From a virus: 64,000 nt of DNA. How positions within the stretch are numbered: position 1 is the stretch's first letter; every line of letters begins with the position of its first letter. Of the stretch, positions 1 to 64,000 are shown one piece after another. A program made the translations under genes and the position numbers. The stretch is taken from IMG/VR virus record IMGVR_UViG_3300033388_007730, positions 124,001 through 188,000 of that record. One strand, given 5' to 3'. The notes beneath the pieces are model-generated. The model was not told where the DNA came from. It was given only the letters and a program-made list of their open reading frames with translations, and made no database searches.

Positions 1-498
1 AAAGTAGATTTAACAAAAGTCTATTACCAATATAGACCTGGTGTCGATTATGATAGAATTCTTACTAACTCTCCTCACTTTGAATTAGCTCAACATTACT
101 ATAATAAGGGATTGAAATGGTTGAATGCAAATTTTAAAAATACAAAATATTTTATATTTCAAAAAGATATACTAAAAATCACTCCCTACGTTCCTGTGAA
201 GAAAATGAGGTTGTTTGACTCTTTAAAAAAGGGTTATTTAGGGAAGGGATATGAGAATGACCGTATAGTTATTTTAAATGATCCATTTATTTGTACTAGA
301 TATGCATTAAATTTGTCACTGCCTTCTCCAGAGGTTTTTATGGGGCATCATAGAGCAGGAGCGATGTTGGCTTTAGGGCAAAAAAATGTAGAAGTTATTG
401 TGGCTGTTGACGATATGATAGGAACTAAGAATTGTTATGGTAGACTCCATGATATTTATAGTTTGGAGAAGGTTCAAAAAATGAGGTATAACTTATGA
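1..498 (+). CDS. Partial protein of unknown function, possibly ParB/Srx-like (5' end outside window)
   Basis: The frame is open from base 1, so the N-terminus lies upstream; 165 codons are visible before a TGA that overlaps the next start (ATGA). The C-terminal part contains GHHRAGAMLALG followed by a VEVIVAVDD strand. This loosely resembles the G-HR-A core of ParB/sulfiredoxin-like domains, but the match is short and I do not assign a function. The overlap with the epimerase downstream suggests co-translation with the sugar gene cluster. The first methionine-like codon in the frame (TTG at 112) has no clear ribosome binding site, which supports a start upstream of the window. Confidence 0.6.
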   Translation, partial: KVDLTKVYYQYRPGVDYDRILTNSPHFELAQHYYNKGLKWLNANFKNTKYFIFQKDILKITPYVPVKKMRLFDSLKKGYLGKGYENDRIVILNDPFICTRYALNLSLPSPEVFMGHHRAGAMLALGQKNVEVIVAVDDMIGTKNCYGRLHDIYSLEKVQKMRYNL

Positions 499-2504
499 GT
501 ATTTTGATTACAGGTATAACTGGTTTTGTGGGAAGTCATTTAGCAGATTATCTTTTGGAAGAAACAGATGATATCATTCATGGGTTAACAAGGTGGAGAT
601 CTCCAAAAGAAAATGTTTTACATCTTATAGATGATAGCTCAATTCGTTTTGAATATGGTGATTTAACAGATTTTTCATCTTTGTATAATATTATTAATCT
701 TAATCGTCCAAGAGTTATATTTCATTTAGCTGCTCAATCTTATGTTCCATATAGTTTTGATGTACCTGCTGCTACTCTTGATTCTAATGTAATAGGAACT
801 TGTAATCTACTGGAGGCTGTTAAACTTTTGAAAGACGATAAAGGATATGATCCTATTGTTCATATTTGTTCTTCATCAGAAGTTTACGGACAGGTTTCAG
901 AAGACAATGTTCCAATCACAGAAGATTGTCCTTTTGCTCCAGCTTCTCCATATGCTGTTTCTAAAGTTGGTGAGGATATGCTGGGGTTTCAGTATTGGAC
1001 ATCTTGGGGTGTAAAAACTATTAGGACTAGAATGTTTACTCATAGTGTAAGTAAATGGACTCCTGTTATTTTAAAAGATACATTAAGTGAATTGATAGAT
1101 ATAAAATATATTTCAGAAATAAGAAAAAAAGGGAAAGAAGGGGGATATTTTTCGGGAAAAATGTTAGAAGATAATACTCAAATATGGGATATGAATAGAT
1201 CTAATTTAGAAGTGTGGAATGATGAAAAATGGACAAAAATAAAACATATATCTTGTCACTCTATTAATAATTGTAAAATGTTAGAAATAATTAGTAGAGG
1301 TGGGGTTATCTGTGCTACAGATAATCATTCTATAATTGATGAAAAATCAAAAGAAATTTTAGCTTCAGATTTAAAATGTGGAGATAAGATAAAGATAACT
1401 TCTTTGCCAAATATTGAGATTACTGATATTTCAGAAGATTTAGCTTGGTTATATGGATTTTTTGTAGCTGAAGGGACAGTAACTGGAGGAAGATTAAAAA
1501 TTTCTAACAAGAATATTGATTTGTTAGAAAAATCAAAAGTTATTTTTTTAAAATATTTGGCAATTGATGGAACTATAGACCAGTATAAAGACATTTATAC
1601 TTTAAGATTAAGAAAGCCATTTTGTATAGCAAAAAGATTTTATGAAGATTGTTATGCAACTGACAAAAATAAAAAAATACCAAAAATTATTTTAAACGCT
1701 AATAAAAAATCAAAAATTTCTTTTTTACGGGGGTATAATTGTGGAGATGGAAACTTAAAAAATAATGTAAAAAGTGATTTTTATAGATTTAAAACAAAAT
1801 CTCCTATTTTAGCTATGGGATTATGTTATTTTATAGAAAGTGTTTTAAATGTAAAGTATAAAATTAATGTTGAACATAGAGATGATAAAAGATATTTTGA
1901 AATAAGATGTTTGTCTCAAAAAAATACAAAAAATGGGGAGTGGTTAAAAAAAGATAACAATGTTATTTTAAAAATAATGAAAATGGAATATGAAGATGAA
2001 GTTTGGGATTTTGAAACAGAGAATCATTGGTTCCATGCAGGTATAGGTGGGAATATTGTACATAATACTGGTCCACGTAGAGGTGATGTTTTTGTAGTAT
2101 CTGCTTTTGCTAAACAAATAGCAAAGATTGAAGTTGGATTGCAGAAGAACATTATTCACGTTGGCAATCTTGATAGTGTAAGAACTTTCGCTGATGTTAG
2201 AGATACTGTAAAAGCTTATTGGAAATTAGTTAATGAATGTGAGCCAGGAGAAGTTTATAATATTGGTGGAAATGTTACTATGACTATTGGAGAGATGCTA
2301 GATAAACTTATTGAAAAATCTACTATGGATAATATAGAGGTATTTGTAGATCCTAATCTGTTAAGACCCTCAGATGTCACACTTCAAATACCATGTACAG
2401 ATAAGTTTAAAAAAGCGACAGGTTGGGAACCAGGGATAGATTTTGACACAACATTAGAAGATACTCTTAATTTTTGGAGAGAATATTGGAGAAAAAATGG
2501 ATAA
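495..2504 (+). CDS. GDP-mannose 4,6-dehydratase/reductase-like SDR enzyme interrupted by an intein
   Basis: Extended short-chain dehydrogenase of nucleotide-sugar metabolism. The N-extein has the Rossmann motif TGITGFVGSHL, an FHLAAQ strand, SSSEVYG and the catalytic YxxxK as SPYAVSK. The host motif THTGPRRGDVF, typical of GDP-mannose dehydratase and GDP-6-deoxymannose reductase relatives, is split after TH by a 341-residue intein. Joining residues 1-183 and 525-669 gives 328 residues, the normal family length. The family uses NAD(P) to convert GDP- or other NDP-hexoses to 4-keto-6-deoxy or reduced sugars in the cytosol. The start ATG overlaps the upstream stop, and the end overlaps the E1 alpha gene by 8 bases. 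The exact substrate is not resolvable. Confidence 0.9.
   Translation: MSILITGITGFVGSHLADYLLEETDDIIHGLTRWRSPKENVLHLIDDSSIRFEYGDLTDFSSLYNIINLNRPRVIFHLAAQSYVPYSFDVPAATLDSNVIGTCNLLEAVKLLKDDKGYDPIVHICSSSEVYGQVSEDNVPITEDCPFAPASPYAVSKVGEDMLGFQYWTSWGVKTIRTRMFTHSVSKWTPVILKDTLSELIDIKYISEIRKKGKEGGYFSGKMLEDNTQIWDMNRSNLEVWNDEKWTKIKHISCHSINNCKMLEIISRGGVICATDNHSIIDEKSKEILASDLKCGDKIKITSLPNIEITDISEDLAWLYGFFVAEGTVTGGRLKISNKNIDLLEKSKVIFLKYLAIDGTIDQYKDIYTLRLRKPFCIAKRFYEDCYATDKNKKIPKIILNANKKSKISFLRGYNCGDGNLKNNVKSDFYRFKTKSPILAMGLCYFIESVLNVKYKINVEHRDDKRYFEIRCLSQKNTKNGEWLKKDNNVILKIMKMEYEDEVWDFETENHWFHAGIGGNIVHNTGPRRGDVFVVSAFAKQIAKIEVGLQKNIIHVGNLDSVRTFADVRDTVKAYWKLVNECEPGEVYNIGGNVTMTIGEMLDKLIEKSTMDNIEVFVDPNLLRPSDVTLQIPCTDKFKKATGWEPGIDFDTTLEDTLNFWREYWRKNG
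1044..2066 (+). mobile_element. Intein with LAGLIDADG endonuclease (in sugar dehydratase)
   Basis: In-frame insertion of 341 residues beginning with Ser (SVSKWTP) rather than the usual Cys. It ends in HN, and the +1 extein residue is Thr. Splicing block B is visible as TDNH, and the C-terminal block as FHAGIGGNIVHN. Two dodecapeptide motifs of a LAGLIDADG homing endonuclease are seen: LYGFFVAEG and FLRGYNCGDG. The element is richer in A and T than the exteins (long A/T runs), consistent with separate ancestry. Ser1 inteins are a known minority class, so splicing is expected but not proven. Confidence 0.9.
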
Positions 2505-3453
2505 TTTTATAGATTTATATAAAAGAATGTATCTTATTAGAAAATCTGAAGATGTTATAATAGAATATTATTCTGAAGATGAAATGAAAACCCCTATGCA
2601 TATGTCTAAGGGATCAGAAGCTATATCGGTAGGAGTATGTTCTGCTATTAATGATGAAGATCAGGTATTTGGGACTTACAGATCTCATGCTTCATACCTG
2701 GCTAAGACAGGAGATTTGAATGGATTTTTTTCAGAAATGTATGGCAAGAAAACAGGAGCATGTGAAGGTAAATCTGGTTCTATGCACCTTTGTAATATAG
2801 ATAAAGGTTATGTATCTTCCTCTGCTATAGTCGCTAGTAATATACCAGTTGCTGTTGGCGCTGCCTTTGCTAATAAGATGAAAGGAAATGGTAAGAAGGT
2901 GGTTGTATTTTTTGGCGATGGTGCAATGGATGAAGGCATTTTTTGGGAGAGTATAAATATGGCTAGTTTGTGGTCTCTTCCAATATTGTTTGTATGTGAG
3001 GATAATAGATTAGCAGTTCATACTCATTCTAAATTTAGACAGGGTTATGAAAATATAATTGGTATTGTAGAAAATTTTAATATAATTACTGGATACAGTT
3101 TAGCAGTAGATGTGGAAGATGTTTATGATACAACAAAAACCGTTATAAGATGTATGGGAATATTTAGCGAACCAGGATTTATACAATTAGAATATTATAG
3201 ATATTTGGAACATGTCGGTATTGATTGCGATGAATATGAGGAATATAGAGAAAATGAAACTTGGAATACTAATGATGAAATAAATGATCCCGTTGTAGTA
3301 TTGAGAAAAAAATTAAAACATATTGATGTTGATGTAGAGGGTATAGAAATGGAAATAGCAAAAGATGTTTATACTGCTTTAGAGTGTGCTAAAGTTAGTA
3401 AATTTGCTCCAAATTGTGATTTATATAAGGATGTTTATTATGAGCAAAATTAA
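2497..3453 (+). CDS. Thiamine-diphosphate E1 component, alpha subunit-like
   Basis: 318 residues resembling the alpha subunit of pyruvate/acetoin/branched-chain 2-oxoacid dehydrogenase E1. The ThDP-binding motif is visible as FFGDGAMDEG followed by ESINMASLW, and the substrate-side YRSHAS is near residue 65. MSKGSEAISVG near residue 40 is also typical. No E2 or E3 component is present in the window, and the neighbours are nucleotide-sugar enzymes. I therefore infer that the pair acts as a carboligase or transketolase-like enzyme on a sugar or 2-keto acid rather than in a dehydrogenase complex. It overlaps the upstream gene by 8 bases and the beta subunit by 14. Confidence 0.88.
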   Translation: MDNFIDLYKRMYLIRKSEDVIIEYYSEDEMKTPMHMSKGSEAISVGVCSAINDEDQVFGTYRSHASYLAKTGDLNGFFSEMYGKKTGACEGKSGSMHLCNIDKGYVSSSAIVASNIPVAVGAAFANKMKGNGKKVVVFFGDGAMDEGIFWESINMASLWSLPILFVCEDNRLAVHTHSKFRQGYENIIGIVENFNIITGYSLAVDVEDVYDTTKTVIRCMGIFSEPGFIQLEYYRYLEHVGIDCDEYEEYRENETWNTNDEINDPVVVLRKKLKHIDVDVEGIEMEIAKDVYTALECAKVSKFAPNCDLYKDVYYEQN

Positions 3454-4486
3454 TATGACATATGAAAGAGCTATTAATGAAGCTTTGTATCAAGAGATGG
3501 AAAGAGATGAAAACGTTTTCATATATGGGATAGGAGTTCCTGATCATAAAAAGATTTTTGGTACAACAAATAGACTGCTAGAAAAGTTTGGAAAAGATAG
3601 ATGTATAGATACGCCGTTAGCAGAAGATGGATTAACTGGATTTGCTCTAGGTGCAGCTGTTAATGGTATGAGACCAATACTAACACATATACGTGTTGAT
3701 TTTGCTCTACTATCGATTAATCAATTGTTTAATAACATTGCGGCTTATAGATATATGTCAGGAGGTCAATTAGAAGCTCCTATAGTTATTAGAATGATAA
3801 TTGGGAGAGGATGGGGGCAGGGTGCTCAACATAGTAAATCACTTCAATCTATATTTGCGCATATTCCTGGATTAAAGGTTGTTATGCCTACTACTCCAAA
3901 TGATGCTAAGGGAATGATGGCAGCAGCTATACGAGACAATAATCCAGTTATTGTATTAGAACATAGATGGCTGTATTGGCAAGAGGGAGAAGTAGAAGAA
4001 GAACCATTTATTATTCCTTTAGATAAGGCTAATAAATTAAGAGATGGAAATGATATAACTATTGTATCTACTTCATGGATGAATGTTGAGGCTATCAAGG
4101 CAGCTGATATTCTTGAGAAGAATGGCATAAGTGTAGAAATAATAGATCCACGTTGTATATCATCTATTGATATAGATCTTATTGTAGAGTCTGTTTTAAA
4201 AACAAAAAAATGTATAGTAGCTGATAATGATTGGATTTATTGTGGTTTTAGTGCTGAGTTATCGACACAGATATATGAGTGGTGCTTAGGAGATATTAAA
4301 ATCCCTATAAGGAGAATTGGATTTGCTCATACACCGTGTCCAACAGTTAGACATTTAGAAAATGAATTTTATTCTAATACTATAAATATTATAAAAGAAG
4401 TAGAGGGATTAATGGGAATAGATGAAATTGATCTTTCTGGGGAGGAATTTTATAGTCATGAGAATAAATTTAAAGGTCCATTTTGA
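3440..4486 (+). CDS. Thiamine-diphosphate E1 component, beta subunit-like
   Basis: 348 residues resembling E1 beta subunits: an N-terminal pyrimidine-binding domain (MTYERAINEAL, then CIDTPLAEDGLTGFALGAA) and a C-terminal transketolase-type domain (ITIVSTSWMNVEAIKAADIL). The ATG at 3440 follows TAAGGATGTTTATT and lies inside the end of the alpha gene, a typical coupling of stoichiometric subunits. A longer frame opens at 3386 but would add an unconvincing hydrophobic leader. It forms an alpha2beta2-type ThDP enzyme with the preceding gene. Substrate unknown; in this cluster a role in making a branched or chain-extended sugar is plausible. Confidence 0.87.
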   Translation: MSKINMTYERAINEALYQEMERDENVFIYGIGVPDHKKIFGTTNRLLEKFGKDRCIDTPLAEDGLTGFALGAAVNGMRPILTHIRVDFALLSINQLFNNIAAYRYMSGGQLEAPIVIRMIIGRGWGQGAQHSKSLQSIFAHIPGLKVVMPTTPNDAKGMMAAAIRDNNPVIVLEHRWLYWQEGEVEEEPFIIPLDKANKLRDGNDITIVSTSWMNVEAIKAADILEKNGISVEIIDPRCISSIDIDLIVESVLKTKKCIVADNDWIYCGFSAELSTQIYEWCLGDIKIPIRRIGFAHTPCPTVRHLENEFYSNTINIIKEVEGLMGIDEIDLSGEEFYSHENKFKGPF

Positions 4487-4495
4487 GGAGATCGT

Positions 4496-5197
4496 ATGTG
4501 TTGGTTAGACAAAAAATCATTAGAGCAGATGTTGAAATTAAAAGATGAATATAATATCTCTACATTTATAGAAACGGGGGTATTTAGAGGAGTTAATATT
4601 AGGTATCATTCTTTTCACTGGGAGAAGGTTATGTCGTGTGATATATTAGATGAGTACATATCTATAGCTAAAGATTATAATAAGGATAGGGATAATGTAT
4701 CCATAGAGAAAATGTCAAGTCCTAATTTTTTGAGAAAGTTCATTAAAAAATATAATGAGCAAGGAAGAGATGATTATGTATTTTTATTCTTGGATGCTCA
4801 TTTCTATGATCCTGCTCTTTCTCCAGAAGAGAAGTGGGTAGTAGTAAATGAGATTAAAGCTCTTGAGGGATTTAATAAGGCTATTATTTGTTTGCATGAT
4901 TTTGATTGCAGCGGTTTAGGTCATTGTTGTTATGACGATCAGCCTTTGGGATTCCCCCTTGTGCTGGCAGATCTTTCAAAAGTTAATCCAAATTTTTACT
5001 ATTATGTCAACAATAAAGAAAATTGCGAGATACACGATGAGAAAAGTATATATGATGTTCCAGAGCTAATCGTAAATGAAGAAGTTCTAGATAATATTAG
5101 ATATGCTAACAGCTGTGATAGACTAAGATATAGAGGTATGTTGTATTGTACTCCAACTCCTATTGATTTAGACAAGTTTGATATTAGGAGATCATAA
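4496..5197 (+). CDS. Class I SAM-dependent methyltransferase-like protein
   Basis: 233 residues. ISTFIETGVFRGVNI near residue 20 looks like the glycine-containing SAM-binding loop. CDILDEYI fits the second acidic strand, and YVFLFLDAHF the later catalytic-face strand. Such proteins occur in surface-glycan clusters, where they modify sugars or act on small molecules. It follows the E1 beta gene by 9 bases with a GGAGATC ribosome binding site. The acceptor cannot be inferred, and a degenerate non-catalytic Rossmann protein is an alternative. Confidence 0.65.
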   Translation: MCWLDKKSLEQMLKLKDEYNISTFIETGVFRGVNIRYHSFHWEKVMSCDILDEYISIAKDYNKDRDNVSIEKMSSPNFLRKFIKKYNEQGRDDYVFLFLDAHFYDPALSPEEKWVVVNEIKALEGFNKAIICLHDFDCSGLGHCCYDDQPLGFPLVLADLSKVNPNFYYYVNNKENCEIHDEKSIYDVPELIVNEEVLDNIRYANSCDRLRYRGMLYCTPTPIDLDKFDIRRS

Positions 5198-5198
5198 T

Positions 5199-5822
5199 GT
5201 GGAATTAGAACTGAGTAACAAGAGAGTTCTTGTAACTGGTGGTAGCAAAGGTATCGGCAAAGCAATTGTATCAGGATTAAAAGATGAAGGTTGTGCTGTA
5301 GATATTTGCTCCAGGACGGAAGGAATTATATTAGATGTCCTTGACAGAGACTACAAAAAGATTGATGGCAAATATGATATTTTAATAAATAATGTTGGAG
5401 GTGGCGGTAGATGGGGGGGCGATAATTATGAAGAATTTGATGAATGGGATGATATCTATGAGAAAAATGCAGGAGCAGCTAGAAAATTAACAATGAAATG
5501 TCTCCCGTATATGAAAGAAAAGTGGTGGGGAAGAGTTGTCACAATCTCTTCAATTTTTGGCAAAGAAGCAGGAGGCAGACCGTGGTTTAATATGGCGAAA
5601 GCAGCAGAAATAAGTTTAATGAAAAATCTAGCTGGAAAATATGAAGGTATTACTTTTAATACAGTTGCTCCAGGATATATAGATATTGGAGCTAAAGGAT
5701 TTATAGGATCTGGCAAACCAGATGATGTTGCTAATATAGTGGTTTTTTTATGCTCTGACAAGGCTAAGCATATAAATGGTGCGTGTATTACGGTAGATGG
5801 TGGCGAAAGTAGAAGTTTTTAA
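5199..5822 (+). CDS. Short-chain dehydrogenase/reductase with altered catalytic Tyr
   Basis: Classical SDR of about 207 residues. The cofactor motif is TGGSKGIG, followed by LINNVGGGG, a VVTISSIFG serine strand and the C-terminal ITVDGG. The canonical YxxxK is FNMAK here: TTT encodes Phe where the catalytic Tyr should be, while the Lys remains. The best start is GTG at 5199, seven bases after AGGAGAT; ATG at 5197 would hit a stop at once. The loss of Tyr could mean altered chemistry or a non-redox role. It lies between a methyltransferase and an epimerase in the same transcription unit. Confidence 0.85.
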   Translation: MELELSNKRVLVTGGSKGIGKAIVSGLKDEGCAVDICSRTEGIILDVLDRDYKKIDGKYDILINNVGGGGRWGGDNYEEFDEWDDIYEKNAGAARKLTMKCLPYMKEKWWGRVVTISSIFGKEAGGRPWFNMAKAAEISLMKNLAGKYEGITFNTVAPGYIDIGAKGFIGSGKPDDVANIVVFLCSDKAKHINGACITVDGGESRSF

Positions 5823-5836
5823 TTAAGGAACAAAAT

Positions 5837-6826
5837 ATGTTATCAAAAGAGTTTTTGAAAAATTTTGAAGGAAAAAAGTGCTTGGTAACTGGTGGAACTG
5901 GTCTTATAGGAAGACAAGTTGTTGAAATGCTTTGTGATGCAGGAGCAAGAGTCACAATTATATCTTTGGATAAGGGTATAGAAGTAGATGAAAGAGCGAT
6001 ATATTTATATGCGGATCTAACTGATTTCGATTCTTGTAAAAAGATGACGATTGATAAGGAATATGTTTTCCATATTGCGGGAATAAAAGGATCAGTGAAA
6101 GTAACTAAAGAGAAACCAGCAAGTTTCTTTGTACCTCTTCTTATGATGAATACCAATATATTAGAAGCTTGTCGCCTGAATAACGTAGAGAAGGTTGTCT
6201 ATACAAGTTCTGTTGGGGCATACTCAAGTGCAGAAGTGTTTAAGGAAGACGAGAACTTAACAGGTGAACCTATGGATATGTTCCCTGGTTGGGCTAAGAG
6301 GATGGCTGAGAAGCAAATAGAAGCATATGCTATTCAATATGGCATGAAGAATATTGCAATCGTAAGACCTGCTAATATTTATGGACCTGGGGATAACTTC
6401 GATCCTGAAAATGCTATGGTTATTCCTACTTTGATGCATAGGATATATAATAATGAAGACCCTGTTGTGATATGGGGAGATGGTTCTGCTATTAGGGACT
6501 TTGCATATAGTAGAGATGTGGCTGAGGGCATCGTACAGGCTCTGTATTATGGCACAGATGGCAAGTTTGTTAATCTTGGTAGTGGAACAGGTGTTTCTAT
6601 TAAAGAGCTTGTAGAAGCTCTGAGCAGTTTTCTCAATTTTAATTATGAGTTTGACACTACGAAACCACCTGGTTTTCCAAGAAGAGTAATGGATATTTCT
6701 CTTGCTAAAGAGATGATATGTTATGAACCTTCTACGTCTTTGGAGGATGGATTGAGGAAAACCTGGGAATGGTTTGTTGAAAATGTCGAAGAATATAAGA
6801 GTAGAAAAAATTATTTTACGGAATAA
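5837..6826 (+). CDS. NAD-dependent epimerase/dehydratase (extended SDR)
   Basis: 329 residues with TGGTGLIGRQVV at the N-terminus, VFHIAGIKGS, the serine strand YTSSVGAYS, and VRPANIYGPGDNF, all typical of NDP-sugar epimerases and dehydratases. The expected YxxxK motif reads PGWAK, so Pro occupies the Tyr position. The paralogue at 9689 has VGWMK at the same place, so the change is shared. It acts on an NDP-sugar in the cytosol by inference. It is preceded by AAGGAACAAAAT and lies two bases upstream of the radical SAM gene. Confidence 0.88.
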   Translation: MLSKEFLKNFEGKKCLVTGGTGLIGRQVVEMLCDAGARVTIISLDKGIEVDERAIYLYADLTDFDSCKKMTIDKEYVFHIAGIKGSVKVTKEKPASFFVPLLMMNTNILEACRLNNVEKVVYTSSVGAYSSAEVFKEDENLTGEPMDMFPGWAKRMAEKQIEAYAIQYGMKNIAIVRPANIYGPGDNFDPENAMVIPTLMHRIYNNEDPVVIWGDGSAIRDFAYSRDVAEGIVQALYYGTDGKFVNLGSGTGVSIKELVEALSSFLNFNYEFDTTKPPGFPRRVMDISLAKEMICYEPSTSLEDGLRKTWEWFVENVEEYKSRKNYFTE

Positions 6827-6828
6827 TT

Positions 6829-8199
6829 ATGGATGTATTGTTTGTAATTCATAAAATAGAGTATGGTGATCTAATAGCTTTAAGTTATTTGTCATCTATA
6901 GCTAAAGTGAGGGGATTTAAAACACATTTATGTATTTTAAATACAAATAACATATTCGAAATGATGGATACAATATCTCCTTGTGTTGTGGCTTATTCTG
7001 CTAATATAGAGAATTTTGCTATTTTAGTTGATGCTAACAAAAGCATTAAAGATAAGTATGATTTTACATCTATAATGGGTGGTCCTCAACCAACTTTTAA
7101 ACCAGATTTATTTCAAGAAAGCTCTGTTGATGTATTTTGTGTAGGTGAAGGAGAGTTGGTTTTTGGTGATTTTCTAGACGCTTTGAAAAATAATTTGCCA
7201 TTTGATAATATAGACAATTTAATTACTAAAAATGGAGCTAATCCCGTCAGGCATTTGATTAAAAATTTGGATGATTTGCCTTTTCCTGATAGAGATCTGA
7301 CTTTGAGTAACTCTTATTTGAAGGAAGTTTCAAAAAAGTCATTCTATACTACCAGAGGATGTCCATTTACATGCTCTTATTGTTGCAATAGTTATTATAA
7401 AAAATTATATAAGGGTAAGGGTAAAGCAATAAGAAGATTTTCTGTTGATAGAATTATAAGTGAAATGAAATTTGTTAAAGATAGATATAGAATGGATTTT
7501 ATAAAAATTGGCGATGATTTATTTACTTCAAAGGCAGACGATTGGCTTAAAGAATTTGCAGAAAGGTATTCTAGAGAGATAAACTTACCTTTTAATTGTT
7601 ATTTAAGATTAGATATGATAGATGATGATTTGCTAATTTTATTGAAGAAGGCAGGATGTTATTCTGTTCATCTTTCTGTAGACAGTGTTTCCAAAAAAGT
7701 AAGAGAAGAAGTTTTCAATAGGAAGTGGAGAGAAGTTAATATAGAAGAAAATTTGAAGATGATTCATAGTTATGGGATTAATACTTGGGTTAATTTTATG
7801 CTGTCTGCTCCGGAGTCTACTTTAAATGATGATTTAGAATCTATTAGATTGAGTAGGAGGACAGGAATAACATATACTGCTTATAGCACAACTATTCCAA
7901 TACAAAATACTAAATTATTTGATTACTGCGTTGATACAGGATGTATTGATGAAAAATATAATGGTGAGATAGGAGATAGTTGGGGGGTCTCGCCTTTAAA
8001 TTGTTTTTCAGAAAAAGAAAAAGATATAAGATACAATATTTTTTGTTTGGGTGCTATTGCTGCCAAGATGCCCATACCTATTTATAAATTTTTATTATTT
8101 ATTATAAAACACTTTCCGTCAAATCGTTTGTTCAAAAAAATTCATGATAGATATCTAAAATATTCGATAAAAAATAATATATTTAAAATAGAGAGATAG
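6829..8199 (+). CDS. Radical SAM protein with N-terminal cobalamin-binding-like domain
   Basis: 456 residues. The first 140 or so look like a B12-binding Rossmann domain (MGGPQPTFKPDLF, VFCVGEGE). The radical SAM cluster motif is CPFTCSYC near residue 179, preceded by TTRG. The middle contains the expected barrel strands (DFIKIGDDLF, SVHLSVDS). Relatives in glycan clusters perform C-methylation, epimerisation or other radical chemistry on sugars. The N-domain lacks an obvious DxHxxG, so cobalamin use is uncertain. It is co-transcribed with the SDR and RmlC-like genes. Confidence 0.88.
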   Translation: MDVLFVIHKIEYGDLIALSYLSSIAKVRGFKTHLCILNTNNIFEMMDTISPCVVAYSANIENFAILVDANKSIKDKYDFTSIMGGPQPTFKPDLFQESSVDVFCVGEGELVFGDFLDALKNNLPFDNIDNLITKNGANPVRHLIKNLDDLPFPDRDLTLSNSYLKEVSKKSFYTTRGCPFTCSYCCNSYYKKLYKGKGKAIRRFSVDRIISEMKFVKDRYRMDFIKIGDDLFTSKADDWLKEFAERYSREINLPFNCYLRLDMIDDDLLILLKKAGCYSVHLSVDSVSKKVREEVFNRKWREVNIEENLKMIHSYGINTWVNFMLSAPESTLNDDLESIRLSRRTGITYTAYSTTIPIQNTKLFDYCVDTGCIDEKYNGEIGDSWGVSPLNCFSEKEKDIRYNIFCLGAIAAKMPIPIYKFLLFIIKHFPSNRLFKKIHDRYLKYSIKNNIFKIER

Positions 8200-8203
8200 A
8201 AAA

Positions 8204-8737
8204 ATGCAGGTAGAAACAACAAAGTTGAAAAATGTTCTTTTATTCATCCACGAATGTTATGAAGATCACAGGGGAACTTACGAAGAGATTTATAACCAAG
8301 AAAAATTTGACAAAATATGTGAAGAGTATATTGGTCATATAATTGAATTTAAAGAAGATAATATAGCAGTATCCTCTAAACATGTGCTTAGAGGGTTGCA
8401 TGGAGACAATAGGACTTGGAAATATGTTACTTGTTTGAAAGGTAAATATTTTATTAATGTGTTGTGTTATGATTATGACTCTGAATTTTTTGGACAATAC
8501 CAGAGTTTTGTTTTAAGTGAACAGAATAAAAGTCAACTTCTTATTCCTCCTTTTCATGGTCATGGATATGTTGTTATGAGTGATGAGGCAATTTTCCATT
8601 ACAAACAATCTTGTATATATAAAGGTATGAAAGAGCAATTCACAATAAAGTATAATGATGATAGGTTTAACATGTGGTGGCCTATAAAAAATCCTATTTT
8701 ATCAAAAAGAGACGAGACAGGGATGCTAATAGTATAA
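8204..8737 (+). CDS. dTDP-4-dehydrorhamnose 3,5-epimerase-like cupin (RmlC family)
   Basis: 177 residues. VLRGLHGDN corresponds to the family's RGLHxQ segment with its catalytic His, and PPFHGHGYVVMSDEAIFHYK matches the conserved cupin strands around the catalytic Asp/Tyr region. WPIKNPILSKRD near the C-terminus matches the family's W-P---LS-RD signature. The expected reaction is 3- and/or 5-epimerisation of a 4-keto-6-deoxy NDP-sugar, which fits the dehydratase-like enzymes next to it. Confidence 0.87.
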   Translation: MQVETTKLKNVLLFIHECYEDHRGTYEEIYNQEKFDKICEEYIGHIIEFKEDNIAVSSKHVLRGLHGDNRTWKYVTCLKGKYFINVLCYDYDSEFFGQYQSFVLSEQNKSQLLIPPFHGHGYVVMSDEAIFHYKQSCIYKGMKEQFTIKYNDDRFNMWWPIKNPILSKRDETGMLIV

Positions 8738-8765
8738 AAGATATTTTTTAATAAGGAGTTATTTT

Positions 8766-9689
8766 ATGAGTTTGTTAAATTTTACAGTTTTCCATGTTGG
8801 GGGCAGGGGGGGGATAGGTGAAGCTAATAGGGTTTTACAGCTTTCCAGAAATAAAAAAAATAAATTTAAGTTGTATGTTTTTGAAGCCGATCTTAATGAC
8901 GAATCATCAGATGAAGAAAATAAAAAATTTATAAGGAAGGTGAAAAAAAGGAATGATGTTGATGCGGAAGTTTTAGAGTATTGTATACATGATCATAATG
9001 GAGAGGAAGATTTCTATATTAATGTAGATCCAAGATCAAGTAGTCTATTTAAGATGTCTCCTGGTATAGTCAATTATAGTTTTCCTAAAATGGGAGAGCC
9101 TATGTGGAAAAATCATGGTGCGGTTGATGAGATTAAAAAAGTTAAAGTAAGTACTTTTGATTCTATTCGAGAGAATGGTCTAGATGTCGTTCCAGATCTT
9201 CTAAGTATGGACGCTCAAGGATCGGAACTATCTATTATGAAAGGTAGTAGTCATATATTTGATAATGATTGCTTGGCGGTTTGCACTGAGGTAGAGTTTA
9301 GGGAGATTTATAAAAAACAACCATTATTTTCTGATCAAGATTCTTTTTTAAGAAAAAATGGTTTTATATTTGCTAATTTCCATACTGTTCAGGAGTGGTT
9401 CCCTTCAAAGTTGATGATAGGAAAGCCCTTTTACACAGTCGGAGAGGTAACGTTTTTGAAAGATTATGTATATCTAATGGATAAATATAAAAATGATTTA
9501 GAAACGTTGATACCATTAATGTTTAAATTGGCAGTAATATCGAAAGCTTTATTTTACACTTCTTATACTTTTATTGTATTAGATTCTTTGTATGAGATGA
9601 ATACGAAGGCATATAAATTGTTTGTTAAAAATAGTTCTGATAAAATAGTAATTGATGTAGATAAATTTTATAAGGAGAATTTAAAATAA
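8766..9689 (+). CDS. FkbM-type SAM methyltransferase
   Basis: 307 residues. VFHVGGRGGIGEANRVLQL is the nucleotide-binding region, and VSTFDSI, DLLSMDAQGSELSIMKGS and CTEVEF are hallmarks of the FkbM family. Family members O-methylate sugars and polyketides. AAGGAG lies seven bases before the ATG. The gene overlaps the next epimerase by one base (TAATG). It probably methylates the glycan or NDP-sugar made by this cluster. Confidence 0.85.
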   Translation: MSLLNFTVFHVGGRGGIGEANRVLQLSRNKKNKFKLYVFEADLNDESSDEENKKFIRKVKKRNDVDAEVLEYCIHDHNGEEDFYINVDPRSSSLFKMSPGIVNYSFPKMGEPMWKNHGAVDEIKKVKVSTFDSIRENGLDVVPDLLSMDAQGSELSIMKGSSHIFDNDCLAVCTEVEFREIYKKQPLFSDQDSFLRKNGFIFANFHTVQEWFPSKLMIGKPFYTVGEVTFLKDYVYLMDKYKNDLETLIPLMFKLAVISKALFYTSYTFIVLDSLYEMNTKAYKLFVKNSSDKIVIDVDKFYKENLK

Positions 9690-10660
9690 TGAGTTTTTAT
9701 AAAGATAAAAATGTTTTAGTTACAGGAGCAGCAGGTTTTACTGGAACTAACTTAATTAAAAGATTATTAGAAGAAGGTGCAAATGTTAGAGGAGTATTAC
9801 ACAGAAAAAGTCCACGAGTTGATTTTGATTATGATAGGATAAATTATATATGGGCAGATCTAACACATAAAGATGCTTGTGCAGAAGTTGTAAAAGATAT
9901 TGATTATGTTTTTATGTGTGCTGCTAATACCTCCGGTGCTGCTGTGATGGAAAAAACACCTTTAACTCATGTAACTCCCAATGTAATAATGAATTCTCTT
10001 ATGCTTGAAGCTGCTAATAAGGCTGGAGTAAAGAAATTTTTATTCATGAGTAGCACAACAGTTTATCCAATTTCTGAAGAGTCTTTAAAAGAGGATGATG
10101 TTAATGATGAATTTTTTGAGAAGTATTATTGTGTTGGATGGATGAAAAGATTCTCTGAAGTCATGTGTGAGATGTATTCAACGAAGATTAAAGAACCTAT
10201 GACGACAATTGTTGTAAGACCAGGTAATCTTTATGGTGATTTTGATGATTATGAGTGGGACACTTCTCATTCTACAGCGGCGTTAATAAGAAGAGTAGTA
10301 GAGAGGCATGATCCATTAGTTGTATGGGGAGATGGAAGTGATTTAAAGGATATCACATATATATCTGATTTAATTGATGGTATGATGTCTGCCATGGAAA
10401 AAATTGATAACTTTGAAATTATTAATATAGCTAGCGGAAAGTCGTATAGTATTAAAGAAACTTTAAATATGATTTTAGAAATTGATGGATATATAGATGC
10501 AAAAGTTGAATATGATTTAACTAAACCAACTATGATCTCAAAAAGATTGATAGATATAAGTAAAGCACAAAAATTATTAAATTTTGAACCTAAGCACGAT
10601 CTTAGGTTAGGAATAGAAAAAACTATTAAATATTATAAGGAGAAAGATAATAATGGTTAA
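9689..10660 (+). CDS. NAD-dependent epimerase/dehydratase (extended SDR), paralogue of 5837-6826
   Basis: 323 residues with TGAAGFTGTNLI, VFMCAANTSG, SSTTVYP and VVRPGNLYG motifs. The C-terminal half parallels the 5837 gene (VVWGDGS, NIASGKSYSIKE). Here too the YxxxK motif is altered to VGWMK. The two genes probably catalyse related steps, or form a heteromer. Only a function on NDP-sugars can be inferred. Confidence 0.87.
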   Translation: MSFYKDKNVLVTGAAGFTGTNLIKRLLEEGANVRGVLHRKSPRVDFDYDRINYIWADLTHKDACAEVVKDIDYVFMCAANTSGAAVMEKTPLTHVTPNVIMNSLMLEAANKAGVKKFLFMSSTTVYPISEESLKEDDVNDEFFEKYYCVGWMKRFSEVMCEMYSTKIKEPMTTIVVRPGNLYGDFDDYEWDTSHSTAALIRRVVERHDPLVVWGDGSDLKDITYISDLIDGMMSAMEKIDNFEIINIASGKSYSIKETLNMILEIDGYIDAKVEYDLTKPTMISKRLIDISKAQKLLNFEPKHDLRLGIEKTIKYYKEKDNNG

Positions 10661-11354
10661 GTTTAGCATTATAGGACCAGCTATAAAATCTCATTTATAC
10701 TCTCGTTTCTACCAGGGGCTAAATAAAAATAACACCAATTTTGAAGTTGTGTTTGTGGGAAATAAACCACTTACAGAATCAATGCCAGATAATTTTATTT
10801 ACATATATTCAGAAAGTTCTCCTGCGTGTTGTCTTGAAATAGCAGCTAGAAAAGCTCAAGGAGAGTATTTGATGATATCTCCTGATGATTATACTTTTTC
10901 AAATAATTTTTTAGATAATTTTAAAAAATATTTAGATTCATGTAGTGATGAAAAGATGATGATTGCAGGAAAATATAAAAGAGGAGGAGATATGAAGGAC
11001 GAATGGCTGGTTTTTGATCAGAAGATTAAAGGATCATCTCCGATAGGTCAATGCACAACATTAAAAAGAGAAGAATGGTTAAAGTTGGGTGGAATAGACA
11101 GAAGGTTTGAACATGGGTGTTGTGATATGGATATGATTATGAGGATGTATGAAATTGGTTATAAACTTCATATAGAGAAGAATACGTGGGTAGAAGAGGA
11201 TGTTATTAAGGATAAAAAAATAAGGAGAAAACGTCTGTGGAAAAAAACGGGCAAAGCCAGAAGAGCATTATTGAATTCTTTGTGGGTTAAGAATGGCAAA
11301 ATGTCCAAAAAAAGACTGGGCAAATTATATCCTTTTTCAGAAGATATAGTATGA
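10653..11354 (+). CDS. Glycosyltransferase family 2-like
   Basis: 233 residues of GT-A fold type. FSIIGPAIKSHLYSRFYQGL and FEVVFVGN form the first nucleotide-binding strands, ACCLEIAARKAQGEYLMISPDD carries the acidic motif (SPDD in place of DxD), and WLKLGGIDRRF and CCDMDMIMRM are typical acceptor-side segments. It overlaps the upstream gene by 8 bases. It probably transfers the unusual sugar to an acceptor. A 14-codon ATG frame follows at 11353 and is not annotated. Confidence 0.8.
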   Translation: MVKFSIIGPAIKSHLYSRFYQGLNKNNTNFEVVFVGNKPLTESMPDNFIYIYSESSPACCLEIAARKAQGEYLMISPDDYTFSNNFLDNFKKYLDSCSDEKMMIAGKYKRGGDMKDEWLVFDQKIKGSSPIGQCTTLKREEWLKLGGIDRRFEHGCCDMDMIMRMYEIGYKLHIEKNTWVEEDVIKDKKIRRKRLWKKTGKARRALLNSLWVKNGKMSKKRLGKLYPFSEDIV

Positions 11355-11421
11355 AAAAAATATACTGGGATATGCTTAATAAAAAAATTGAATAATTTTT
11401 AAGAAAATAAAAGGAGACAAG

Positions 11422-11865
11422 ATGAGTAGACAATGGCAATATAATTTTTCAGAATTAATAGATAGATTAAGCATTCATCAGTTAAAAGAAGTATTTATTC
11501 CGGAGCAAAAAGAAAAATATTCTAATGATATGGATCTGATTGCTAGTGATTTAACTGAAATTGTGAAAGAAAAAAATATAGAGTTATCAGGTGAGATGAT
11601 AAGAGCTATAATTGTCATAGCTCAAATGAATACTCATATTTGGTATAATGAATCTAAAGCTAGGAGTGGAGAAGATCAAGATGTCAATTTGTTGAAGCTT
11701 ACACATGGAATAAATGGAATTAGAAATAGAGTAGGAAATTGCATATTAGAGATGATTGGTGACATTGATAAATTTGATTGGAAGACAGACTGTTTAGCAG
11801 CTGAGTTTAAGGATTGGGAAATAAGTTTATTTAAGAAAAATAAGGAGAATAAAGATGAAGAATAA
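11422..11865 (+). CDS. Conserved-looking protein of unknown function
   Basis: 147 residues, predicted mostly helical (FSELIDRLSIHQLKEVF near the N-terminus, a middle segment IRAIIVIAQMNTHIWYNES). No catalytic motif recognised. AAAGGAG lies 6 bases upstream of the ATG, and the 3' end overlaps the cytidylyltransferase-kinase gene by 11 bases. Its position at the end of the sugar cluster suggests a role tied to glycan synthesis. Confidence 0.75.
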   Translation: MSRQWQYNFSELIDRLSIHQLKEVFIPEQKEKYSNDMDLIASDLTEIVKEKNIELSGEMIRAIIVIAQMNTHIWYNESKARSGEDQDVNLLKLTHGINGIRNRVGNCILEMIGDIDKFDWKTDCLAAEFKDWEISLFKKNKENKDEE

Positions 11866-12823
11866 AAAATATAGTTGTTTTATTGGAAGATGGCAACCAT
11901 TTCACAAGGGACATGATTATATCATAAAACAGGCATTGAATAAAGGTAAATCAGTATGGATAGCCGTTAGAGACACTCCGGTAACAGACTGGGACCCTTA
12001 TACCACACAAGAGCGTTTTGAAATGATAAGTGCTCATTATAAGAATGAAGATGTGATTGTTAGTATTGTTCCTGATATTGAATCGGTTAATATAGGAAGA
12101 AAAGTTGGTTATGAAGTTAACCGTTATGATGCTCCAGAAGATATAGAGGGTGTTTCTGCTACTCAGATTAGAAAAATGATGTCAGAAGGAGATTCTTCGT
12201 GGAAAGAAAAAGTTCCTAAACTCATTGCTGATTATTTAATAAGTAAAGGTAATTTGTCTCTTGCAACAGAGCAAGGAATGGTTATATGGTTCACAGGTTT
12301 ATCAGGAGCAGGAAAGAGCACAGTAGCAAATGCTCTTCTACCTGTATTAGGAAATAAGGGTAGAGGAGTCAAAATACTTGATGGAGATGAGGTAAGAAGA
12401 AACATAACATCTGATTTAGGATTTTCAAAAGAAGATCGTTCAGAGAATATAAAGAGAATTAGTTTTGTAGCTAAATCAATTGCTGATGTAGGTGGGATAG
12501 CTATTGTAGCAGCTATATCTCCATATGAAGAAGACAGAGAAAAAGCTAGATATTTAATTGGAGAGGATAGATTTTTTGAAGTTCATGCTGATTGTCACAT
12601 GGATATTTTGGTAGAAAGAGATGTCAAAGGATTATACAAAAAAGCTATTGCTGGAGAGATTCTTAATTTTACTGGTATTTCAGATCCATATGAAGCTCCT
12701 AAAAATCCTAATTGTACAGTCCATAGCGACTATATGTCTGTTTCTGAATCTGTTAACAAAATATTAAAAAAGGTAGAAGAGTTTCTAAATAAACCAAAAG
12801 AAGGAATGATGTTTTATATATAA
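11855..12823 (+). CDS. Bifunctional cytidylyltransferase-like / adenylylsulfate (APS) kinase fusion
   Basis: 322 residues in two domains. Residues 1-130 are a nucleotidyltransferase of the NMNAT/cytidylyltransferase fold: GRWQPFHKGH contains the HxGH signature, and VSATQIRKM is the ISxTxxR equivalent. Residues 140-310 are an APS kinase-like P-loop domain with WFTGLSGAGKST, LDGDEVR and LGFSKEDRSENI. APS kinase makes PAPS, the sulfate donor; in phages the domain may act on other substrates. The fusion suggests activation of a metabolite followed by phosphorylation, or glycan sulfation. It lies directly downstream of the glycan genes with an AAGGAG site. Confidence 0.87.
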   Translation: MKNKKYSCFIGRWQPFHKGHDYIIKQALNKGKSVWIAVRDTPVTDWDPYTTQERFEMISAHYKNEDVIVSIVPDIESVNIGRKVGYEVNRYDAPEDIEGVSATQIRKMMSEGDSSWKEKVPKLIADYLISKGNLSLATEQGMVIWFTGLSGAGKSTVANALLPVLGNKGRGVKILDGDEVRRNITSDLGFSKEDRSENIKRISFVAKSIADVGGIAIVAAISPYEEDREKARYLIGEDRFFEVHADCHMDILVERDVKGLYKKAIAGEILNFTGISDPYEAPKNPNCTVHSDYMSVSESVNKILKKVEEFLNKPKEGMMFYI

Positions 12824-12833
12824 TAGAGATTAG

Positions 12834-13655
12834 ATGCATTTCAATAGAAAAAAAACACCGCAAAAGAAGAGACTTAAGATACGCCCTAATACTATTGATA
12901 AGAGAAGTCCTACTGATGATGTGAAGCATATACCAAGAGTCAGAAACTCTAGAGTAAAAAAGAAGAAGTCTATTTCACATGATGTAATAATATCAAAGAG
13001 TATTAATAATAGCAAATATAAGAATATGTCGGAGTGGAAGGGCATTGTTGAAAATCAACCAGCATTTATTCTTGGTAATGCTCCTAGCATATTATCCAGA
13101 AATTTACATTTGTTGAATGATTATTTTACTATAGGTGTGAATAGAATTTTTTATATTTATGATCCAACAATTTTAATTTGGCAAGATCAAGAAGTATGGA
13201 TTAAAGATAAGAAAAAAATAATGAAACAAAAATCTATAAAGGTTTGTAGAGATAGAAGTGATCCTAGACAAAAATTTATAAATTTTGAATTGAATATGGG
13301 AAAATTTAAGTTTAATAGTAATCCTGGCAAGTTGCATGGAAGAGGAAATACAGGAGTTTTAGCAATACAGTTGGCAGTTTCTATGGGGTGCTCTTGTGTA
13401 GTTTTATTGGGGATGGATTGCCGATATGAAGGAAGAAGTAGAACTGATTTTTATGGGAAGAATAAAGATCATAAACATTATACATTAAAAATGTGCAAAA
13501 ATGCGATGAATTGGGTAGAAGGAAAATGTCCTGTTCCAATATATAATTGTGGTAATTCTGATGCATGGCCTAGAAGAGAGTTGGAAGATGTCATTGAAGA
13601 ATTAAATCCTCTAAAATTAGGAAGAAATTATTATTTGAGTGTGTTGGGAAAATGA
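12834..13655 (+). CDS. DUF115/MptE-like protein with basic N-terminus
   Basis: 273 residues. About 65 lysine/arginine-rich residues precede a globular domain with PAFILGNAPSI, FTIGVNRIFYIYDPTILIW and TGVLAIQLAVSMGC followed by VVLLGMDC. This arrangement is typical of DUF115 (6-hydroxymethylpterin pyrophosphokinase-like and Maf flagellin-glycosylation proteins). In this context a glycan-transfer or sugar-phosphate role is more likely than pterin synthesis, but that is inference. It overlaps the next gene by 4 bases. Confidence 0.7.
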   Translation: MHFNRKKTPQKKRLKIRPNTIDKRSPTDDVKHIPRVRNSRVKKKKSISHDVIISKSINNSKYKNMSEWKGIVENQPAFILGNAPSILSRNLHLLNDYFTIGVNRIFYIYDPTILIWQDQEVWIKDKKKIMKQKSIKVCRDRSDPRQKFINFELNMGKFKFNSNPGKLHGRGNTGVLAIQLAVSMGCSCVVLLGMDCRYEGRSRTDFYGKNKDHKHYTLKMCKNAMNWVEGKCPVPIYNCGNSDAWPRRELEDVIEELNPLKLGRNYYLSVLGK

Positions 13656-13903
13656 AATACGTTGACTTAAGAGAAGAACTTAACGACTACTTAACAGATG
13701 AAAAGAGGAAGATATCAAAAGATCATCTTGATTCTGTATGTAAAATATATCATAAACATAAAACTTGTAAATATATATTCCTTTCTCCTATCGGATATGT
13801 ATGTATGAGAAATAGTCCTATGAAGAAAGAATTAGATAGATTATCTAATAGTAAGCAAATGGTTAGTAGAGCTGATAACTGCAAAGGATACGAAAAAATA
13901 TGA
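13652..13903 (+). CDS. Small protein of unknown function
   Basis: 83 residues, basic. It contains four cysteines, including VCKIYHKHKTCKY and GYVCMRNSP, which may bind metal. It starts with ATGA overlapping the upstream stop and ends with ATGA overlapping the lysine-rich gene, so it is translationally coupled on both sides. I recognise no family. Confidence 0.7.
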   Translation: MKYVDLREELNDYLTDEKRKISKDHLDSVCKIYHKHKTCKYIFLSPIGYVCMRNSPMKKELDRLSNSKQMVSRADNCKGYEKI

Positions 13904-14367
13904 AGAAAAAGAAAAAAAAGACTACCAAAGTGAAAAAGAATAGTGTACAATGCAGGAAGAAGAAAAAGAAGAGTAAAAAGAAAACAGTTAAAAAATCTAC
14001 CAAGAAAAAAGTAGTTAAGAAAAAAGTAGTTAAGAAAAAAGTAGTTAAGAAAAAAGTTGTCAGGAAGAAAAAGAGAAGAAAAAAGAGAGTAACAAGAGAG
14101 AAGCTACTTATGGTTGATATTTATCCTATATTAAACAGAGTTCAATTGAAAAGAAAAACAGAGACCTTTGTTGCTAAAGCAGAAGAAGCTGATATTATAG
14201 AAAATACCATTAAAGATCTTGATCTTAGATATTCAAGAAGAGAAATGAAGAGACAAGTTGAATTCACTGTAAAGCCAAATAAAAATAATGTATTTGATGA
14301 TGAAGATTTGCTTGATATAGAATATTTAGACGATGAAATCCCCGAACCAGGACAAATATTCCCATAA
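13900..14367 (+). CDS. Lysine-rich histone H1-like protein
   Basis: 155 residues. The first 65 are dominated by Lys, with four copies of KKKVV encoded by a 15-bp tandem repeat. The remainder is globular and turns acidic (DDEDLLDIEYLDDEIPEPG). The tail resembles bacterial H1-like or phage DNA-compaction proteins, so non-specific nucleic acid binding is the likely property. The acidic C-terminus could neutralise the tail in cis. The reading frame ends before a conserved phage promoter at 14419. Confidence 0.75.
   Translation: MKKKKKKTTKVKKNSVQCRKKKKKSKKKTVKKSTKKKVVKKKVVKKKVVKKKVVRKKKRRKKRVTREKLLMVDIYPILNRVQLKRKTETFVAKAEEADIIENTIKDLDLRYSRREMKRQVEFTVKPNKNNVFDDEDLLDIEYLDDEIPEPGQIFP
14002..14061 (+). 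repeat. 15-bp tandem repeat, four copies
   Basis: The unit AAGAAAAAAGTAGTT begins at 14002, 14017, 14032 and 14047; the last copy has two changes. It encodes the KKKVV units of the lysine-rich protein. Near-identity at the DNA level suggests recent slippage expansion. Confidence 0.9.
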
Positions 14368-14418
14368 GTCATTATCCAGCCTATATTTACGTTCTTCCAG
14401 AAAAATTATATTTTTTTG

Positions 14419-14447
14419 TTGAAAGTGAATTGCATTTATGTTATAAT
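14419..14447 (+). promoter_or_regulatory. Phage promoter, TTGAAAGTGA class
   Basis: -35 TTGAAA at 14419-14424 followed directly by GTGA; 17-base spacer; TATAAT at 14442-14447 with an upstream TG at 14439 (extended -10). It lies 36 bases before the nucleotidyltransferase start. It shares its layout with eight other sites in the window. Confidence 0.8.
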
Positions 14448-14482
14448 CTCTGTAATGGTATTTATATTTGTGAGATAAGAAA

Positions 14483-15373
14483 ATGAAAGCAGAAGAACAA
14501 TTAAAACTTTTAGTTAATGAGCCTGATTTCCTTTCAAAGTCTGGAAGTAGATTGTACGGAACGAGTACGCCTACATCAGATTATGATTTAAGAGGGTTTG
14601 TGTTGCCTCCATATGAGTACCTCGTTGGGCTGAAAACATTCAATGATATGGAACTCGAAGGTGATCATAAGGTTTATAGCGTAAAGAGATATTTGGAATT
14701 GGTGCTTCGTGGAGATCCGCAATGCACAGAGCTTTTGTTCGCAGATTATGATAGTATTGAATACATAAGTTCTGTTGGTGAAATTATCATGTCATTAAAA
14801 GATGATCTTGTTAGCAACGTTATTTATAATCGTATCATGGGATATAGCATTGGCGAATGGAGAAAAGCTATGGCTATTCGTTTAGTTTCTGTTGAACGAA
14901 ATAAGACTAAGAAAGAAATCATAAATGATGTGCGTAATCATTGGAAGCTTGATAAAGAAAAAATGGATAGCATTATAAAGATTTTTGATTCTGTAGATGA
15001 AAAGAAATGCATTTCTTCTATGGCTGGTCTTGGAGTGAAGAGGAAGAAAGAAGTTGAAGAGCATGGCTATTGCAGAAAAAGTGCGACTCATTCTATTCGC
15101 CTGGTTACTCAACTTACTGAACTTCTGCTCACTGGTAATATTATTTTTCCTAGACCCAATGCTGATTTTCTTCTTGACATTAGACATGGAAAATATAGTA
15201 AAGATGAATTAGAAGAAATTCACAATGAAGTTGATGCTATAGCTAAAGAAGCAAAAGAAAAATCTGTTCTTCCAGAAAAGCCTAATTCTGGTAAGGTATG
15301 GAAAGTGTATGAAAAAATCGTTGTAGATTTTTTGAATAAAGATGAAAGATTTAATAATTTAATTGGAGAGTAA
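14483..15373 (+). CDS. Predicted nucleotidyltransferase (DNA polymerase beta superfamily)
   Basis: 296 residues. SKSGSRLYGTSTPTSDYDLR near residue 14 is the G-S...SDxDxRG core of the COG3541-like nucleotidyltransferases, with two metal-binding aspartates. The rest is largely helical. Family members are frequent in large phages, where their substrate (RNA, tRNA end or protein) is undefined. The gene has its own promoter at 14419 and an AAG-rich weak ribosome binding site. The upstream non-coding stretch ends in the start ATG at 14483. Confidence 0.8.
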   Translation: MKAEEQLKLLVNEPDFLSKSGSRLYGTSTPTSDYDLRGFVLPPYEYLVGLKTFNDMELEGDHKVYSVKRYLELVLRGDPQCTELLFADYDSIEYISSVGEIIMSLKDDLVSNVIYNRIMGYSIGEWRKAMAIRLVSVERNKTKKEIINDVRNHWKLDKEKMDSIIKIFDSVDEKKCISSMAGLGVKRKKEVEEHGYCRKSATHSIRLVTQLTELLLTGNIIFPRPNADFLLDIRHGKYSKDELEEIHNEVDAIAKEAKEKSVLPEKPNSGKVWKVYEKIVVDFLNKDERFNNLIGE

Positions 15374-15374
15374 G

Positions 15375-15818
15375 ATGGCAAAGAACGGTAACAAAGGCAT
15401 GAAGAAGTATGAAGAAATCTTGAAAAAGATTTGTAATGTAGAAGATTTGCACTATCTAAGAGGTCCAGAGTGGGAAGGATGTCTTGGAGTTGCGATAGTC
15501 CTTGCCTTTATGGAAGGAGTCCCTGCCAATATACAGGCGATAGCCAGGTATTTGGATGTGTCTTCTTATAACCAAAGTTTAGTTTCTGCTTTTAGCCGTT
15601 TGAAGGTTAATGACATCTTTAATAAAGAATATGGTGTTAGAGAAGATGCTTCTCTGAAAGGGAAAGCAATTATTTCTCCTCAGCCTAAATTCATAACTCC
15701 GCAACATATGTCAGATTTAGACTGGTGTCATCTTGCAGGAATTGCTGGTGGATTTTCTGGCATTAGAATAGAGGAGAGGAAGAAGACAGAGGAAGTAGAA
15801 ACTGCTGGAAAAGAATAA
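15375..15818 (+). CDS. Protein of unknown function with possible HTH
   Basis: 147 residues from the ATG at 15375, which has GGAGAG just upstream; a TTG at 15363 lies inside the previous gene and is less likely. The segment VPANIQAIARYLDVSSYNQS resembles a helix-turn-helix (residues about 45-65), but the evidence is weak. No catalytic motif seen. It starts one base after the stop of the nucleotidyltransferase gene, so the two are probably one operon. Confidence 0.65.
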   Translation: MAKNGNKGMKKYEEILKKICNVEDLHYLRGPEWEGCLGVAIVLAFMEGVPANIQAIARYLDVSSYNQSLVSAFSRLKVNDIFNKEYGVREDASLKGKAIISPQPKFITPQHMSDLDWCHLAGIAGGFSGIRIEERKKTEEVETAGKE

Positions 15819-15848
15819 AGTGTGTAGATACGATCCATAAATTGTTAT

Positions 15849-15949
15849 GCCAGGTTGTTAGCGGCCCTATAAGGGCTTAAAATCCTATAACAGGTGGATA
15901 GAGAGAACCATCTGGCGAGGCGTATGAGGTGGAGAATCGGGAATCCTCA
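15849..15949 (+). ncRNA. Possible structured RNA (three-way junction plus 3' hairpin)
   Basis: The 175-base gap between genes is more GC-rich than its surroundings and folds by eye. GCCAG at 15849 pairs with CTGGC at 15912 around two inner hairpins: GCCCTATAAGGGC, inside a TGTTA/TAACA stem, and GGTGG with CCATC. A separate TGAGG/CCTCA hairpin at 15925-15949 precedes a T-rich stretch and could be a terminator. No known class matched. It may be a leader element for the OGFr-like gene or a small RNA. Confidence 0.45.
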
Positions 15950-15993
15950 ATTTTATTCTTTTCATTTTTATTAAAAATATGGAGGAGGAGATT

Positions 15994-16518
15994 ATGTCAA
16001 AAGATATCATAGGTTTTTATAAGGGTGCAGCAACAAGTCAAAAAGGACTTTATGTATCAGATGTCGATGATATGACAAATGAGCAATTAGAGTCAGATTG
16101 TTATTATATTCAGTGGATTTTTCCTTTGCCAGAAGCTAGTAAAGCTGTTCCTGATACTCCTATTTTGCGGCAAGCTGATATAAATGAATTTCGTGAATCC
16201 TATGAGTTAAGAGGGGCTATGCTCAAAATGGCTCTAAAAATGTTTGATTTTTATGGGTTTAAAGTGAGAGATGGAGAATCAACAGGGAAGATAGTAAAAG
16301 CAGATAATTTTGATGAAAGATCTAAAGAATGGTTGACATCTCGCAATCATAATTTTCTTCGTTTAACTCGTATAGTCAGGTCTACGAAGCTTTTAGGATT
16401 AGAGGGTTTAGCTAAAAATTTCTATAATTGTTTATGCGAAATCTATGAAGAGAATAAGGGAATAGTAGGTCCATATACTAAACAATTCTGGGATGAAGCT
16501 ATTGAAAAAGATGTGTAA
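15994..16518 (+). CDS. OGFr_N-like domain protein
   Basis: About 174 residues matching the opioid growth factor receptor conserved domain found in phages and bacteria as well as animals. It shows YYIQWIFPLPEASKA, a leucine-rich helix LRGAMLKMALKMFDFYGF, and NHNFLRLTRIVRSTKLLGL. The biochemical role of this domain in phages is unknown. The ATG at 15994 is preferred because GGAGGAGGAG lies in front of it; an in-frame ATG at 15979 would place that ribosome binding site inside the coding region. Confidence 0.82.
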   Translation: MSKDIIGFYKGAATSQKGLYVSDVDDMTNEQLESDCYYIQWIFPLPEASKAVPDTPILRQADINEFRESYELRGAMLKMALKMFDFYGFKVRDGESTGKIVKADNFDERSKEWLTSRNHNFLRLTRIVRSTKLLGLEGLAKNFYNCLCEIYEENKGIVGPYTKQFWDEAIEKDV

Positions 16519-16535
16519 AAGATTTTATTTTATCA

Positions 16536-16564
16536 TTGAAAAGTGAAAGACAATATGATAAAAT
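16536..16564 (+). promoter_or_regulatory. Phage promoter, TTGAAAGTGA class
   Basis: TTGAAA at 16536-16541, then AGTGAAAG; 17-base spacer; TAAAAT at 16559-16564 with TG at 16556. It precedes the small gene at 16625 after a leader with two copies of ATTAATTTTATTTCATT. Confidence 0.7.
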
Positions 16565-16624
16565 TATTAACTATATTAATTTTATTTCATTATTAATTTT
16601 ATTTCATTTTCTTAGGAGAAAATT

Positions 16625-16837
16625 ATGAAGGTGACAAAAAGAGGTACAAACGTAAAAAGACACACTACTCATTATCTTGTTGGTGGTAAATGGAGAACTC
16701 GTAAAGAGTCTGTAAAGCTTGCCAAAGAAGGTAGAATTAATGGAGTGACAGTTTGTCGAGGAGAATATGGAGAATACATTCAATCACTACCATCTGCTAC
16801 CATAAAGCTATATGATATGCCAGAGGTAGTGAGATAA
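16625..16837 (+). CDS. Small DUF3892-like protein
   Basis: 70 residues, basic. THYLVGGKWRTRKESVKLAKEG and the following INGVTV strand resemble the DUF3892 family of short phage and bacterial proteins. Function unknown. CTTAGGAGAAAATT gives a good ribosome binding site. It has its own promoter and is probably monocistronic. Confidence 0.65.
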   Translation: MKVTKRGTNVKRHTTHYLVGGKWRTRKESVKLAKEGRINGVTVCRGEYGEYIQSLPSATIKLYDMPEVVR

Positions 16838-16867
16838 TTATTCGTTCTTTGTAATACGTTTCTAAGT

Positions 16868-16901
16868 TGGCACAGATGCATTGGATTGTGTGTTTGTGCC
16901 A
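16868..16901 (+). other. Hairpin in the 175-base gap before the HNH gene
   Basis: TGGCACA at 16868-16874 pairs perfectly with TGTGCCA at 16895-16901 around a 20-base loop. AGATG inside the loop can alternatively pair with CATCT just after the stem, so two exclusive folds are possible. There is no T-run, so it is not a standard terminator. The rest of the gap (16902-17012) shows nothing recognisable apart from the ribosome binding site of the next gene. Confidence 0.4.
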
Positions 16902-17012
16902 TCTAATTTAAGAGGGGGCATAGATTTTTCAATAAAAATAAAGGTATCTCTTATCATAAATGGAATATAGTTAATAGAAAATAAATTTTGTTAACACATC
17001 GGAGATATTATT

Positions 17013-17840
17013 GTGATTAAAGAAGATATTGAAAAATTAACAGTTAGGACACAAGTCACCAGGATATGTGATGAGTGTGGGAAAAAAGATAAATTAACAA
17101 TCCATACAATTTTATGTTCTAAAATTAGAAGAAAAACGGGCAAGGATTACTGTAAGAAATGTAGTTATAAGTTTAGAGAACATAACCAAAAAATAGGAAG
17201 TGCATCTCCGTATTGGAAGGGTGGAGTAAGTATTAACCCGACTAGTGGTTATTTAAGAATAAATAAAACAAAAGAGTATTTACATAAATATATTTATGGA
17301 GAATTTGTTGGAAGAAAAATTTCTAAAACAGAAAAAATTCACCATATAGATTTAGATAAATTGAATAATAATGTAGATAATTTATATTTATGTGAGAATA
17401 AAAGTTGTCATTCTAAAGTTCATAGTCAAATGGAAGAACTTGGCTATATCTTATTAGGCGAGTATATTTGGTTTTCTAGAGAAAAACATAAATATGTATT
17501 AGATAAAATTATAGAAAATAATATAATTTTCGAGGTAAAAGGTAAACCAACTTGTATTTTAAAAGATCATAATGGAAAAAGATATGCTTCGATATATATA
17601 GGATACAGAAAACATCAGAGATATCACAGGTATCTTATGGAGAGATTTTTAAATAGAAAATTAATGAAAAATGAACATGTTCATCATATTGATGGAGAAA
17701 TATTAAATAATGATATTAATAATCTTATAGTTGTGAGCAAATCTAATCATAAATATGTTCACAATTCTTTACAAAAATGTATTTCTGAGTTATATAAAAC
17801 AAATATGGTTAAATTTGAGAAGGGAATTTATTATGTTTAA
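17013..17840 (+). CDS. Free-standing HNH homing endonuclease-like protein
   Basis: 275 residues starting at GTG after GGAGATATTATT. An N-terminal cysteine-rich segment (CDECGKKDKL, CKKCSYKF) is followed by SPYWKGG and two HNH-like units. The first is IHHIDLDKLNNNVDNLYLC, and the second HVHHIDGEILNNDINNLIV. Both have the HH-D-----N---NL pattern of HNH_3 nucleases. Such genes invade phage genomes next to conserved genes. The 3' end overlaps the topoisomerase start by 8 bases, so its arrival probably supplied the topoisomerase with its present ribosome binding site. Confidence 0.85.
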   Translation: MIKEDIEKLTVRTQVTRICDECGKKDKLTIHTILCSKIRRKTGKDYCKKCSYKFREHNQKIGSASPYWKGGVSINPTSGYLRINKTKEYLHKYIYGEFVGRKISKTEKIHHIDLDKLNNNVDNLYLCENKSCHSKVHSQMEELGYILLGEYIWFSREKHKYVLDKIIENNIIFEVKGKPTCILKDHNGKRYASIYIGYRKHQRYHRYLMERFLNRKLMKNEHVHHIDGEILNNDINNLIVVSKSNHKYVHNSLQKCISELYKTNMVKFEKGIYYV

Positions 17841-19842
17841 ATATTTATTTATAATAGAATCTCCTGGAAAACAGAAAAAAATACAATCTTTTTTGGGGAA
17901 GGATTTTTTAGTAATCCCTACATACGGGCATATAATGGATCTTCATCCAAAAAAAATAAGTGTTGATATTAAGAATGATTTTAAGCCTGCTTATGAAATT
18001 AATTCTGATAAAAAAGAAGTAGTTAAAAATATAAAAGGAAAAGCTAAAAAAGCAGAAATAGTTTATATAGCTACTGATTTAGACAGAGAAGGCAGTTTAA
18101 TTGCTAATGGAGTGGCTTCTATCCTTCCTAAAGAAACTGCTTATAAAAGAGTTAAATATAATGCGATAACTAAAAAAGATATTTTAAATGGTATTGAAAA
18201 TGCAGGAGAAATAGACGCTAAATTGGTACATAGTGCAGAATGTAGGCGTATACTTGATAGACTTGTTGGATGGAAATGCAGTTTCTTAACTAAACAAGCT
18301 ACTGGAGGATCATCTGCTGGTAGAGTTCAAAGTGCTGCTCTGAGAATCTTAGCAGAGAGAGAAAAAGAAATAAGAGATTTTGTGCCACAAGAATATTGGC
18401 CAATTGAAGTAACTCTTGAAAGAGAAAATGGTGAAACAGTTATAGCTAATATCAAGAAACCAAAACCTCTTGATATCAAAACAGAAAAAGATTCAAAAAC
18501 TATTTGTGATATATTAAAGAAAAGTGACTGGATAGTTTCTAAATATGAAACAAAAGAAAAATTTACAAGAGCATATGCTCCATTTACAACTTCTACATTA
18601 TATCAATCAGCATCATCTATCTTAGGATGGAGTTCATCTAAAGCATCTTCGGTAGCACAACAATTATATGAGTCTGGTGCTATAACATATATAAGAAGCG
18701 ATTCAACATATATTGTTCCAGATTTTGTAAGTACGATGAGAGATACAGCAGGAGTAAAATATGGGCAAAATTATGTTTCTTCTAAAGTTAATTTTTTCGC
18801 AAATAAAAAAGGTGCTCAACAAGCTCATGAAGCTATTCGAGTTACTGATGTAAATGCGGAGAATTGTGGTACTGGTGATGGGAATAGACTGTATAAGATA
18901 ATATGGAAAAGAACAATAGCATCTCAAATGGAGAAGTTGAAACAACTGGCTGGTTTAGCAGAGTTCAAGTGTAATAAGTATTTGTTTGGGGCTACAGGTA
19001 GTAAGGTTCTTTTTGATGGGTTCAGAAAGTGTTGGGATTATGGATCTTTAACAGATTCTGAGTTGCCAGAGTTTGAAGTTGGAGAGGAATTAAAATGTAT
19101 TGATGTGAAGACAGAACAAAAATTTACTGCTCCTCCACCTCATTATACAGAGTCATCAATCGTAAAAGAACTTGAGAAGAGAGGAATTGGAAGACCTAGT
19201 ACATTCGCATCTATTCCTGCAACTTTGCTGAAACGTAATTATATAGAAAAGAAGAAGAATACAATTTATACTACTGATATAGGGATAGGAGTTTCTGACT
19301 TCTTAGTTGAATCTGATTTCTGTTTTGTTAATTTGGATTTTACAGCAACACTTGAAACGGATTTAGATTGTATTGCTACTGGTGACTGTTGCAAGTTAGA
19401 TATTCTTAATGAGTTCTGGTGTAGATTAAAACATGATATAAATAATGCTAAGAATATTAGAGAATCTAAGTCTAAGACAGATTATGTTTGTAAAAAATGC
19501 GGTGGTTTTTTGATGTTAAAACACAGTAAATATGGTCCGTTTTTGACATGCGAGAATAGAACTAATAAAGATGCTCCTTGTGATTATAAGTGTGATGTAG
19601 GCGAGGGTGGAGTTCCAGTAGAGAAGAAGAAAAAAGAAAAGAATTATTCAACTGAGTATAAGTGCCCCAATTGTGATTCTTATTTATTGATTAGGACTAA
19701 TAAAAAAGGTGGTTTGTATCTTGGTTGTGAGAATTGGCAGCAGCCATCCTGCAAAGGATTCTATAATGCAGAAACTGGAGATAAAATAGCATTCAAGAAG
19801 AAAAAATATAAAAAATGGGGAAAAAAGAAGAAAAATGACTAG
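17833..19842 (+). CDS. topA: DNA topoisomerase I (type IA)
   Basis: 669 residues. The TOPRIM domain starts FIIESPGKQKKIQSFLG and continues with IATDLDREGSLIA, carrying the acidic metal ligands. The catalytic tyrosine is in AITYIRSDST (Tyr about residue 286). GIGRPSTFASI is the conserved domain IV motif. The C-terminus carries two zinc ribbons (CKKCGGFL and CPNCDSYL). It relaxes negative supercoils through a transient 5'-phosphotyrosine break. The ATG at 17833 gives the canonical N-terminus; the same frame upstream to 17755 lies inside the HNH gene. It is shorter than bacterial TopA, which is usual for phage versions. Confidence 0.95.
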   Translation: MFKYLFIIESPGKQKKIQSFLGKDFLVIPTYGHIMDLHPKKISVDIKNDFKPAYEINSDKKEVVKNIKGKAKKAEIVYIATDLDREGSLIANGVASILPKETAYKRVKYNAITKKDILNGIENAGEIDAKLVHSAECRRILDRLVGWKCSFLTKQATGGSSAGRVQSAALRILAEREKEIRDFVPQEYWPIEVTLERENGETVIANIKKPKPLDIKTEKDSKTICDILKKSDWIVSKYETKEKFTRAYAPFTTSTLYQSASSILGWSSSKASSVAQQLYESGAITYIRSDSTYIVPDFVSTMRDTAGVKYGQNYVSSKVNFFANKKGAQQAHEAIRVTDVNAENCGTGDGNRLYKIIWKRTIASQMEKLKQLAGLAEFKCNKYLFGATGSKVLFDGFRKCWDYGSLTDSELPEFEVGEELKCIDVKTEQKFTAPPPHYTESSIVKELEKRGIGRPSTFASIPATLLKRNYIEKKKNTIYTTDIGIGVSDFLVESDFCFVNLDFTATLETDLDCIATGDCCKLDILNEFWCRLKHDINNAKNIRESKSKTDYVCKKCGGFLMLKHSKYGPFLTCENRTNKDAPCDYKCDVGEGGVPVEKKKKEKNYSTEYKCPNCDSYLLIRTNKKGGLYLGCENWQQPSCKGFYNAETGDKIAFKKKKYKKWGKKKKND

Positions 19843-20278
19843 GAAAAATGAAGTTGTAAAATGTGGTGGGCATTGTTATGATGGCTGTGGGTGGCAAAGT
19901 TGTTATTTTTGGGATAGGGGAAGTACAAAGGACCCAAAATGTAGATGTTTATTATTTGGAGGGATAGACGGAGTAAAAAAATGCATGTCAAGATCTATTC
20001 CACAATGCAATAAAGTTTTTGGGACAGATTGTGAAAAGGTAATAGAAACATACGAGAAAAAACCAGGAGTAATAGTATCAAGAGGAGAGAAGTATCATGG
20101 TGAGTGGGTAGTGATGATTGATTTTAATAATACCACTGTAATAGCTCATGATAAGGATAGAGAAAAAGCGGTAGAAAAGGCTGGAAAGGTGGGCGTTCCA
20201 ATTGTTGGTAAGGTTGGGGATAATAAGAATCAAGGAGTACTTTTATATATGCCAAAAAAAATGTTTCAAAGTGATTAA
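19835..20278 (+). CDS. Cys-rich protein with DUF5678-like C-terminus
   Basis: 147 residues. The N-terminal 70 contain about nine cysteines (CGGHCYDGCGWQSC and more), consistent with metal binding or disulfides. The C-terminus has YHGEWVVMIDFNNTTVIAHD followed by EKAVEKAGKVGV, the pattern of DUF5678 domains, whose function is unknown. It overlaps topA by 8 bases, so it may be co-expressed with it. A promoter lies inside its 3' end. Confidence 0.65.
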   Translation: MTRKNEVVKCGGHCYDGCGWQSCYFWDRGSTKDPKCRCLLFGGIDGVKKCMSRSIPQCNKVFGTDCEKVIETYEKKPGVIVSRGEKYHGEWVVMIDFNNTTVIAHDKDREKAVEKAGKVGVPIVGKVGDNKNQGVLLYMPKKMFQSD

Positions 20279-20292
20279 CAAAATGTTATAAT
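20265..20292 (+). promoter_or_regulatory. Phage promoter, TTCAAAGTGA variant
   Basis: TTCAAA at 20265-20270 then GTGA; 16-base spacer; TATAAT at 20287-20292 with TG two bases upstream. The -35 block lies within the last codons of the Cys-rich gene. It serves the deoxyribosyltransferase-like gene. Confidence 0.72.
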
Positions 20293-20328
20293 GCTAATTG
20301 AAGAATATTTTATTGAAGAGGGGTGGAT

Positions 20329-20874
20329 ATGAGTGGTATGATGAAGAATCTCGATGGGGCACAAATTTATCTCAGCGGTGGAATCGACAGGGTAGAGGAT
20401 GACGGTCTGGGGTGGAGAAAAGAATTTAGGAATAGATGTAACAGGGCAAAACTTCCTGTTGGATTTTTGGATCCAACGAATAAGCCAGATCATCTTGGAT
20501 CGGAGGTCGGAGAAGAGAAGAACAGGGTGAGGGTGCTATTAGAAGCTCATAAATGGGAACAAGCACAAAATCAAGCAAAATATTTTAGACATATAGATTT
20601 AAGAATGGTAGATAGTTGCCATTTGTTTGTAGTTTATATTGATATAACTAGTCATCTTTGTGGTACATATCAGGAGCTGTTTCTTGCTGAATCGCAGAGT
20701 AAGCCTATGTTCGTTATTATGGCTCCTGGTCAGAGTAAATGGGATATTCCTTCTTGGCTAGTCACTGTATTTGACGAAGATGATGTCTTCAATGATGTTA
20801 AATCTTGTGTGGAACATTTGAAATTGCTTCATTCTGGTAAAATTATTTTTGACGATAAATGGATTATGATATAA
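20329..20874 (+). CDS. Nucleoside 2-deoxyribosyltransferase-like protein
   Basis: About 181 residues. AQIYLSGGIDRVEDDGLGWR, FLDPTNKP, HIDLRMVDSCHLFVVYID and SHLCGTYQELFLAES match the fold and active-site pattern of the nucleoside deoxyribosyltransferase / TIR-like hydrolase superfamily, with the catalytic Glu expected in GTYQE. It could salvage deoxynucleosides, cleave NMP glycosidic bonds, or act on NAD-like substrates. The ATG at 20329 lies 5 bases after AGAGGGG. Confidence 0.75.
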   Translation: MSGMMKNLDGAQIYLSGGIDRVEDDGLGWRKEFRNRCNRAKLPVGFLDPTNKPDHLGSEVGEEKNRVRVLLEAHKWEQAQNQAKYFRHIDLRMVDSCHLFVVYIDITSHLCGTYQELFLAESQSKPMFVIMAPGQSKWDIPSWLVTVFDEDDVFNDVKSCVEHLKLLHSGKIIFDDKWIMI

Positions 20875-21098
20875 AAATAAAAAAGAATTTATTACATATG
20901 TCAGGATAGTTATTAATTATAATCAGATATAGGAGTATTTGATAAATCTCATTATTCTTTTCAAAGTTGTGCTGCTGAATTATTTAGAATGAGATTGGTT
21001 GATTTTGATAAGAATAAGAATAAGAAGGAATATTATGTAGTTGTAAAGTGAAAGATATTTTAGTATAATAGAAGAAATTAAATTTTAGGAGAAGTAAA
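20875..21098 (+). other. Gap with a start-less open frame and a promoter
   Basis: A plus-strand frame between 20929 and 21051 reads SDIGVFDKSHYSFQSC and continues for about 40 codons to a TGA, without ATG, GTG or TTG at a sensible place. It may be the remnant of a decayed gene. The 3' part holds the promoter at 21041. Nothing else is visible. Confidence 0.35.
21041..21069 (+). promoter_or_regulatory. Phage promoter, TTGTAAAGTGA variant
   Basis: TTGTAA at 21041-21046, then AGTGAAAG; 17-base spacer; TATAAT at 21064-21069. It stands 30 bases before the metallopeptidase-like gene. Confidence 0.72.
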
Positions 21099-21545
21099 AT
21101 GGCAAAAGTAAGACCTGAATATGAAGTAAATGATGAGTTCAACACTATGGCTACTCAAGTTGTTGAAAAATATACAAACCTGTTTGCAGGTGTTAAAGTA
21201 GATCAAATTTGTTGTATGAATATTGTTAATAAAGAAAGACCAGAGAGCAAGAAGAAAGTGTGGCAGTTAGAGGCAGTTAAAATGCCTATGGCTCTTCATT
21301 GTACTTATGGTTGGTATGTAACTCTTTATTCATCTGATTGGGAAGCTTATTCACAAACCCAGAAATTATTGTTAATTGCTACTATTCTTCATGGTATGCC
21401 AACAGATGATTCAGATGATGGCAAGATTGTCCCTATGGATACTAAAGGATATTCTACTATGTTTAGAACCTTTAAGGGAATAGATTATATGGATGATACT
21501 AATGCCCCTAATATACTCGATGAAGATATTAAATGGGTAAAGTAA
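21099..21545 (+). CDS. Putative phage metallopeptidase-fold protein lacking HExxH
   Basis: 148 residues. The pattern of a ssDNA-binding-like strand (VWQLEAVKMPMALHCTYGWYV), a serine-rich WEAYS segment, then an LLLIATILH helix and a C-terminal MFRTFKGIDYMDD strand resembles the putative phage metallopeptidase family. In that family the helix reads HELLH. Here it is ATILH, so the first His and the Glu are missing and zinc catalysis is unlikely. The protein may be a structural or regulatory descendant. Confidence 0.55.
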   Translation: MAKVRPEYEVNDEFNTMATQVVEKYTNLFAGVKVDQICCMNIVNKERPESKKKVWQLEAVKMPMALHCTYGWYVTLYSSDWEAYSQTQKLLLIATILHGMPTDDSDDGKIVPMDTKGYSTMFRTFKGIDYMDDTNAPNILDEDIKWVK

Positions 21546-21546
21546 T

Positions 21547-21756
21547 ATGTATAGAATAGATAAATTTTTAGAATATTATAATAGTTTGTCTGGTACACAA
21601 ACTTGTCTTGATGGGCACATATGGGTGAATGCTCGACCTCTTCCTTTCTATTATGGGTTCCTTACAAAAGGATATTGACGTGAAAAGAAACAAAGGAAGA
21701 AAGATGCTAAAGCTGTTCTGAAAGGGACAGCAATAGCAGTAACTTGGAAAGAATAA
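21547..21756 (+). pseudogene. Small ORF with an in-frame UGA (broken gene or readthrough)
   Basis: An ATG frame begins two bases after the previous stop: MYRIDKFLEYYNSLSG and on to 43 residues. It then meets TGA at 21676-21678 and continues in frame for a further 25 codons (REKKQRKKDAKAVLKG...) to TAA at 21754. The stop is followed by C (UGA-C), a leaky context. TGA is used as a normal stop by many genes here, so general recoding is excluded. Either a nonsense mutation or regulated readthrough would fit. Confidence 0.5.
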
Positions 21757-21779
21757 TTAATGTAAAATAAGGAGAAATA

Positions 21780-22235
21780 ATGAGTAAATATCAATTATGG
21801 TCAAGAGATGAGTATGGTCAAGGAAGCATACTTTTTACTTCAGAAAATGTAGATGAAGTAATCAAGAGAGGTAAAGAAGAAGTTACAAAACTTAATGTAT
21901 CTAATGCTTTAACAGCAGATGATCGTGAAAGAAATTGGGAAGCATATATGGTTAGTATAACTTCTGAGAGTAAGAAGAAAACTAAGTATGTATATGGTGG
22001 ACCTTACGCCCAAGCAACTGATACTGTTTATGCTTTTGGAGCAAAGAATGAAGATACAGTTAAATTAGGAGAAGTTCCAAAGGCTGTTGTTAGGATTTAT
22101 CTTGGTAATATTTCTGTTGACAGACATAAAGAAGAAGATTGGTTCGCTTCTGATGTTGGTAGAAAACAAATCATTGATAAGATTGATCATCAAGATCTTA
22201 GTGGCAAGGCTATATTCTTTGTAAAAAAGGTGTAG
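21780..22235 (+). CDS. Protein of unknown function
   Basis: 151 residues, mixed alpha/beta by inspection, beginning SKYQLWSRDEYGQGSI, with YVYGGPYAQ in the centre. No motif recognised. AAGGAGAAATA precedes the ATG, and the stop lies two bases before the dNMP kinase gene, so it belongs to the nucleotide-metabolism operon. The N-terminal strand pattern with 'LWSRDEYG' is reminiscent of small phage proteins of unknown role. Confidence 0.7.
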   Translation: MSKYQLWSRDEYGQGSILFTSENVDEVIKRGKEEVTKLNVSNALTADDRERNWEAYMVSITSESKKKTKYVYGGPYAQATDTVYAFGAKNEDTVKLGEVPKAVVRIYLGNISVDRHKEEDWFASDVGRKQIIDKIDHQDLSGKAIFFVKKV

Positions 22236-22237
22236 TT

Positions 22238-22951
22238 ATGGAAGATACTATTATTATAGGAATGTCTGGTAAGAAACAATCTGGTAAAACTCTTTCTTGC
22301 GAAGATATTCAGAGAAAATATGGTCTATCACAATCTGCCAATTATCCTGTTACAACTATTTCTGCTACAGTAGCTCTATATAGTTTTGCTGATATGCTTA
22401 AACAAAAAGTATGTATGGATACTATGGGATTAACATATGAGCAATGTAATGGAACTAATGAACAAAAGAGCACTCCTACCAAATATAAATGGGAAAATTT
22501 ACCACGACAGATAAGATATGATAATAAATTGGGATCTAAATATGCATCTAATGGAGAAGTGTATCAACACATCTTACCAGAAGGATTTATGACTGCTAGA
22601 GAGATTTTACAGATAGTTGGGACAGACATATTTAGAAAGTATTTTGATGATGATATTTGGGTGAATGCTACTTTCAGAAAAATAGAGAAAGAGAAACCTA
22701 AAGTAGCAATTATTACAGATGCCAGGTTTCCAGGTGAGATCGACGCAATAATGAATAATGGTGGTTGTGTAATTCGTCTGTTAAGAGATGTCTGCGAAAG
22801 TGATTTTCATGAAAGTGAAACAGCATTAGATGATTATGATTTTACAAAGTGGGGAAATAGAGTTTGTATTATTGATAATCAACATATGAGTATAGAAGAA
22901 AAAAATGTTGTTGTATTTAAGTATCTAGAGGGAATAATCAAATGTCAATAA
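22238..22951 (+). CDS. Deoxynucleoside monophosphate kinase (T4 gp1-like)
   Basis: 237 residues. P-loop IGMSGKKQSGKT at the N-terminus, ADMLKQKVC as the helical nucleotide-binding part, MTAREILQIVGTDIFRKYF, VAIITDARFPGEIDAI and a C-terminal HESETALDDYDF. These match phage dNMP kinases that phosphorylate (sometimes modified) dNMPs to dNDPs. It feeds dNTP synthesis along with the dCMP deaminase and ThyX elsewhere in the window. It overlaps the clamp-loader gene by 10 bases. Confidence 0.85.
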   Translation: MEDTIIIGMSGKKQSGKTLSCEDIQRKYGLSQSANYPVTTISATVALYSFADMLKQKVCMDTMGLTYEQCNGTNEQKSTPTKYKWENLPRQIRYDNKLGSKYASNGEVYQHILPEGFMTAREILQIVGTDIFRKYFDDDIWVNATFRKIEKEKPKVAIITDARFPGEIDAIMNNGGCVIRLLRDVCESDFHESETALDDYDFTKWGNRVCIIDNQHMSIEEKNVVVFKYLEGIIKCQ

Positions 22952-25647
22952 ATGATTCATTAGCTGTAAAATATAGACCAGGTAAGTTGGATGATGTTAT
23001 CGGTCAACCAGTCGTTGTTAAAGCATTTAAAAATGCATTCAAATCTGAGACACTTCATCATGCTTATATTTTAGCGGGAAAATATGGTTGTGGGAAATGT
23101 GTAACAGGAGATACTCTTGTTTTAACCGATAAGGGATTGAAGCGTATCGATGATATTGTGCCGAAACAAACGGGTATATCTTCAATTGATGTTAAAATTG
23201 TAGATGAACAGGGAATGGGAAGAACTTTTTTTGGATATTACGAAGAAAATGTAGATACAAAAAGAGTTACAAATAATTTAGGAATAGAGATACAAGGGAC
23301 ATTAGAGCATCCTTTAAGAGTTTTTAATACTAATACTTGTAATATTGAGTGGAGGAATATTGGGGAGATTAAAAATGGAGATATCTTACCTATTTACAGA
23401 AATGAGTATTGTATAAAAAATAAAAAGACAGAGTTATTATCTAAAAGTAATATTTTGTTAGAACTTTATATGATAGACAAAACTAGAAATTTAAAAGATA
23501 AAGTTGTCTGTCCAATTTGTGAAAAAGAGTTTTTGCAGCTAAACACACATTTAAAAACACATGATATATCTCTAAGTAAATTCCGCAAAAAGTATGGAGA
23601 AGATTATCCTATTCATGGAAAGCAGTTTGCCATAAATAATATTAAGAAATCTATAAAATCTGTTACATTGCCAACTCACGTTAATGATGATTTCGCAAGA
23701 TTTATAGGATATTTATTATCAGAGGGTAACATTTATAATAATTCTATTATTTTTACCAATTCTGATAAAATAGTTTTAGACGATTACGAGAGAATTGTTT
23801 CGCGTTTATTCGGAGTTAAAATTGAAAAGAGCAAAGATAGTCGTAAAGAAAATTTGTATAACTATCGTATCCATTCGGCATTGTTAGTATTTTATCTGAA
23901 TAGAATAGGAGGCATTAATCTTGCATTAAAAGAGAAGTATATTCCTAAACAATTATTTAGCTGGGACCATAAATACATTGTTGAATTTTTAAAAGCTTTG
24001 TTTGAGGGGGATGGAGGGATCAACGGTAAAAGAGTATCTTATTATACAATAAGCAAAAGATTATCAAAAGAGATTCAGCAGCTATTGTTAAGTTTTGGGA
24101 TAGTGTCTTATTTAAGAAAAGAAACAAAAAAATATAATAACTGTGTGAGGAAGTTGGGGCATGTTGCTTATTCGGTTAATATTAGTGGTTTAGATTTAAA
24201 GAAATATTATGAAGTAATTAATTTTATTTCAAATATTAAAAAGAATAGTTTGTCATTAATAGCGAATAAAAATGAAACTAATAATGATACAATACCTGGA
24301 ATCGCAAAATTATCTCATAGTATTATTGATACTTTGGGCATTTCAAAAGCAGGTAAAATACAGGTGGGAGACAAATGGATAATCGCCCCGAAAAAGCCTA
24401 GTAATTTTTCTGTTATTGCTAAAAAAAATGGTAATATATCTTATAGTAAATTAAGAGAAATTATTTCATATTTAGAGAGTCTCAAAGATATTGTCTCTCA
24501 TAAGTATAGTGATAAAAAAACTTTTTATGAGTTTATAAGCATTATAGATATATGCAATGAATTGTATGATAAGAAATATTATTTTTCGAGAGTAACTTTT
24601 GTTGAAGGTGGGCTTAATACAAGTGTTTATGATATATGTAAAGATGGAGGAGACAAATCTTTTATAGCTAATGGATACATTAGCCACAATACAACAGTTG
24701 CCAGAATAATAGCTGCTATGGAAAATTGTGAGAAGAATGGAAAAGACCCTTGCGGTGAATGCAAAAATTGCAGAGATATATTGAGTGGTAATTCTATAGA
24801 GGTAATTGAACTTGATGCTGCTAGTCATGGTGGTGTTGATGATATAAGAGCAATACATAAAGATCTCTACCAAATGCCTATCTCTTGTAAAGTGAAATAT
24901 GTTATCATTGATGAGGCTCATTCATTAACTAAACAAAGTGCTGAAGCAGCATTAAAGATGATTGAAGAGCCTCCTGAGTTTGTGAGATTTGTACTATGTA
25001 CAACAGAACCACAATCATTTAAACCAACTATTCATAGCAGGTGTATAACTTGGAAATTCAATAGTGTCAGTTGGATGGAGATGATACCGCTATTAGAAAC
25101 TATTTGTTCAGAAGAGGGTATCTCTTTTGATCGTGAATCTTTATCTATAATTACGAAAGCTTCAAAGGGTTCTGTCAGGAATTCATTACAGAATTTACAG
25201 ACAGTTATGAATTACACTGGAACTAAGAAACTCTCTCCAGAAGAATGTAGGGAAGCATTAGGAGTAGTCAATTCTAAGCTGTATTCTGATTTGATTGATG
25301 GGATAATTGAAGTAAAGATAATGAATTGTTATAAAGTAATTGAAGAGATTTTGAAAGATGGAAAAGATATTGGTTTGATTATAGATGGTGTATATGAATA
25401 TTTGAATAATATTCTTGTGGTAAGAGCCTGCAAGAATGATTTATCACATTTCAATTTCAGTGATGCAGAGATTAAAAAATACATTAGTCAAGCAGCAGGG
25501 ATGGAAGGTGATATGGTTCTTAGAACAATGAATTTGATGAATAATTTAGCTTTTGGTGTTGAATATGGACTTAACCCTCAAGTGTTACTCAATAAATTTG
25601 TTACTGAAGCTATGCTTACTAATAAGAGGTTCATGAAAAAGAGATAA
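22942..25647 (+). CDS. dnaX: DNA polymerase III gamma/tau clamp-loader ATPase with intein
   Basis: 901 codons; removing the 531-residue intein leaves 370 residues. SINDSLAVKYRPGKLDDVIG is the standard DnaX N-terminus. The Walker A GKYGCGK-TT is cut by the intein between Lys and Thr. Then come the four-cysteine zinc module (CEKNGKDPCGECKNC), Walker B VIIDEAHSL and the sensor motif HSRC. The protein would load the beta clamp encoded at 27558 with the delta subunit at 28834. It is short, like a gamma form, with no tau extension. It cannot bind ATP before splicing. Confidence 0.95.
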   Translation: MSINDSLAVKYRPGKLDDVIGQPVVVKAFKNAFKSETLHHAYILAGKYGCGKCVTGDTLVLTDKGLKRIDDIVPKQTGISSIDVKIVDEQGMGRTFFGYYEENVDTKRVTNNLGIEIQGTLEHPLRVFNTNTCNIEWRNIGEIKNGDILPIYRNEYCIKNKKTELLSKSNILLELYMIDKTRNLKDKVVCPICEKEFLQLNTHLKTHDISLSKFRKKYGEDYPIHGKQFAINNIKKSIKSVTLPTHVNDDFARFIGYLLSEGNIYNNSIIFTNSDKIVLDDYERIVSRLFGVKIEKSKDSRKENLYNYRIHSALLVFYLNRIGGINLALKEKYIPKQLFSWDHKYIVEFLKALFEGDGGINGKRVSYYTISKRLSKEIQQLLLSFGIVSYLRKETKKYNNCVRKLGHVAYSVNISGLDLKKYYEVINFISNIKKNSLSLIANKNETNNDTIPGIAKLSHSIIDTLGISKAGKIQVGDKWIIAPKKPSNFSVIAKKNGNISYSKLREIISYLESLKDIVSHKYSDKKTFYEFISIIDICNELYDKKYYFSRVTFVEGGLNTSVYDICKDGGDKSFIANGYISHNTTVARIIAAMENCEKNGKDPCGECKNCRDILSGNSIEVIELDAASHGGVDDIRAIHKDLYQMPISCKVKYVIIDEAHSLTKQSAEAALKMIEEPPEFVRFVLCTTEPQSFKPTIHSRCITWKFNSVSWMEMIPLLETICSEEGISFDRESLSIITKASKGSVRNSLQNLQTVMNYTGTKKLSPEECREALGVVNSKLYSDLIDGIIEVKIMNCYKVIEEILKDGKDIGLIIDGVYEYLNNILVVRACKNDLSHFNFSDAEIKKYISQAAGMEGDMVLRTMNLMNNLAFGVEYGLNPQVLLNKFVTEAMLTNKRFMKKR
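23098..24690 (+). mobile_element. Intein with LAGLIDADG endonuclease and a C2H2-like finger, in the clamp-loader P-loop
   Basis: 531 residues beginning CVTGDTLVLT, block B as TLEH, ending GYISHN, with Thr at +1. LAGLIDADG motifs are FIGYLLSEG and FLKALFEGDG. Between block B and the endonuclease, about residue 190 of the precursor, there is CPICEKEFLQLNTHLKTH, a C2H2-like zinc finger followed by a helical KFRKKYGEDYP. It may be a DNA-recognition module. The insertion site in the Walker A motif of a clamp loader is a known hot spot for inteins. Confidence 0.92.
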
Positions 25648-25670
25648 AGATTATTAAACACTTTTTTGAT

Positions 25671-25703
25671 ATGTGTCGATATAAATAACGCAATATGACA
25701 CAT
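25671..25703. promoter_or_regulatory. Inverted repeat upstream of a sigma factor gene
   Basis: ATGTGTC at 25671-25677 and its exact reverse complement GACACAT at 25697-25703, separated by 19 bases. The right arm ends 17 bases before the start codon. It could be an operator for a dimeric repressor or a hairpin affecting translation. I see no good promoter beside it. Confidence 0.45.
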
Positions 25704-25720
25704 GCGAAAGGAGTGTGAAT

Positions 25721-26434
25721 ATGGATAAATCCAAGAATGATGGAAAAATCAGTAACTTGGATTATCAGGGTTTAGTAGATATAGTGAGAAGTGGCAGAAA
25801 TAAGAAGCAGAATCAAGCATATAATGAAATAGAAAATAGGATAAGACCAAAGATATATTTTATTATAAGGCAATTTTATATACCAGGATGTAATTATGAT
25901 GATATTTTACAAGAGGCATTATTCGCTTTAAGATATAAAGCTATTCCGGATTATGATGGTAGTCGTGGCAGAGGCGATACCATTTATCCATTTGATAATT
26001 TTGCAGTTCTTTGTATAAGAAGACATTTATCTACATTATTGAAATCTAGCTTCCAAAATAAAAGAAAAGCACTAAATACAAGTTTGTCCTTAGACCAAGA
26101 TAGAAATAATGTTTCAGATGATAGTTTATTTTTATCAGATATAATTCCGAGAACGGAAGGTAGTGTCGTAGGTGATTTGGGAGAAAAAGAATATTATCAA
26201 AAACTATTTAGCAGCTTATACGCAGAGTTGTCTATATTAGAGAAAAGAGTATTTAGTTTATATTCTAAAAGATATTCTTATGGTGAAATTTCTATAAAGA
26301 TAAATAAATATTACAGGAAAAATAAGATAAAGAAAAAGACGAATATTAAATCCATAGATAATGCTCTTTCGAGGATAAAACAAAAAGCAAAAGAAGTTTA
26401 TGAGAGATATGGATTAGAGGAAGAGAATGAGTAA
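25721..26434 (+). CDS. Sigma-70 family factor (SigH-like)
   Basis: About 237 residues from the ATG at 25721, seven bases after GGAG; a GTG at 25715 is too close to that site. The region 2 pattern is clear: NYDDILQEALFALRYKAIPDYD, then FDNFAVLCIRRHLSTLLKSS. Region 4 near residue 170 has LSILEKRVFSLYSKRYSYGEIS. The spacing resembles the sporulation factor SigH. It probably redirects host RNA polymerase to phage promoters, possibly the conserved class noted here. Confidence 0.87.
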   Translation: MDKSKNDGKISNLDYQGLVDIVRSGRNKKQNQAYNEIENRIRPKIYFIIRQFYIPGCNYDDILQEALFALRYKAIPDYDGSRGRGDTIYPFDNFAVLCIRRHLSTLLKSSFQNKRKALNTSLSLDQDRNNVSDDSLFLSDIIPRTEGSVVGDLGEKEYYQKLFSSLYAELSILEKRVFSLYSKRYSYGEISIKINKYYRKNKIKKKTNIKSIDNALSRIKQKAKEVYERYGLEEENE

Positions 26435-26501
26435 TAAAATTAGAGAAGATCTTCACTCATCCTGTAAAAAATAATATGTAGTTGTAATAATTAGGTGACG
26501 T

Positions 26502-27404
26502 ATGAACAAAGTAGCATTTTTATTTCCTGGACAGGGATCTCAATTCATTGGTATGGCAGAAGATAGTTATCTGTATGATACTGCAAATGATATATTGGGA
26601 TATGATATAAAAGACATATGTAATAATGGTCCTTTAGAAAAACTCAATTCTACTATAGTTTCACAACCTGCTATATTCATCGCTTCTGCTGTAATGTTAG
26701 AAATATTTGATACGATGATGCCAGAAATTTTCCCCTCTTTTGTGGCTGGATTAAGTTTAGGAGAATATACTGCTTTATATGCCGCAGGAGTGATAAATTT
26801 TGAGACTGGTCTTATGTTAGTTCAGGAAAGAGCAGAGTGGATGCAAGGAGCAGTTGATCGTTCAAAAGGTGGTATGGTTAGTATCATAGGATTAGATGAA
26901 GAAAAAGTTAGAGAATTGTGTAAAGTGGCAGCAGAAGATGAGTATTTAACATTAGCTATTTTCAATTGTCCATCTCAAATAGTTATTAGTGGAGATATTG
27001 TGGCTTGCTATCGTGTTGTATTATTAGCTAAAGAGTGTGGAGCTATCAAAGCTATTAAATTAGATGTTGCGGGAGCTTTTCATTCAAAAATGATGAGATA
27101 TGCTGTCAGTGGATTAAAAGATGTTTTGTGGCATCACATAGATCAAGATTATCAAATTCCTTCTGATGTAAAAATAATATCTAATGTAGATGCTGAGTAT
27201 TATGTTGATGATAATAACATCAGGAATAATCTTGCTGTTCAACTTATTCAACCTATTTTGTGGCAAAAGTGTATGGAGAGATTAATTAGAGATGGAGCAG
27301 ATGAATTTTATGAAATAGGACCAGGGAGAACTCTTACGGGATTAATGAAGAGAATAGACAGAAAACAAAAAATATTTCATGTTTTAGATGTATTAAAAAA
27401 ATAG
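26502..27404 (+). CDS. fabD: Malonyl-CoA:ACP transacylase-like protein
   Basis: 300 residues, the normal length for FabD. VAFLFPGQGSQFIGM is the N-terminal signature, GLSLGEYTAL carries the nucleophile Ser85, AVDRSKGGMVSIIGL the conserved Arg/Gly stretch, and GAFHSKMM the catalytic His (about 194). The chemistry is malonyl transfer between CoA and acyl carrier protein. No other fatty-acid synthesis gene is present in the window, so it is probably an auxiliary host-derived gene. AGGTGA lies upstream of the ATG. Confidence 0.9.
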   Translation: MNKVAFLFPGQGSQFIGMAEDSYLYDTANDILGYDIKDICNNGPLEKLNSTIVSQPAIFIASAVMLEIFDTMMPEIFPSFVAGLSLGEYTALYAAGVINFETGLMLVQERAEWMQGAVDRSKGGMVSIIGLDEEKVRELCKVAAEDEYLTLAIFNCPSQIVISGDIVACYRVVLLAKECGAIKAIKLDVAGAFHSKMMRYAVSGLKDVLWHHIDQDYQIPSDVKIISNVDAEYYVDDNNIRNNLAVQLIQPILWQKCMERLIRDGADEFYEIGPGRTLTGLMKRIDRKQKIFHVLDVLKK

Positions 27405-27415
27405 GAGAATTAAAG

Positions 27416-27493
27416 ATGGTAACAATATTTAATTCAATAGCAATAATATTATTGTGTATTGCTCCTTATACTCATCTTAATAATAATCATTGA
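27416..27493 (+). CDS. Small hydrophobic peptide (25 aa)
   Basis: ATG at 27416 with an AGGAGAATTAAAG site. The product MVTIFNSIAIILLCIAPYT and a short polar end has one potential transmembrane stretch of about 15 residues. The stop overlaps the next promoter. It could be a real micropeptide or chance; the ribosome binding site favours translation. Confidence 0.5.
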   Translation: MVTIFNSIAIILLCIAPYTHLNNNH

Positions 27494-27518
27494 AAAGTGA
27501 AAAGCAATATGCTATAAT
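27490..27518 (+). promoter_or_regulatory. Phage promoter, TTGAAAGTGA class
   Basis: TTGAAA at 27490-27495, then AGTGAAAAG; 17-base spacer; TATAAT at 27513-27518 with TG at 27510. It precedes the sliding clamp gene by 40 bases. Confidence 0.82.
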
Positions 27519-27557
27519 AAGTAATGTAAATAAAGTTGAAATATAGGAGATGAAGTA

Positions 27558-28823
27558 ATGAAGTTTAAAATTAATGCAGGAGAGTTCGTTAGGTCTTTAA
27601 ATGCCACTTTTGATGTAGCTACAAAATGCATTGCGCCAGGTGTTGATACAGAGAATATGATAACTATTAAATCAGATAAAGATAAGATAGTGGCAACATC
27701 TTATGGTGGAAGTGCCAGTGTTATTACTAAAATAAGTAATGATTTTTCTACGGAGATGTCTTATGAGAGTGAAGAATCTGGTGAGGCTACATTCAATGCA
27801 ATTATAATGATGAAATCATTACAGGTGTTCAAGGGATCTGATATCAACGTTGGACTAGACTCTAATCAAGTAATTCTTTCTCTTTGCGATGATGAGGATT
27901 TTATACAATGTGTTCCTACATACGATGGTTCTATATCTATTCCCCCAGTTGCTGATAAATTCACAAAAGAATTATCTGTTAATAGAGAAATTTTGATTGA
28001 AGGTATAAAAAAGGTTCAATTTGCTGTTGGATTTGCAGAAACACAAAGAAAATATTTATGTCTGATTCTAAGAACTACAAAAACAGGTATGAGATTTATA
28101 GCTGGTTCTGGTGGGGAATTTGCGATATCTGATATTACAGGAAAGGGTATATCTACTGGTAAAGGGGAGATTATTTTTCCTCATTTAAATTTATCTAATA
28201 TAACTGCTATACTATCCAATTCATCTGATAAAAATGTAGAAATTAAATGCGCTAAGAAAAATGATGCTAATAATATCCCAGCGCAAATAGTTTTAAAACT
28301 TAAACATTCTACTATATGTTTGTTTAAGATAGATGCAGCTATCAATTATCCAGATATTGATTCTGTGTTAGACTTTGATTATCCTAATAAGATTAGCAGT
28401 AACATTCTTGAGTGGAAAAGGTCAATAGCAGGAATTGATGCTGCTGATTTAGGGAATAAAGGATCAGACAAAGTTCCTAATACGGAAGTAAAGATTGATA
28501 AGAAGAATGAAATACTTCGTATTGAGACAAAGGGAGAATTAAAGTCTAAAAGTAAAGTATGTATTAAGAGTGGTGATAGCTCGATATCTGATAAGGAACC
28601 TTGGTTCAAGTGTAATTCTAAATATCTTAAAAACATAACTACCAAGTGTGGCATAGATAGTGGAGACATAGTAATCAACTTTGAGAACCAGCAGCCTCCT
28701 ACTGGCGTGAATGGCAAGTCTCATAGTATAAAACCTATTCTAATTAATTTTCCTGATAATGTTAATGCTGGTAAAAGTACTACTGAGAGTTTTAAGTTAT
28801 TTTTCATTGCTTCAACACTATAA
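27558..28823 (+). CDS. dnaN: DNA polymerase III beta sliding clamp
   Basis: 421 residues with a weak but consistent three-domain DnaN layout. MKFKINAGEFVRSLNATFD starts domain 1. VNREILIEGIKKVQFAVG then KYLCLILRTTKTGMRFIAG mark domain 2 strands. LNLSNITAILSN and the final strand KLFFIAS resemble the C-terminal end. It would be a ring-shaped processivity factor around DNA. Context supports the call: the delta subunit follows at once and the clamp loader is 2 kb upstream. It is divergent and slightly long. Confidence 0.82.
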   Translation: MKFKINAGEFVRSLNATFDVATKCIAPGVDTENMITIKSDKDKIVATSYGGSASVITKISNDFSTEMSYESEESGEATFNAIIMMKSLQVFKGSDINVGLDSNQVILSLCDDEDFIQCVPTYDGSISIPPVADKFTKELSVNREILIEGIKKVQFAVGFAETQRKYLCLILRTTKTGMRFIAGSGGEFAISDITGKGISTGKGEIIFPHLNLSNITAILSNSSDKNVEIKCAKKNDANNIPAQIVLKLKHSTICLFKIDAAINYPDIDSVLDFDYPNKISSNILEWKRSIAGIDAADLGNKGSDKVPNTEVKIDKKNEILRIETKGELKSKSKVCIKSGDSSISDKEPWFKCNSKYLKNITTKCGIDSGDIVINFENQQPPTGVNGKSHSIKPILINFPDNVNAGKSTTESFKLFFIASTL

Positions 28824-28833
28824 TCAGGATAAT

Positions 28834-30006
28834 ATGAAAAGAATATTTTTATTAGAAGGTTGTTGGTTCTATCGTAATGATGCTCTTTCTAAATTGAAAG
28901 AGGTTGTTGGGGATCATGACTTATATTCTTTTGATAACAAATGTAGTTATGAGTATGTTAAACAAATTATAATGGAGTTATCTTGTTTCGGCAATCGTAA
29001 GTTAATTATTATAAATGAATTGCCATTTGTTAAAGCTCCTAATAAATCTCAAGCTAAGACAAAAGTGACTAATTATTTTCAGAAATTGATTCCAAAAATG
29101 CCAGATGGTAGTATTGTTGTTTTTAATGGTTGTATATCTGAAAGAAATAAGAAGTTTAAAGCTGTTGTCAAGGAACACGGTAAAATATATTCTTCCGAAA
29201 AGAAGAAGAATAAGAATGAGGCTACTAAATTTGTAGTTGGTTTTTTTGAGGGAATTAATAAAGAAATATCATTTGATGATGCATTTATTATAGCTAATTC
29301 TTTGAATTTAGATGTTGATACAGTTGATATGGATAATTTAATTCTGCTGTGCTATAAGGTAAGAGATTATATTGGGGTTAAGAAGAAAGTATCTAATGCT
29401 GATATATTGTTAGTGTGTAATCAGTCCAGAGAGTTCGTGACCTGGAACTTGTTTAATAGTTTTGACGATAAGGATTTTTGTCATGCTATGGAGTTATTGA
29501 ATATACTGTTGAATTCTGCTAAGAGTGTAGAGGGTGAGATAATTAAGTTGATGGCTAGTATCAGGTGGAAGTATAATTTGTTGTTTATGGCTAAGGATGG
29601 TGTTTTTCATGAAATGTCAAAAAAGGAGATAGTTGATAAAATCTCGAAATTAAATAAAATGGAAAGAAGTGGTAGAGGGAAAAAGATTAAAATGAATCTT
29701 AAAGAAGAGAGTGGGAAGACGACTCCTGCCTATTCTAATGCTATGATTAATTCTGTTTTTAATGGTAGAAATGGAAGAAAACCATCATTGTCTTGTTATA
29801 CGCATGATCAATTGATTCTAATTAATTACGCTATAAATAAGTCACTTATAAAGGTTAGATCTGGATGTACAAAGCATGAAATACTTATACCGATAGAGTT
29901 TTTGTTTTTAACTATTTGCGGCAAAATTAAAAAAATAGAGTCTTTGAGAATTTTAGAGAGTAAGAATTTGATAACTTTAGAGGATTATTATGACATCTCT
30001 TGCTGA
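28834..30006 (+). CDS. holA: DNA polymerase III delta subunit-like clamp loader component
   Basis: About 390 residues from ATG at 28834. An upstream in-frame extension overlaps the clamp gene and is unlikely. KRIFLLEGCWFYRNDALSKL replaces the P-loop start of HolA, NRKLIIINELPF corresponds to the strand after helix 3, and DIANSLNLDVDTVDMDNL-like helices follow in the middle. HolA opens the clamp during loading. Together with the DnaX- and DnaN-like genes it forms a minimal phage clamp-loading set. No delta-prime gene was recognised. Confidence 0.78.
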   Translation: MKRIFLLEGCWFYRNDALSKLKEVVGDHDLYSFDNKCSYEYVKQIIMELSCFGNRKLIIINELPFVKAPNKSQAKTKVTNYFQKLIPKMPDGSIVVFNGCISERNKKFKAVVKEHGKIYSSEKKKNKNEATKFVVGFFEGINKEISFDDAFIIANSLNLDVDTVDMDNLILLCYKVRDYIGVKKKVSNADILLVCNQSREFVTWNLFNSFDDKDFCHAMELLNILLNSAKSVEGEIIKLMASIRWKYNLLFMAKDGVFHEMSKKEIVDKISKLNKMERSGRGKKIKMNLKEESGKTTPAYSNAMINSVFNGRNGRKPSLSCYTHDQLILINYAINKSLIKVRSGCTKHEILIPIEFLFLTICGKIKKIESLRILESKNLITLEDYYDISC

Positions 30007-30244
30007 AAATGTAGGTAATTTAATGATGGCTGTGGCAAAAATCCCCGATATTTGCTCAGAATTCCAGAAAACACCGTCTGACGAGAATGGTGAAAAAATT
30101 ATTGAAATAATTGAAGAATCTGAAAAAAAACTATTGACAATTAAGAAGAATATTGTTATAATAGTCAATGACATGAAGGAAGAAGAAAGCTTCAGTGTAG
30201 AAGCAACACTTTCAAATAATGGTTTTATTATTAAGAATGAATAG
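29990..30244 (+). CDS. Small helical protein of unknown function
   Basis: 84 residues, mostly helical with a possible coiled coil (EKIIEIIEESEKKLLTIKKN). The ATG at 29990 overlaps the holA 3' end by 17 bases. A strong promoter lies inside its coding region at 30134, so its 3' end doubles as regulatory DNA. Confidence 0.6.
   Translation: MTSLAENVGNLMMAVAKIPDICSEFQKTPSDENGEKIIEIIEESEKKLLTIKKNIVIIVNDMKEEESFSVEATLSNNGFIIKNE
30134..30162 (+). promoter_or_regulatory. Consensus sigma-70 promoter inside a coding region
   Basis: TTGACA at 30134-30139, 17-base spacer, TATAAT at 30157-30162 with TG two bases upstream. The consensus matches are perfect. It lacks the GTGA block, so it is of the host-like class. 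It would drive the small genes at 30254-31008, which end in a strong terminator. Confidence 0.85.
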
Positions 30245-30253
30245 GGAGTAGTA

Positions 30254-30451
30254 ATGGCAAAGAATCAAAAAGAAGTCGAATTTACAATCAAAAATGGTGG
30301 CATTGTAGAGGCAGATCAGCAAGGTTATGAGGGCAAGGGTTGTGCAGGTGACATTAAGGTTATCTTAGATGCTCTTGGCGGAAAAGCGAAAACAACAAAG
30401 AAGCAAGAATATCGCAAAGGCAAAGAGGTTCATATTACACAAAAGAGATAA
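30254..30451 (+). CDS. DUF2997-like small protein
   Basis: 65 residues. VEFTIKNGGIVEADQQGYEG then CAGDIKVILDALGG and KKQEYRKG matches the DUF2997 pattern of a beta-hairpin followed by a cysteine and a helix. Function unknown in phages and cyanobacteria. GGGAGTA lies upstream. Confidence 0.7.
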   Translation: MAKNQKEVEFTIKNGGIVEADQQGYEGKGCAGDIKVILDALGGKAKTTKKQEYRKGKEVHITQKR

Positions 30452-30464
30452 TGGGGGGAAAGTT

Positions 30465-30809
30465 ATGGGTTTTAAGAAACATATGCGTTCTGATGCTCCT
30501 CTTGTGATAGGGAACAGTACAGGTGATTCTGAATTATTTAGACCAGGATTTTCTTATCAAATAGAGGATGTGATTTACACTGTTATTTCAGATCCTACTC
30601 AAGACGTTACGGCTCCTATGAGAAAAGTGCTGTTAGCTGACGGGACATTTGAGATAATGACTGTTGAGAGTATTAGAAAAGATCTCAAGAGTTATGGAGC
30701 GAAAAGACTTCCAGATGTTCAGAGGTACGTTAAAGAGAAGCCTGTAGCGAAAGAGCTAGAAGCTCCTGTGAAAAAGAAAAAGAAAGCAACCAAAAAAAAG
30801 GGTAAATAA
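30465..30809 (+). CDS. Small basic protein of unknown function
   Basis: 114 residues from ATG at 30465 after GGGGGGAAAG; the frame runs upstream through the DUF2997 gene without a reason to use it. FRPGFSYQIEDVIYTVISDP suggests a small beta domain, and the C-terminus is a lysine-rich tail (KKKKKATKKKGK). Possibly nucleic-acid binding. Confidence 0.65.
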   Translation: MGFKKHMRSDAPLVIGNSTGDSELFRPGFSYQIEDVIYTVISDPTQDVTAPMRKVLLADGTFEIMTVESIRKDLKSYGAKRLPDVQRYVKEKPVAKELEAPVKKKKKATKKKGK

Positions 30810-30810
30810 G

Positions 30811-31008
30811 ATGCAAGATAGTGAAGTATCATTACAAATTCTTCCATCAGGTGAAGTTCGTTTCAAAAGAGGCGATGTCGAGCATAATGCGGCCCTTATG
30901 TCAGTTTTGTCTGAAATGTATCCTGAGAGAATTTCTGAGTTTGAGGAATTCTTTAGGGGATCTGAGGATATTATTGTATTAGAGGGAGACACTATCTTCT
31001 GCGGTTAA
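30811..31008 (+). CDS. Small acidic protein of unknown function
   Basis: 65 residues, one base after the previous stop. SEVSLQILPSGEVRFKRGD looks like a short beta hairpin, followed by an acidic helix. It is the last gene before the terminator at 31041. Confidence 0.65.
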   Translation: MQDSEVSLQILPSGEVRFKRGDVEHNAALMSVLSEMYPERISEFEEFFRGSEDIIVLEGDTIFCG

Positions 31009-31040
31009 GCGTTTTCGTGATAGCCTTTATCATATGACTA

Positions 31041-31071
31041 AGAGTCGCATCCTTTGATGCGGCTCTTTTTT
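31041..31071 (+). terminator. Rho-independent terminator
   Basis: Stem AGAGTCGCATC (31041-31051) with GATGCGGCTCT (31056-31066), loop CTTT, one G-T wobble, followed by TTTTTT. It closes the unit that starts at promoter 30134. Confidence 0.9.
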
Positions 31072-31087
31072 CATATCTAATGGCTCT

Positions 31088-31124
31088 TTAAGTCGATATA
31101 TAATATATATTAATATCGATTTAA
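31088..31124. promoter_or_regulatory. Long palindrome before the RuvC-like gene
   Basis: TTAAGTCGATA at 31088-31098 and TATCGATTTAA at 31114-31124 form an imperfect inverted repeat around TATAATATATATTAA. The central TATAAT could be a -10 element, so this looks like an operator overlapping a promoter. Gene 31135 follows by 10 bases. Confidence 0.5.
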
Positions 31125-31134
31125 GGAGAGTATT

Positions 31135-31746
31135 ATGGCTAAAGTAATTGTAGGAGTTGATGTAGGTCTAACAGGTGGAATTTCAATTTTAATTGGCAAA
31201 AAAACACCTTTAGTTTATAAGATTCCAGTAAAAAAAATTGTGGTAAACAAGAAAAATAAAAATACTTATGATATGCCAAGTATTGTAAATATCTTAAAAA
31301 AATATAAAGATGATAATGTGCTATTCTATATTGAGAGGCAATCTACAAGACCTGGTGAAGGAGCCGTTTCAGCAATGACTATTGGGAAGGGATATGGACA
31401 ACTTTTAGGAGTAGCGTATGCTTTTGCTTTTAATATTGTTATAGTTTCTCCTCGAACTTGGAAAAAATGTTTTCCAGAATTAACAACTGATGAGATGTTA
31501 GACATTAAAGCGGGAATGAAGAAGTCGCGGCTGTTTGGCAAAACTTTAGAGGATAAAGACCAGAAAAAAGAGAATAAGAGGTATATTGAAAAATTAGGTA
31601 GAAATTTTAAGTCTTTAGCCAAAAATGAGGCTAGAAAATTAGTTTCTACAAAATATCCTGGGCTTTCCGATTTATTCAAAAAAAAGAATTCAGATGGGTT
31701 AGCTGAATCTTTGTTGATTGCGATATATGGAAGATCACAGGATTAA
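31135..31746 (+). CDS. RuvC-like Holliday junction endonuclease
   Basis: 203 residues with RNase H-like fold motifs: IVGVDVGLTGGISIL holds the first catalytic Asp (about residue 9), LFYIERQSTRPGEG the Glu, and a SPRTWKK segment follows. The C-terminus GLAESLLIAIYG has the last acidic position (AES in place of DA). Phages use such enzymes to resolve branched DNA before packaging. It may instead be a poxvirus/mitochondrial-type resolvase relative. Confidence 0.8.
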   Translation: MAKVIVGVDVGLTGGISILIGKKTPLVYKIPVKKIVVNKKNKNTYDMPSIVNILKKYKDDNVLFYIERQSTRPGEGAVSAMTIGKGYGQLLGVAYAFAFNIVIVSPRTWKKCFPELTTDEMLDIKAGMKKSRLFGKTLEDKDQKKENKRYIEKLGRNFKSLAKNEARKLVSTKYPGLSDLFKKKNSDGLAESLLIAIYGRSQD

Positions 31747-31779
31747 CATTAATAGCCTTATACGGGAGAAAAAATCAAA

Positions 31780-32142
31780 ATGAGTTGGTATAAATATTCA
31801 AAAGATTTTGATAAGAGAAATATTATAAATCATAAAATAATGTATTTGGAAGAAGTCAAAGAAACATTGAAGAAACTAGCTAAATTAATCTTCCAAAGTG
31901 CTACTATGGCTAAGCAAAATAACGTGGATATTATGAGTTCTAAAAAGATGACATCGTATCCTATGTTGCATAATATTTTAATAGAGGCTGATACAATAGC
32001 TCTAGATAGCCCCTGGAAGTTTGCATCGCTTTGCGAAGAGGCTGTTATGAGTATAAATAATCAGATAGAAACATTAAAATCTGAGAGAAAAAAAATAACA
32101 AGTGTTGAAAATAAGAATGTTGTGGAGAAAGGCTGGGTTTAG
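31780..32142 (+). CDS. Protein of unknown function
   Basis: 120 residues, helical. It begins MSWYKYSKDFDK, a short N-terminal motif (M-x-W-Y/F-K) also seen at 36469 (MNWFKESSN) and at an internal start at 35271 (MSTSWYDKIK). The recurrence hints at a shared short sorting or assembly signal. No catalytic motifs are seen. It is followed directly by the gene at 32143. Confidence 0.65.
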   Translation: MSWYKYSKDFDKRNIINHKIMYLEEVKETLKKLAKLIFQSATMAKQNNVDIMSSKKMTSYPMLHNILIEADTIALDSPWKFASLCEEAVMSINNQIETLKSERKKITSVENKNVVEKGWV

Positions 32143-32796
32143 ATGGCTAAAAAAGAGATAACAGTTACGCAGAAAATTGATTCTAGTTTAAAAGTTCCAT
32201 ATGAATTTAATTCAGATAGAACAACTAGGAAGAATTGTAAATTATGTCAGTGTGAGTTCCGAGATGAAGTAGAAGGATGGTATGAAGAACAAAGAAGAAA
32301 AAATTATAGCGCAATTAAAACTAAGTTAAATGAAGAAAAAGAATTGAAAATATCTGTTAATGCTATAAAGAATCATATGCTCTATCATTATAAAGCAACA
32401 GAAAGAAAATCGACGTTAACAGAGTATATGACCGATGTGCAGAGTTGGGTTTTGATGCAGACTAATAAAGTAGCAGCATTAAAAACTAGAATTGCTATAC
32501 TAGAAAGAGAAATGATGGTAATAGCTTCTGAGGGAGAAGATCTTGATCTTGCAGAAAGAAGAAAAAATGCTGAAACTATTAAAAAGATTGCTGATACTCT
32601 TTTAACTTACGATGCTAAACTCAAAGAGTATGAAAAAGATATGGAACCTGTAAGAATAGTATTTAATCAATTAAAAGTTATTGTTAAAGATGAGATGGAA
32701 GGTATTGAGGATGTGAAAGCTAGAAATATTATCTATAATGTGATGGGTAGATTAAAAGATAATGTTGGTGATATGATTATTGAAAGCGGGAATTAA
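32143..32796 (+). CDS. Protein with N-terminal Cys motif and coiled coil (possible terminase small subunit-like)
   Basis: 217 residues. The N-terminal region has CKLCQCEF, then a helical segment ISVNAIKNHMLYHY resembling a DNA-binding helix pair, and a long heptad-containing helix from about 100 to 170. A small terminase has similar architecture, but I see no decisive signature and no large terminase nearby, so this is only a suggestion. Starts one base after the stop of 31780. Confidence 0.55.
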   Translation: MAKKEITVTQKIDSSLKVPYEFNSDRTTRKNCKLCQCEFRDEVEGWYEEQRRKNYSAIKTKLNEEKELKISVNAIKNHMLYHYKATERKSTLTEYMTDVQSWVLMQTNKVAALKTRIAILEREMMVIASEGEDLDLAERRKNAETIKKIADTLLTYDAKLKEYEKDMEPVRIVFNQLKVIVKDEMEGIEDVKARNIIYNVMGRLKDNVGDMIIESGN

Positions 32797-32800
32797 TATT

Positions 32801-32950
32801 ATGAAAGAATATAAAAGCAAAAAATACATTAAGATGAATGCTAAAGTTGGCAGCTCTAAGAACAATAATATAAAGCCAATCAAAATAGAACCGAAAAAAA
32901 CAAAGCGAGTTAAATCCAGTTGTGGTGGATGCTCTAGAAGGACAAGATAA
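32801..32950 (+). CDS. Small basic protein with CGGC motif (49 aa)
   Basis: ATG at 32801, a few bases after the previous stop. The product is lysine-rich with VKSSCGGCSRRTR at its C-terminus; the two cysteines may bind metal or form a disulfide. It overlaps the possible GTG starts of the CCA-adding gene in another frame. No homologue recognised. Confidence 0.55.
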   Translation: MKEYKSKKYIKMNAKVGSSKNNNIKPIKIEPKKTKRVKSSCGGCSRRTR

Positions 32951-32951
32951 A

Positions 32952-35588
32952 TTGGATAGACCTACTATAATCAAAATTTTATCTAAGTTTAGATATTTAT
33001 TCCAAGATTTATCTTATGGAGAAGATGCGGTTATGCAAAAGATAACTAACTATCTTCCTTCTAATCATATGGTATTTCCATGCGATGTAATAGATTTGAG
33101 AAAAATACTTATAGATGAAGAAATAAAATTTGATGATTATATACCATTGTTCTCTAAAAGATTTGCTGAGAGTTTTTTAAAAAGATATGCTCTGTTTCTG
33201 GTGATTGATATAAGAAAGATTGATAAGGATAGTTTTAAATATGGTGGTTTGTGTATTTTAAGAGACAATGAGTTAGATATTAGTGACTCTTTAATAAGGA
33301 TAGTAGTTAACAAACAGGCAGCTAATAATACTTTTAATGTGGTGCAAAATATGATGCAAGAATTGAACAAATATGTAGAATGTGTGGTAGAGAATAGTGT
33401 TCCTGGAATGAGTTCTCCTGCCCCTATATTATCATCTAGGAAGATAGTATTTAAAGCAGCTCAGAATGTTGAGTCTGAATTGTCTTTAGACCCGAAAGAA
33501 AAAAATATATTTGATTTTCTTAGAAGGGTTAAAAAAGATTATAATCTTCCTGTTCAGATGAGAGTAGCTGGTGGATGGGTTAGAGATAAATTGCTTGGCA
33601 AAGAAAGTGATGATATAGACATAGCTGTTAATATGCCAGGTTATGATTTTGCTAAGATAGTAGCAGATGCTGCTGTTAAATATAATGTAACGCATGACCC
33701 TAAAGCATACAAGGTTAGTTTAGAAAAATCAAAAGATCCTAGTGAAAAGACTCCTAATGATAGTCTTTTAGTAGGTGCAGTTTATCTTTTCGGGCAGAAA
33801 ATAGAATTTGTTCCTATGAGAACAGAACATTATCCTGATCCTGATAGCAGGCAACCAGAAATAACTAATACTAATGATCCTAGAGAAGATGTTAAAAGAA
33901 GAGATTTAACTATAAATTCTCTTTACTACAATGTTGATACTGGCAAAGTAGAAGATTATGTTGGTGGAAGAAAAGATTTGGGAGTAGACGGAAATGGAAC
34001 TATACTTCTAAGGACTCCTGATGATGCTTATAAAACATTTCATGAAGATCCTTTGAGATTATTGAGAGTTTTGAGATTCCACAGCCGTTATCCTAATAGC
34101 GTAATAGATCCTTCAGTCGTAGAAGCTATGAAAAATCCAGAAGTGCAAGCTTCTTATGCTAGAAAAGTTTCTACAGAGAGAGCTGGACCAGAATTGATAA
34201 AAATGTTATCAGGAGCAAATCCTGTAGATTCTTTAAGATTGTTATTTGAGAGTGGTTTATACAAACAGGTTTTTGATGTTCCTTCTATGAAGAATATAAA
34301 TGAAGAAGGAATAATGATGGATCAAAGAAGTCCTTATCATGAAAAAAGTTTGTCAGATCATACTCTAGACGTTGTGAAGTACTTGAATGAGAAAATGAGT
34401 AATGAGGGTGAAAGTGATTTAATGAGAGGATTGATGAATTTTGCTGCTATGTTCCATGATTTTGGGAAAATGAGTAACAAGGTTGCAAGACCACATAAAA
34501 ATCCAAGATTCGAAGGTCATACTACTTATGTAGGTCATGAAAATGAATCTGAAACTATGGCAGAAGAAATAATGAATTCTATAGGACTTAAGGATTATCA
34601 AAAAAAGATAGTTAAAGCAGTCGTTAAATCCCATATGTTCCCTCATAAGTTCACTGGTTGGGCTGATTCTTGGGCTAAGAAGAAAAAAATATGGAAAGGC
34701 AATGAGGGTCCAGGTAAATTTATGGAGAATCTAAAATTAAAAGGTTTAGATCAAAAGACTAGAGGATTAGAAGAAGATGATGAAGAAGTTATAGATAAGT
34801 CTGCTGACCTTTGGAAGTATGTTCATTATCATGCTGAGGCTGATTCTAAGGCTGGTAAAACTGGGAAGCATGATGAAGGGGAAACAGAGAGAGGTAGACA
34901 GTGGTTTGAAAATTATTACAATGATCCAGCTATAGAATTCACCAGAACGAGAGGTTCTGTCATAGATGGCAATACGATAAAAAATCTTGTTGAAGAAATT
35001 AGTGGATTAGAACAGCAAAAAAGGGATCCTACTCGAACTAAATTGAAAGTTGAAATAACACCTAATGTTATATCATTTGTGCAAAAAAGAATAGCTGATA
35101 TGCAATATAGGCGTTTGATACCTCTTGATTTCGCGGCTATGGAAGAGGGTCCAGAGAAAGAGTCGTCTTTAATAAATTCTCAAAATAGAGCTGCTAATCA
35201 AGCTAGGCAAATAATCAAAAGTAATTTAGATAAATATTTAAAAATAACTCCAATTGAAGGAGAGACTACAATGAGTACTAGTTGGTATGATAAAATAAAA
35301 ACATCTAATACGATATCTAAACCTTTGCCAGTTCCTCAGGAAGAAGATCCTGAAGTTCATAAGGGGCCACAACCCATGGAGGCAAAATATCAAAAAGGCA
35401 TGAGGGTTAGAGATAGAAGAAAGGGTTTGGTAGTCCCTCAGGATTTTGGAGTTGTTTATTCTATTAATAATAATACTAATATTATGATAATACTATGGAA
35501 TCCTGATAATAAAGAAAAGAAAAGAGAAGAGAAATTTGATATGGTTGAAGATACCGAAAAGTTGTCATTGATAGTGGCGGAGGTTTAA
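32952..35588 (+). CDS. cca: CCA-adding enzyme / poly(A) polymerase-like protein with HD domain and long extensions
   Basis: About 878 residues if translation starts at TTG 32952 (AAGGAC nine bases upstream); GTG at 32922 is the alternative. Residues 1-195 are unassigned. From about 203 the class II nucleotidyltransferase head appears as RVAGGWVRDKLLGKESDDID, with two catalytic aspartates, then RRDLTINSLYYN and LLRVLRFHSRYP. An HD phosphohydrolase motif (MFHDFGKM) is at about 500, preceded by YHEKSLSDHTLDVV. The enzyme adds CCA to tRNA 3' ends. The window's tmRNA lacks an encoded CCA and would need this. The protein is roughly twice the usual length. Confidence 0.88.
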   Translation: MDRPTIIKILSKFRYLFQDLSYGEDAVMQKITNYLPSNHMVFPCDVIDLRKILIDEEIKFDDYIPLFSKRFAESFLKRYALFLVIDIRKIDKDSFKYGGLCILRDNELDISDSLIRIVVNKQAANNTFNVVQNMMQELNKYVECVVENSVPGMSSPAPILSSRKIVFKAAQNVESELSLDPKEKNIFDFLRRVKKDYNLPVQMRVAGGWVRDKLLGKESDDIDIAVNMPGYDFAKIVADAAVKYNVTHDPKAYKVSLEKSKDPSEKTPNDSLLVGAVYLFGQKIEFVPMRTEHYPDPDSRQPEITNTNDPREDVKRRDLTINSLYYNVDTGKVEDYVGGRKDLGVDGNGTILLRTPDDAYKTFHEDPLRLLRVLRFHSRYPNSVIDPSVVEAMKNPEVQASYARKVSTERAGPELIKMLSGANPVDSLRLLFESGLYKQVFDVPSMKNINEEGIMMDQRSPYHEKSLSDHTLDVVKYLNEKMSNEGESDLMRGLMNFAAMFHDFGKMSNKVARPHKNPRFEGHTTYVGHENESETMAEEIMNSIGLKDYQKKIVKAVVKSHMFPHKFTGWADSWAKKKKIWKGNEGPGKFMENLKLKGLDQKTRGLEEDDEEVIDKSADLWKYVHYHAEADSKAGKTGKHDEGETERGRQWFENYYNDPAIEFTRTRGSVIDGNTIKNLVEEISGLEQQKRDPTRTKLKVEITPNVISFVQKRIADMQYRRLIPLDFAAMEEGPEKESSLINSQNRAANQARQIIKSNLDKYLKITPIEGETTMSTSWYDKIKTSNTISKPLPVPQEEDPEVHKGPQPMEAKYQKGMRVRDRRKGLVVPQDFGVVYSINNNTNIMIILWNPDNKEKKREEKFDMVEDTEKLSLIVAEV
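35271..35588 (+). CDS. Possible internally started product within the CCA-adding gene
   Basis: An in-frame ATG at 35271 lies seven bases after AAGGAGAG, a strong ribosome binding site inside the coding sequence. The 105-residue product begins MSTSWYDKIK, like two neighbouring small proteins, and has a small beta domain (YQKGMRVRDRRKGLVV, NIMIILWN). It may be an originally separate gene fused by loss of a stop codon, or be made both alone and as a fusion. Confidence 0.4.
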   Translation: MSTSWYDKIKTSNTISKPLPVPQEEDPEVHKGPQPMEAKYQKGMRVRDRRKGLVVPQDFGVVYSINNNTNIMIILWNPDNKEKKREEKFDMVEDTEKLSLIVAEV

Positions 35589-35589
35589 G

Positions 35590-36459
35590 ATGTATCAAGC
35601 TGCGTTAGGTGGATATGATTTAGTATTTACTGATGCCCCTGTTTATTACGAACCAGGATTTACTATTATGTATCCTTTGGAGTTAGAAGTTCCTCAGTGT
35701 GACATATATTACATTCTTATAAGAAAAAGAAGTGATAGTGGTGGAGTAATATTTGACACTTTATCTATTTCCAATATGAGTATAAGTGTTAAAGATGCTA
35801 CTAACGGAGAAGATATACCTGCTTATTTGACAGCAACTTTGACTAATACTTTTTGGGATGATGATCCAGCTTTTACTCCAATAGTTTTGGTAGTGGAGAA
35901 TAATCTCAGTGTTGGTAATGCCACAACAAGAGTAGTATCTTTAGATATATCTATATCAGATAATAATGATAATACTTTTATAAATTTAAGAACATCTATT
36001 GTAGATACTGGGAGGTTCTTTTATTTTATCCCTCTATCTACTAATGAGCTGAGCGGTAGAAATAAAAATACTGCTGTTGGCACACAATATTATTTATCGG
36101 TTGGAGCTAGTGGCGATAGATATTTATTATTCTCCCCTTATTCTTTTTTTAGTGAAGTTGAGAAAGGAAGCGATGGTATATCTTTCTCTTATCCAGTGGG
36201 ATCTATTTTTTATAAAAGACAAAAATCTTACAATGATGAGGATTTTGATTTTAGTATATTATCTTCTAGTCATGCATTTGTGCCAGATAACATTTCTTTA
36301 ATTAATATTCCAGGTTATAGAAAGGTTGCAGCTTTGCACGTAGATGCTAATATGCACAGTGAGTTATCTCATATCACAACAAATGCTTTTGTTGATATAG
36401 AATCAGTTGGTACTTTAAGCGGTGTGACTGACACTTTTAGAGTTAATCTTACAAGGTAA
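35590..36459 (+). CDS. Beta-rich protein, probable virion or tail component
   Basis: 289 residues with many alternating hydrophobic strands and serine/threonine/asparagine-rich loops (TLSISNMSISVKDATNGED, VVSLDISISDNND). This composition is common in phage structural and tail proteins, but no family is recognised. It lies one base after the CCA-adding gene. Confidence 0.5.
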   Translation: MYQAALGGYDLVFTDAPVYYEPGFTIMYPLELEVPQCDIYYILIRKRSDSGGVIFDTLSISNMSISVKDATNGEDIPAYLTATLTNTFWDDDPAFTPIVLVVENNLSVGNATTRVVSLDISISDNNDNTFINLRTSIVDTGRFFYFIPLSTNELSGRNKNTAVGTQYYLSVGASGDRYLLFSPYSFFSEVEKGSDGISFSYPVGSIFYKRQKSYNDEDFDFSILSSSHAFVPDNISLINIPGYRKVAALHVDANMHSELSHITTNAFVDIESVGTLSGVTDTFRVNLTR

Positions 36460-36468
36460 TGGTGAAAA

Positions 36469-36987
36469 ATGAATTGGTTTAAAGAGTCAAGTAATAATGA
36501 TTTCATAGTTAAAATTAAAAAAATTCTCAAAGCACATCCGTTTACTAAGGCTTTAACAGAATATTACAATATTTCACCATCTGATATAGATAGTCATTTA
36601 GAGATAGAGATAGCAGATTTAGATGGAAAATATGCTGAGGGGAATGGTAGGATTATAAGGTTAAATAAAAAAATGATAAATGAAGATTTTTTCACTGGTA
36701 ATTTCCATTTTGTGATACATGAATTTTTTCATTGGCTAAAACGTAGATCTGAAGATAAGTTCTATTTTAATGATCCAGAAGAGATTCAAAGTTTCGTTCT
36801 TCAAATGGCGTGGGAAATTGTGTCTGGTAGAAGTGCTGAAGAAGTTAAGTGTAAGATGCATCCAGTTATAAAAAGTCATTTTAAGAATAATGAACAAAAA
36901 TTTAATATGGTTTTTAAGGAGATGTTAGAAAAAGCCATATATTTGGCTAACATTTATGAGAAAGAAAAGAATTTTTCAATGATATAA
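36469..36987 (+). CDS. HExxH zinc metallopeptidase-like protein
   Basis: 172 residues. HFVIHEFFHWLKRR near residue 85 has HExxH, the zinc and catalytic motif of gluzincins or metzincin relatives. The third ligand may be the Glu in DPEEIQSFVLQM about 20 residues on, as in gluzincins. RIIRLNKKMI upstream forms the expected strand. It starts MNWFKESSN. The role could be virion maturation, lysis or host modification. Confidence 0.65.
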   Translation: MNWFKESSNNDFIVKIKKILKAHPFTKALTEYYNISPSDIDSHLEIEIADLDGKYAEGNGRIIRLNKKMINEDFFTGNFHFVIHEFFHWLKRRSEDKFYFNDPEEIQSFVLQMAWEIVSGRSAEEVKCKMHPVIKSHFKNNEQKFNMVFKEMLEKAIYLANIYEKEKNFSMI

Positions 36988-37012
36988 TTGAATTATTAAT
37001 TTAGGAGATATT

Positions 37013-37714
37013 ATGAAGCGATTGAAGGTTACTCATTTCCGATCAGATCCTGCTTATTGTGTGGCAGGAGCTTGTTCGGTTGTTGCCAACTATTATAATC
37101 CCGAAATAGATTATAATTTTGTAAAAAAAGAAGCATATAAAGTATCAAAAGATATAGCAGAAATAGGATTAGATAGTGGTCAAATGGGGTTACTTCTTAA
37201 TAGATTAGGATTTTATAAGGTTACTTTAGTTTCTAGTGTTATGCATTGTTTCGATTATTCTTGGCGAAATTATGGGAAAAAAAGACTGTTAAGAGAACTA
37301 GAAACTGCGACAAAAAAGAAAAAAGACGCAGGAGCAAGAGCAGAAATAAGAAGTATTTATAAATGGTACAAACAAAGTGATTTTGATAACAATATTATAA
37401 TAAGTTATGATTTTGGCAAGTATATAAGGCAATATCTTAATAAAGGAAAACCACTTATTCTCACTTTTAATTGGACTATGTTTTTTAAATTTGAAAAACA
37501 GAACAGCAAAGAAGAAGAAGATCCTATTAATGGTAATTATGAAGAACATGCCGTGGTAGCTAATGGTTATGATGATAAAGGAGTCTGGATAGTAGATTCT
37601 CATCATCAATATTATAAGTACAAAAGAAAAAAGTATAGAAGAGGATTCTATAAAATTTCTTGGGAAAATTTAATGACAATAATGGGAGAAGGAGATCTCA
37701 TTTTGCCAGAATAA
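37013..37714 (+). CDS. Papain-fold C39-like peptidase domain protein
   Basis: 233 residues. PAYCVAGACSVVANYYN gives a Cys near residue 16-21 at the start of a helix. A late EEHAVVANGYDDKGVWIVDSH supplies the His and the following Asp. This is the arrangement of C39-type cysteine peptidases and bacteriocin-processing domains. There is no signal peptide. LILTFNW before the His strand is also typical. It could cleave a neighbour such as the serine-rich protein downstream. Confidence 0.65.
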   Translation: MKRLKVTHFRSDPAYCVAGACSVVANYYNPEIDYNFVKKEAYKVSKDIAEIGLDSGQMGLLLNRLGFYKVTLVSSVMHCFDYSWRNYGKKRLLRELETATKKKKDAGARAEIRSIYKWYKQSDFDNNIIISYDFGKYIRQYLNKGKPLILTFNWTMFFKFEKQNSKEEEDPINGNYEEHAVVANGYDDKGVWIVDSHHQYYKYKRKKYRRGFYKISWENLMTIMGEGDLILPE

Positions 37715-37735
37715 TATATTTAATAGAGAAAAATA

Positions 37736-39403
37736 ATGGTAGATCAATTTACAAATATAGTAGGCGGATTTGAACAGTGTGAGCCACCTTTTTGTTCGCA
37801 AGATTTTCAAGTAGATGTTACGCAATTTGAGTGTAGTGGTGATATAGTTTATGTGAGCTGGATAATTACAGATCAATACAACAGAGGTATATCACCATCT
37901 TCAAATGTTGTTCAATATTCTTTGAATAGTAAAAATTTTAATAGTTCTCAACAAGTTGCTGTTAATAGTTTTAGTGGTAATTACTATAGTACTTATTTTG
38001 ATAAACCAGGAGAAGGATTGCTTTATATAAAAATAAAAGCACAAATAAATTTTATTTTTATAGAAGGTTATCCTGAAAACCATATTCCTCTAAATATGGA
38101 TACATGTGTAGATATAGCATCCGTAGCTGTGCCAGTTGGATTTTGTTCACAAACTCCATATGATGGTGTCCCTGTGTATATGGTAAAAAATATTTTGCCA
38201 ACGATAACTGACGACCCTGCTACTACATTTTATTTTGCAAGAGGAAATTATTGTTGGTTTGTAGATAAAAATCTTTATGATACTGAAATATCAATTGATG
38301 ATATTGATTATCCTAATTTGGCTGTTCTATGGGATGCTACAACTTCTATAGAAATTAAAAATAGTTGTGAAGCGTGTGATTTAACACTATCATGTCCATC
38401 ACCAGTTTGGACACCTGATCCTCTGTATCCCGGTGATTCTGGAAAAGATCAAGCAGAAATTTATTTGGAGTATAGCACTTGGACTGAGCGTGATGAAGTT
38501 ATAATTTATGGACCAGATCCACTTGGAGATTGTAGTAGAAATCAAATATGGAATTCTACTTGTGTAGGAACATGCAGAGGATATCAAGACTCTAGACAAG
38601 ATGATTGTGGTAATCCTGCTATTGATTGTGAAGATGGAGGAGAAGGACCAGGATTGTATTTAAGAAGACCGTCTCAATTTATAGTAACTGGATGTGATGG
38701 TTTTCACGACTATTATAATGGCACAGATTTTTGTGTAAAACAACTTTGTATTACTTTAAGAAAAGAGCAGATACCTATATCTGTACAAGTTATAGGAAAA
38801 TGCGATGACGCTAGTAGAACATATTGGTGTGCGTATGTAGAAGGACCTGATTTTACATATTGTAGATGTGGTAACGGAACTGATTGCGGAGCTATCATAG
38901 GTAGTTCTAGTAGTTCTAAGAGTTCAAGCTCAAGTTCTAAGAGTTCAAGCTCAAGTTCTTCTAAGAGTAGCTCAAGTTCTTCTAAGATTAGCTCATCAAG
39001 TAGTTCTAAAAGCAGCAGTTCTAGCTCGAAAAGTTCTAGCAGCTCTAGCTCGAAAAGTTCTAGCAGTTCTAGTTCAAATAGTTCTAGCTCAAGCTCTTCT
39101 AAGAGTAGTTCTTCAAGTAGTTCAAAGAGTTCTAGTAGCTCATCAAAGAGTAGTTCTTCTAGCAGTTCAGAGAGTTCAAGCAGCGATGAATCAGGTTCTG
39201 CCGCTGCTTTTCTGATCAATGATATGACCAATAAAGAGATAGAAGATATAATTAGTAAATTTTATAATGATAATCCTGGGATATTTGATGGTAAAACTCT
39301 TAGCGAAAAAGAAGATATTATTTTAGAATTTGTTGGGTCAGGTGAGATGATAGCGGAGGTGGCTCTTAGAATAGCGATTCGTGAGGGCATAGAAATAGCA
39401 TAG
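37736..39403 (+). CDS. Large serine-repeat protein, possible virion adhesin
   Basis: 555 residues. The first 390 are beta-rich with about 20 cysteines (CGNPAIDCEDGG, CRCGNGTDC), suggesting a disulfide-stabilised extracellular fold. Then come about 95 residues of SSSSSKSSSSS repeats (38905-39185), a flexible linker, and a 70-residue helical C-terminal domain rich in acidic residues. A receptor-binding fibre or glycosylated stalk protein is plausible because two glycosyltransferases follow directly. No signal peptide. Confidence 0.6.
   Translation: MVDQFTNIVGGFEQCEPPFCSQDFQVDVTQFECSGDIVYVSWIITDQYNRGISPSSNVVQYSLNSKNFNSSQQVAVNSFSGNYYSTYFDKPGEGLLYIKIKAQINFIFIEGYPENHIPLNMDTCVDIASVAVPVGFCSQTPYDGVPVYMVKNILPTITDDPATTFYFARGNYCWFVDKNLYDTEISIDDIDYPNLAVLWDATTSIEIKNSCEACDLTLSCPSPVWTPDPLYPGDSGKDQAEIYLEYSTWTERDEVIIYGPDPLGDCSRNQIWNSTCVGTCRGYQDSRQDDCGNPAIDCEDGGEGPGLYLRRPSQFIVTGCDGFHDYYNGTDFCVKQLCITLRKEQIPISVQVIGKCDDASRTYWCAYVEGPDFTYCRCGNGTDCGAIIGSSSSSKSSSSSSKSSSSSSSKSSSSSSKISSSSSSKSSSSSSKSSSSSSSKSSSSSSSNSSSSSSSKSSSSSSSKSSSSSSKSSSSSSSESSSSDESGSAAAFLINDMTNKEIEDIISKFYNDNPGIFDGKTLSEKEDIILEFVGSGEMIAEVALRIAIREGIEIA
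38905..39185 (+). repeat. Serine/lysine low-complexity repeat
   Basis: Irregular repeats of AGTTCT/AGTTCA/TCTAAG codons encoding runs of Ser separated by Lys. The minus strand of this stretch yields a long Leu/Glu-rich open frame that is a shadow of the repeat. Confidence 0.85.
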
Positions 39404-39407
39404 AAAT

Positions 39408-40220
39408 ATGAATTTTACAGATAAAGTGTATAAAAGATATAGTGATGCTAACGATATGGAAAGATATAGTGGGAAGATATATCTTAACTGTTGTGTTGGT
39501 GTTGAATATGATTTGGATTTATTAGAATACTCTATTAATTATTATAAAGAATTAGGAGTAGATGAATTTTTTATAATATTAAACACAGAAGATGAGAATA
39601 GTTTTAACCTCAAAAGAGCTATGAAAATATTAGACAAATATCCAGATATTCATAGGAGCATCTGGATAGGAGAGTATTATGGTTATATTAAAGGGGAAAA
39701 AGAGAAAAGTGTTGTTGAAAAAGTTATGGGAGAGGATGATTGGATAATTACTACTGATGTTGATGAATTTTTTGATTTTCCCATAGATTTAAGAAAATTA
39801 ATTGCCATTTGTGAAGATCAGGAGTGTCAAGTGGTTTATGGAAAAATAGTAGATAGGATTTCTTCAGATTATAAATTAAAAAAAGTAGATAAAACAAAAT
39901 CTCTGTGGGAACAATTCCCGATAAATGCTAAAATATATAACCAATTAAAAAGTAAAATATTATTACGCAGAAAAAAAATAGATATATATCATGGAGGTAA
40001 ATCTGGAGGACATCATTCATTTGTTGATCCAATGAGTGTTAAGATATATCCAGATATTTTAAAAGTGTATCATTTTCACTGGACAAATACTTTATTAGGG
40101 AAACTAGAAGAGAGAGTAGAAGTATGGAAAAAATATGGTAGGAATGATTGGAAGAGCCTTCAAGAAGTAATAGATGATTATAAAAAATATGGAATGTTAG
40201 TAGAGTCACAAAAATATTAA
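39408..40220 (+). CDS. Glycosyltransferase (GT-A, family 2/92-like)
   Basis: 270 residues. LNCCVGVEYDLDLLEYSINYY, LGVDEFFIILN and WIITTDVDEFFDFP show a GT-A fold with a DxD-like metal-binding motif (DVDEF). GGKSGGHHSFVDP then KVYHFHW is typical of the C-terminal part of GT92-type enzymes. It follows the serine-repeat gene by 4 bases, so O-glycosylation of that protein is an attractive guess. Confidence 0.78.
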   Translation: MNFTDKVYKRYSDANDMERYSGKIYLNCCVGVEYDLDLLEYSINYYKELGVDEFFIILNTEDENSFNLKRAMKILDKYPDIHRSIWIGEYYGYIKGEKEKSVVEKVMGEDDWIITTDVDEFFDFPIDLRKLIAICEDQECQVVYGKIVDRISSDYKLKKVDKTKSLWEQFPINAKIYNQLKSKILLRRKKIDIYHGGKSGGHHSFVDPMSVKIYPDILKVYHFHWTNTLLGKLEERVEVWKKYGRNDWKSLQEVIDDYKKYGMLVESQKY

Positions 40221-40277
40221 AGGTTATTAATTATTGATAATAGATATGATATTTTTTTTGTATTAAATTCAGGTTAT

Positions 40278-41009
40278 ATGGAGTTCGGCAAAATACTTTT
40301 AGGGTCTATTTTTGACAATTGCGATTTATCTAAAATAAATTGTATACATATTTCTGATACAGGATTAAAAGAATGCGATATAAGATATATTAAGAGTAAA
40401 TATAATAAAGTAAAGATTGTTAAAACTAATGTTATAACAGAATTTGAAACTGGAGGTAGATGGGGAGGAGATTGGCAGAAAAACATTAATAATAAAACAG
40501 AAGAATACTTAAAAGTTCTTGAATACAATATATACCCAGTAATTATGATTGATGCTGATTGTATGATTCTAAAGGATTTATATTGTTTAATAGATATTAA
40601 TTATGATATTCAATTATGTGTAAGGTATTCCGATAGCAGAAAAATTCCAAATTGTTTAGCATCATTTTTTATATGTAATAATGCTAAATCAGTAGAATTT
40701 ATAAAGAAATGGAGAAAAATTTATAAGCATTTAACATTAGCTTATAATAATAATCCTGTAGAAAGTAAATCTTTAGAAATTGCGAGAGATATATACTGTA
40801 AGAAGTATAAGTTTAAAAGTCATTGTGTCCAAGAAGTTGCTGGTGAACCGGATAATTATTTTGAAGATGAAGAATACCAAAAAAAAGTAAGTATTGTTCA
40901 TTTTAAGGCTAGAGGCGGATTTAATTCAGGACTAAAAAATAAGAGGATTATATTTGAGACGAGAACGAAACATTTTAGAGACGATATCCAAAAGTATTTA
41001 AAGGACTAA
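40278..41009 (+). CDS. GT-A glycosyltransferase-like protein (start uncertain)
   Basis: 243 residues from ATG 40278. VIMIDADCMILKDL contains the DxD motif, and PNCLASFFICNN and IVHFKARGGF are typical acceptor-side segments. The frame is open upstream to the previous stop at 40220, and RYDIFFVLNSGYMEFGKILL reads like the conserved first strand of this fold. So translation may begin at an ATT codon (40230 or 40233) after AAAGG at 40219. The gene probably acts with the preceding glycosyltransferase. Confidence 0.7.
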   Translation: MEFGKILLGSIFDNCDLSKINCIHISDTGLKECDIRYIKSKYNKVKIVKTNVITEFETGGRWGGDWQKNINNKTEEYLKVLEYNIYPVIMIDADCMILKDLYCLIDINYDIQLCVRYSDSRKIPNCLASFFICNNAKSVEFIKKWRKIYKHLTLAYNNNPVESKSLEIARDIYCKKYKFKSHCVQEVAGEPDNYFEDEEYQKKVSIVHFKARGGFNSGLKNKRIIFETRTKHFRDDIQKYLKD

Positions 41010-41012
41010 TTA

Positions 41013-41405
41013 ATGAATTTTAAAGATATAATAAAAAAATATAGAGACAGGAATAAAAGCACAATATCTTCTGACAATGTGTCTCATGAGATGAATGCCA
41101 TTGTGCTTTATTCAACGTCTAATGCTCTATTTGATTTTAATGGTGTTATGATTGATGATGTTATGTCTTATGGCAAATCTAAGGGATACAACATAGATAA
41201 AATTGTTTTTCTTACCTCATATGATATAGAATTTACTGATGAGAATAAAGGTGTTAAAAAAGTAGACGATAATTCAATTAGGATTAGTCAGAATTATAGG
41301 ATGAAAAGTGATGCCAAAATAAGTATTATAGAAGAAGATGGAAAAGTAATTGCCAGGGTTTTTATGGGATCTTATATTATTGTAGGTAAAATACGTGAAA
41401 AATAA
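41013..41405 (+). CDS. Protein of unknown function
   Basis: 130 residues beginning MNFKDIIKKYRDRNKST, with beta strands in the C-terminal half (KISIIEEDGKVIARVFMGS). No family recognised. It starts three bases after the glycosyltransferase and overlaps the histidine kinase start by 11 bases. Confidence 0.65.
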   Translation: MNFKDIIKKYRDRNKSTISSDNVSHEMNAIVLYSTSNALFDFNGVMIDDVMSYGKSKGYNIDKIVFLTSYDIEFTDENKGVKKVDDNSIRISQNYRMKSDAKISIIEEDGKVIARVFMGSYIIVGKIREK

Positions 41406-42861
41406 AATATCAAAAAAACGGTGGTTTTCTGAGGTAGTTCTGTATAATATGCGGGAGTCTATAATAATTACGAATGTCGATGGAGTAATAATTTATGTGA
41501 ACAAAGCAACAGAAAAATTATTTGGTTATACTGAAAAAGAAATGATAAATCAGAAACCAATAATGGTTAATGCTGAACCTGATGCAGAGAAAATCCAGGA
41601 ATCTATTTTAGAGGCTATGCTATGTGATGGGGAATGGAAAGGGCAGTTGCTTAATAGGAAAAAAAATGGTGATTTATTCACAGTTGAATTAACAATATGT
41701 CTTCTAAAAGATCTATATGATAACTTAGTTGGTTTTATAGGATATCAAAAAGATGTGACAAAAGCACTTAAGGCATCCAAGAAGATAAAAGAGAGTGAAG
41801 AGAAGTTTAGAAAAATTTTTCAAAATTCTCCTATGGGTATGCACTTGTATCAATTAAACATGGATGATGAGTTAGTTTTAATAGACTCTAATCCTGCTGC
41901 TGATGATTTTACAGGTATTAACACTGTTGATTTTATCGGAAAAACTCTCGAAGAAGCTTTTCCAGTTTTAATCGGTACAGAGATTCATGAAAGATACAAA
42001 ATGGCAGCTTCTAAAGGTATCTCTTGGAATACATCTTCTTTTACATACAAAGATGAAAGAATAAATGGTATTTATGATATATGGGCATATCAAATTTCAC
42101 GTAATCGTGTATTAGTACAGTTTGTTGAAGTAGTTAAGAGAGAACACGTTGAAGAGGAATTAAGAAATAGAAATCAAGAGTTAGAACAATTCGCATATGT
42201 AGCTTCTCATGACCTACAAGAACCATTGAGAGTAGTATCTAATTATTGTGAGATGTTGAGTGATAAATGCAAAACTTGTCCAAGAAGAGATAAAGATACT
42301 GAAAAGTGGTTGGAATATATAACGGAAGCTATTGATAGAATGAAAAATTTAATAAGGGAGTTATTGGATTTTTCTAGGGTAGGAAGAAAAGATAAATCAT
42401 TTGAGAGTTGTAATATAGGAGACATAATAGAAGATGTTAAAGATGATTTCAAGATATTGATAAAAGAGACTGATGCTGTTATAAAAGTAGAAGAGAACAT
42501 GCCATCAATAAATTGTATCGAATTCAGAATTAGACAATTATTTTATAATTTGATAAGTAATGCTATAAAATTTAGGGGAAAGAAAAAACCGCATATAGAT
42601 ATAAGCTTTTATAAAGAAGATGACGAATATGTATTTTGTGTTAAAGATAATGGGATAGGAATTTCACCAAAATATTTTGATAGAATCTTTGGAATATTTA
42701 AGAGATTGTATTCTAGAGAAGAATATCCTGGTACAGGAATAGGTCTTGCTTTATGTAAGAAAATAGTAGAAACTCATAATGGCAGAATATGGGTTGATTC
42801 TAAAGAGAATAAAGGGGCTTCTTTTTATTTTACCCTTTCTACAGTATTAGAAAGTGATTAA
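41395..42861 (+). CDS. PAS-PAS sensor histidine kinase
   Basis: 488 residues, no transmembrane segment, so a cytosolic sensor. PAS 1 spans about 15-130 (IIITNVDGVIIYVNKATEKL, LVGFIGYQKDVT), PAS 2 about 140-245. The DHp helix has FAYVASHDLQEPLRVV with phosphoacceptor His272. The ATPase domain shows the N box (LFYNLISNAIKF, about 383), G boxes DNGIGIS and GTGIGLALC. All key residues are intact. Start is GTG 41395 (MKNKISKKRW); ATG is unavailable nearby. Two response regulators lie 2.3 kb downstream on the opposite strand. Confidence 0.9.
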   Translation: MKNKISKKRWFSEVVLYNMRESIIITNVDGVIIYVNKATEKLFGYTEKEMINQKPIMVNAEPDAEKIQESILEAMLCDGEWKGQLLNRKKNGDLFTVELTICLLKDLYDNLVGFIGYQKDVTKALKASKKIKESEEKFRKIFQNSPMGMHLYQLNMDDELVLIDSNPAADDFTGINTVDFIGKTLEEAFPVLIGTEIHERYKMAASKGISWNTSSFTYKDERINGIYDIWAYQISRNRVLVQFVEVVKREHVEEELRNRNQELEQFAYVASHDLQEPLRVVSNYCEMLSDKCKTCPRRDKDTEKWLEYITEAIDRMKNLIRELLDFSRVGRKDKSFESCNIGDIIEDVKDDFKILIKETDAVIKVEENMPSINCIEFRIRQLFYNLISNAIKFRGKKKPHIDISFYKEDDEYVFCVKDNGIGISPKYFDRIFGIFKRLYSREEYPGTGIGLALCKKIVETHNGRIWVDSKENKGASFYFTLSTVLESD

Positions 42862-42879
42862 AAAATATTATTTTTTTCT

Positions 42880-42907
42880 TTGAAAGTGATTATGAATATG
42901 GTATATT
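42880..42907 (+). promoter_or_regulatory. Phage promoter, TTGAAAGTGA class
   Basis: TTGAAA at 42880-42885 then GTGATTATG; 16-base spacer; TATATT at 42902-42907 with TG at 42899. It precedes a leader with AGTTTAG repeats. Confidence 0.78.
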
Positions 42908-42934
42908 AAAGATTAATTGCTTATTTTATCGATA

Positions 42935-42993
42935 AGTTTAGTAGTGTAGAGTAGAGTTTAGTAAAGCAAAGTTTAGTAAAGTTTAGAGTTTAG
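42935..42993 (+). repeat. Five AGTTTAG repeats in a leader
   Basis: AGTTTAG occurs at 42935, 42955, 42970, 42980 and 42987, some extended to AGTTTAGTAAAG. They fill the leader between the promoter and the ribosome binding site (TTTAGGAG) of gene 43004. They may bind a protein or stabilise the mRNA. Confidence 0.65.
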
Positions 42994-43003
42994 GAGATTC
43001 AAA

Positions 43004-43873
43004 ATGAGTTATGATCAAAAGATCAAGTCCGCGCGTCAAATCGTAGAAACCCACAATGAGAACGTAGATAATTTACATCAAGTGAATTTCGATCTGTTCA
43101 TCGCGACATTGAAAGAAATGGGTGGCACTTCCGAAGAAACCCTTAAAGCTTGTAGCTGGGAAGACTTGCAGGAATGTGGAGTTCCAAAACTTCTTGCAAG
43201 AAAATTCGCACATCTTTTCAGACAAGATAGCGACAAGGGTTTAACAAAGTCTGTTTATGTTTCTGATAAGAAAGCTAAGTCAATGACTATCAGTGAATTA
43301 TTGGAAAGATATAATCCAAGAGATATTAAAAATGCTGTTGGAAAAAGATTGGTAGATGTTTCTGATGGTAAGAGATGTATTGTTTTTGGTGACAATGGTA
43401 AAGTTAATGTAGCTGTTTCAGAAGGTCTTATCAATGATTCAATTGATGGTCACGATGAATTGACAAGTACATTCATCGATGGTATTCCAACTCCTGTTTA
43501 CAAAGTTGGAGAACGTCCTGATTGTTACACTGATGAAAATCCACTTTATCCTACAAGAGCATTAAGGTCTGGTGAGAACTGTGATCAGACTGGTCGCTCT
43601 TGGGATGGTATAGCTGTTGTTGTTCGTCAACTTCTTTATATAGCCAGGTCGCGAACAAATGAGTTGAAGATTAATTCTCTCGACGATGCTCATTCTGCTT
43701 TTGATAAAGCAGTGAGTGATAATGCTGAAAAGACAATCCGTCAGAGATATCCAAAAGCTTCATTGAAGTATGATGAATTATCATCAATTGGCAAACTTCC
43801 TGTCTTAAAGTTGAAGATTGGCAAAGAGTGTAGTCAAGCGAATGCACCTTTTGGTAAAAACAGAACTTTTTAA
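43004..43873 (+). CDS. Protein of unknown function, likely highly expressed
   Basis: 289 residues. The N-terminal segment FIATLKEMGGTSEETLKACSWEDLQECGVPKLLARKF resembles a small helical domain (about 25-65). No catalytic motif. Codon use and base composition are less AT-biased than in neighbouring genes, and it has its own promoter, a repeat leader, TTTAGGAG, and a terminator-like hairpin. This suggests high expression; a virion or DNA-associated protein is possible. Confidence 0.6.
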   Translation: MSYDQKIKSARQIVETHNENVDNLHQVNFDLFIATLKEMGGTSEETLKACSWEDLQECGVPKLLARKFAHLFRQDSDKGLTKSVYVSDKKAKSMTISELLERYNPRDIKNAVGKRLVDVSDGKRCIVFGDNGKVNVAVSEGLINDSIDGHDELTSTFIDGIPTPVYKVGERPDCYTDENPLYPTRALRSGENCDQTGRSWDGIAVVVRQLLYIARSRTNELKINSLDDAHSAFDKAVSDNAEKTIRQRYPKASLKYDELSSIGKLPVLKLKIGKECSQANAPFGKNRTF

Positions 43874-43886
43874 TGATATTAACTGT

Positions 43887-43918
43887 AGAGTAGGCGGAGA
43901 AAATCCGTCTACTCTTTA
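43887..43918 (+). terminator. Terminator-like hairpin
   Basis: AGAGTAGGCGGA (43887-43898) pairs with TCCGTCTACTCT (43904-43915), loop GAAAA, one wobble, then TTTATC. The T-run is short, so it may be a partial terminator or processing site between 43004 and 43936. Confidence 0.7.
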
Positions 43919-43935
43919 TCTTTGGAGAAAACAAA

Positions 43936-45138
43936 ATGAGCACAATAATGTCAGTAAATAATTTAGAAATGGATTTGCGTATTGCCCCCAAGTTGAGTAA
44001 AGTTACAGATGCAGCTGGAGAAGAGGTTGCTCAAGGATTACCATTTGGAGTACAAACAAAGGTAAATGCTGTTGATGAGTATCCTGGTTGTCCTGATAAT
44101 TGGATGAATGGCTCAAATATAGTTAGTAGCTATTTCCTTGGAGTGGAAGAAGAAAAAGGTATGTGGTTAAATTTTAATACTTGTACTTCTCACACTCACG
44201 ATGTAGCAGTAATTGTCAGTGTTCAGGGTATCAATCCTGTAACTGGTCAAAAGATGGTTGGGGAAAATTCTTTGAGGCTAGAGAAGTATCAGAGTAAATG
44301 TCCTATTCATGATATTGATTTTAAGCAGGACAGGTTCTGTGAAGAGTGTGGATACAAATGGCCTGCCCAGAATTATATAGCTACTACTGGGACTCCGTGG
44401 GGATTATTCTGGTTAGATGGATTTAGAAACTCAGATGGAGTTGTGAGACAATATATCTTTACAGAAGAAGAGATAAAAGGAGTTGCTTCTCAGATGATAG
44501 GAGATGATAGGGTATTCGCTATTGGAATTGCTTTTTATCTTAGTAAGGAACCTAAGCCTGTACCAGAGAGAAGAAGCATGATGAGAAGCATAATGAGAAG
44601 CAGTGATCCTTGTGGGCAGAGTATCAGCAACTATGCAGGTTCTCCACCAGCATATATGGGGTATATAGATGAATCTAATTTAACCCAAAAATGTTCAAAA
44701 ATTGGTAGTCAAGTACCTGCAGTAAATTTTAGTTGTTCTGTCGGTGCTAGTGCTAATGATGATTTAGAACCCGTCGCTGGTAATCTTTGTTCTCTTCAAG
44801 GAGTTATTACTCCAGATGCTGCTGTTGAAGAACAAACAGCTGGAGATATCATAACTTCTAATCTTTATACTACTAATATAGATGTTGTTGAAGAAGTAGT
44901 AGCAGATGAATCAGTTGAACCTGTGATCCCTGTTAAGAAGTTAGAGGTTGGTGCTGGAGCAATGATTAATCAAAAGATTTATGTTGATACCAAAGAGATG
45001 GATCATTGGGAAGATAAACCTGCTGGAATGATTTATATGAATTACTGTGATAAAGAAATTTTGAAAAACATTTTGGCAAAAGGTAGAAGGAAAGAGAAAA
45101 AAGAAGGGTTCATGGAAGAGATTAAAGTTGGTAGTTAA
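43936..45138 (+). CDS. Protein of unknown function with zinc ribbon
   Basis: 400 residues. Around residue 125 there is CPIHDIDFKQDRFCEECGYKWP, a zinc-ribbon-like motif, within beta-rich segments (GMWLNFNTCTSHTHDVAVIVS, GTPWGLFWLDGF). The middle has RRSMMRSIMRSS and a low-complexity acidic stretch near 290-330. Like its neighbour it appears well expressed. Possible virion or scaffold protein; no family assigned. Confidence 0.6.
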   Translation: MSTIMSVNNLEMDLRIAPKLSKVTDAAGEEVAQGLPFGVQTKVNAVDEYPGCPDNWMNGSNIVSSYFLGVEEEKGMWLNFNTCTSHTHDVAVIVSVQGINPVTGQKMVGENSLRLEKYQSKCPIHDIDFKQDRFCEECGYKWPAQNYIATTGTPWGLFWLDGFRNSDGVVRQYIFTEEEIKGVASQMIGDDRVFAIGIAFYLSKEPKPVPERRSMMRSIMRSSDPCGQSISNYAGSPPAYMGYIDESNLTQKCSKIGSQVPAVNFSCSVGASANDDLEPVAGNLCSLQGVITPDAAVEEQTAGDIITSNLYTTNIDVVEEVVADESVEPVIPVKKLEVGAGAMINQKIYVDTKEMDHWEDKPAGMIYMNYCDKEILKNILAKGRRKEKKEGFMEEIKVGS

Positions 45139-45142
45139 TTAT

Positions 45143-45187
45143 AATATCCCCCAACATTCATTGTGATATTGGGGGATATTTTTTTAT
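45143..45187. terminator. Bidirectional terminator
   Basis: AATATCCCCCAA (45143-45154) and TTGGGGGATATT (45169-45180) pair perfectly, with T-runs to the right and an A/T-rich stretch to the left. It separates convergent genes, ending both the 43936 transcript and the response regulator transcript. Confidence 0.88.
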
Positions 45188-45597
45188 ATAGCTTTAAGTG
45201 TTTTTACTCTTTTTCTGCCATAAGTGGCACATCTTATGGCTCTTGTTAAGTCTTCATGTTTAACTTCATCTTTGATAAGGAAATCTTTTATTCCTAATGA
45301 GAATGCTTTTATTCCTAGACTATAATCTTCTAATCCGGTAAGAATTATTATAGGTATTTTTTTATTTTTTTGTTCTAAGAATTTATTAACTTCATTAATA
45401 GTATCTAATCCGTCTGTTTCAGGAAGGACTAAATCTAATATAATAACATCATATTCATTTTTTCCCAATTTTTCTAATGCTGCTTTTAAACAATCGCTTT
45501 CATCAGCAGTCATATCTGGAATTAGATTGGTTTGATTAATCCTTGTTATTGCTATATCTCTGTCTTCTTTACTATCATCTATAACTAGTACTTTCAT
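45184..45597 (-). CDS. Single-domain response regulator (CheY-like)
   Basis: 137 residues, only a receiver domain. VLVIDDSKED holds the acidic pair, DVIILDLVLPETDG the phosphoacceptor Asp55, ILTGLED the Thr, and LIKDE the conserved Lys. There is no output domain, so it acts by protein contact. It lies 10 bases downstream of the other receiver gene on the minus strand. The likely partner is the histidine kinase at 41395. Confidence 0.9.
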   Translation of the reverse strand: MKVLVIDDSKEDRDIAITRINQTNLIPDMTADESDCLKAALEKLGKNEYDVIILDLVLPETDGLDTINEVNKFLEQKNKKIPIIILTGLEDYSLGIKAFSLGIKDFLIKDEVKHEDLTRAIRCATYGRKRVKTLKAI

Positions 45598-45607
45598 TTT
45601 ACTCTCA

Positions 45608-46081
45608 CTATTTTATGTTGTCATTTTTTATGATATATAAATTTCCAGCGTTTGGGAGAACGGATGTTTTAAGCCAATACTCACCCATAGTTGCTATTTT
45701 TTCAAATAAGTTTTTAGTGCTAAAACTTTTTACTATGTATGAATTAGCATAAGCATCATATGATTTTTGGATATCTTCTTCTTCGCTAGAGTTACTGAAC
45801 ATTATAACTGGAATTACTTTATATTTTTTATCATTTTTTATTTTTTTTAATAGTTCATAACCGCCTATTTTTGGGAGATTTATATCTAGTATTATAAGAT
45901 CAGGGGTTTTTGCTTCTTTAAATTTATTTTTCTTAAATATGTATTCTAGGGCAGTTTGTCCATTTGAAATGTTAGTTATCTCTAATTTTATATCAGGGAT
46001 TCTGTGGAGAGCAGTATCTAATAAGGTGAAATCTGGCTCGTTATCTTCTATAGAAAGTATATTAAATGTAGTGTCTGTCAT
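45608..46081 (-). CDS. Single-domain response regulator (Rcp1-like)
   Basis: 157 residues. ILSIEDNEPD is the acidic pocket, DLIILDINLPKIGG carries phosphoacceptor Asp66, VIMFSNSSEEED the Ser/Thr position, and IVKSFS the Lys. The inserted loop before the phosphoacceptor strand (KKNKFKEAKTPD) is characteristic of Rcp1-type regulators that pair with phytochrome-like PAS kinases, which fits the kinase at 41395. First gene of a two-gene minus-strand unit. Confidence 0.9.
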   Translation of the reverse strand: MTDTTFNILSIEDNEPDFTLLDTALHRIPDIKLEITNISNGQTALEYIFKKNKFKEAKTPDLIILDINLPKIGGYELLKKIKNDKKYKVIPVIMFSNSSEEEDIQKSYDAYANSYIVKSFSTKNLFEKIATMGEYWLKTSVLPNAGNLYIIKNDNIK

Positions 46082-46154
46082 TGTTTATCCTTTATAGACG
46101 CAAAAAAAATAGCATTATATATATATATTATGAATTTATTTTCTATTTCCTTTG

Positions 46155-46183
46155 TGGAAAAGTGAAAAATAATATGGTAAAAT
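46155..46183 (+). promoter_or_regulatory. Phage promoter, TTGAAAGTGA variant
   Basis: TGGAAA at 46155-46160, then AGTGAAAAAT; 17-base spacer; TAAAAT at 46178-46183 with TG at 46175. It precedes thyX by 44 bases. Confidence 0.65.
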
Positions 46184-46226
46184 AGCGGTATGATTGTAAA
46201 AAGAGATTATTTTTGGAGAAAAGTAG

Positions 46227-47117
46227 ATGAAAGATGTTATTTTTGAGAAGTATGGGGCTTATGAGCCACAAATTGAATGTTTAGATATGGGATTTGTAAA
46301 ACTGTTAGATTGTATGCCAAGAGTATTGAGAGAAGAGGAAGATACTGCTGATTATGCGATAGGAGAAGCAGCCAGGCAAAGTTATAAAAGAGAGACAAAG
46401 ACAGTAGCAGATGATAAGACACTAATAAGATATTTAATGAGGCATACTCACACAAGCCCATTGGAGATGATAGAGTTTAAGTTCCATTGTAAATTACCTA
46501 TTTTTGTGGCGAGAGAAATGATACGTCATAGAACTGCTAATGTGAATGAGCTTAGTGGTAGATATTCTGAGATGCCAGAAGAATATTATATTCCAGGGGA
46601 GCTTAGAGTACAATCTTTAATAAATACACAAGGCTCTGAAGGATCTATTAGTGAAGGTTCAGTAGAGATGACAAAGGGTTTTATGAGATTACAATCTCAA
46701 GATGCTTTTAAATTCTATTATAGACTATTAGAGCAAGGTGTGGCAAGAGAACAGGCAAGAATAGTTTTGCCTCTTTCAACTTATACTGAGTGGTACTGGA
46801 AGATTGATTTACACAATTTACTTCATTTCCTTAATTTAAGATGTGATCACCATGCTCAACAGGAGATTAGAGTTTATGCTGATGCTATTCTGGATCTAAT
46901 TAAGCCTATAGTTCCTTGGACTGTATCAGCCTGGGAAGATTATAGTCCTTATCGCGGTGGAATGATATTAACCAGATTTGAGGTAGAGGCTATAAGGAAA
47001 AGGTGCTATAATACTAATACCATCGTTTCGGATATTGAGTCTTCAAATAAATTAGAACAGAGGGAATGGCAAGAAAAGGCTAAAAGACTGGGATTGGATG
47101 ATAATAGTCATCCATAG
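46227..47117 (+). CDS. thyX: FAD-dependent thymidylate synthase
   Basis: 296 residues. The ThyX signature RHRTANVNELSGRY begins at about residue 100, and the rest of the fold is recognisable: AARQSYKRETKT, LMRHTHTSPLEMIEF, and near the C-terminus LHNLLHFLNLRCDHHAQ. It makes dTMP from dUMP with methylene-THF and NADPH via FAD. It complements the dCMP deaminase and dNMP kinase in this window. GGAGAAAAGTAG precedes the ATG. Confidence 0.96.
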   Translation: MKDVIFEKYGAYEPQIECLDMGFVKLLDCMPRVLREEEDTADYAIGEAARQSYKRETKTVADDKTLIRYLMRHTHTSPLEMIEFKFHCKLPIFVAREMIRHRTANVNELSGRYSEMPEEYYIPGELRVQSLINTQGSEGSISEGSVEMTKGFMRLQSQDAFKFYYRLLEQGVAREQARIVLPLSTYTEWYWKIDLHNLLHFLNLRCDHHAQQEIRVYADAILDLIKPIVPWTVSAWEDYSPYRGGMILTRFEVEAIRKRCYNTNTIVSDIESSNKLEQREWQEKAKRLGLDDNSHP

Positions 47118-47132
47118 TAAAGGCATAGTTAT

Positions 47133-48221
47133 ATGAAAATATTAGATTTTTCTAATAGTCGTAGAAGTTTTTTAATGTCCAAAAGAATGCCTGCTAAAGA
47201 TTATTTTTTCTTTTTAAACGGAGAGAAAATGAATTTTTTTAGAGAAAGGGAATCTCATGTTGAAGATATTAAATATTTTTGTCCAGAAATCCTTAAGAAC
47301 AAAATAAATACAATGAATGAAATAGAGAGACATTCTGATGCTGATATTTTGTTATTAAACGATATGACAATTATAAATAAAAAACATAGTAATGATATAG
47401 TTAATTTTTTAAATAAATTTAAAGGCAAAATAGTTGCTATAGGTTATTCTTGGGATTTTGTTATTGATTGCCCTCAAAATAATAATCAACTAAAAAGAGA
47501 AATCGATGCTCTAGCCGTAGCTGGTCCATCTTCTTTATGTAAAGTGCAAGCATTTCCTTATAGCCAATCAGAATTAGATGTTCTGCATAGAGATGTCAAC
47601 AATGTTTTTGTAAATAAAAATGATGTTATAAAAAAATATAAATTGCCTAGTAATAAAAAATATGTATTAATAACAGTTGCATTTCAGAGAGAACATGAAA
47701 ATTATCTTAAAGATCTTAGACTATTTGAAAAAAAAATAGTGAAATTCATTAAATATATAAAAAATTATGATAACATTTATACTATATGGAAGATAAAAGA
47801 AAAACAAAAAGATTTTGTTAAAATTGTAAAAATTATTTTAAAAAGTCAAAAATTTGATAATTTTTTTGTATTCTCAAATGTTTACGATGACGGGTATGAA
47901 AGGTGGCATCGTCGTTTTATTTCTCCAATTAATGAATTATCTTCTGTGATATCTTGTCATATTAATTTATCTTCAATATCTTTTTCACATATAGAAATAG
48001 CAGTTGCTGGCATACCAACTTATTCTTTTAATGGAGATAATGTTGAAATGCCTTATAATCCAGAATGTATTAAAGACATGTTTAATACATTTTGGGATAA
48101 AAAGTCTATTAGCAATTGTTATGGAAATAAAGATATTTGTATAGATAGGTCTTTAATAATGCCTATTATTGATAGAAATTTTTTCACTGACAACCTAATA
48201 AAAAATCTATTGACATTATAG
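47133..48221 (+). CDS. Possible GT-B glycosyl- or glycerophosphotransferase-like protein
   Basis: 362 residues. A central VLITVAFQREHENYLKDL segment and FVFSNVYDDGYERWHR could correspond to the two Rossmann halves of a GT-B enzyme, with SFSHIEIAVAGIPTYSFNGD resembling the nucleotide-sugar-binding end. The match is weak and the protein is AT-rich with many Asn/Lys. An overlapping promoter sits in its last codons. Confidence 0.5.
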   Translation: MKILDFSNSRRSFLMSKRMPAKDYFFFLNGEKMNFFRERESHVEDIKYFCPEILKNKINTMNEIERHSDADILLLNDMTIINKKHSNDIVNFLNKFKGKIVAIGYSWDFVIDCPQNNNQLKREIDALAVAGPSSLCKVQAFPYSQSELDVLHRDVNNVFVNKNDVIKKYKLPSNKKYVLITVAFQREHENYLKDLRLFEKKIVKFIKYIKNYDNIYTIWKIKEKQKDFVKIVKIILKSQKFDNFFVFSNVYDDGYERWHRRFISPINELSSVISCHINLSSISFSHIEIAVAGIPTYSFNGDNVEMPYNPECIKDMFNTFWDKKSISNCYGNKDICIDRSLIMPIIDRNFFTDNLIKNLLTL

Positions 48222-48239
48222 AAATATGTGGTATAATAT
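48212..48239 (+). promoter_or_regulatory. Consensus sigma-70 promoter
   Basis: TTGACA at 48212-48217, 16-base spacer, TATAAT at 48234-48239 with TGG directly upstream. This is a perfect consensus and lacks the GTGA block. It drives the zinc-ribbon gene block at 48245, leaving essentially no leader. Confidence 0.85.
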
Positions 48240-48244
48240 CTGAT

Positions 48245-48571
48245 ATGAGTGATACGTATGGAATAAATGAAGGAATATCTCGTTTTGAGATAATGGATCT
48301 CTGGACTGATGAAGAAAGAGAAAAATTAGAGTCAGATAGAGAAGAAAAAAGAGAAAAGTTACAATCAGACAGAGAAGAAGCAGGTTGTTGCGAGTATTGT
48401 GGATCTAAAAATAACCCACATTGGGTTCCATCTATGACGAGATATCATTGGGATAAGTACAAAAAATTGGAAGATCCTAACAGAGACTTATTTTATTGTG
48501 ATGAGTGTGAAGAGTATCATATGGAGTATTGGAATAACATGTGGGAAGAGTATAGTGCTTCGAGGTGGTGA
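48245..48571 (+). CDS. Zinc-ribbon protein with RFEIMDL motif
   Basis: 108 residues. ISRFEIMDLW near residue 12 is followed by a charged helix with a duplicated REEKREKLQSDREE stretch, and a ribbon with CCEYCGSK and FYCDECEEYHMEYWN. It is a paralogue of 48865. With the TSS about 6 bases from the ATG, it may be translated from a nearly leaderless mRNA. Confidence 0.7.
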   Translation: MSDTYGINEGISRFEIMDLWTDEEREKLESDREEKREKLQSDREEAGCCEYCGSKNNPHWVPSMTRYHWDKYKKLEDPNRDLFYCDECEEYHMEYWNNMWEEYSASRW

Positions 48572-48572
48572 A

Positions 48573-48791
48573 ATGGATAAAATAATAGTTGTACATGATA
48601 AAAATTCAGAATATGATGCATCACCGTTTCATGATGTTCCATATGAGAAATTAAATTTTTCTGTTAAAATTAATGCTCATTTGATAGTATATGTTTCTGA
48701 ACAGAATCAAGAAGTGACTATAATTAAAAATAGATGGGGATCGAATGATGATCCTAAGATAATTAGTTTTTTGAAAATTTTTACGAGATAG
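48573..48791 (+). CDS. Small protein that may be extended by a -1 frameshift
   Basis: 72 residues in the zero frame (MDKIIVVHDKNSEYDASPFH onward), starting after AGGTGG and one base past the previous stop. Near the end, AGT TTT TTG presents the heptamer T TTT TTG (48767-48773). Slipping back one base reads a further 31 codons (ENFYEIENSPPIEEEIEP...NRFEMMDFE) to TGA at 48866, which overlaps the next ATG. The extension carries the RFEMMDF motif found in neighbours, so it was coding at least recently. Confidence 0.6.
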   Translation: MDKIIVVHDKNSEYDASPFHDVPYEKLNFSVKINAHLIVYVSEQNQEVTIIKNRWGSNDDPKIISFLKIFTR

Positions 48792-48864
48792 AAAATTCTC
48801 CTCCGATTGAAGAAGAGATAGAACCAGAAATTCCAGTTAATAGATTTGAGATGATGGATTTTGA

Positions 48865-49227
48865 ATGAGTAAACATAATGAACAATTTAGATTTGATATA
48901 ATAGATTTTGGAGATGATATAGAAAATGCTTATCAGGCAAAATTAGAGAGAGAAGAGAAAAAGAGAGTAGAGAAAGTTGTTAGATTAGCAACGGATTGTA
49001 AACGCAAGGTAGAAGAAAAAGGAGTTTGTGAGGGTTGTGGCGGGAAAGAGAAATTGAGATGGGTTTGTAACGAAGAAGCCTACTTATGTTATGATTGTTA
49101 TTATAAAGGTATGCGACAGTGGGAAGATCTTTGTTGCTCTCATGGTCGTAGCGCCGAAGATATTCCTGGTTTTATATATGATGATGAATGGGAGTATCTT
49201 TGGGAAAAAGAGCAAAAAAAAACTTAA
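48865..49227 (+). CDS. Zinc-ribbon protein with RFDIIDF motif
   Basis: 120 residues. QFRFDIIDFGDD near the N-terminus, then a charged helix with KLEREEKKRVEKVVRLA, and CEGCGGKEKLRWV with CYDCYYKGMRQWE. It is a paralogue of 48245. The ribbon probably binds zinc and a nucleic acid or protein. ATG overlaps the extended frame of 48573 by 4 bases (ATGA). Confidence 0.7.
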   Translation: MSKHNEQFRFDIIDFGDDIENAYQAKLEREEKKRVEKVVRLATDCKRKVEEKGVCEGCGGKEKLRWVCNEEAYLCYDCYYKGMRQWEDLCCSHGRSAEDIPGFIYDDEWEYLWEKEQKKT

Positions 49228-49280
49228 AAAGAGTTAAGTATACTTGACGCATTTGAAGTATTTGAAAAGGATCTAGGAAT

Positions 49281-49511
49281 ATGAGTAAAATAGAAGAAAT
49301 AGAAAAAGAGAATGTAGCTTTAAGAGGATGTATAGATTCTGCTTTAATGACATTAGCAGATTATGATGGATACAGAGAAGCAGAAGGTTTGATGGGACTT
49401 ATAGATGATGTTGTTGAGACTTTACAATCTGGTTGTTCAAATAGAATAGTAGATTTTGAGAGCAGGAAAGTTTGTCCTTTGTGTTTTCAAAGATTAAAGA
49501 AAGAAGAGTAA
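49281..49511 (+). CDS. Small coiled-coil/zinc-knuckle protein
   Basis: 76 residues with an N-terminal helix (EEIEKENVALRGCIDS) and a C-terminal CPLCFQRLKKEE. The latter may be half of a zinc site completed by dimerisation. AAAAGGATCTAGGAAT precedes the ATG. Function unknown. Confidence 0.65.
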   Translation: MSKIEEIEKENVALRGCIDSALMTLADYDGYREAEGLMGLIDDVVETLQSGCSNRIVDFESRKVCPLCFQRLKKEE

Positions 49512-49512
49512 A

Positions 49513-50559
49513 ATGTTACTTACAAGAGAACAATTTAGAAATGGAGTACTTGAGAGAGATAACAATCAGTGTGTTATCTGCGGAAGCTCTACAGATCTTG
49601 TGGCACATCACATTATGGAGAGAAGATTATTTGAAGATGGTGGATACTACATTTCAAATGGTAGCACACTCTGCGAAGAACATCATATTCTTGCTGAGCA
49701 AACTGTTTTGTCTTGTGAAGAGATTAGAGAAGCAGCAGGAATTACAGATATTGTTTTACCTCCTCATCTGTATCAAGATACTAAGTATGAAAAATGGAGT
49801 AACATCATACTCTCTGATGGTCGTAGGTTAAAAGGTGAGTTGTTCTTTGATGAGTCTGTTCAGAAGATACTTAAAGCAGGCGATGTATTAAAGCATTTTT
49901 GCAAATATGTCAAATATCCAAGAACCTGGCATCTCTCACACAGTCATAAGGTTCATCGTAATGATATGCAGTTAGATTCTAATAAACAGTTTAATGGCAA
50001 GAAAGTAGTAGTCACTATTAAGATGGATGGTGAAAACACCACAATGTATAATAACTATCTTCATGCTCGTTCAGTTGATAGTGCTAATCACCCTACAAGA
50101 GGTTGGGTTAAAAGAATACATGCTGAGATGGGATGGAATATTCCTGAAGGTTGGAGAGTCTGTGCTGAGAATATGTATGCTAAACACACTGTTGAATATG
50201 AGAACCTTGAATCTTATCTTCTTGTTTTTTCTATATGGAATGAAAAGAATGAGTGTTTGTCATGGGATGATACTATTGAATGGGCAGAACTGTTAGAACT
50301 TTCTATGACTCCTGTTCTTTATGTGGGAGAATGGGATGAAAAAAAGATTCATTCTTTATGCCCAAAAGAATATAATGGAGATAAAGTTGAAGGATATGTG
50401 GTCCGTTTATTTGAATCTTTTACATATGGGGATTTCAGAAAATCAGTAGCCAAATATGTGAAGCCAGAATTTGCAGATCAACTCGGAACTGGGAGCAGCC
50501 ACTGGAAGTATAAAAAGATAATTCCCAACAAATTACAAAAGAAAGTTGTTGAAAAGTGA
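49513..50559 (+). CDS. HNH domain fused to an RNA ligase-like nucleotidyltransferase
   Basis: 348 residues. The first 60 form an HNH-type zinc module (CVICGSS, VAHHIMERR, LCEEHH). From about 165 come ligase motifs: KMDGENTT (motif I, adenylated Lys170), WRVCAENMY (motif III-like), VEGYVVRL (IV) and VAKYVKP (V). This is the ATP-dependent RNA ligase/nick-sealing fold, so repair of tRNA breaks is the likely job. The HNH fusion could provide cleavage or binding. It starts one base after the previous stop. Confidence 0.85.
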   Translation: MLLTREQFRNGVLERDNNQCVICGSSTDLVAHHIMERRLFEDGGYYISNGSTLCEEHHILAEQTVLSCEEIREAAGITDIVLPPHLYQDTKYEKWSNIILSDGRRLKGELFFDESVQKILKAGDVLKHFCKYVKYPRTWHLSHSHKVHRNDMQLDSNKQFNGKKVVVTIKMDGENTTMYNNYLHARSVDSANHPTRGWVKRIHAEMGWNIPEGWRVCAENMYAKHTVEYENLESYLLVFSIWNEKNECLSWDDTIEWAELLELSMTPVLYVGEWDEKKIHSLCPKEYNGDKVEGYVVRLFESFTYGDFRKSVAKYVKPEFADQLGTGSSHWKYKKIIPNKLQKKVVEK

Positions 50560-50567
50560 TTAAAGCT

Positions 50568-50813
50568 ATGTTAGAATTAGAGCTAGTGTATCCTTATAAC
50601 AGGTCAATGGGTACTTTAGCTGACTTTTGTGGTTTATGGGATTGTGGCATACTTGGTGGCGGGACTAATAGTGTAAAAGCTTTAATATCCATGCCTTCTT
50701 TTCATTTTAAAAAGATATTTGGTACAAATCCAAGAGTTGGAAATTATGGTATCCCTAGTGGAATGGAAAAATTTATAGCAGGTGTGAAAGTTAAAGAAAT
50801 AATAACAATTTAA
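50568..50813 (+). CDS. Small protein of unknown function
   Basis: About 81 residues from ATG 50568; GTG at 50556, overlapping the ligase stop, is an alternative start. GTLADFCGLWDCGILGGG contains a loop that may be structural, but no family is recognised. It is part of the ligase-HAD gene string. Confidence 0.55.
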   Translation: MLELELVYPYNRSMGTLADFCGLWDCGILGGGTNSVKALISMPSFHFKKIFGTNPRVGNYGIPSGMEKFIAGVKVKEIITI

Positions 50814-50824
50814 GAGAGAAAGAA

Positions 50825-51430
50825 ATGATTAAGATTAAAGATCCAAAAAGAATTATTACAGCAAAGAGAAAAAAGAACATAATCTGTTGGCTCGATTTGG
50901 ATGGCGTAATTTGCTATTGGTTAAAATCAGCTGCAAACACTCTGGGAATAGATTTGAGAAGGTCTGATATTAGACAACAGCTTAAAGATGGAAAGAGAAT
51001 GGAAAGTTTTGTAGGTGGTGATTCTAAAATGTGGACTAAGATTGATGCTGAAGGCGAAGCCTGGTGGGAAAATATAGAAAAACTTCCTTGGGCTGATGAC
51101 TTAATTAATCTTCTTAAGAAAGAAACAAAAGATTTATCATTTCTAAGTTCTCCTTCTAATAGTCCTACTTGTTATTCCGGAAAAATAAAATGGGTACAAA
51201 AGAATTACCCAAAGATGGATAGAGATGTATTTATTGGATGTAAAAAATATAGATGTGCTAGTTCTGATTCTCTTCTTATTGATGATACCGCAAAAGAGTG
51301 TAAGAAGTTTAGAGAAAATGGTGGGCATGTTTTTGAGTGGCCTAATGTTCTATCTATTATTGATGGAGAAATTAAGATAGAAGATGTATTAAGTGATTTG
51401 GCTAATGAAATAAATAAAATAAGATTATAA
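50825..51430 (+). CDS. HAD-family 5'-nucleotidase-like phosphatase
   Basis: 201 residues. IICWLDLDGVICYWLKSA is the HAD motif I (DLDGV) with two aspartates, LSFLSSPS holds the Ser of motif II, and LLIDDTAKECKKF the DD of motif IV. This resembles 5'(3')-deoxyribonucleotidases that hydrolyse dNMPs, or polynucleotide phosphatases. It is next to an RNA ligase, so an end-healing role is possible. Confidence 0.8.
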   Translation: MIKIKDPKRIITAKRKKNIICWLDLDGVICYWLKSAANTLGIDLRRSDIRQQLKDGKRMESFVGGDSKMWTKIDAEGEAWWENIEKLPWADDLINLLKKETKDLSFLSSPSNSPTCYSGKIKWVQKNYPKMDRDVFIGCKKYRCASSDSLLIDDTAKECKKFRENGGHVFEWPNVLSIIDGEIKIEDVLSDLANEINKIRL

Positions 51431-51441
51431 GGGATGGATTT

Positions 51442-51756
51442 ATGAAGTATGTATTAGCTGGAAAATCAGAAACTTTTAATTTGTATTGTCATATAAATAA
51501 ACAGCAACCTGATAAAGATGTAATATATGCGAAAACAGAGAAAATATTTAATGACACAACTGACATTGATACGATAGTATTATTGTCTGGATGGTGGGGA
51601 AAAAGTTGGGCTAAAAAGGCTCTTAAAGGTATTCTTGAAGTATATCCTTGTATAGATATAGAGTATTTGGATGGGCAATTTGGAGAGAAAGAGAGAGAGG
51701 GTATTTCTGCTCAGAAGAGTACACTTACCCGATTTGATTTAATAGATTTGGAGTAA
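51442..51756 (+). CDS. Small protein with C-terminal RFDLIDLE motif
   Basis: 104 residues. TIVLLSGWWGKSWAKKALKG and YPCIDIEYLDGQFGEKER suggest a small alpha/beta fold. The last residues, STLTRFDLIDLE, match the short motif seen in the zinc-ribbon proteins at 48245-48865. GGGATGG is a fair ribosome binding site. Confidence 0.65.
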   Translation: MKYVLAGKSETFNLYCHINKQQPDKDVIYAKTEKIFNDTTDIDTIVLLSGWWGKSWAKKALKGILEVYPCIDIEYLDGQFGEKEREGISAQKSTLTRFDLIDLE

Positions 51757-51800
51757 AAGTAGTGAAGAAATAGTTATGATAGCTGCTGAGGAGAATAGTG

Positions 51801-52133
51801 ATGAAAAGTAAATTGATTGAGTTGACAGATGAGAATTTTGAGGAAGAAGTTATAAATAGTTCCATTCCTGTAATGGTAGATTTTTATGCCGATTGGTGTG
51901 GGCCTTGCAGATCTATGACTCCAGCATTAGAAGATTTATCTGGGGAGATGGAAGGTAGTTTAAAGATTGGTAAAGTTAATATAGAAACAACATCTTTAGC
52001 TACAAAATATTCTGTTTCTAGCATTCCCTCCCTTTTTATGTTTAAAAATGGAGAGATAACAGAGAGAAAAACAGGACTACAAAACAAAAAGGCATTGATT
52101 AAGTTGGCATCTGGGGAGAATAACGATGAGTAG
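51801..52133 (+). CDS. Thioredoxin
   Basis: 110 residues, normal length. VMVDFYADWCGPCRSMTPAL carries the active site WCGPC, and VSSIPSLFMFKNGE includes the cis-Pro loop. It is a disulfide reductant for ribonucleotide reductase or a processivity factor in some phages. The ATG at 51801 has GAGGAG seven bases upstream. It overlaps the next gene by 8 bases. Confidence 0.95.
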   Translation: MKSKLIELTDENFEEEVINSSIPVMVDFYADWCGPCRSMTPALEDLSGEMEGSLKIGKVNIETTSLATKYSVSSIPSLFMFKNGEITERKTGLQNKKALIKLASGENNDE

Positions 52134-52452
52134 TTCCGAAGATAAATTTATTGAAGTTTGCAGAGTGAAGATGGCAGCAGAACTTGAGATGCCACCTGAT
52201 AACATTGATATGGTATCTATAATATCTTGTTGTAAAAGAGCAATTATAGAGGAATGTGGTAGAGATGATCAAAAAGGAATTATCATTAATCCACTAACGG
52301 AAGAGGAGAAAAAAGCTGTTTTTAGTGAATATGGCCCTATTGCTATCAGCAAGATATTTGCTAAGGAAGAGCCTTTTTGTGAGTGGGCTGATAAATTTGA
52401 AGAAGATTATGTAAGAATATTCTTGGAAAAAATAAATAAAAGAGAAGATTAA
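52126..52452 (+). CDS. Protein of unknown function
   Basis: 108 residues, acidic, with MPPDNIDMVSIISCCKRAII in the centre. No motif recognised. It is coupled to thioredoxin by overlap and converges with the HNH gene on the other strand, overlapping it by 4 bases. Confidence 0.65.
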   Translation: MSSSEDKFIEVCRVKMAAELEMPPDNIDMVSIISCCKRAIIEECGRDDQKGIIINPLTEEEKKAVFSEYGPIAISKIFAKEEPFCEWADKFEEDYVRIFLEKINKRED

Positions 52453-52721
52453 ATAAATTGTTCTTCTCCATTTTCATCTATATAGAGTAATAATTTTCCA
52501 GCAGATGAGTCGAACCATCCTTTTATAGATATTAATCCAGAATGATGGCTTCTGTGACACTTAGTACAGATACAGACACAATTAGAGTTATTATATTTTC
52601 CACCTGCAAAAATTCTATGAACATCGAGGAGTTCATATTTTTCTTCCCCGCAAATGCGACAAGATCTATGTCTTCTTTTGAAGGCTTTTTTGCTAACAAA
52701 TGGAGTTTTAAAATTTTTCAT
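52449..52721 (-). CDS. HNH endonuclease
   Basis: 90 residues on the minus strand. CRICGEEKYELLDVHRI and CICTKCHRSHHSG give the zinc knuckle and H-N-H core with IFAGGKYNNSNCV between. It looks like a compact free-standing HNH of homing type. It is inserted in the gap before ssb against the direction of the surrounding genes. Its start codon abuts the ssb promoter. Confidence 0.8.
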   Translation of the reverse strand: MKNFKTPFVSKKAFKRRHRSCRICGEEKYELLDVHRIFAGGKYNNSNCVCICTKCHRSHHSGLISIKGWFDSSAGKLLLYIDENGEEQFI

Positions 52722-52729
52722 TTTGTACT

Positions 52730-52757
52730 TTCAAAGTGAAAGATAATTATGTATAAT
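52730..52757 (+). promoter_or_regulatory. Phage promoter, TTCAAAGTGA variant
   Basis: TTCAAA at 52730-52735 then GTGAAAG; 16-base spacer; TATAAT at 52752-52757 with TG at 52750 and only one base between. It serves the ssb operon. Confidence 0.72.
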
Positions 52758-52797
52758 TATCGTAATAAATGTTATTTTTTAATTAGGAGAACTTAGT

Positions 52798-53271
52798 ATG
52801 ATGAATTACAATCGGGTTATGTTGATGGGCAGACTCACTGCCAATCCAATTCTCAGGGTTTTTGATGACGGTAATAAAGTTGTGAACTTTTCTATCGCTA
52901 CTAATAGAACTTGGAAGGGTGCTGATAACCAAAGAAGAGAAGAAACGTGTTTTGTGGCTTGCAAGGCTTTTGGAACAAGAGCACAGGCAATTAACGACTA
53001 TTTCTCAAAGGGAAGACCTTTATTTATTGAGGGTCATCTTTACCAGGAAAAGTGGGTAAATAAGGATACTCAAAAAAATATGACTAAGTTGCGTGTAGTA
53101 GTCGATAATTTTGAATTTCTTGATAAGAAGAGTTCAACAGAAGATGGAATTCCAGCATCTGCTGGTAATTCGTTTATGTCTGGTTCCGCAGATGATTTTG
53201 ATGCTGTTGTAGATGATGCTGTTACTACAGAAGTTACTTCTACTAACAAAGATGTTGCTGACAGGAGTTAA
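52798..53271 (+). CDS. ssb: Single-stranded DNA-binding protein
   Basis: 157 residues. MNYNRVMLMGRLTANPILR, VVNFSIATNRTW, TCFVACKAFGTRAQAI and GRPLFIEGHLYQEKW are standard OB-fold SSB segments. The C-terminus ends KDVADRS and lacks the usual acidic DDDIPF tip, so interaction with host SSB partners may be lost. AGGAGA precedes the first ATG. Confidence 0.95.
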   Translation: MMNYNRVMLMGRLTANPILRVFDDGNKVVNFSIATNRTWKGADNQRREETCFVACKAFGTRAQAINDYFSKGRPLFIEGHLYQEKWVNKDTQKNMTKLRVVVDNFEFLDKKSSTEDGIPASAGNSFMSGSADDFDAVVDDAVTTEVTSTNKDVADRS

Positions 53272-53273
53272 TT

Positions 53274-54137
53274 GTGATAAAGCTCAAAAGTATTAAATTA
53301 CGCAACTATTGTGGTTATAGAGATTTTGAGCTTGATTTGTCTGAGGGAGATGGAGTGAAAAAGTGGCAGATGTTCTACGGTCCTAATGGTAGTTTTAAAT
53401 CTACTTTTTTAAGGGCTGTAGAACTGTTGTCATCTCCTAGGATGATTCTGGGTAGAGTTAGTGCTAAGTTGTTTTTACGCAGATTAACTTATCATTCTAA
53501 TTATCAGCCTAGTTATATCGGCTTTGATAAATTAAGAACAAATTTGTATATGGAAGCTACTTTTTTAACTGATGATGGTGATAAAAGAATAGTGTTGGAA
53601 AATAATTGGGATGATAAAGTTGGGTTGACCACAAATGAGTTGCCATTAGATATAATATCGGCTGCTTCTTTTATCGATGCAGATAATCCTAATAATATGT
53701 ATAGTTTTCAGATACGTGATACCAATGAAGAAAGTTTTTTGGATATGGCGGAATCTGTTTACAATCTAAAATGTTATTTACCTGAAGAGTCATTAGTGAA
53801 AGAAAAAGATATATCTAATGGAAAAGATATTTTGCTTTATACAGATTTTGTTATTATTAAATATGGAGATACATTGGTCCATTATAAGAGTTTTTCTGAT
53901 GGAGAGAAGAAAATAGCAACTCTTCTTTCTGCTCTTTTTAGAAGAAGTAGAGAAGCCGATATTTTGCTTATTGATAATATTGCGCAACATATATATTTTA
54001 AGAGGCATATGGATCTTATATCTAAAATAGATAGGTTTTTTCCATCGACTCAAATTTTAGCTACTACACATTCTTCGACGATAATAAGTGGGATGAATGA
54101 AAAATATCTGGTAGATATGGAAAAAAATATTTTATAA
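53274..54137 (+). CDS. RecF/OLD-like AAA ATPase
   Basis: 287 residues. IKLKSIKLRNYCGYRDFEL is the typical N-terminus, Walker A is GPNGSFKST (near residue 36), the ABC signature is FSDGEKKI, and Walker B is ADILLIDNIA with Asn in place of the catalytic Glu. ILATTHSS is the switch histidine motif. Likely a repair or nucleoid ATPase. Start is GTG after GGAG. At its 3' end the heptamer A AAA AAT (54122-54128) sits two codons before the stop, and a -1 shift opens a Gly-Gly-Asn repeat tail to 54271. Confidence 0.85.
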   Translation: MIKLKSIKLRNYCGYRDFELDLSEGDGVKKWQMFYGPNGSFKSTFLRAVELLSSPRMILGRVSAKLFLRRLTYHSNYQPSYIGFDKLRTNLYMEATFLTDDGDKRIVLENNWDDKVGLTTNELPLDIISAASFIDADNPNNMYSFQIRDTNEESFLDMAESVYNLKCYLPEESLVKEKDISNGKDILLYTDFVIIKYGDTLVHYKSFSDGEKKIATLLSALFRRSREADILLIDNIAQHIYFKRHMDLISKIDRFFPSTQILATTHSSTIISGMNEKYLVDMEKNIL

Positions 54138-54143
54138 ATTTTT

Positions 54144-54206
54144 ATGGAGGAAATGGAGGAAATGGAGGAAATGGAGGAAATGGAGGAAATGGAGGAAATG
54201 GAGGAG
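54144..54206 (+). repeat. 9-bp tandem repeat, seven copies
   Basis: ATGGAGGAA repeated from 54144 with the last copy ATGGAGGAG. In one frame it reads Met-Glu-Glu, in another Gly-Gly-Asn. The Gly-Gly-Asn frame stays open to 54271 (GASECAADFETLIRFVERQK) and is reached from the ATPase gene by -1 slippage. Confidence 0.9.
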
Positions 54207-54312
54207 CATCAGAATGTGCTGCTGATTTTGAAACTTTGATAAGATTCGTGGAAAGACAAAAAGATGAGTAAAATTAAGAATGTAAATTAAAAATTAATAT
54301 AGGAGAAAAAAA

Positions 54313-54561
54313 ATGACAGCTACAGAAACAAGATTAAAAAACACAAGAATGAAATTGGATATTGAAGAAGCAAAAATAAGAGGTAAAAGAGCTAAGCTTG
54401 AATTGGATAAAGTAAAAGCTGAAATTGAAAAGATTAAAGCAGATACAGAGAGAAGCAAATTAGATTCTTTAAAAATGGAAATGGCAAAAGAAAAAATGGA
54501 ATTGGAAACAGAATTTATGAGACTTCAGATTCAGAAACTGGAGGCAGAAGTTGATAAATAA
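54313..54561 (+). CDS. Coiled-coil protein
   Basis: 82 residues, almost wholly charged helix with heptad spacing (KLELDKVKAEIEKIKADTER). AGGAGAAAAAAA precedes the ATG. A scaffold, spanin-like or phage-assembly coiled coil is possible. No signal or membrane segment. Function unknown. Confidence 0.65.
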   Translation: MTATETRLKNTRMKLDIEEAKIRGKRAKLELDKVKAEIEKIKADTERSKLDSLKMEMAKEKMELETEFMRLQIQKLEAEVDK

Positions 54562-54622
54562 GAAGAGTTTGCCTTATGGGTGGTCCATGTTCAGGATTCA
54601 TGTTAAAGTATTTGATTTTTAG

Positions 54623-54850
54623 GGAGGTATAGGATATAAGAAAATTAGTGATATAAGGATAGCACGATCAGTATTGACAGATACAATTTATGCTGGATTT
54701 ATTGATAAAGATGGAGAATCGTGGATTGATAAAGTAGATGTTACGAAAGATTTTTGGAAAGCTGTAATAGAGACATTTGTTGATGATTCCAGAATAATAA
54801 CTTCTTCGAATGAAGAAAAATTTGAAGTAATCGTTAGAAAAGTGAAATAA
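54623..54850 (+). pseudogene. Start-less open frame of 75 codons
   Basis: The 364-base gap 54562-54925 holds a plus-strand frame whose last 70 codons look like a real protein (RIARSVLTDTIYAGFIDKDG, FWKAVIETFVDD, EKFEVIVRKVK). A stop lies at 54620, an AGGGAGG ribosome binding site at 54621, and no ATG, GTG or TTG follows at a usable distance. It may be a gene that lost its start codon, or one using a non-canonical start. The rest of the gap shows nothing else. Confidence 0.45.
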
Positions 54851-54925
54851 ATTAATTTTTTAGTAGTTGTATGAAGGGAAGATATAGAATATAAGTTATA
54901 ATGATATTTTTAATAGGAGAATATT

Positions 54926-55759
54926 ATGATTTATAGTAGAATATGCCCTCAGTGTAAAAAAGAAATAAAATATAAACACAAGGGGACTTGGAAGAGATTA
55001 GAGAAAAAGGGGTCTTTTTGTTTTAATTGTACTCGTAAAAATTTATGTAAGACAGATGAACAAAAAAAACAGATGGCTTCTCATTTTGGAGAACCTCGTA
55101 GAGGAAGGGATAATCCTTTTTATGGGAAAAAGCATTCTGATAAAACTAAGGCTATTTTAGCGAAAAAGTGCAGGAGGGTCGGGAAAGAGTGCGGGATGTA
55201 TGGTAGATCTTTTTATGATATTTGGTTGGAAAAATATGGTAAAAAAGAAGCTAATAAAAAGATGGTTGAATTTAAAAAGAAACAGTCAATACTTCATTCT
55301 GGTAAAAATAATCCTATGTATGGCAAACCTTCTCCTCAAGGATCTGGGAACGGTTGGAGTGGATGGTATAAAGGATGGTACTTTAGGAGTTTGAGAGAAT
55401 TATCTTATGTCATAAATTATTTAGAAAAGAATAATTTAGAATGGATATCTGCTGAGAAGAAAAAGTTTTCAATACCATACAAAGATTATGATGGAACAGA
55501 GAGAACTTACCGTCCTGATTTTTTTGTTGAAAATAGCATATTAGTAGAAATTAAACCCAACAGATTAAAAAAAGCTGTAACAAATAATTTAAAAAAAGCG
55601 GCAGCAGAAAAATTTTGTAAAAAAAATAATTATAAATATGAAGTGGTAGAACCTAAGAGAATGAAAGATAAGCAAATAGCCGATTTGTATAAGAAAAAGA
55701 AGATAAAATTTTTAGATAGATATGAGAAAAAATTTAAAGAAAGATATTTAAATGAGTAA
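54926..55759 (+). CDS. Homing endonuclease with NUMOD3 and PD-(D/E)xK nuclease domain
   Basis: 277 residues. An N-terminal zinc ribbon (CPQCKKEI, CFNCTRK) is followed by two NUMOD3 DNA-binding motifs (NPFYGKKHSDKT and NPMYGKPSP). The catalytic domain from about 150 has FRSLRELSYV, then RPDFFVENSILVEIKP, the D...ExK core of Vsr/I-Bth0305I-like nucleases. It is a mobile gene inserted before the P-loop ATPase and overlaps it by 8 bases. Confidence 0.82.
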   Translation: MIYSRICPQCKKEIKYKHKGTWKRLEKKGSFCFNCTRKNLCKTDEQKKQMASHFGEPRRGRDNPFYGKKHSDKTKAILAKKCRRVGKECGMYGRSFYDIWLEKYGKKEANKKMVEFKKKQSILHSGKNNPMYGKPSPQGSGNGWSGWYKGWYFRSLRELSYVINYLEKNNLEWISAEKKKFSIPYKDYDGTERTYRPDFFVENSILVEIKPNRLKKAVTNNLKKAAAEKFCKKNNYKYEVVEPKRMKDKQIADLYKKKKIKFLDRYEKKFKERYLNE

Positions 55760-56306
55760 GAGGATAAGACGCATAAATTTAATTTCTGGTCCTGGAAGTG
55801 GAAAAAGTATTACTGCTACTAACATAAGAGCACAACTTGGTTTTAGAGGTTATGACATTGAGCTTGTTAATGAGGTGATTAAGGATTGGACATATATTCC
55901 GAGAATACCTACTAGTTGTGATGGTTTTTTTCTTCAGGCTTCTCAAGTAGAAAAAGAAGATATAAGATTGAGGGCGGGAGTCGAACTCATTGTTAGCGAC
56001 TCCCCTTTGATGCTCCAATATTTCTATGCTAAATGGCATAATGCTCCGTTACAAAAGCCTATGCTTCAAGCAGCTTTAGAGTTTGAGAAAATGTATCCTT
56101 CTATCCATATTTCTATGCAGCGTAATGATGAATTTTATTCAGAAGTAGGAAGATATGAAAAATTAGAAGAAGCTAAAGAGATTGATAAAGCTATTGAACA
56201 GGTTTTATTTAATAATGGTATAGACTATATTCCTTTTTCGTGCCTAGATCAAGATGGACTTATCAATGCTATAGTTTCAATAATAGGAGATAAAAATGTT
56301 GTTTGA
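55752..56306 (+). CDS. P-loop ATPase/kinase (AAA_28-like)
   Basis: 184 residues. Walker A is LISGPGSGKS at the N-terminus. YDIELVNEVIKDW and LIVSDSPLMLQYFYA (Walker B-like with Asp-Ser) and IHISMQRNDEFY match the NadR/AAA_28 group often found in large phages. Its substrate (a nucleotide or nicotinamide riboside?) is not known. It overlaps the dCMP deaminase gene by 11 bases. Confidence 0.8.
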   Translation: MSKRIRRINLISGPGSGKSITATNIRAQLGFRGYDIELVNEVIKDWTYIPRIPTSCDGFFLQASQVEKEDIRLRAGVELIVSDSPLMLQYFYAKWHNAPLQKPMLQAALEFEKMYPSIHISMQRNDEFYSEVGRYEKLEEAKEIDKAIEQVLFNNGIDYIPFSCLDQDGLINAIVSIIGDKNVV

Positions 56307-56871
56307 TGAATTTGGAATAGATGAGTTGGGAAGACTGAGAAAAGAGACAGCATTTATGGAGATTTGTTTTGTATTAAGTAAATTATCAATGGATAACTCT
56401 TCAAAGTGTGGTTGTCTCGCAGTGCATGATGATGGAGCATTATTATCAGGAGGATATAACAATCCTGTTAGAGGATCTGATGATAAGAATGTACCAATAG
56501 ATGTGAGACCTGACAAATATTATTTCATGGAACATTCTGAAAGAAATGCAGTGTATAATGCAAGTAGACATGGTATTAAATTATTTGGTTGTACATTTTA
56601 TGTTACTGGATTTCCATGTGTGGATTGTTTGAGAGCAATGTTGCAATCAGGAGCAAAAAAGATTATATATGGTCCGAATCAAACCAGGATGTCTTTACCT
56701 ATAGATGTATATGCTCAGATGCTTAAAAATCAACCTGTTGTTATAGAGAGATTCAAACATGATAAAGAGTTGTATAAACAACAACCAAAAATCGAAGAAG
56801 AAATGAATAAAAAACTTCGAAATGGTATTGAAGATATTAACTTTGAATGGAATGTTAGAGAAGATGGTTAG
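56296..56871 (+). CDS. Deoxycytidylate deaminase
   Basis: 191 residues. Zinc site HSERNAVYNA with the catalytic Glu, and FPCVDCLRAM with the two zinc cysteines. The SKLSMDNSSKCGCLAVHDDG start is typical. It converts dCMP to dUMP for ThyX. The N-terminal 20 residues before the domain are an extension overlapping the upstream gene. In line with the dNMP kinase and ThyX, the phage makes its own dTTP. Confidence 0.9.
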   Translation: MLFDEFGIDELGRLRKETAFMEICFVLSKLSMDNSSKCGCLAVHDDGALLSGGYNNPVRGSDDKNVPIDVRPDKYYFMEHSERNAVYNASRHGIKLFGCTFYVTGFPCVDCLRAMLQSGAKKIIYGPNQTRMSLPIDVYAQMLKNQPVVIERFKHDKELYKQQPKIEEEMNKKLRNGIEDINFEWNVREDG

Positions 56872-56943
56872 GCATAGAAATAAATAAAGGATTTTATACC
56901 ATTTATTTTTAATATAAAAGTTAATAATTAACCTAAAAATGAG

Positions 56944-56975
56944 ATTTGCTCAGGAATGGCCTGGGCAAATTTTTT
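56944..56975 (+). terminator. Rho-independent terminator
   Basis: ATTTGCTCAGG (56944-56954) pairs with CCTGGGCAAAT (56960-56970), one wobble, loop AATGG, then TTTTTT. It ends the ssb to dCMP deaminase unit. A longer start at 56939 for the next gene would place this hairpin in its coding region. Confidence 0.9.
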
Positions 56976-57010
56976 CTATTTACAATGTGCCATCATTGAA
57001 AGAAAAAAAT

Positions 57011-57148
57011 ATGAGTATTCTAAAAAAGTTTTTTGTGTTCCGTTGGTTATATAATTTGAAAGTAGCTCGTAATGAAAAAAAACAAAGAGAGAGAATACGA
57101 TATTCTGAAAAAAGGTGGGAAATGAAATTAAGAGGATTAAAAAGGTAA
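57011..57148 (+). CDS. Small basic protein (45 aa)
   Basis: MSILKKFFVFRWLYNLKVAR has a short amphipathic or hydrophobic helix followed by an Arg/Lys/Glu-rich tail (RNEKKQRERIRYSEKR). ATG at 57011 lies after the terminator at 56944; an in-frame ATG at 56939 is inside the hairpin. Its ribosome binding site is weak. Confidence 0.5.
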   Translation: MSILKKFFVFRWLYNLKVARNEKKQRERIRYSEKRWEMKLRGLKR

Positions 57149-57195
57149 TATATGGAACATAAAGTAAAGAGAATTATTAAATATAAAGAGCAACT

Positions 57196-59568
57196 ATGGA
57201 AGATATAAATATCAAATCATTATTACAAGGTGGAATTCGTAAAGATCCAGAAGATGATAGAGATTTTATTTTTACAACACCACATATTCCTGATCATACT
57301 GTCTTGGGAAGTGCTGATTCTATTCCATTAAAAATAGATCATTCTAATAAGATGGGTTCGGTTAAGTTTCAAGGTGCGTTAGGATGCCATGATATTAGAA
57401 CAGAAATACTTACAGAAAAAGGTTGGAAACTATTTAAAGATTTGGATAAAGAAGAAAAAGTAGCTACCGTTAATCCTAATACCCATGAAATTGAATATCA
57501 AGAGCCAATTAATTATTTAGAATATGATTATGAAGGAGATATGTATTATTTTCACCATAAAAGTGGATTAGATGCTATGGTTACTCCTAATCATAAGATG
57601 TATGTCAAGAAATGGGATAATAAAAATATGACATTAAAAGAAGAATTTGAATTCATTGAAGCACAAAATATGGGTTGGTATTCTGGATTGTTGACAAAAA
57701 TTGATTGGGATGGGATCTCTCCCAAAACAATGAAAATGCCAGATGTTGAGATAGGACAAAGAAATGGAAGCAAAAAACAATCTATAAGAATAGGTAAAGA
57801 AATTGATACTACTAATTTCATTACATTTTTGGGATTATATTTAGCAGAGGGCTGTTGTTATCGTCCTGAGGGTAGTGGATCTTACAGAATTGAGATCGCC
57901 GCTAGTGACAATAATGATAGGAAAAATGAAGTTATTGAAATTATTGATGATTTGCCGTATAAATATACTATTTATCATGATAGGATAACAATATGGAATA
58001 AATCTTTATATACATTTCTTAAGCCTTTTGGGAATGTTTATACTAAGTCAGTACCAAGATTTGTTATGGATTTGAATAAAAAGGATATCGCTGCATTTAT
58101 GTATGGTTATTATTTAGGAGATGGATCTTTTCATGATAATGGGGCAAGGACAGGGTATTCGGTATCTGAACATTTAATTGATGATCTTCAAGAACTATCT
58201 TTGAAAATAGGGGTATATAGTAGGAAAAAAAGTAGATCACCTAGAATTGCATATATTAAAGGTAGAAAAATTTTTGGTAAAGAAAGTTATGAACTTCATG
58301 AAAGACAAATAGATACGAAGTTGTCGATAGATAGAAATAAATATTCATCCAAAGTTCCATATAATAATAAAGTATATTGTGTAGAAGTCCCTAATCACAT
58401 ACTTATTACTAGAAGGGGTGGTTGTATTCTAATTTCTGGCAATTCGTGCGTAGCGTTTGCAGCTTGTGCTTTAAAAGAGTGGCAAGAAACAATAGAACAT
58501 GAAAAGGAAGTTTTGGCAGGGAAAAAAGATCATAGAGAAGGTAAAGAATATAATTTGTCTGAACAGTGGATTTATTGGAATTGTAAAAAAATAGATCCAT
58601 GGCCTAATTCTGAAGGAACAAATCTGAGATCAGCTATGAGAGTATTAAATAAGATTGGAGTTCCTACCGAACAAGCTTGGGGTTACACTGATGATAAGGT
58701 GAACATTGGTGAACCTGAAAGCTGGGCATATATGATAGCAAGGTGGAATTTAATAGGGTCTTATTGGAGAATATCAGGATTAGATCAAATTAAAAAAGCA
58801 TTGATCGAGAGTCCTATTATTATTGGGATGGCTTGTTTTAGAGAAATGTATGGTAATTTAGAACATGGTTTAATACCTTATCCTGCTAATCCTGGAGAAG
58901 TAATGTCTCATCATGCTGTTTGTGTTGTTGGTTATGATGAAGAGAAAAAACTCTTAAAATTTAAAAATAGTTGGTCTAAGTTCTGGGGAGATGTTGGTTA
59001 TGGATATATACCTTATGATTATGTAAGAGATTTTGTATGGGATGCGTGGATTGCTAGAGATATTAGTGTAACTCATGAAATGCTTGAAGGTACTAGATTA
59101 TTGGTAGGTGCAGATGTACCAACAGTAATAGAGATAGCTGAGACACCACTTATACAAAAAGATACAGAAGAGAATTTTTCTTTTGTAGGATTTAAGTATC
59201 CTTCTCTTTTAGATACTTTTTCTATTATTAAAGATATTTTTGGAGTTCCAGAAATAGAGATATTTAGAGCTTCTAAAAAGGTGGGAGTTAAATTAGAAGA
59301 TTCTTCATCTATTAACTTATTCTGTAAAAAATATTTTGCTGAGTTTAGAAAAGAATCTGTAAAGAAATATGGATTTGAAGTCGATGTTATTAAAGTGGAT
59401 GATGAATATCCAATTATTGGTATTTGTTTGTGTGAAAAAGAAATTAGTGATAAATTTGATGAAAATCAGATAAAGATAGAAGATGTAATGAAAAAAGTGG
59501 TTGGCATGAGAGATATATTGGCTCTTGGCAAAGATATAATAATTTACAATGGTGTGAGAAAATATTAA
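57196..59568 (+). CDS. Papain-like (C1A) cysteine protease with intein at the catalytic site
   Basis: 790 codons; after removal of the 353-residue intein, 437 remain. The mature junction reads QGALG-SCVAFA, where Cys is the catalytic residue. Late in the sequence come SHHAVCVVGYD, with the catalytic His, and KFKNSWSKFWGDVGYGYIPY, with the Asn. These are diagnostic of family C1A. The region before the junction (RKDPEDDRDFIF) resembles the propeptide-like N-terminus of phage and bacterial C1A proteases. The intein separates the first part of the active-site loop from the nucleophile, so the enzyme is active only after splicing. Confidence 0.93.
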   Translation: MEDINIKSLLQGGIRKDPEDDRDFIFTTPHIPDHTVLGSADSIPLKIDHSNKMGSVKFQGALGCHDIRTEILTEKGWKLFKDLDKEEKVATVNPNTHEIEYQEPINYLEYDYEGDMYYFHHKSGLDAMVTPNHKMYVKKWDNKNMTLKEEFEFIEAQNMGWYSGLLTKIDWDGISPKTMKMPDVEIGQRNGSKKQSIRIGKEIDTTNFITFLGLYLAEGCCYRPEGSGSYRIEIAASDNNDRKNEVIEIIDDLPYKYTIYHDRITIWNKSLYTFLKPFGNVYTKSVPRFVMDLNKKDIAAFMYGYYLGDGSFHDNGARTGYSVSEHLIDDLQELSLKIGVYSRKKSRSPRIAYIKGRKIFGKESYELHERQIDTKLSIDRNKYSSKVPYNNKVYCVEVPNHILITRRGGCILISGNSCVAFAACALKEWQETIEHEKEVLAGKKDHREGKEYNLSEQWIYWNCKKIDPWPNSEGTNLRSAMRVLNKIGVPTEQAWGYTDDKVNIGEPESWAYMIARWNLIGSYWRISGLDQIKKALIESPIIIGMACFREMYGNLEHGLIPYPANPGEVMSHHAVCVVGYDEEKKLLKFKNSWSKFWGDVGYGYIPYDYVRDFVWDAWIARDISVTHEMLEGTRLLVGADVPTVIEIAETPLIQKDTEENFSFVGFKYPSLLDTFSIIKDIFGVPEIEIFRASKKVGVKLEDSSSINLFCKKYFAEFRKESVKKYGFEVDVIKVDDEYPIIGICLCEKEISDKFDENQIKIEDVMKKVVGMRDILALGKDIIIYNGVRKY
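57385..58443 (+). mobile_element. Intein with LAGLIDADG endonuclease (in cysteine protease)
   Basis: 353 residues from Cys (CHDIRTEILT) to GN (CILISGN), with Ser at +1. The penultimate residue is Gly instead of His. Block B is VTPNH, LAGLIDADG motifs are FLGLYLAEG and FMYGYYLGDG. The intein ends one residue before the catalytic Cys of the protease. Inserted at the start of the most conserved loop of the family. Confidence 0.92.
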
Positions 59569-59576
59569 AAAAAGTG

Positions 59577-59604
59577 TTGATATTTGTATTTTTTCTGCTA
59601 TAAT
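59577..59604 (+). promoter_or_regulatory. Sigma-70 promoter of the tmRNA gene
   Basis: TTGATA at 59577-59582, 16-base spacer, TGCTATAAT with TATAAT at 59599-59604. Transcription would start near 59611, about 20 bases before the mature tmRNA, in line with a 5' leader trimmed by RNase P. Confidence 0.82.
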
Positions 59605-59629
59605 ACGATAGTTCTTATAAAATTAAATA

Positions 59630-60011
59630 GGGGACGACAGGATTGACTGGATAGGTAGAAAATTGAATTGCATGTCAGAGATGGTAGTTGGCTCTGTAAA
59701 AAATCTACTAAAAAGTTTAATTGCAAACAGTTACGCAATGGCTGCTTAAGCAGCAGGAGGGTGGCATAGCCTACCTTCCACCGATGTCTGTAAGGGAGTT
59801 TCCTGCTGGAACTTACAGGCTAATTTAGGCAGGATAGCCGAGAAACATTTTCTCATGGTGTGATTGGCGACAAGTCCCGATAAGGGGATGAGATAGCGAA
59901 AGTTAGGGTTAGTCCGTTGTTCCTAACATAGTGAAAAAAAAACAACGGACTATACATGTAGATGTTTGATTTGAAATATCACAGGACGAGGCTTCAATGC
60001 CTCCGTCTCCA
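59630..60011 (+). ncRNA. ssrA: tmRNA (transfer-messenger RNA)
   Basis: 382 bases. The 5' end GGGGACG pairs with CGTCTCC at 60004-60010 to form a 7-bp acceptor stem with G3-U70, the alanine identity signal, and discriminator A. A T-arm-like hairpin (GAGGC/GCCTC, TTCAAT loop of six) precedes it. The tag frame starts at 59723: GCA AAC AGT TAC GCA ATG GCT GCT TAA, giving ANSYAMAA. The stop lies in a GCTGCTTAAGCAGC hairpin, as in bacterial tmRNAs. The 3' end is not CCA (ATTA follows). It rescues stalled ribosomes and tags nascent proteins for proteolysis. Confidence 0.95.
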
Positions 60012-60041
60012 TTATGATGAAGTTTTTTTAAGGATGTAATA

Positions 60042-60254
60042 ATGAGTAGAGTAGGATTATTAGTAATATTGTTTTTGACTTCTTTTCTCTTTTGTGGTTG
60101 TGATAAACCAGAACCAAGACCAAGACCGAAATTCGGTAAAGGTCAAAAAGTTATTCATAGAGCTACAAGTAAAGAGTGTTATGTAATTAACTCTACTTAT
60201 GATTATACCGAATCAGTTGGATGGACTTGTGCTGTATATTCTTATATGACATAA
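60042..60254 (+). CDS. Small lipoprotein-like protein with an in-frame stop before an extension
   Basis: 70 residues. A hydrophobic N-terminus LVILFLTSFLFCGC followed by a Pro-rich stretch (PEPRPRPKFGKG) looks like a signal peptide with a lipobox-like Cys (about 20). The TAA at 60252 is followed in frame by EEIETLEKSVTGITKKC for 45 more codons to 60392. The context (ACA TAA GAA GAG) suggests TAA was once a GAA codon. Either a truncated gene or a readthrough product. Confidence 0.6.
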   Translation: MSRVGLLVILFLTSFLFCGCDKPEPRPRPKFGKGQKVIHRATSKECYVINSTYDYTESVGWTCAVYSYMT

Positions 60255-60394
60255 GAAGAGATTGAGACATTGGAAAAGTCTGTTACTGGTATTACTAAAA
60301 AATGTAATGTTGAAGCTGGACAAATACAATTGTGTGAACATGTTTATAAAAGTATGTTAGAACCTACAGAAGATGATTATAGAAAGGATTAAAA

Positions 60395-60565
60395 ATGAAA
60401 GCATATGGACGTAAAAATCCTATAAGGGATGGAGCAAGGAAGAATAGAAAACATTCTCGTAGAGGGAATGTTTGTTCTGTATGTAATAACACTAAAATTA
60501 GTAAAGGAAGTGCTAGGCAGAAAATGAAAAATATATTAGCAAATGGAGATATCGATTTCCTGTGA
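60395..60565 (+). CDS. Small basic zinc-knuckle protein (56 aa)
   Basis: ATG at 60395 just after the extended frame of the lipoprotein gene. VCSVCNNTKISKG has two cysteines that could bind zinc in a dimer, with Arg-rich flanks (GARKNRKHSRRGN). Likely nucleic-acid binding. No family recognised. Confidence 0.6.
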   Translation: MKAYGRKNPIRDGARKNRKHSRRGNVCSVCNNTKISKGSARQKMKNILANGDIDFL

Positions 60566-60594
60566 TTTACTAACTAATTTATAGGAGACTGATA

Positions 60595-60966
60595 ATGAGT
60601 AGAACGTATCGAAGAGATGCAGTTGTATTAGACTGTAATTGTGGCGCACCTGTAGGATCTCATTGGAGATTTTTTTGGAGACCAGGATCTATTACTCCTA
60701 ATAGGGAAATAGATATAGAACTTAGAAGATCTCGTAGTAGAGGATTACCACCAGATAGAATGTGTCATTGTTGGACTAATAAACAATATGATTTTTATTC
60801 TAAAAGAAATTACAAGAGAGATCATAAATCTTGGCGTAAATGTAACAGAACTTGGAAAAAGATTTATCAAAAGAAACGTAGAGCCAGGATTAGAGCAGCA
60901 ATGAGTCATAAGGATTATGAGAATATTCCTAAATTCAGAAAGGAAAATGACTGGAATTGGATTTAA
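60595..60966 (+). CDS. Basic Cys/Trp-rich protein of unknown function
   Basis: 123 residues with CNCGAPVGSHWRFFWRPG, four cysteines, and an Arg/Lys-rich tail (YQKKRRARIRAAMSH). A zinc-stabilised nucleic-acid-binding protein is plausible. TAGGAG lies upstream. Closed by the terminator at 60989. Confidence 0.6.
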   Translation: MSRTYRRDAVVLDCNCGAPVGSHWRFFWRPGSITPNREIDIELRRSRSRGLPPDRMCHCWTNKQYDFYSKRNYKRDHKSWRKCNRTWKKIYQKKRRARIRAAMSHKDYENIPKFRKENDWNWI

Positions 60967-60988
60967 TTTTCACCCTTCTCTAGTCCCC

Positions 60989-61023
60989 TGCCTCTCATCT
61001 CTTGTAGATGGGAGGCATTTTTT
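60989..61023 (+). terminator. Rho-independent terminator
   Basis: TGCCTCTCATCT (60989-61000) pairs with AGATGGGAGGCA (61006-61017), loop CTTGT, then TTTTTT. It ends the gene string after tmRNA. Confidence 0.92.
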
Positions 61024-61047
61024 ATTTATAAATTTTATGTTTTTTAG

Positions 61048-61076
61048 TTGAAAGTGATTATTTTTTATGGTATAAT
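61048..61076 (+). promoter_or_regulatory. Phage promoter, TTGAAAGTGA class
   Basis: TTGAAA at 61048-61053 then GTGATTA; 17-base spacer; TGGTATAAT with TATAAT at 61071-61076. It is the clearest example of the class. The first gene starts 7 bases after the -10, so its mRNA is nearly leaderless. Confidence 0.85.
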
Positions 61077-61082
61077 ATCGTT

Positions 61083-61700
61083 ATGAAAGATGGAATAAAA
61101 AATGAAGAAGTTCTTTCAGAAGAACAACAAAAACTCATATCTAAAAATATGGGACTTTTAGATGCTTTTTACAAGACTGAGATAGGAAAAGGGTATATCC
61201 CTGATCAAAAAAAAGATGATTTTTTCAGTAATCTTCAACAGAGATTTTGTAATGCTGCTCTTAAATATAATGAAGATGCTGGGTTTAAGTTTAGTACTTT
61301 TGCTTATGGTAGTTTTATTTTTTGTGCAGCAGAAATGAAAAAAAAGCTTTTCAGAGACAGAAAAGTTTTTACTGGTAATGATAAGAAATTTGTTTCATAT
61401 GGAAAAAAATCTGTTTGGAATTCTATAAATGGATGGGATGTTGATTCTGTTATCAATTATGAAAAGGTAGTTAATCTTGTAAATAAAGTTCCTTTATCTG
61501 AAAAAGAAAGAACAGTAATTAATTTTTATTATTTTGAGGGTCTTACTCTTTTAGAAACAGGAAAAAAATTGGGACTCTCCAGACAAAGAATAAAACAAAT
61601 AACATTAGAAGCTATTTATAAAATTAAGAGATTTGCTGATAGAAGAGATTATAGAATAGGAGATTTTGTTAAGTATGGTGAAGGGTTTGTAAATGGCTAG
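61083..61700 (+). CDS. Sigma-70 family RNA polymerase factor
   Basis: 205 residues. Region 2 is seen as FCNAALKYNEDAGFKFSTFAYGSF, and region 4 as LSEKERTVINFYYFEGLTLLETGKKLGLSRQRIKQI. This is a compact two-region factor. It overlaps a second factor by 8 bases. It may recognise the TTGAAAGTGA promoter class in phage infection, including its own. Confidence 0.88.
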   Translation: MKDGIKNEEVLSEEQQKLISKNMGLLDAFYKTEIGKGYIPDQKKDDFFSNLQQRFCNAALKYNEDAGFKFSTFAYGSFIFCAAEMKKKLFRDRKVFTGNDKKFVSYGKKSVWNSINGWDVDSVINYEKVVNLVNKVPLSEKERTVINFYYFEGLTLLETGKKLGLSRQRIKQITLEAIYKIKRFADRRDYRIGDFVKYGEGFVNG

Positions 61701-62298
61701 ACCTTATGGAGGACACTATTTAACAGAAGAGCAGAAGAAATTAGCAGGAGATAATCTCCCTCTTGTCTGGTGGTTCATAAGTAAGTATGCATTGACAAAA
61801 GGAGTTATTCAAGTTCATGAAATAGATGAATGTTCTGGTTATTTGATTTGGCATCTGTGTATGTCTGCTGAAGCTTATGATCCTGATAGAGGCGTTAAAT
61901 TTAGTAGCTATGCTGTGAAAGGAATGTGGAGCGGATTACATATTTATTTAAATCTTAGAAATAAGCGTATTAATAGATTTATATCAACTGACTGGACTAT
62001 GCAGGGCAATGACGGAGCCATGTCTAATGAACCAGAATATAAGTCTAAAGCAGAGAGGACCATTAAGTGGAAAGATATTAAATCTTTATTTGATATCATA
62101 ACCATGAGTCCATTAGAAGAGCAAATTGTTTTCTTCACTTATGAGAAAAAATATTCTGCTAAACGGGTAGGAGACATTGTAGGTTTAACAGGAGAACGTA
62201 TCAGACAGCTTAAAGTAATAATAATTGATAAAATAAAAATTGCTGTTAAGGAAAATAATGTTTCGATAGAAGATTTTATTATGGATGATAAGGAATAG
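61693..62298 (+). CDS. Sigma-70 family factor, divergent
   Basis: 201 residues. Region 2 is VHEIDECSGYLIWHLCMSAEAYDPDRGVKFSSYAVKGMW, region 4 LEEQIVFFTYEKKYSAKRVGDIVGLTGERIRQL. Adjacent sigma genes are rare, so the two may be paralogues that act on different promoters, or one may be an anti-sigma-like partner. It overlaps the XRE-like gene's alternative start. Confidence 0.85.
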   Translation: MARPYGGHYLTEEQKKLAGDNLPLVWWFISKYALTKGVIQVHEIDECSGYLIWHLCMSAEAYDPDRGVKFSSYAVKGMWSGLHIYLNLRNKRINRFISTDWTMQGNDGAMSNEPEYKSKAERTIKWKDIKSLFDIITMSPLEEQIVFFTYEKKYSAKRVGDIVGLTGERIRQLKVIIIDKIKIAVKENNVSIEDFIMDDKE

Positions 62299-62299
62299 T

Positions 62300-63031
62300 A
62301 TGGTTAAAGGAAGTCCATTAATACATAAAGGTGTTAAAACAAAAATTGATACTATAGGAGAATTGATATATTCTTATAGGATAGCAAAGGGATTAACTCA
62401 GGTAGATTTAGGAAAAGCTATAGGAACATATATAAGAGTATATAAATTTGAAGAGTTTAGTCCAATGATACTTAAATATGAAAAAGGGTATGCCTTGCCA
62501 GGTTGTCACAATATTTATATGTTATCAGAAGTTCTTGGCATAGAAAAAGAACCTTTTTTTAATATGGTTCTTAAAGAACATTATAATAGATTTATCGAAA
62601 AACATCATGAGAAATTTTTTCAAGTTATTAGGATGATGGAAAAGGGAAAAGAGCTATCATCTATTGATACACTATGTAGATATGTTTTCTGCCATGAAGG
62701 AAAATTGAAACATAATTTTTCTAAATCTTCTAAGATATTAAAAAATGCTTTTTGGAAAAAAAAGATTACTGATAAGATTACTTATAAGTCAATGGCTATT
62801 GAATTGAATAGTCGTGATGGGACGCGATATTATGATTACCGCGATCTTTGTAATATAATGCATGGCAGAAGATTACTTAGTTTAAGAGTCTTATTTGAAA
62901 TATGCGATTATTTAGAAATAGAATCATTTAAATTACATAAAACAATAGTAGAAGAAAGAGCATTTGCTCATGCGGTAAATATGATGGAACAATGGGAAAT
63001 TTGTAAACAAGAAAGAAAAAATAATGGATAA
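62300..63031 (+). CDS. XRE-type helix-turn-helix regulator-like protein
   Basis: About 243 residues from ATG 62300; a longer start at 62285 is possible but overlaps the sigma gene. LIYSYRIAKGLTQVDLGKAI then MILKYEKGYALPGCHNIYML is the XRE-type HTH with 20-residue insertion. The remaining 150 residues are helical, with a second HTH-like area near 170 (SMAIELNSRDGTRYYDYRDL). It may regulate its operon. Confidence 0.7.
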   Translation: MVKGSPLIHKGVKTKIDTIGELIYSYRIAKGLTQVDLGKAIGTYIRVYKFEEFSPMILKYEKGYALPGCHNIYMLSEVLGIEKEPFFNMVLKEHYNRFIEKHHEKFFQVIRMMEKGKELSSIDTLCRYVFCHEGKLKHNFSKSSKILKNAFWKKKITDKITYKSMAIELNSRDGTRYYDYRDLCNIMHGRRLLSLRVLFEICDYLEIESFKLHKTIVEERAFAHAVNMMEQWEICKQERKNNG

Positions 63032-63602
63032 AAAAATTACAATAATAAAAAAATTAACAGATTTCAAGTGGATTAATTTATTTAATGTGAAGTATACCAA
63101 CGCTAAAGGTAATTTAGTAGATTGGGTCTTTGCTTCTCGAAAAAAAGATCCACTGGATTATGATGGTGTTGATGCTGTAGTTATTGTGCCATTAATAGAT
63201 ACTCCTGAAGGCAGAAAAGTAGTTATTATTAAGGAGTATAGAGTTGCGATAAGTGGTTATGAATATGGGTTTCCAGCAGGATTGGTGGAGGATGGATTCA
63301 GTGTTGAAGAAACAGCAAGAAAAGAGTTGAGAGAGGAAACTGGATTTGTGATAAGAGATCTTATTAGTAGAACTAATAAGATATATACTTCTCCTGGTCT
63401 TAGCGATGAATCTTGTGTTATAGTTTTTGCAGAAGTAGTAGGAAATTTTAGTACAGATTATCAGGAAGCTACTGAAGATATAGAATCTATGTTAATGGGA
63501 GTTGAAGAAGTAAGAGATCTCCTTGATGATCCTGATAAGAAGATAGGATCTAAAGCTTGGGGAGTTCTTTACTATTATTCTCAAATAGGAGAGATTAAAT
63601 AA
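63024..63602 (+). CDS. Nudix hydrolase (ADP-ribose pyrophosphatase-like)
   Basis: 192 residues. The Nudix box is GLVEDGFSVEETARKELREE followed by TGF, matching GX5EX7REUXEEXGU. The domain starts AVVIVPLIDTPEGRKVVIIKEYR, with IKEYR and YTSPGLSDE typical of ADP-ribose pyrophosphatases. In phages such enzymes can act on NAD-derived or RNA 5' end substrates. It overlaps the XRE gene by 8 bases and converges on the partial gene at the right edge. Confidence 0.9.
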   Translation: MDKKITIIKKLTDFKWINLFNVKYTNAKGNLVDWVFASRKKDPLDYDGVDAVVIVPLIDTPEGRKVVIIKEYRVAISGYEYGFPAGLVEDGFSVEETARKELREETGFVIRDLISRTNKIYTSPGLSDESCVIVFAEVVGNFSTDYQEATEDIESMLMGVEEVRDLLDDPDKKIGSKAWGVLYYYSQIGEIK

Positions 63603-63609
63603 TGCCTCA

Positions 63610-64000
63610 TTATAATAAGGTTATATTATATTTTCTATCCAGATGAATTGTGCTATTTTGATAGAGCCAATTCGTGAGTTTGTGGCATTGTTTATTGCCA
63701 CCAATAGTTAATCCTTTAGCTTTGCCTTTATTTTGAAGTTTTTTATATTTTATATTTAGTTCTTTGAAAAATAAATACTGTAGAGAATTAAGAAATTTTT
63801 CTGTTCCGACAATAGTGATTTGAAGGTTTCTGCGATTTCCATTTTTTCGGTAGCATATACAGCCATCTCCATCGATATAACCTCTGATAAAGTGATGTTG
63901 AAGATTATAATCTATATTGGGGAATTTTAGGGTGAGGCTTTTTCTTGGAGTGCAACCTAATTTTATGAGATCGTTGCATAGTTTATTAGAATAATATCTT
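63610..64000 (-). CDS. LAGLIDADG homing endonuclease, N-terminus outside window
   Basis: The minus strand is open from the right edge to a TAA at 63610-63612. HHFIRGYIDGDGCICYRKNG contains the second LAGLIDADG dodecapeptide, followed by LQITIVGTEKFLNSLQYLFF. The first motif must lie beyond base 64000. Its codon use (more CTA, ATC, AAC) differs from the neighbours, consistent with a mobile gene. It could be free-standing or in an intron or intein. Confidence 0.75.
   Translation of the reverse strand, partial: RYYSNKLCNDLIKLGCTPRKSLTLKFPNIDYNLQHHFIRGYIDGDGCICYRKNGNRRNLQITIVGTEKFLNSLQYLFFKELNIKYKKLQNKGKAKGLTIGGNKQCHKLTNWLYQNSTIHLDRKYNITLL

Follow-up and report, generated by a model that had tools for sequence, protein, structure and literature searches.

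A predicted class 1 intein of a widespread phage family next to the catalytic cysteine of a papain-like protease

The window, a stretch of 64,000 nucleotides that is part of a 219,188-base IMG/VR virus record, encodes a papain-like cysteine protease of a jumbo-phage lineage whose most conserved stretch is occupied by an intein, one residue before the catalytic cysteine. The best explanation, to which we give a probability of about 85%, is a homing element with ordinary class 1 splicing that leaves the precursor inactive as a by-product. The element type and the location in an active site are familiar, and insertion into the active centre is the rule among mycobacteriophage inteins (PMC5050341); the exact insertion site is new. 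Full-text searches of openly licensed papers found no earlier case of an intein at the catalytic cysteine of a papain-family enzyme, and our work adds this site to the enzyme active centres known to be occupied by inteins.

The intein and its host protease

The precursor is encoded by a single reading frame that has no internal stop (Table 1). The boundaries that a sequence-only reading had proposed for the intein proved exact to the base: The translated insert begins with CHDIRTEILTEKGWK and ends with VYCVEVPNHILITRRGGCILISGN, the last letters being ISGN, it lies between Gly63 and Ser417, which is followed by Cys418, and its excision joins VKFQGALG to SCVAFAACAL, with Q-G-A-L-G/S-C-V-A-F at the junction. 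Pfam assigns the insert to LAGLIDADG_3 (PF14528, E 2e-6, above cut-off), there are weak matches to Intein_splicing and intein_Nterm (Pfam, NCBIfam), and a profile built from 48 related inteins matches the solved LAGLIDADG inteins PI-PkoII, V-ATPase inteins and PI-SceI. With two LAGLIDADG motifs and their acidic residues located between blocks B and F, the element qualifies as a full-length intein. Chance can be excluded because the same intein is present at the same site and codon boundary in a second record (L002), homologues with an empty site align across it without a gap, and the profiles match. A sequencing artefact is ruled out by the two independent records, the open frame and purifying selection.

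Table 1. Features of the protease gene, its intein and the neighbouring tmRNA gene (window positions unless a locus is named)
Feature	Position	Strand	Basis
Precursor ORF, 790 aa: N-extein, intein and C-extein (protease)	57196..59568	+	translation
N-extein, residues 1-63, ending VKFQGALG; contains papain Gln19 equivalent and D..D.RDF stretch common to 3ois	57196..57384	+	
Papain Gln19 equivalent, Q59	57370-57372	+	
Intein, residues 64-416, 353 aa, Cys1 ... Gly-Asn	57385..58443	+	71% identical intein at same site in L002
Cys1, predicted N-terminal splicing nucleophile	57385..57387	+	invariant, 48/48 aligned inteins
Block B TPNH: Thr B:7 and His B:10	57583..57594	+	each 48/48
LAGLIDADG motif 1 LGLYLAEG, acidic E155	57829..57852	+	sequence, alignment
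LAGLIDADG motif 2 YGYYLGDG, acidic D246	58102..58125	+	alignment, PF14528
Block F VYCVEVPNHILITR; F:4 = Cys332 (58378-58380); block-F His = H338	58372..58413	+	
Block G CILISGN; penultimate Gly352 and terminal Asn353 at 58438-58443	58423..58443	+	
Ser417, predicted +1 extein nucleophile, papain Ser24 equivalent	58444..58446	+	
C-extein: remainder of papain-like (C1) protease and C-terminal extension	58444..59565	+	PF00112
Cys418, catalytic, papain Cys25 equivalent	58447..58449	+	invariant in protease homologue alignment
His573, catalytic, papain His159 equivalent	58912..58914	+	homologue alignment
Asn591 in KNSW, catalytic, papain Asn175 equivalent	58966..58968	+	homologue alignment
C-terminal extension, ~154 aa	59104..59565	+	missing from L002 and L005 orthologues
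tmRNA	59630-60014; L005 7233-7580; L009 4573-4921; L002 5369-5730		Rfam RF00023

The identity of the host as a papain-like protease, also part of the earlier reading, is borne out by several comparisons. The flanks of the insert match Peptidase_C1 (PF00112; E 2e-11, above cut-off), the top PDB match of the spliced protein is the papain-like cysteine protease 3ois (E 2e-20), and a profile built from 36 viral homologues without an intein has an E-value of 3e-47 against 3ois and of 2e-24 against cathepsin K. We take 3ois to be xylellain; its PDB title gives 'Cysteine protease' alone. The homologue alignment shows no variation at Q105, C111 and H264 and very little at N282; these are the equivalents of papain Gln19, Cys25, His159 and Asn175 and correspond to Q59, C418, H573 and N591 of the window protease. 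The profile match together with the four catalytic equivalents identifies the predicted protein as a member of the papain-like (C1) family, probably one of xylellain type. It shares with 3ois the Gln/Cys/His/Asn machinery, the QGxxGSC motif and an N-terminal D..D.RDF stretch, whereas 3ois has no intein and is distant in sequence, and the window protease is a phage gene with a C-terminal extension that has no family match in Pfam or PHROG. The possibility of a dead protease is ruled out by the intact catalytic residues and by selection.

The proposed G-S-C splice junction with the cysteine as the catalytic nucleophile also holds, as GSC of the spliced protease aligns with QGRIGSC of 3ois in the profile alignment and its cysteine with papain Cys25. 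In the intein-free homologues, the motif G-[S/T/A/C]-C crosses the insertion site without a gap, and the catalytic cysteine is preceded by Ser in 29 of the 38 aligned rows that cover the region, by Thr in 6, by Ala in 2 and by Cys in 1, two of the 38 rows being the spliced carriers. According to this alignment, papain positions 23 and 24 flank the intein, and the enzyme's own Ser24 would provide the +1 nucleophile. The active-site segment is thus interrupted one residue ahead of the nucleophile, and the earlier claim of a disrupted active site agrees with papain anatomy: The unspliced precursor is probably inactive because the oxyanion-hole Gln and the catalytic helix come to lie on opposite sides of the insert.

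Occupied and empty alleles

When viral contigs were scanned with protease alignments, 44 and 45 loci were obtained, most of them overlapping, and a scan of prokaryote genome contigs added 3 protease loci. Among the contigs scanned, the window and L002 are the only intein carriers, and about 40 distinct homologues are intein-free. The gene order around the protease is shared by the window, L002, L005, L008 and L009, with a dCMP deaminase upstream and, in some of them, a methylase, sigma-like genes and NUDIX, and these five form one clade on the protease tree (support 97/93). The two carriers do not form a sister pair: L002 has L005 (100/99) as its sister, and the window falls in with L008 and L009, all three of these partners being intein-free. 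No bootstrap tree explains the presence and absence of the intein with fewer than two changes.

Between the window and L002, the intein is 71% identical, whereas the C-extein reaches 59% and the neighbouring dCMP deaminase 52%. For the intein, dN is 0.22 and dS 1.38 (NG86), for its endonuclease part 0.23 and 2.3, and for the C-extein 0.36 and 1.19 (NG86), the latter giving a dN/dS of about 0.3; with dS near saturation, these values indicate constraint and cannot date a transfer. Both the LAGLIDADG domain and the C-extein are under purifying selection. Taken together, the patchy spread, the higher conservation of the intein and the purifying selection are the signature of a mobile and functioning homing intein, known so far from two carriers, and the history of the element is one of horizontal gain or repeated loss. 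The higher conservation of the intein could stem from constraint instead of transfer. As syntenic phages offer both occupied and empty alleles, homing, loss, and effects on fitness or timing can be tested directly.

Some further features of these loci deserve mention. The DNA methylase gene next to the protease has an occupied allele in L002 (3-1460, with a GN/T intein) and an empty one in L005 (2892-4034). Just 3' of the protease, four phage records contain a tmRNA gene (Rfam RF00023, Table 1), the one of the window having been missed by ARAGORN; read by eye, the tags are ANSYAMAA, GNNYAMAA, GNSYAMAA and GNSFSMAA. Relatives of the protease (L335, L336, L337) were also present in contigs assigned to MAGs of Lokiarchaeota, Woesearchaeota and Prolixibacteraceae. 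These may be viral since L336, which encodes an extra N-terminal domain, adjoins an apparent tail sheath gene.

Class assignment and the Gly-Asn ending

The window intein has all obligatory features of a full-length class 1 intein, i. e. Cys1, a TxxH block B (TPNH) and the C-terminal Asn353 followed by Ser at +1, and it is predicted to splice. The penultimate His, which is common but not obligatory in class 1 (PMC7664689, PMC5050341), is replaced by Gly352. An assignment to class 3 was rejected: The WCT motif is absent, with Met at B:12, Cys at F:4 and Ser at G:5, and Cys1 is present. With the class 3 (WCT) inteins the element shares the Cys at F:4 and the association with phages, but it differs from them in having Cys1, in lacking Trp at B:12 and Thr at G:5, and in carrying Gly rather than His at G:6.

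We sampled viral inteins by N-terminal block-B DNA patterns alone and read their C-termini afterwards; the pattern LVTPNHxM gave inteins, and YD[YF]xGDM mostly matched an unrelated phage protein and only few inteins. Among the 56 sampled inteins with a clear C-terminus, the penultimate residue is Gly in 55 and His in one, a proportion that describes one family favoured by the block-B sampling and not all viral inteins, and 52 of the 56 have Cys at F:4. In an alignment of 48 rows, Cys1, Thr B:7 and His B:10 are present throughout (48/48), the terminal Asn and the penultimate Gly in 47 rows each, and the F:4 Cys in 46; the block-F His is kept in only 18. Judged by its Cys1, its TPNHxM block B, its F:4 Cys and its Gly-Asn ending, the predicted intein of the window belongs to this widespread phage family.

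The family extends to named phages. Cys1 and Gly-Asn are common to the window intein and the class 1 inteins with penultimate Gly of the Bethlehem gp51 recombination directionality factor (RDF), SP3 NrdA, the BeanWater nucleotidyltransferase, the BlueCrab methylase and the GMA6 terminase. Moreover, the inteins of Salmonella phage SP3 and Mycobacterium phages BeanWater and BlueCrab have TPNHxM or TPNHxV in block B, and all four sequences from these three phages and Gordonia phage GMA6 have Cys at F:4, so that Cys1, F:4 Cys and Gly-Asn occur together in inteins of unrelated enzymes; the family signs are also found in inteins of Lak-A1 and EBPR siphovirus 2. Insertion into an active site is a further trait that the window intein shares with the phage penultimate-Gly inteins (PMC5050341). 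Unlike these, it resides in a papain-like protease and has an altered RRNG motif: The Asn is kept in 45 of the 48 aligned inteins, but the motif reads RRGG in the window and RREG in L002, a change that could affect the splicing rate.

The canonical class 1 inteins of the same record follow the same splicing route and have the same Hint blocks, but they combine Asp at F:4 with His-Asn where the protease intein has Cys and Gly. This applies to the DnaX and sugar-dehydratase inteins in the window and to the split DnaE intein that the record encodes outside the window, suggesting that F:4 and the penultimate residue vary together. The two in the window are full-length inteins (495-2504 and 22942-25647) and interrupt a GDP-mannose-dehydratase-like enzyme and the Walker A motif (GK/TT) of a DnaX clamp-loader subunit. 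The split DnaE intein is encoded by two adjacent genes (L353 2175-3224 and 3253-4653; G000:C1:68674-69723 and 69752-71152): In the first, FANFG is followed by CLAANTPILTEKGW and later a stop, and the second, 28 bases on, begins with MMNNCELF and runs through NIVVHN/CHAAGVVVSD.

Predicted splicing and its alternatives

If the window intein splices by the class 1 route, Cys1 would attack the carbonyl of Gly63, the N-extein would be transferred to Ser417, Asn416 would cyclise, and the exteins would be joined as ...LGSCVAF..., restoring the Gln/Cys/His/Asn machinery. Splicing is probably prompt, and the LAGLIDADG endonuclease probably mediates homing. The choice of the site then probably reflects homing into conserved, indispensable codons where imprecise loss would destroy the protease, and the inactivity of the precursor would be a mere by-product.

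The sequence-only reading had taken Gly-Asn in place of His-Asn as a hint of slow or conditional splicing, and one could go further and regard the intein as impaired, leaving the protease largely inactive or cut at one of the two junctions. A penultimate His indeed normally helps Asn cyclisation (PMC5050341, PMC7664689), and the RRNG motif is altered. However, inteins without this His are still able to splice (PMC7664689), and the Bethlehem gp51 intein with its penultimate Gly was mostly spliced at time zero in a rapid and nearly complete reaction that is slowed by changing the Gly to His (Kelley et al., PMC5050341). Since penultimate Gly is moreover the norm in the family, the Gly-Asn ending is no evidence of conditional splicing. 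Gly-Asn is also conserved in both protease inteins, and the retained catalytic residues and the purifying selection on the C-extein are unlike what is seen in a dead gene; impaired splicing is thus the least likely of the readings considered here. The combination of Gly-Asn with F:4 Cys is a coherent intein type that is common in phages, and the missing His should therefore not be taken as a mark of crippled or regulated splicing. The F:4 Cys itself raises the question of a class 3-like variant in which this residue rather than Cys1, though retained, attacks first. The frequency of F:4 Cys in the alignment and the use of F:4 as the nucleophile by class 3 inteins (PMC4031507, PMC7664689) are in line with this idea, but the Trp and Thr of the WCT motif are replaced, an invariant Cys1 is not expected of a dispensable residue, and only one residue is more common than Cys at F:4 among known inteins (PMC4031507). 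We consider such a variant very unlikely.

It had also been claimed that the intein acts as a built-in switch for protease activation. In such an intein-gated zymogen, conditional splicing in response to redox, metal, temperature or a phage-specific state would time the activation of the protease in infection, and an insertion that disrupts the active-site segment is what this idea needs. Position alone does not make a switch because any active-site intein leaves its precursor inactive. A switch that is needed would be expected wherever the host gene occurs, but the intein is missing from nearly all homologues, intein-free proteases predominate even within the same syntenic lineage, and its Cys1, F:4 Cys and Gly-Asn, being found in unrelated enzymes, are not tuned to this protease. 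A search for redox- or zinc-sensing features found no CXXC in the intein and no Cys in the seven N-extein residues that precede the intein; the intein cysteines conserved between the two carriers are Cys1, Cys332 at F:4 and, beyond the active site, only the pair Cys157-Cys158 of the endonuclease. We have thus found no positive evidence for a regulatory switch. The idea keeps a small probability since a disulfide could form between Cys1 and Cys332, which are both present, and disulfide-bonded precursor conformers have been reported for the Bethlehem gp51 intein (PMC5050341). Slightly less probable again is the specific course of events in which inactive precursor accumulates, arrested by the Cys1-Cys332 disulfide or otherwise, until splicing is set free by a change in the course of infection and turns the protease on. 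An ordinary homing intein remains the reading that we prefer.

Two other elements were noticed in the course of this work. At L004 (5716-6870), a small intein without an obvious endonuclease lies in a prohead-protease-like gene, where it adjoins an NHPSD motif that looks like the catalytic His region of the encoded protein, and its C-terminus may be either SN/Y or Y/C. Finally, a stand-alone LAGLIDADG reading frame on the minus strand (63610-63999), 168 aa in full, crosses the end of the window.

Follow-up and report, generated by a model that had tools for sequence, protein, structure and literature searches.

A one-piece tmRNA with a six-nucleotide T loop conserved in a clade of huge phages

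Results

The tmRNA locus and its structural parts

The window, the whole stretch of 64,000 nucleotides that was analysed, covers positions 124001-188000 of a virus record of 219,188 bases (IMG/VR IMGVR_UViG_3300033388_007730, here G000), a linear sequence that may be incomplete. The original prediction had described this as a phage-like genome, and the recognised genes of the record agree: they include a DnaB-like helicase, a DNA polymerase, a UvsX-like recombinase, an intein-bearing clamp loader, a topoisomerase and sigma-like factors. PHROGs recognised no structural hallmark protein among the proteins scanned, the largest of which are without a PHROG family match. The part of the window of primary interest here comprises the following features:

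57196-59568, +: papain-like cysteine protease carrying an intein-like LAGLIDADG insertion (PF00112, E 2.1e-11; PF14528)
59577-59604, +: candidate sigma-70-like promoter 25 nt ahead of the tmRNA: TTGATA-16-TATAAT, the -10 being preceded by TG (agrees with the consensus at 11 of 12 positions; such sites number 2 against 2.0 expected, a count not above chance)
59630-60011, +: one-piece tmRNA (ssrA), from the 5' end to the discriminator A (RF00023; homologues in G001 and G002)
59630-59636, +: 5' strand of the acceptor stem, GGGGACG, with its partner at 60004-60010 and a G3-U70 pair (sequence)
59676-59709, +: pseudoknot PK1, CAGAG/CTCTG and GGTAG/CTACT (in-register helix comparison)
59723-59749, +: tag frame GCA AAC AGT TAC GCA ATG GCT GCT TAA, encoding ANSYAMAA-stop (sequence)
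59741-59754, +: P5 hairpin GCTGC-TTAA-GCAGC enclosing the tag stop codon (sequence)
59786-59834, +: pseudoknot PK2, GTCTGTAAG/CTTACAGGC and TCCTGCT/GGCAGGA (covaries in relatives)
59902-59952, +: pseudoknot PK4, GTTAGG/CCTAAC and a 12-bp helix TAGTCCGTTGTT/AACAACGGACTA (helix comparison)
59988-60003, +: T arm GAGGC-TTCAAT-GCCTC, with a 6-nt loop and a C53-G61 closing pair (sequence)

In a cmscan of the whole window against Rfam, the sole match is a full-model match to the tmRNA family RF00023 (model positions 1-374; 59630-60014 on the plus strand), which at 108 bits stands well above the gathering score of 47 (E 2.9e-41); there is no riboswitch match. The covariance model and the sequence itself thus bear out the prediction, at these very positions, of a full tmRNA with G3-U70, a tag frame and a stop hairpin. 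The acceptor stem GGGGACG/CGTCTCC forms 7 pairs, G3-U70 included, and with the A73 discriminator presents the alanine identity set. The resume codon GCA (59723-59725), preceded by TTTAATT, opens a tag that runs through 59746 and is closed by a TAA stop at 59747-59749. Covariation supports PK1, PK2 and PK4, and PK3 was assigned by inspection only. Two other tmRNA-related forms were considered: a permuted two-piece tmRNA (RF04321) is ruled out by the collinear and full RF00023 match, and a decoy RNA of the DS6A type, consisting only of the tRNA-like domain (TLD), by the complete tag frame and the pseudoknots.

Some other genes of the window deserve mention. LAGLIDADG or intein-like insertions occur in three of them, namely a GDP-mannose dehydratase-like gene (495-2504), the clamp loader (22942-25647) and the papain-like protease (57196-59568). 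A histidine kinase with a PAS domain is encoded on this phage genome at 41395-42861 (+), and two neighbouring sigma-70-region-4-like proteins (61083-61700 and 61693-62298, both +) lie directly downstream of the tmRNA region.

Conservation in related viral contigs

Searches with the papain-like protease and with the CCA-adding enzyme encoded in the window recovered relatives, among which the viral contigs G001 (548 kb) and G002 (351 kb) carry tmRNAs scoring 105.6 and 124.7 bits; GNNYAMAA and GNSYAMAA are the tags of this pair. The papain-like protease gene adjoins the tmRNA upstream in both of these as well (loci L014 and L013, respectively; 58-60% identity), and the place of the tmRNA is therefore conserved; downstream of the G001 tmRNA there is also a gene resembling the one at 60595-60966 of the window. 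A scan for the tag pattern added the viral contigs G003, G004 and G006, which have the same tmRNA with the tag GNSYAMAA, and G005, with ANNYAMAA.

We compared seven helices between the window, G001 and G002, in register by script, since a MAFFT alignment has PK4 misregistered by one base. All 132 cells are paired, and 18 of the 44 pairs, mostly in PK2 and PK4, are changed on both sides; this is a small sample of three sequences with helices picked for pairing, so that it is the double changes that carry the information. The G3-U70 pair is kept in all three. Changes in the tag between the viral contigs are either synonymous (TAC/TAT, GCT/GCC) or limited to S/N and A/G replacements, and the YAMAA end is invariant. 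This pattern is as expected if both the tmRNA and its tag are functional, and because the place, the helices and the tags are all kept in G001 and G002, the comparison points to a conserved working gene.

The tmRNAs of this phage clade score 106-125 bits, well under the 175-202 bits of bacterial tmRNAs with similar tags. BLASTN recovered no nucleotide match to the tmRNA in 50,697 phage records, and an exact search of IMG/VR with the window's own tag region returned none. The tmRNA is hence new in being without a close match among isolated phages, while phage tmRNAs as such are already known (PMC4131195; PMC7162821; PMC9004378; PMC11915505).

The tag and the unencoded CCA are ordinary among bacteria

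The original prediction had singled out the eight-codon tag ending in AMAA as unusual, a view that did not survive comparison with bacteria. The N[NS]YAMAA-stop pattern was found in 105 stretches, from which 80 bacterial loci were listed. Most of the listed tags from Bacteroidota are of the 9-codon form GENNYAMAA, which is common there, and the 8-codon forms GNNYAMAA, ANNYAMAA, DNNYAMAA and ENNYAMAA occur in metagenome-assembled genomes labelled Deltaproteobacteria, Zixibacteria, Ignavibacteria, Bacteroidetes, Oligoflexia and Bdellovibrionales. Among bacterial tags at large a length of 10 amino acids is the most frequent, and tags of 2 amino acids are also known (PMC11915505).

As for the 3' end, the discriminator A60011 is followed by TTA, and the predicted need for CCA addition after transcription stands. 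Its absence from the gene is nothing special: most of the similar-tag bacterial tmRNA genes likewise do not encode CCA, and no encoded CCA end was seen in some forty tRNA genes read from the G001 and G002 loci. Accordingly, both the tag and the missing CCA were rejected as special features. Because this type of tag and the absent CCA occur in bacteria, and the phage has its own CCA-adding enzyme, we read the tag as host-like and not as a device for a different kind of degradation, contrary to the suggestion that it might steer the degradation of stalled products.

A contracted elbow widespread among viral tmRNAs

The T arm of tmRNAs usually has a 5-bp stem and a 7-nt loop, the latter length being usual rather than strictly defining. 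The window tmRNA has a 6-nt T loop (TTCAAT) closed by C53-G61, and its D segment is one base short ahead of GG. This form recurs in G001 and G002, so that the 6-nt loop and C53-G61 are present in three of three clade members. All of the similar-tag bacterial tmRNAs with a cleanly readable T arm (about 70; L044 and L089, whose odd readings do not represent clean T arms, were left out) have a 7-nt loop and G53-C61. A T-arm scan of IMG/VR led us to reject a restriction of the short loop to this clade, as at least 25 one-piece and at least 57 permuted viral tmRNA candidates fit the pattern, most matches having the pairing stem; Rfam confirms the candidates L151 and L174 as one-piece and L150 as permuted (RF04321). 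No true case was found in 369 genomes of one phylum (that of G007), where three bacterial pattern matches are attributable to chance, lacking the T-stem pairing and any tmRNA match. Thus, the 6-nt T loop is common in viral tmRNAs and marks a variant, not an exclusion from the tmRNA family. More generally, a contracted elbow, in the form of the 6-nt T loop with C53-G61 and often a short D segment, is present in many phage tmRNAs and in none of the sampled similar-tag bacterial ones. Six of the one-piece candidates from IMG/VR that share the 6-nt loop (L151, L177, L179, L185, L210 and L222) have a different tag frame, which is longer and ends in NALTGxTQLALAA or similar.

ARAGORN did not find the tmRNA in the window, probably on account of the 6-nt T loop; phage tmRNA counts from ARAGORN alone are consequently probably too low.

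One could propose that the changed elbow reflects a tRNA-like domain selected in phages, which still works with the host SmpB and alanyl-tRNA synthetase (AlaRS) while escaping the host nucleases and modifying enzymes that act on tRNA-like RNAs, and which forms a set with two enzymes encoded in the same window, the RNA ligase and the CCA-adding enzyme. The distribution of the loop, with all three clade members and scores of other viral candidates on one side, and none of the readable similar-tag bacterial tmRNAs or of the genomes of the sampled phylum on the other, is in keeping with such resistance. Yet, the 6-nt T loop may be normal in unsampled host lineages, such as those with permuted tmRNAs, the clade's phage tRNAs have T loops of the ordinary kind, and we know of no nuclease that would be evaded. 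On balance, we regard this proposal as unlikely.

RNA-repair enzymes and rescue partners

Two genes of the window upstream of the tmRNA encode RNA-processing enzymes:

32922-35588, +: CCA-adding enzyme (tRNA nucleotidyltransferase), 888 aa (phrog_2244, E 7.8e-45; PF01743, E 1.5e-25)
49513-50559, +: RNA ligase (PF09414, E 2.9e-27)

The motifs GGWVRD, DDID, RRDLTIN and EDPLRLLR of the CCA-adding enzyme are intact. It is encoded in all five large contigs (the window's record and the relatives in G001-G004) and was not seen in the short contigs G005 and G006. The N-terminal part of the RNA ligase, which shares the window with the CCA-adding enzyme and the tmRNA, is HNH- or zinc-like by eye. No tRNA was found in the G000 record, either by ARAGORN (on the window and the rest of the record) or with RF00005. 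The claim of a CCA-adding enzyme without tRNAs was dropped, as tRNA matches number 27 and 31 in the relatives, and as the 219-kb record may be incomplete.

No SmpB was found in any of the three records tested (G000, G001 and G002), and the function of the tmRNA would therefore depend on the SmpB of the host. This absence, along with the departure of the T loop from the bacterial form, would also suit a decoy, in which the phage RNA titrates host SmpB or EF-Tu and thereby blocks host trans-translation; there is a precedent in mycobacteriophage DS6A, which encodes a TLD-only tmRNA, a similar molecule being inhibitory to tmRNA (PMC4131195; PMC11915505). However, a decoy could do without a tag frame, stop hairpin and pseudoknots, yet all of them are kept here with compensatory changes, making this explanation quite improbable.

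Discussion

Taking together the structure, tag frame, conservation and CCA-adding enzyme observed here, we consider it likely that this one-piece tmRNA, encoded by a clade of huge phages, is functional and maintains ribosome rescue during infection. The full-length RF00023 match, the shared place, the covariation, the conserved tag of a bacterial type, the CCA-adding enzyme and the RNA ligase all count in its favor; against it count the absence of SmpB, the score lower than those of bacterial tmRNAs, the short T loop, which at one base short could weaken some tRNA-like contacts, and the promoter count at chance. While ssrA is often an integration site of mobile elements and ssrA fragments are seen in prophages (PMC9004378), a captured host gene or integration remnant now without function is very improbable and disfavored for an RNA that is full length rather than a fragment, sits at a shared position in three huge phages that have diverged, and displays covariation and synonymous tag changes; nor did an integrase come to notice in the general annotation.

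For the functional tmRNA, we infer the following course of expression, charging, tagging and benefit. The RNA would be transcribed from its own promoter and trimmed at its ends, a CCA-adding enzyme of the phage itself (or of the host) would put on the CCA, and alanine would be charged by virtue of G3-U70. Together with host SmpB and EF-Tu, it would then enter ribosomes stalled on broken mRNAs, where the nascent chain would gain (A)ANSYAMAA and the UAA stop would free the ribosome, the tagged product passing to host proteases which recognise A-A at the C terminus. The benefit would lie in ribosomes being kept in use while phage takeover or host defence cuts mRNA and tRNA. Both the RNA ligase and the CCA-adding enzyme agree with the sets for RNA repair described in jumbo phages, and so suggest a tmRNA that helps translation persist when RNAs are cut. 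The proposal in the original prediction that it could protect translation is probably right as regards support of translation during infection.

There are several parallels to this tmRNA among known systems. First, the curated tmRNA database holds 79 unique phage sequences (PMC11915505) and tmRNA has been reported in 402 of 18,146 phage genomes (PMC9004378). Those of the mycobacteriophages Bxz1, Wildcat and others, of Bacillus phage G and of the huge phages of Al-Shayeb et al. are likewise full tmRNAs on large phage genomes; the window's differs from them in its tag, and in that SmpB, which has been reported among huge phages (PMC7162821), was not found here. Second, the bacterial one-piece [ADEG]NNYAMAA tmRNAs have the same tag length and ending, with a tag region that reaches 94% identity over 32 nt, but differ in their 7-nt T loop, G53-C61 and much higher covariance scores. 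Third, the permuted tmRNA of Melnitz and pelagiphages is also a phage tmRNA, and the 6-nt T loop recurs in permuted viral candidates of this general type, whereas the window gene is one-piece and the window is without a riboswitch match. Fourth, the DS6A RNA and the present one both provide a phage-carried tRNA-like domain, to which the latter adds a whole mRNA-like region, a tag and pseudoknots. Finally, the window has both the RNA ligase and the CCA-adding enzyme of the jumbo-phage RNA-repair sets (PMC7824862), an account whose main text does not mention tmRNA. To these systems our analysis adds a conserved syntenic tmRNA of huge phages without detectable SmpB but with a CCA-adding enzyme, and the purpose of phage tmRNA thereby becomes testable as part of a translation-maintenance set.

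A further observation concerns some 230 nt of conserved non-coding sequence that lies between the promoter and the tmRNA in G002 (L013:1240-1490) and G001 (L014:1850-2130, minus). It has no match in Rfam or in the window's record, is 83% identical over 96 nt between the two contigs, and has a core, TTTAATAAAYRGTGGGTATAAAA, which within IMG/VR is confined to the G001 and G002 contigs.
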